Below the pieces are notes generated by a model that was not told where the DNA came from, searched no databases, and saw nothing but the letters and a program-made list of their open reading frames with translations. From Patescibacteria group bacterium (GTDB lineage: Bacteria > Patescibacteriota > Dojkabacteria > SC72), in contig DOZG01000082.1 of the NCBI GenBank assembly GCA_003518125.1, positions 4,593-15,059 on the forward strand: a stretch of DNA of 10,467 bases, read 5' to 3'. This document shows positions 1 to 10,467 of the stretch, in pieces. The translations under genes were made by a program, and so were the position numbers. Position 1 is the first letter of the stretch. Each line of letters starts with the position of its first letter.

Positions 1-398
1 AGTAGAACTACTAATACCAAGATAACGGAAATAAACTGCATAGAAGATTTAAGGAAATCTCCTCTACCCCAGAAAAGCTTTTTGATAAAAGAATCTTTTC
101 TTTTTTCTAAATTACCCAAAAGCATGTCAGAGATTACGGAGAGAATTACAAGTAATACTCTTACTCTAGAGGAAAGATACCTAAAAAAATCTAGCAAAAA
201 TCCGCCAATGCCCTGGTTTCCTTCTAATTTCTCATACAATCTGAAAAGTAATTTTCTAACCCTGAAAACTACAGGGTTCTCTGCTATATCCTCATCTAAA
301 AAGAGAATATCATTACGTTCAATACCCTTTTTAGCTAAACGAATATCTCGGAAACTCAAGCCTGTTATATTTTTTGAAGAATCTTTATATTTAGACAT
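1..398 (-). CDS. Partial membrane-protein gene downstream of rho (N-terminal 132 residues)
   Basis: This is an uninterrupted minus-strand reading frame from an ATG at 398 to the window edge, so its C-terminus is missing. The N-terminal 75 residues are charged and look cytoplasmic. A moderately hydrophobic stretch lies at about residues 81-94, and a stronger one begins near residue 120 (FISVILVLVVL) and continues off the window, probably as a membrane segment. Just before it is the positively charged motif KKLFWGRGDF. I have a weak recollection of similar N-termini on membrane-anchored M23/LysM cell-wall peptidases of Patescibacteria, but no catalytic domain is visible, so no function is assigned. 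The start is supported by GAGAG at 408-412, nine bases upstream, and by a promoter just after the rho stop. The gene lies 39 bases downstream of rho in the same direction. The opposite-strand reading frame over this region (82-441) is a shadow. Confidence 0.7.
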   Translation of the reverse strand, partial: MSKYKDSSKNITGLSFRDIRLAKKGIERNDILFLDEDIAENPVVFRVRKLLFRLYEKLEGNQGIGGFLLDFFRYLSSRVRVLLVILSVISDMLLGNLEKRKDSFIKKLFWGRGDFLKSSMQFISVILVLVVL

Positions 399-425
399 TC
401 AAGAATACTCTCAATTTACAACTCT

Positions 426-453
426 ATTATACCAAACTTAGGCTTCGTGCAAA
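426..453 (-). promoter_or_regulatory. Promoter candidate for the partial gene after rho
   Basis: On the minus strand, TGG-TATAAT (extended -10; hexamer 426-431, TG at 433-434) lies between the rho stop and the next ATG. A -35-like TTTGCA (448-453, 4 of 6 consensus) sits 16 bases upstream, inside the end of rho. Transcription would start near 419, giving a leader of about 21 bases. The downstream gene could therefore be expressed independently of rho. Confidence 0.45.
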
Positions 454-1703
454 GTTGCTAAGAATTCCTCATTGTTTTTCGTTTTCTTAAGCTGACCTAC
501 TAATACTTCTGTAGGATTCTCATTTGGATTAAGCACCTCTAACATTCTTCTAATCCTCCAAGATTGATTCAATACATCTTTGCTAAGTAGTAACTCTTCA
601 TTTCTAGTACCAGATGCTACCACATCAATAGATGGATATATTCTCCTATTAGCAAGAGCTCTATCCAAATGAAGCTCCATATTACCCGTACCTTTAAACT
701 CCTCATATACAAGATCATCCATTCGACTACCTGTTTCTACAAGTGCAGTCGCTACAATAGTGAGACTCCCACCCTCTTCAAAGTTTCTGGCAGCACCAAA
801 AAACTTTTTAGGTGGATACAAAGCTGCTGGATCGAAACCACCAGATAATGTTTTACCAGATGTAGGCATTGTAATATTGTATGCTCTAGCAAGTCTAGTA
901 ATACTATCCATCAAAATAATGACATCTTCGCCCCATTCCACCATTCTTTCTGCCTTTTGTAATGCCATCTCAGCAACTTTACAGTTCTGTTCCGGTAATT
1001 CATCGAAGTTGGAAGCAAATACTTCCCCTTTAACAAACCTCTTCATATCCGTAACCTCTTCAGGTCGTTCAGCAACAAGGACTACCATAAGTTTTGCTTT
1101 AGGATGATTCTTAGCAATACCTGCTGCGACATCTTTCAGTAACCAAGTCTTACCAGCCTTAGGAGGAGATACAATCATAGACCTCTGACCAAAACCAATT
1201 GGAGCAAGAAGATCTATAATCCTAGTAGAAATAATCTCTGAGGTTGTTTCAAGTTTAATTTGCTTATTTGGGAAAATTGGTGTCATTTTCCTGAACTGAG
1301 GCCTTTTGGCAGCATCTGCAGCCGGTTTACCATAAACAGTATCTACTCTTAAAAGACTTAAATACTTCTCCTTCTCTTTTGGTAATCGAGCTGGTCCAGA
1401 TACTTCATCCCCAGTTTTGAGACCAAATTTCTTAATCTGTGAACCAGAGATATATACATCATTCTCCCCAGGAAGAACACCATCTGTCCTTAATACACCA
1501 TGAGATCCATCCTTTTGAACTTCAAGTAACCCTTCTACAATAATGAAACCATCTTTCTCTGTTTTTTTCTTCAATACTTCAATAAGAAGCCCTCTTTTGG
1601 GAAGTTCCATATAATTCTTTAACTCTAAAGTAGTAGCCTCCTTTCTTAATTCAGCAAGACTCATACTCTCATATTCATGAATGGTTTTTGATTTTTTTAC
1701 CAT
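438..1703 (-). CDS. rho: Transcription termination factor Rho
   Basis: Rho is the hexameric RNA-dependent ATPase/translocase that terminates transcription on naked RNA. The 421 residues match the usual length. Order: SAP-like Rho_N domain (about 13-48), cold-shock RNA-binding domain (about 50-122), then the RecA-type motor. Visible motor motifs are Walker A PPKAGKT (180-186), the ERPEEVTDM segment with presumed catalytic E212, Walker B DVIILMDS (260-267), the Q-loop region SGKTLSGG (282-289), the R-loop [11 protein letters not shown] (336-346) and SGTR with presumed arginine finger R367. The motor is fully conserved, so the protein should be active. One oddity is in the RNA-binding domain, where the usual GFGFLR/GYGFLR-type strand reads GSHGVLR (66-72). 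The ATG at 1703 has only a weak AAAG ahead of it, but the Rho_N domain begins directly after it. A dedicated promoter lies about 50 bases upstream, after the terminator of a non-coding RNA. Confidence 0.98.
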
Positions 1704-1756
1704 AACTTTACTTTGGGAAATTTAAACATATAGACAATTCCTACATAAGACTTTCT

Positions 1757-1786
1757 AGTATAACTGAAAAAAAACTCTTAAGTCAA
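1757..1786 (-). promoter_or_regulatory. rho promoter
   Basis: On the minus strand TTGACT (1781-1786, 5 of 6 consensus) is separated by 18 bases from TATACT (1757-1762, 5 of 6). The predicted start is near 1750, giving rho a leader of about 47 bases. The -35 box begins only seven bases past the T-tract of the preceding terminator, so rho and the upstream RNA appear to be separate transcription units. Confidence 0.7.
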
Positions 1787-1792
1787 TACTTT

Positions 1793-1826
1793 AGAAAAAG
1801 GGATCGGTACTGCCCCAACCGACCCC
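1793..1826 (-). terminator. Intrinsic terminator of the non-coding RNA upstream of rho
   Basis: On the minus strand GGGGTCGGT (1826-1818) pairs with ACCGATCCC (1808-1800). This is a 9-bp stem with one G.U and a 9-base loop, followed immediately by TTTTTCT (1799-1793). It is a textbook intrinsic terminator. The 5' arm can alternatively form the smaller hairpin AACCG/CGGTT (1830-1826 with 1821-1817), which would exclude the terminator stem. Confidence 0.8.
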
Positions 1827-2037
1827 GGTTTCTTCCCACTAATGTAGTGGAGAGAAATCGATGTGTATCTAGTGATACTTCCCATCTTCTCATCCTTAGA
1901 CTCAGATGTATTTATGATACCCCAAGCCCAGGGACGAAAAGATCGGTTTCTTAGTCTTATCCTTTTGCCCAGAAGCGCTTGTGACACTCCAGACAAAGGG
2001 ATAAAACTAAGATATCCACATCGATTCTTAAAGAAAG
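1794..2037 (-). ncRNA. Uncharacterised structured RNA, about 244 nt, with duplicated hairpin
   Basis: A consensus promoter and an intrinsic terminator bracket a highly foldable stretch. Predicted minus-strand folding has five helices. P1: 2026-2017 pairs with 1865-1856 (10 perfect pairs). P2: hairpin 2011-1950, 13 pairs, a C.A mismatch (1998/1963), 7 pairs, bulged U1971, 7 pairs and loop CACAA. P3: hairpin 1943-1884, 12 pairs, a C.A mismatch (1931/1896), 7 pairs, bulged U1904, about 6 pairs and loop CAUAA. P4: small hairpin near 1877-1866. P5: 1850-1845 with 1841-1836, extendable through another C.A mismatch. The terminator stem follows. P2 and P3 align along their whole length. No RNase P, tmRNA or SRP signature was found, and 6S RNA would be a single rod, which this is not. 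A 72-codon minus-strand reading frame (TTG start, stop at 1778) crosses the region but looks accidental. The family is unknown to me. The boundaries are inferred from the promoter and terminator. Confidence 0.7.
1884..2011 (-). repeat. Tandem homologous hairpins (P2 and P3) inside the non-coding RNA
   Basis: Hairpins 2011-1950 and 1943-1884 are adjacent, separated by the linker AAACCG (1949-1944), and are diverged copies. In the upper half (from the C.A mismatch to the loop), roughly two thirds of positions are identical and most differences are transitions. Loop, bulged U and mismatch occupy equivalent positions. Equivalent base pairs differ by compensatory change: C1992-G1969 against U1925-A1902, U1995-A1966 against G1928-C1899, and G1985-C1977 against A1918-U1910. 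Confidence 0.7.
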
Positions 2038-2043
2038 TAGTAA

Positions 2044-2072
2044 ATTATACAGCTACTTTTCATAACTGTCAA
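2044..2072 (-). promoter_or_regulatory. Consensus promoter of the non-coding RNA
   Basis: The minus strand has TTGACA (2067-2072), exactly 17 bases, then TATAAT (2044-2049). This is a perfect match to the housekeeping sigma consensus in both boxes and in spacing. The predicted start is near 2037. It is the strongest promoter in the window and implies an abundant transcript. Confidence 0.88.
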
Positions 2073-2094
2073 CCCTATATAATCAATCCACATT

Positions 2095-2231
2095 CTAGGA
2101 TAACTTCTCCTAGATAGTACAGAATATGAATGGTTTAATACATGCATTAACCAATTGTTACGATTACTCTCTAAGTTTAACCTGTGACGAAAATTGTGGA
2201 TAGTTAGATCGATAAAAACCCTCCCACAATT
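2095..2231. repeat. Three inverted repeats between the ncRNA promoter and radA
   Basis: The gap behind radA holds no gene I can support, but it has three dyads. CTAGGA-N7-TCCTAG (2095-2113) is perfect and lies 22 bases upstream of the ncRNA -35 box. An imperfect dyad TGGTT(T)AAT-N6-ATTAACCA spans 2131-2153. AATTGTGG/CCACAATT (2192-2199 and 2224-2231) has a 24-base loop. The last lies soon after the radA stop, but no T-tract follows it in the minus direction, so it is not a clear terminator. The first could be an operator or a transcript-end hairpin. Confidence 0.4.
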
Positions 2232-2265
2232 GCCCTACAATTCTTTTTTAAAGAACGAAAAGAGC

Positions 2266-3621
2266 TTAGAGTTGTTTTAGATAGGAGATTTTCTTAATCT
2301 CCAAACCTTTCGCACCCTTAATCTTCGCACGCCCTACAATAGCATTCTTATACCCAACCCTCCCAGATTCTTTTAACACACTTTCCGAGCCCCATGACCC
2401 CCTAACTTCTCCAGTAAGTCCAATTTCTCCAAAATATATAGTGCTCTTATTTAATATCTTATCTCTTGAGGCAGATTTAATAGCCGCACATATAGCTAAG
2501 TCTAGAGCAGGATCTGAAATATTCAAGCCCCCTACCACATTCACATATACATCCTTATTTCCTAAAAAACAACCACCTCTTCGACTAATTACCGCACAAA
2601 GCATATCAAGTCTTGGCCTTTTTATACCATTAGCAACTCTCCTTAAAGGTCCAGTAAAACCACCCTCTTCTCTCTCAGAAACCAACGCCTGCACTTCAAC
2701 AAAAACAACTCGAGATCCTTGTAGTACAGCGCCGATTGCACTTCCAGACACTTTATGATTATCCTCCAAAAATACCAAAGATGGATTCAATACTTCGATT
2801 AATCCCTTAGAACTCATTTCAAACACACCAATTTCATTCGTAGAACCATATCTATTTTTCATACCCCTTACTATCCTATACTGATTAAACTTTTCACCTT
2901 CAATATTTAAAACACAATCTACAATATGCTCAAGAATCTTAGGTCCCGCTACATCACCCATCTTATTAATTTGACCTACTACAATTATCGGAGTACCAGA
3001 TTGTTTAGCAGTACGAGTCAGTATGGTCCCAGATATCCTTACTTGAGAGACACTTCCAACAAAACTTCTTGATAACTGAGACGACATACTTTGTATAGAG
3101 TCAACTATTACCAAGTCAAAATGCTTTTTGTTAATTAGCTTACTAACAGCATCAACATCTGTATTATCTGTAATAGATAATTTACGAAATTTACTAGAGG
3201 ATTTCCCACCTCCTACACGCTCCAACCTAGAGTAAAGTTGTGATTGAGATTCTTCCCCACATACATATAAGATATCCTTATTCTGAATAATTAAATTGGC
3301 TGCTACTTGAAGAAGTAATGTAGATTTACCTACCCCTGGTTCTCCACTTATTAATACAATCTCACCTTCTACAAAACCACCACCTAACACTCTATCTAGT
3401 TCAGAAAAGCTCGTACTTAAACGGTTATTGGAAGCATATTTATTAGAGGTCTTCTTATTAATATCAGTAATCGGCTTATAGCTAGCAGGTTCACCACTAT
3501 TAACTCGGGAGATTTCTGTAATTTCTTCAAACTTTTCTAAACTACCCCATTGACCACAGGCAGAACATTTACCAGACCACTTAGGAAACTGAGCTCCACA
3601 ATTAGAACAGATATATTTCAT
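2266..3621 (-). CDS. radA: DNA repair protein RadA (Sms)
   Basis: RadA is the RecA-like, DnaB-type branch-migration motor that helps process recombination intermediates. All domains are present in 451 residues, the usual size. They are an N-terminal C4 zinc finger (C5, C8, C19, C22), Walker A GEPGVGKST (93-101), Walker B LVIVDSIQ (170-177), the RadA-specific motif KNRYG (255-259; usually KNRFG, a conservative F-to-Y change) and a Lon-protease-like C-terminal domain with GEIGLTGEVR (398-407). The frame opens only two residues ahead of the first zinc cysteine pair, so the ATG at 3621 is well placed. It lies 6 bases after the clpC stop, consistent with co-transcription. A TATAAT (3627-3632) overlapping the clpC stop could also give a nearly leaderless radA transcript. 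There is no Shine-Dalgarno sequence worth the name. No convincing terminator follows. Confidence 0.97.
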   Translation of the reverse strand: MKYICSNCGAQFPKWSGKCSACGQWGSLEKFEEITEISRVNSGEPASYKPITDINKKTSNKYASNNRLSTSFSELDRVLGGGFVEGEIVLISGEPGVGKSTLLLQVAANLIIQNKDILYVCGEESQSQLYSRLERVGGGKSSSKFRKLSITDNTDVDAVSKLINKKHFDLVIVDSIQSMSSQLSRSFVGSVSQVRISGTILTRTAKQSGTPIIVVGQINKMGDVAGPKILEHIVDCVLNIEGEKFNQYRIVRGMKNRYGSTNEIGVFEMSSKGLIEVLNPSLVFLEDNHKVSGSAIGAVLQGSRVVFVEVQALVSEREEGGFTGPLRRVANGIKRPRLDMLCAVISRRGGCFLGNKDVYVNVVGGLNISDPALDLAICAAIKSASRDKILNKSTIYFGEIGLTGEVRGSWGSESVLKESGRVGYKNAIVGRAKIKGAKGLEIKKISYLKQL

Positions 3622-3626
3622 ATCTT

Positions 3627-3632
3627 ATTATA
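3627..3632 (-). promoter_or_regulatory. Possible internal -10 element before radA
   Basis: A perfect TATAAT on the minus strand overlaps the clpC stop codon and lies five bases before the radA ATG. It would start transcription within a base of the start codon. There is no recognisable -35 box and no TGn extension, so in A+T-rich DNA this could be chance. It is listed because clpC shows the same geometry. Confidence 0.25.
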
Positions 3633-6117
3633 ATACAACTACCCTATCCTCTTCCATCCCTAATTTAATCTGTTTAATTTTCTTTTCATTCTTAACAGTA
3701 TTCTTCAATAGATAATCAGCTAAAACATTCTCCACAGTATCCTGTATTAACCTCCTAAGTGGTCTAGCACCATACTCTTCACTAAAACCTTCTTTAACAA
3801 TATATGTAACCAACTTTCTGTCTAATTTAACCTTAATATTCTGATCTAGAAGCCTTCTATTTAACTCACCTACCAATAATTTAACAATCTTTCTAGCATC
3901 TCTTCTATTCAATGCCCTAAATATGACAACATCATCCAATCTATTGATCAATTCCGGCCTTAAAGTACCCTTTAATTCAGACATAAGCATATCTTTCATA
4001 CCATCATATGCTTCATCAATATCTTCATCACTCCTAACACCCTTACTACCAACAAACCCAAGTATTTTATCCTTACTAATCTCTTCTGCCCCTATATTAG
4101 AAGTTAAAACAACTACAGTATTCTTAAAGTTAACAGTCCTCCCCTTACCATCAGTAAGATGACCATATTCTAATATCTGAAGTAATATATTCAAGACATC
4201 CGGATGAGCTTTCTCTATCTCATCAAACAAAATTACACTATGAGGATACTTCCTCACTACTTCCGTTAATCTACCCCCTTCCTTATACCCAATATATCCT
4301 GGAGGAGAACCTATTAATTTCGATACACTATGACTCTCCATCATTTCACTCATATCTATTTGTACAAGTCTATCTTTATTACCGAACAACTCTACAGTTA
4401 AAGCTTTTGCTAACTCACTCTTTCCAACACCACTAGGACCTAAAAAAAGAAACGATGCCCAAGGTCTATCTTCATCCGAAATACCTGTTCTAGCACGTTT
4501 AATAGCATTAGAAACCACATCAACAGCATCATTTTGACCAATCACTAAACCATTTAATCTATTCTCTAATTCAAGTAATGAAGATTTTTCCTTACTACCA
4601 AGAGTATTTAAAGGTATTCCAGTCCATTTAGATACAATTTCTCTCACATCATCAACATTGACCTCATTATCTATATCCTTCTTACTCTCATCACACTCTT
4701 TTTCCAACTTTGCTATTTCCTTTCTTAATACCTTTTCCTCACTATTTAACTCAGCTGCCTTTACCATATTACCTCTAGTTATTTGTTTAATCTTAATCTT
4801 ACCAATATCTCTTAACTTATTAATCAAACTAGAAAGTTCTTGATATCCAGATTCTATTTTGATACGTTTAGTAGCACATGCCTCATCAAGTAAATCAATC
4901 GCCTTATCCGGTAAATACCTATCACTTACATATCGATCGGATAGTTTGACAGCAGTAACTAAAGCTTCTTTGTTAATATTAATATTGTGATGAGCCTCAA
5001 ATATTACTTTAATATTTTTTAAAATTTCCAAAGTATCTTTCACAGAGGACTCCTCTAGAATTACTGACTGAAACCTCCTTGCTAAAGCACTATCCTCTTC
5101 AATATACATACTATATTCTTCTGTAGTTGTTGCACCGATACACCTAAAATCATCTTTAAGTAATGCTGGTTTAAGTATCGAAGCTATATCAGAGGAACCA
5201 CCAGGGATACCAGATGAAAGAATATTGTGTATCTCATCTATGAATAAGATCGTATTACTATCTTCTACTACCTCACTTACAATCGCCATCATCTTCTCCT
5301 CAACATCACCCCTCATTCTGCTTCCTGCGATTATAGAGGCGATATCTAGTAATACAATACGCATATCTCGCAGAGACTGTGGTACTTTCCCATCCGCTAT
5401 CCTTTGTGCTAATCCTTCTACAAGTACTGTTTTCCCTACACCAGCTTCTCCTATAATCAATGGGTTATTCTTATTCCTCCTACTTAGTATTTTGATTACA
5501 GTATCAAGCTCTTCTTCCCTTCCAATTACTGGGTCTAACTTCCCTTCTAAGGCTAATCCAACCAAATCAACCCCTATATTCTCTACAATACCATCATTTT
5601 CACCATTTATATTCATTCGAATATTTGGTCTGGATAGTATTCCAATTGGATATATTGCATATTCTCCTAACTTCTTCCTAAAAACTTTACTATTCAACCC
5701 ATATTTAGCCAGAAGTTTCGTAAGAGGAATATTACTACTTAATATCCCAAGTAGTATATGTTCAGTTCCTACATATACATGAGAAAATCTATGAGACCAA
5801 TCATATGCCCTCCTTAATATATCTTGTACACCCTCTCCTAATACAATATCTCTCGATCTACTACCAATCTTTGTAATATCAATATTACTTCCATCTAGTA
5901 ATTTACTTAATATATCATCAGTAACAATGTTCATGGCATCAATAGTTCTTCTTGCCAATGATTCTCTGTTCAGTAATATCCCTACTAGTAGATTCTCAGG
6001 AGTTATTTCTTTTAATTTAAGATGCCCTGATATTATGCTTGCGTTTCTAAGAGATATTTTTGCGTTTCTACTTAGTCTAGAAAGTATACTTTGTTTAGGT
6101 TTAACAATATTCTTCAT
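3628..6117 (-). CDS. clpC: ATP-dependent Clp protease ATPase subunit ClpC
   Basis: This is a Hsp100 double-AAA+ unfoldase that feeds proteins to the ClpP peptidase in the cytoplasm. Its 829 residues are close to typical ClpC. Order: two Clp_N repeats (about 12-75 and 95-150); AAA-1 with Walker A GEAGVGKT (223-230), Walker B ILFIDE (290-295) and arginine motif LARRFQ (345-350); a short coiled-coil M domain (about 420-480), which marks it as ClpC rather than ClpB or ClpA; AAA-2 with Walker A GPSGVGKS (560-567) and Walker B VILFDE (628-633); and a C-terminal D2-small domain with sensor-2 EYGARPLRR (781-789). LGF (686-688) sits where ClpC carries its ClpP-binding tripeptide, so ClpP docking is expected. 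clpP itself is not in the window. The ATG at 6117 has no Shine-Dalgarno sequence, but an extended -10 element is placed for leaderless transcription. radA follows 6 bases downstream. No ctsR, mcsA or mcsB precedes it, unlike in Firmicutes. Confidence 0.97.
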   Translation of the reverse strand: MKNIVKPKQSILSRLSRNAKISLRNASIISGHLKLKEITPENLLVGILLNRESLARRTIDAMNIVTDDILSKLLDGSNIDITKIGSRSRDIVLGEGVQDILRRAYDWSHRFSHVYVGTEHILLGILSSNIPLTKLLAKYGLNSKVFRKKLGEYAIYPIGILSRPNIRMNINGENDGIVENIGVDLVGLALEGKLDPVIGREEELDTVIKILSRRNKNNPLIIGEAGVGKTVLVEGLAQRIADGKVPQSLRDMRIVLLDIASIIAGSRMRGDVEEKMMAIVSEVVEDSNTILFIDEIHNILSSGIPGGSSDIASILKPALLKDDFRCIGATTTEEYSMYIEEDSALARRFQSVILEESSVKDTLEILKNIKVIFEAHHNININKEALVTAVKLSDRYVSDRYLPDKAIDLLDEACATKRIKIESGYQELSSLINKLRDIGKIKIKQITRGNMVKAAELNSEEKVLRKEIAKLEKECDESKKDIDNEVNVDDVREIVSKWTGIPLNTLGSKEKSSLLELENRLNGLVIGQNDAVDVVSNAIKRARTGISDEDRPWASFLFLGPSGVGKSELAKALTVELFGNKDRLVQIDMSEMMESHSVSKLIGSPPGYIGYKEGGRLTEVVRKYPHSVILFDEIEKAHPDVLNILLQILEYGHLTDGKGRTVNFKNTVVVLTSNIGAEEISKDKILGFVGSKGVRSDEDIDEAYDGMKDMLMSELKGTLRPELINRLDDVVIFRALNRRDARKIVKLLVGELNRRLLDQNIKVKLDRKLVTYIVKEGFSEEYGARPLRRLIQDTVENVLADYLLKNTVKNEKKIKQIKLGMEEDRVVVL

Positions 6118-6123
6118 ATTTGT

Positions 6124-6132
6124 ATTATATCA
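6124..6132 (-). promoter_or_regulatory. Extended -10 promoter giving a leaderless clpC mRNA
   Basis: TGA-TATAAT on the minus strand (TG at 6131-6132, hexamer 6124-6129) is a full extended -10 element. Its last T is seven bases from the A of the clpC ATG, so the expected +1 is 6117, the first base of the start codon. No -35 hexamer is seen, as is common for extended -10 promoters. No ribosome binding site precedes the gene. Confidence 0.6.
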
Positions 6133-6136
6133 AATA

Positions 6137-6165
6137 TTGTAAGTTTATGGGTTATGGGGTAGGAT
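6137..6165 (+). promoter_or_regulatory. Promoter candidate of the plus-strand gene
   Basis: TTGTAA (6137-6142) and TAGGAT (6160-6165), each 4 of 6 consensus, are separated by 17 bases. The predicted start is near 6172, some 20 bases before the ATG at 6192. It lies back to back with the clpC promoter inside the short divergent intergenic region, so the two could influence each other. Confidence 0.4.
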
Positions 6166-6191
6166 GAAGAGATAAATTGATAAAGAAAAAT

Positions 6192-6686
6192 ATGGACGAA
6201 ATTACACCTTTAGAGCATTCTCAGAAGAGATTAGAGGGGAGTAAAATAACACTTGACGCTGCAGAATGGAAACTAGATGAGAATAGAAGAGAGGAGCTAT
6301 TAAAATATAAAAATACTTTAAAAACAACACTGGCTAATTCTTCAGCTAGTAAGTATATTCCTATACCAAATACAGTCCATGATCTTACTAAAGCGAGTAA
6401 AGCATTAAAAATTCGATGTATGATGTTAAACACAAATCAATTTGAAAAACCTCAAAAAGTTCCTATCGACAGAATTTTAATGTGTTTACAATTAGCCGAA
6501 GTTTCTGTAGATGATCCTTCTAAGGTTTATTTCCCTTATGGATTTACTAACGATAATAAAGAAAATGTTATTACTAACGTATTCATGAATATAGAACACT
6601 TTGAGTCTTTAACTAGAGAAATTGGAGGAGCTTTTGATAAAGATATGGTATATAACCAAACAGTAGAACAACAAAAAGAGGAGTAA
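6192..6686 (+). CDS. Hypothetical protein, 164 residues, only plus-strand gene
   Basis: I do not recognise this protein. It is hydrophilic, with no signal peptide or membrane segment, and is probably cytoplasmic. The first 50 residues are rich in Lys, Glu and Leu and likely helical. The middle (IPIPNTVHDLTKASKALKI) and a later part with YFPYGF and aromatic residues look globular, and the tail is acidic and polar. Evidence that it is real: a complete frame with its own promoter candidate upstream and a terminator hairpin at its stop. The frame on the other strand is shorter and lacks signals. The frame extends five codons upstream to a TTG at 6177 preceded by GAAGAG, an alternative start. I prefer the ATG because the predicted transcript begins only a few bases before the TTG. 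The gene diverges from clpC and converges on rpsA. Its orientation makes it the odd one out in the window. It could be a lineage-specific family. Confidence 0.7.
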   Translation: MDEITPLEHSQKRLEGSKITLDAAEWKLDENRREELLKYKNTLKTTLANSSASKYIPIPNTVHDLTKASKALKIRCMMLNTNQFEKPQKVPIDRILMCLQLAEVSVDDPSKVYFPYGFTNDNKENVITNVFMNIEHFESLTREIGGAFDKDMVYNQTVEQQKEE

Positions 6687-6701
6687 ATATACTCCCCTTT
6701 T
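6674..6701. terminator. Bidirectional terminator between the plus-strand gene and rpsA
   Basis: GGAGT (6680-6684) pairs with ACTCC (6691-6695) around a 6-base loop. After one mismatch (6679/6696) the stem continues as G-C and four A-T pairs (6678-6674 with 6697-6701). The flanking A-run and T-run supply a U-tract on either strand, so the element can end both converging transcripts. It overlaps the stop codon of the plus-strand gene. Confidence 0.6.
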
Positions 6702-6721
6702 CTCTTAACTAAGTAAATATA

Positions 6722-7966
6722 TTACTTAATCTCTTCAGTAATTGCCTCACTAACCGCTTCAGAAAGCTCTTCTTTGGTGAGTTCAGGCTTCTTCTTTACT
6801 ACTTTCTTTACTACTTCATCACCCTTCTTCTGGTCTACAGCCTTCAAACTTAAACCAAGATGCCTTTCTGTAGAAGAAATAGATAAAATCTTAACCTTAA
6901 CCTCTTGACCAACACTTACAATATCTCCTGGGTTTTTAACAAGCTTATCAGAAAGTTCAGAGATATGTATAAGGCCATTAAGACCCTTACCTATTCTTAC
7001 AAAAGCTCCATACTGTACAACTTTTTGTACTTTACCACCAACAATATCACCAACCTTAAATTTAGAAATTGCTTTAGCCCACGGATCCATTTGTAATCTC
7101 TTGATAGAGTAAGCAACCCTTTTACCGGCATCAGAAATACCAATTACCATAACCTTGATTGGATCTCCTACCTTATAAAGAGCACCTACATCCTCTACCT
7201 TATCCCATGATAACTCTGAAAGATGTACTAAACCCTCAAGACCTTGAGCATTGATAAAGATACCGTAAGGTGTAATACCACTAACTGTACCCTCTAACTC
7301 ATCACCCTCTTGAGTCTTTCTCAATGTCTGCTCTCTTTGAGCTGCATCCCCTTCTTGAGTTACTCTCTTCTCAGAAAGAATAATTCTATTCTTTTCCCTA
7401 TCTAACTCTATAATACGAGTCTTAATCTCCTCTCCTACCAAAGAATTCAATCTCTGTTGAACCTTAGAAGAAATATCCTTTCCAACCTGTCTTACACCAC
7501 TAGAATATACTCTAGTAGCATCAAGTTGAGATGTAGGAATAAAACCCCTAATACCTTGACTAATCTCAACAATTAAACCACCGTTATTAGCTTCTACTAC
7601 AACAGTCTCAACAACTTCACTCTTTTTCTTAGCTTTCTCTAGATTAAGCCAAGCACTAGCCTGTTGAGTCCTTCTAATAGAAAGTATTAATTGTCCCTCA
7701 TCATCTTCTGGTTTAACAACATATACTAGAACTTTGTCTCCAGAAACTAGTTTAGTCCAATCAAGAGTATCACTCTTGAGCTCCCTTCCAGCAATAATAC
7801 CTTCAGATTTGTAACCGATATCAACGATTACTAAACCGTCTCTAATATCCATTACGGTTCCTTCTACGATATCACCTTTGGAAAATTGTTTTATTTGTTT
7901 GGACTTATCATCTAAATATTCATCGATTTGTGAATATAGATCTTTATTTATATCTTTTTTTGCCAT
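6722..7966 (-). CDS. rpsA: 30S ribosomal protein S1 (four S1 domains)
   Basis: S1 is the ribosome-associated RNA-binding protein that helps load mRNA. The 414 residues hold four OB-fold S1 repeats at about 28-98, 115-200, 218-291 and 303-375. Repeats 3 and 4 are the most canonical (GLEGLVHLSELS at 242-253, GLNGLIHISELS at 328-339, PYGIF and QYGAF cores). The Lys/Glu-rich tail after 376 is probably disordered. Gamma-proteobacterial S1 has six repeats. Four, with the last pair best conserved, is typical of Gram-positive-like and reduced lineages. Short S1-repeat proteins of other function exist, but the N-terminal pair followed by two strong repeats favours RpsA. The ATG at 7966 lacks a good Shine-Dalgarno sequence. 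A strong extended -10 promoter 72 bases upstream gives a leader of about 64 bases. It converges with the plus-strand gene, and its end overlaps a small AAGTAA/TTACTT dyad. Confidence 0.92.
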   Translation of the reverse strand: MAKKDINKDLYSQIDEYLDDKSKQIKQFSKGDIVEGTVMDIRDGLVIVDIGYKSEGIIAGRELKSDTLDWTKLVSGDKVLVYVVKPEDDEGQLILSIRRTQQASAWLNLEKAKKKSEVVETVVVEANNGGLIVEISQGIRGFIPTSQLDATRVYSSGVRQVGKDISSKVQQRLNSLVGEEIKTRIIELDREKNRIILSEKRVTQEGDAAQREQTLRKTQEGDELEGTVSGITPYGIFINAQGLEGLVHLSELSWDKVEDVGALYKVGDPIKVMVIGISDAGKRVAYSIKRLQMDPWAKAISKFKVGDIVGGKVQKVVQYGAFVRIGKGLNGLIHISELSDKLVKNPGDIVSVGQEVKVKILSISSTERHLGLSLKAVDQKKGDEVVKKVVKKKPELTKEELSEAVSEAITEEIK

Positions 7967-8037
7967 ATTGTTCTATTGATACCATCTCTCGCAGTAAAGA
8001 TTAGATATACAACTAAGATTAATTAACTGCAGGATGG

Positions 8038-8046
8038 ATTATAGCA
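8038..8046 (-). promoter_or_regulatory. Extended -10 promoter of rpsA
   Basis: TGC-TATAAT on the minus strand (TG at 8045-8046, hexamer 8038-8043) lies just after the nth stop. The predicted start is near 8031, leaving a leader of about 64 bases. The leader contains GCAGT...ACTGC ends that could close a hairpin. No clear -35 box is present. Confidence 0.6.
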
Positions 8047-8064
8047 TATTAAAGAGATTTAAAG

Positions 8065-8643
8065 CTACTTTTTCATCTTATATCTTCCATATAAAACAAA
8101 ATATTTATTAATTTTGTACCAATCTTTCCTTGGATACAGTTTTTCTAAATCCTTAGCTATTTTATCAGCATCATTCTCCTTTGTTAATCCAAACTTTCTG
8201 GCAACCTTCCTAACATGAGTATCTACACCAATACCTTGATTAGCTTGATATATCTGATTTAAAAAAACATTAGCTGTTTTATAACCTACTCCAGGTAATT
8301 CTTGAAGTTTTTTAACATCTTTAGGAGGATCTCCTTTATACTCTTTATCTAATGTCTTAGCTGTTTCTATAATATGCTTAGATTTAGTATTAAAGTAATT
8401 AATACTCCCTATTGTCTTCTTAACATCATCTATATTCGCTTTAGATAATGATTTCGCATCTGGATATTTACTAAATAGATTCTTAGTCACCCTATTCACC
8501 TGCTTATCCATTGTTTGTGCAGAAAGTATTACACATATCAAAAATTGAAACGGTGTGTTCCAGTTTTCTAATTCAGTATCAGCATCTAGAAAAATCTGTT
8601 CAAATTCTTCTAACAATTTTTTAGCTACTTCTTTTTTAGTCAT
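8065..8643 (-). CDS. nth: Endonuclease III (DNA glycosylase/AP lyase) lacking the iron-sulphur cluster
   Basis: Nth removes oxidised pyrimidines and nicks the resulting abasic site in base excision repair. The helix-hairpin-helix LPGVGYKTANVFL (116-128) carries catalytic K122, and GVDTHVRKVARKFGL (139-153) carries catalytic D141. LSAQTMDKQVN (40-50) is the conserved early helix. At 192 residues the protein is short. The family usually ends in a C-X6-C-X2-C-X5-C [4Fe-4S] loop directly after the GRYxC motif. Here the protein stops two residues after GRYKM and has no cysteine there. The only cysteine is C37. The sequence after the stop codes for no cysteine-rich tail, so a simple frameshift does not explain it. 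The ATG at 8643 overlaps the tmk stop by 8 bases and is preceded by a perfect Shine-Dalgarno sequence, indicating coupled translation. Confidence 0.93.
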   Translation of the reverse strand: MTKKEVAKKLLEEFEQIFLDADTELENWNTPFQFLICVILSAQTMDKQVNRVTKNLFSKYPDAKSLSKANIDDVKKTIGSINYFNTKSKHIIETAKTLDKEYKGDPPKDVKKLQELPGVGYKTANVFLNQIYQANQGIGVDTHVRKVARKFGLTKENDADKIAKDLEKLYPRKDWYKINKYFVLYGRYKMKK

Positions 8644-9661
8644 AAAGTCCCTCCTTAATCTTCTTTACAAAACCACGATTAAAATGGTATTCAACTAGAT
8701 CGAACATCTCAGGGTATAGATCAAGCAGATTTCTTACATTCTCTCTAACATATTGATTATTGAAACTTACTTTCTTTGTTTCCTTAACAATATGTTCGGC
8801 TATTTTATAAGCAGACTTATAAGTTTCTTGGTTTTTATCATTATTATCTTCTTCAATATTCTTGAAATATTTCTTAAAAAATTCAAAATCCGTTACATCA
8901 ATATTGTAAACATCTTGGGCAACTTCTTTTATATCATATATTGGATTATTCAATTTTTTAGTTTTTGGCATATTTAGAGCATCAACTATCTCATCAACCT
9001 CAGAATATATAGTCCCACGATCTCTAAATTCTCCATTCTTTTTTGTATAAACCCTATTCCATCCAGATCCAACAATATCTGCCAACTCATTATATATATC
9101 ATCTGCAACTTCTTGTATCTCCTTTTTCTCATATAAGTCACCATCCGTTCTAGATTTCTTCCAACCCCCCTTACCATAATCAGCCATCAAATGAAGCACA
9201 CATTTATCCATATCGAAAGTCTTTAAAAAAAGTTTTTCAAAGTTCAAACCAGTATCTATTAAACTTCTTACATCATTTCTTTTAATACTTTTTATACCAC
9301 CAAGGCCATAAGCTATTGTCAAAGCTATACTATATGTACTTCTATCAAGTATAAAATATGCCTCCGTTTTCTCCAAACGTCTTAAAATCGATTCTAGAGT
9401 TTCCAACCTATTAAGAGCATATGCTATCATTTTTAACTCTAACTCCCTTTTAGTTCCTATTATCTTTTCTATTTTAGGAATACCAGAGAAGCCCTCCTCT
9501 AAGTTTTTCCTTACAATAGCCCCAAACGGTGAAGAATATAATGGAAATGAAAGTTTACGAATAGGTATATTCCTTTTACAAAGACTTTCTAAAAGATATT
9601 GGGTAACATCACCTTTTCCTACCTGATCCCCACCTTCAATAACCACAGAATGAAACGACAT
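8636..9661 (-). CDS. tmk: Thymidylate kinase with C-terminal extension
   Basis: dTMP kinase phosphorylates dTMP to dTDP for DNA synthesis. The N-terminal ~225 residues carry the family layout: P-loop GGDQVGKG (10-17), DRS motif (106-108) after a hydrophobic strand, and a lid region with RTDGDLYEKKEIQEVADDIY (171-190), which resembles the D-x-E...Y segment of dTMP kinases. The P-loop ends in Gly (GKG) where Ser or Thr is usual in dTMP kinases, as in adenylate kinases (GKGTQ), and two residues (DV) stand between GKG and TQ. The protein is 341 residues, against about 210 for the family. Residues ~235-341 are an unrecognised, charged, probably helical extension. Another deoxynucleotide kinase of the same fold is possible. 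The ATG at 9661 has a weak GGGAT upstream. The gene overlaps nth by 8 bases and lies downstream of the rRNA terminator. Confidence 0.8.
   Translation of the reverse strand: MSFHSVVIEGGDQVGKGDVTQYLLESLCKRNIPIRKLSFPLYSSPFGAIVRKNLEEGFSGIPKIEKIIGTKRELELKMIAYALNRLETLESILRRLEKTEAYFILDRSTYSIALTIAYGLGGIKSIKRNDVRSLIDTGLNFEKLFLKTFDMDKCVLHLMADYGKGGWKKSRTDGDLYEKKEIQEVADDIYNELADIVGSGWNRVYTKKNGEFRDRGTIYSEVDEIVDALNMPKTKKLNNPIYDIKEVAQDVYNIDVTDFEFFKKYFKNIEEDNNDKNQETYKSAYKIAEHIVKETKKVSFNNQYVRENVRNLLDLYPEMFDLVEYHFNRGFVKKIKEGLYD
8649..8656 (-). promoter_or_regulatory. Perfect Shine-Dalgarno sequence of nth
   Basis: AAGGAGGG on the minus strand, five bases before the nth ATG, lies inside the last codons of tmk. 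It fixes the nth start and shows that this organism uses the canonical anti-Shine-Dalgarno sequence, in contrast with clpC, radA and rpsA, whose starts have no such site. Confidence 0.85.
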
Positions 9662-9765
9662 ATGAATCCCATATTATTTTATCTCAGAAATAACACTTTA
9701 GAATAGCATTAAGATAAAAACATGGCAATTTTATAAAAATAGAACATGTTTAATATTCAAAGATT

Positions 9766-9783
9766 GGTAGCTTTTGAGCTACC
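9766..9783 (-). promoter_or_regulatory. Perfect 7-bp hairpin in the tmk leader
   Basis: GGTAGCT and AGCTACC form a perfect stem around a 4-base loop (CAAA on the minus strand). No U-tract follows, so it is not an intrinsic terminator. It starts about eight bases after the predicted transcription start near 9791, so it would sit at the very 5' end of the tmk mRNA, where such hairpins can protect RNA from degradation. Confidence 0.45.
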
Positions 9784-9797
9784 CCGTAAGGATTTGG

Positions 9798-9822
9798 ATT
9801 ATATGTATATAGAATGTATACA
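9798..9822 (-). promoter_or_regulatory. Candidate tmk promoter with a dyad in its spacer
   Basis: TATAAT (9798-9803, minus strand) is immediately preceded by the perfect inverted repeat TGTATA-N7-TATACA (9804-9822), which fills the spacer. No good -35 box occurs at 16-18 bases. TTGTTA (9825-9830, 4 of 6) is 21 bases away. A poor basal promoter with a dyad in an overlong spacer is the layout of a regulator-dependent promoter, but the DNA is A+T-rich and this may be chance. Confidence 0.35.
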
Positions 9823-10016
9823 AATAACAATCACAACATAACTTTAAATCAAACAGCTACAAATAAAAGATTAGATGAAATCTGAGTAAACTATTGATTT
9901 TTGCGACAATCTTAATAATCCCTATTGGAAGAATATCGAAACGTAACAGATTATAAAAATAATTTTTACACAAAACTCTAGACATCTCCCCATAGTCTAC
10001 AAAGTCTATTAATAAA

Positions 10017-10040
10017 CAAAAAACCCACCTAATGGTGGGT
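10017..10040 (-). terminator. Intrinsic terminator of the rRNA operon
   Basis: On the minus strand ACCCACC (10040-10034) pairs perfectly with GGTGGGT (10029-10023) around the loop ATTA, followed by TTTTTTG. It lies about ten bases beyond the 5S rRNA and ends the ribosomal operon before tmk. Confidence 0.9.
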
Positions 10041-10050
10041 ATTTTGTAAG

Positions 10051-10169
10051 TCCTGGCAATGACCTATCTTCCCAGATCCTTGCGGTTCAAGTATTTTCGG
10101 CGCTGAAGTGTTTTACTTCTGAGTTCGGGATGGATATCAGGTAGTTCCACTTCGCTACTATCGCCAGGC
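10051..10169 (-). rRNA. rrf: 5S ribosomal RNA
   Basis: This is a complete 5S rRNA of about 118 nt. The terminal helix is CCTGGC (10168-10163) with GCCAGG (10057-10052). Internal conserved elements read in order: AGCGAAGTGGAAC, the ATCCCGAACTCAGAAGT segment of loops B and C, CACTTCAGCGCCGA, and GGGAAGATAGGTCA near the 3' end. The exact ends are estimated from the terminal helix. It is the last gene of the rRNA operon, downstream of 23S, and is followed by a strong terminator. Confidence 0.95.
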
Positions 10170-10197
10170 AACAGATATCAAAACTTTAATATCTAGT

Positions 10198-10238
10198 GCC
10201 TGACAGTCTTTGCCTAATAAAAAGCAAAGACATACAGG
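10198..10238 (-). other. Processing-type stem in the 23S-5S spacer
   Basis: The spacer folds as CCTG and GTCTTTGC (10238-10224 side) against GCAAAGAC and CAGG (10213-10199 side). The two helices of 8 and 4 bp are separated by a 3x3 internal loop. A second stem, AGATAT/ATATCT (10173-10178 with 10189-10194), lies next to the 5S 5' end. Such stems usually guide RNase cleavage of the precursor. No tRNA is present in this spacer. Confidence 0.5.
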
Positions 10239-10303
10239 ACATTTAATTCTAAAGAGCTATAGAGTGATTGTACACTCAAAATTGAATAGAAAATGACAAA
10301 ATC

Positions 10304-10467
10304 GAAAAGAAAGCTTTTGGTCAATTAGTACCCCTCGGCTAAATATATTACTATACTAACACCTAGGGTCTATCAACGCGGTAGTCTTCCGCGGACCTCC
10401 CATGTAATCAAGTTACACAAGTATATCTAATCTTGGGATGGGCTTCGTACTTATATGCTTTCAGTAC
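10304..10467 (-). rRNA. rrl: 23S ribosomal RNA, 3' end (partial)
   Basis: The last ~164 nt of 23S rRNA, read on the minus strand from the window edge. Diagnostic domain VI segments are CTGAAAGCATATAAG followed by ACGAAGCCC, then CGCGTTGATAG, and GGGGTACTAATTGACC at the 3' end. The 3' end is estimated by distance from GGTACTAAT and may be off by several bases. The 5' part is outside the window. Confidence 0.95.

Follow-up and report, generated by a model that had tools for sequence, protein, structure and literature searches.

Titrating RNAs of the CsrB/CsrC type are stand-alone molecules that carry a varying number of protein-binding hairpins. The HK022 put and lambda nut RNAs have hairpins, some in tandem, near a promoter together with a boxA, whose consensus is GnTCwTTnA. 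To our knowledge, class-wide structurally selected RNAs without a known family are rare. The window, which is the whole stretch of 10,467 nucleotides analysed here, comes from a member of the Dojkabacteria and contains two tandem hairpins, P2 (2011-1950) and P3 (1943-1884), on the minus strand. They are part of a small RNA gene that is present in most Dojkabacteria genomes examined and in at least one phage. In the window, radA and rho flank a separate unit of about 240 nt on the minus strand that contains both hairpins, and the predicted fold of 2080-1795 (minus strand) has a z-score of -9.5. The features of the locus, in the direction of transcription, are:

2266..3621, minus strand: RadA, upstream (NCBIfam TIGR00416, over the cut-off)
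2044..2072, minus strand: putative sigma-70-type promoter TTGACA-17-TATAAT, 12/12 (consensus match only)
2026..2037, minus strand: boxA-like leader CTTTCTTTAAGA, one mismatch to GnTCwTTnA (sequence match)
2017..2026, minus strand: 5′ strand of the closing helix P1, AAUCGAUGUG (fold and inverted repeat; by reading, in the nearest relatives only)
1950..2011, minus strand: arm P2 (fold; 66.3 bits to the arm model, P2 being among the sequences of the model)
1884..1943, minus strand: arm P3 (fold; 51.8 bits to the arm model, P3 being among the sequences of the model)
1856..1865, minus strand: 3′ strand of the closing helix P1, CACAUCGAUU (fold and inverted repeat)
1830..1856, minus strand: small hairpin (fold; by reading, its letters differ among homologues)
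1800..1826, minus strand: 3′ hairpin with the loop UGGGGCAGU, followed by U5 (1799-1795), a predicted intrinsic terminator (fold and sequence)
1757..1786, minus strand: second promoter-like site, before rho, TTGACT-18-TATACT, 10/12 (consensus match)
438..1703, minus strand: Rho, transcription termination factor, downstream (NCBIfam TIGR00767, over the cut-off)

The 161-nt stretch of P2 and P3 has a predicted folding energy of -70.5 kcal/mol, as compared to -38.4 (sd 3.7) for shuffled sequences (z -8.7), and none of 200 shuffles is as low. When trimmed to 56 nt, P2 and P3 share the same minimum-energy structure with a base-pair distance of 0, the nearest of 2000 shuffles being 8. Their identity of 34/56 exceeds that found in 2000 dinucleotide shuffles (at most 25) and in 5000 random hairpins that preserve the structure and the pair make-up (at most 32/56). 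The likeness of the two hairpins, which had been proposed in a sequence-only reading of this DNA, is thus confirmed. The 24 common pairs comprise 11 that are the same, 6 with one-sided and 7 with two-sided changes, and standard pairing is kept in all. The predicted fold agrees with the earlier description in the C.A mismatch, in the loops CACAA and CAUAA, and in the bases (13 and 12 bp). In contrast, a bulged U was placed after 7 bp, below a top of 6-7 bp, whereas the predicted fold has 10 bp, then the bulge, and a 4-bp top.

Arms from other loci show the same pattern of change. In a MAFFT alignment of 44 arms, with the structure taken from the same sequences and with shuffles that disregard kinship, 96.3% of the cells are paired (72.2 when shuffled), two-sided change occurs in 12 of the 18 pairs (14 of 500 shuffles get there), and the covariation score is 0.656 versus 0.194 (0/500). 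When the partner is slid by one column, the score is 0.154 or 0.207. For 79 arms fitted to the model, in an alignment that is biased towards structure, 97.0% are paired, 13 pairs show two-sided change, and the score is 0.681. The earlier claim of selection on structure, made from two hairpins of one molecule, agrees with these scores. As judged from the aligned sequences, the arms appear to be under selection for structure and to have a common ancestor. The hairpin shape is kept while the letters are changed, and the RNA therefore very probably has an important job.

The constant signature of the arm includes an unpaired C in the middle of the helix (79/79), a G-C pair (79/79), and C-G at two pairs (75/79 and 79/79). 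Tandem wobbles are also present, U.G in 74/79 arms (otherwise C-G) and G.U in 77/79 (otherwise A-U). The C.A mismatch, for which conservation had been predicted, is thus conserved in its unpaired C, but opposite it stands A in 32 arms, U in 27, C in 18, and G in 2. A candidate U.N mismatch is outside the signature because it is pairable in 68/79 arms. The apical part is between 3 and 45 long, and CAYAA is local, occurring in just 12/79 arms, which argues against the pentaloop as a recognition point.

Arms before the terminator were counted at 67 loci with a rule that undercounts at times, and number one in 54, two in 12, and none in L161 (phage). A full reading (L219) shows three arms in L107, which the rule scores as two, and G025 and G040 each have a second arm beyond the stretch judged. 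With a single arm in 54 of the 67 RNAs, the two equivalent binding sites envisaged from the window are not a requirement. When compared with the arms of single-armed RNAs, P2 is on average 79% identical to those of its own family and 71% identical to that of family f3. P3 is 59% identical to its single-armed counterparts in families f2/f4 and 52% to P2, and within one RNA P2 and P3 are 48-61% identical. P2 is like the single arms of relatives and P3 is unlike them, which suggests an old duplication with losses in the case of the window. The suggestion of an ancestral duplication therefore holds as to one ancestor for both arms, with the amendment that the duplication of the window looks old. 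Tandem arms in family f5 (L034, L037) are 81 and 84% identical, those of L047 91%, and those of L204, L212, L213, and L219 57-72%. At these other loci, the identities point to further arm duplications, or to homogenisation.

The arm covariance model, built from 44 arms including P2 and P3, matches 78 of the 85 genomes of the class (Dojkabacteria). Among the matching genomes, 61/78 have one arm match and 17/78 have two, or once three. The two matches of G055 are on separate contigs. On the second contig (L216:4019-4073, plus strand), the second arm copy has no 3′ hairpin, and the gene just downstream of it resembles a copper repressor (a match to the RicR family that stays under the cut-off). 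The seven class genomes without an arm match are G017, G019, G054, G060, G062, G066, and G084. G017 and G060 have no rho match either, and in G019 the contig stops about 100 bases short of rho. Upstream of rho in G054 (L303), another structured-looking stretch (by reading) has its own promoter-like site, and is perhaps a far-diverged version of the RNA.

A search of 379 genomes of the phylum found the arm in 35, of which 31 are within the class and 4 outside. Because 14 candidates per genome were scored, absence in other classes is weak evidence. A second arm model matches 5 of 8 genomes of a second class, and in G007, a single contig of 733,750 bases, it finds one locus, which is two-armed. 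DNA search gives long matches within the window's family, and the 3′ hairpin class-wide. The pattern scan of named genomes comprises 64 stretches, by title 40 from Dojkabacteria/WS6, 6 from Patescibacteria group, 1 from Microgenomates, 16 from "(uncultured) bacterium", and 1 from Conexibacter. The Conexibacter match (L097) and the viral matches to a relaxed pattern, L163 and L164, are chance by context and are left out of the counts. The distinct loci number 68, or 67 without the chance one, and two of these are phage stretches.

A similar promoter is found by script at 62 of the 67 homologous loci. Within 40 nt of the -10 box of these 62 leaders, GnTCwTTnA occurs exactly in 26 and with at most one mismatch in 46, as compared to shuffle means of 0.6 and 11.3 (maximum 19). 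The boxA consensus is therefore present in the leader, although the copy of the window has one mismatch. In 58 genomes, the combined promoter and boxA pattern occurs at 32 places in 30 genomes, 28 at the RNA and 4 elsewhere, and the reversed pattern occurs at 3. The rrn leader of G007 does not serve as an rRNA control for boxA in this lineage, since it has no promoter by the pattern used and its five boxA-like matches (at most one mismatch) in 489 bases are uninformative. In L259 (minus strand) and L261 (plus strand), some 300 bases away from the 1501-1544 match, a further promoter-boxA unit has a terminator-like hairpin end and no long ORF; it is perhaps a different small RNA gene. L263 (minus strand, G000:C24:4105-4147) has a promoter-boxA and a long leader, followed by a tRNA and a 347-aa ORF. 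Candidate DnaA-box-like TGTGGATA/TTATCCACA are present near the promoter and at the RNA 5′ end in many loci, such as L050-L054.

The 3′ hairpin has the loop GGGCAGU in 67/67 loci, which were picked by a near-exact pattern. In 25 further loci found through the arm, reading shows the 3′ hairpin in 10, the loop on another stem in L210, and neither in 14. The 3′ part is therefore less universal than the arm. In several loci without the constant 3′ hairpin, a U run comes after the arm itself (by reading). Reading of L039 reveals an additional hairpin in which a different stem bears the GGGCAGU loop. The occurrence of this loop on other stems in L039 and L210 suggests that the loop is weightier than the stem. 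The complement of the loop in G007, an 8-mer with 7 copies versus 3.6 expected, led nowhere, and the loop's resemblance to the 23S P-loop region is short and within chance.

Phage contig L162 (IMG/VR) contains, at 2299-2608 (minus strand), a promoter, a boxA-like stretch, an arm (46.5 bits), and the 3′ hairpin, and its -10 box, TAGTAT, is weak. The RNA adjoins the genes for RecT, an exonuclease, and replication initiation, and is upstream of these DNA-metabolism genes. Phage contig L161 has the 3′ module only, at 10760-10835 (plus strand), near and upstream of a RecE-like exonuclease gene and with a terminase gene 9 kb off.

The gene neighbourhood was judged by the first three downstream ORFs at 63 bacterial loci (66 minus L097, L161, and L162). 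Downstream of the RNA is rho in 52 and rplJ in 5; 2 loci have other genes there, 3 show nothing, and 1 was missed by the ORF rule. Both arrangements occur in family f9, with rho downstream in G063 and rplJ in the five rplJ loci. For the rplJ and unlinked cases, rho is elsewhere in the genome (G044, G050, G056, G059, G070, G047, and G053). In the second class, the RNA comes after the Lon gene in all four loci examined (Lon was confirmed by library check in one), rho is elsewhere in three of the four genomes, and G189 has no clear rho. A tRNA-Cys follows the RNA on the same strand in two of these four loci. The count of the gap before rho covers 68 distinct downstream stretches, 48 of them with a measurable rho start. 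The gap from terminator to rho holds a promoter-like site (at least 10/12, by consensus match only) in 42 of these 48, as compared to a mean of 2.7 and a maximum of 7 in shuffles. The linkage of the RNA with rho is thus strong but breakable, and may reflect an old gene neighbourhood. Linkage to the origin, considered in G007, led nowhere; the skew minimum is at 54.8 kb and the RNA at 725.7 kb of 733.75, about 63 kb apart if circular.

Known RNA families do not include the locus. With Rfam 15, no family reaches its curated threshold in the window, and the best match over the arms is MIR5380 at 23.6 bits (threshold 150). Twelve loci scanned at relaxed settings give no family at threshold, and nine at the curated threshold give tRNAs only. 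An L20_leader match where the S1-like gene of the window ends (6663-6802, minus strand; 27.9 bits, threshold 58.7) is likely chance. The tmRNA (RF00023) and RNase P RNA (RF00010) identities are ruled out by the presence of these RNAs elsewhere in the relative G007, the latter as class A at 160.8 bits. The SRP RNA (RF00169) has no match in the window, and in 28 relatives none over the cut-off and one below it. In a scan for an SRP core motif, which matched 23 of 38 genomes, almost every match has two mismatches; a single place in G034 has one, and a single place in G040 has none. This exact match coincides with the weak RF00169 match of G040, and represents either a genuine SRP RNA or a contig from a contaminant. 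The Ffh RNA-binding (M) domain PF02978 is found in 0/19 relatives (G000-G011, G031-G037) and in 14/14 controls; loss of the SRP core from these relatives is possible. The 6S RNA (RF00013) has no match in the window or in 28 relatives, which is weak evidence because its model finds 6S in only 5 of 14 control genomes. L10_leader matches neither the window nor any of the 12 loci scanned, including L050 and L054 of the rplJ group. Literature searches, including PMC8172020 and PMC8321541, found no description of the RNA in the sources within their scope, outside of which are most subscription journals and bioRxiv. This is a new RNA family, with no Rfam match, and tmRNA, RNase P, SRP RNA, and 6S fail to account for it. 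Its novelty is judged from three things: it is broadly conserved, Rfam lacks it, and none of the known house RNAs tested explains it.

The locus is rather likely to be a stand-alone, trans-acting small RNA gene of Dojkabacteria, with arms that are docking modules for a conserved partner. Its own strong promoter would drive expression of the small RNA, the boxA-like leader would probably shield the untranslated transcript from early termination, and the transcript would end at its own terminator hairpin. The RNA would then act in trans. Each arm may be a rigid helical docking module that a conserved partner, most probably a protein, reads mid-helix. The signature read would be the invariant unpaired C and, about seven positions on, the tandem U.G/G.U beside the invariant G-C. 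By analogy with RNAs that hold or titrate a protein, more arms would give more docking sites, so that arm number may set the docking valency, and the partner may be sequestered or scaffolded. The class-wide strong rho linkage speaks against this proposal, since a pure trans RNA does not need it, and so do the 14 of 25 further loci without the constant 3′ hairpin.

As a cis-acting leader or attenuator of rho, the RNA would use its arms to sense something and decide passage through the terminator into rho. Rho in 52/63 loci, together with a boxA-like leader and a terminator that suit an attenuator, favours this, but the separate promoter-like site in 42/48 loci does not. Such a leader would also be expected always to precede rho, but rplJ or unrelated genes are downstream in 7/63 loci with rho elsewhere in those genomes, and the second class has it after Lon, with rho elsewhere in 3/4 genomes. 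Because rho has its own promoter-like site and the RNA is kept where rho is not adjacent, a trans-acting RNA is likelier than a rho leader, which is considered unlikely. That the RNA stands in for 6S RNA by binding RNA polymerase is suggested by the failure to find 6S in 28 relatives and by a helical RNA with a strong promoter and one locus in G007. The fold has no central open bubble and the 6S model no match, and this role is judged quite unlikely. A nut- or put-like antitermination element, in which boxA and arm modify RNA polymerase for terminator read-through, would explain the order of promoter, boxA-like stretch, and hairpin, and the phage L162 copy precedes replication genes on the same strand. 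However, the transcript has its own terminator, and the next notable protein gene is on the opposite strand in f46 (2/2: L199, L200) and in L058; such a function is decidedly improbable.

The absence of a canonical SRP RNA over the cut-off in all 28 relatives could mean that this is the SRP RNA of these bacteria. Since PF02978 is found in none of the 19 relatives and in all controls, that RNA has no known partner, and its loop and core are unlike SRP domain IV, which makes the identity very improbable. Inverted repeats arising by chance, or no more than a tandem terminator, could be considered because hairpins are common near terminators, but the covariation, the spread, and the shuffled controls contradict them, and they are scarcely credible. 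A broader and more tentative possibility concerns a deep branch of Patescibacteria where 6S RNA and the SRP core both go undetected, the 6S model succeeding in 5/14 controls only. The RNA could there have housekeeping rank, as a global regulator or an RNP core that has no known counterpart and that phages have borrowed, and its arms could dock either RNA polymerase or a protein specific to the lineage. The hosts are tiny, mostly uncultured bacteria. In view of the undetected Ffh RNA-binding domain (0/19 genomes) and the phage-borne version, the partner of the RNA may reveal a process that these small cells need.

Compared with known systems, the RNA resembles CsrB/CsrC in being a stand-alone RNA with hairpins of varying number. 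It differs in the lack of GGA in its loops, which are CACAA and CAUAA in the window, in a constant part that is mid-helix, in having mostly one arm, and in giving no Rfam match. Like 6S RNA (RF00013), it is small and helical and has a strong promoter, but it lacks the bubble in its fold and a match to the model. Ribosomal protein leaders of Rfam are comparable in that rplJ is downstream of the RNA in 5 loci, whereas L10_leader does not match. The HK022 put and lambda nut RNAs share the hairpins near a promoter and boxA, the tandem arrangement, and the existence of a phage version. In contrast to these, the RNA described here is a host gene with its own terminator and a changing neighbour. The newness is that of the RNA family, and the mechanism may be of a known type.
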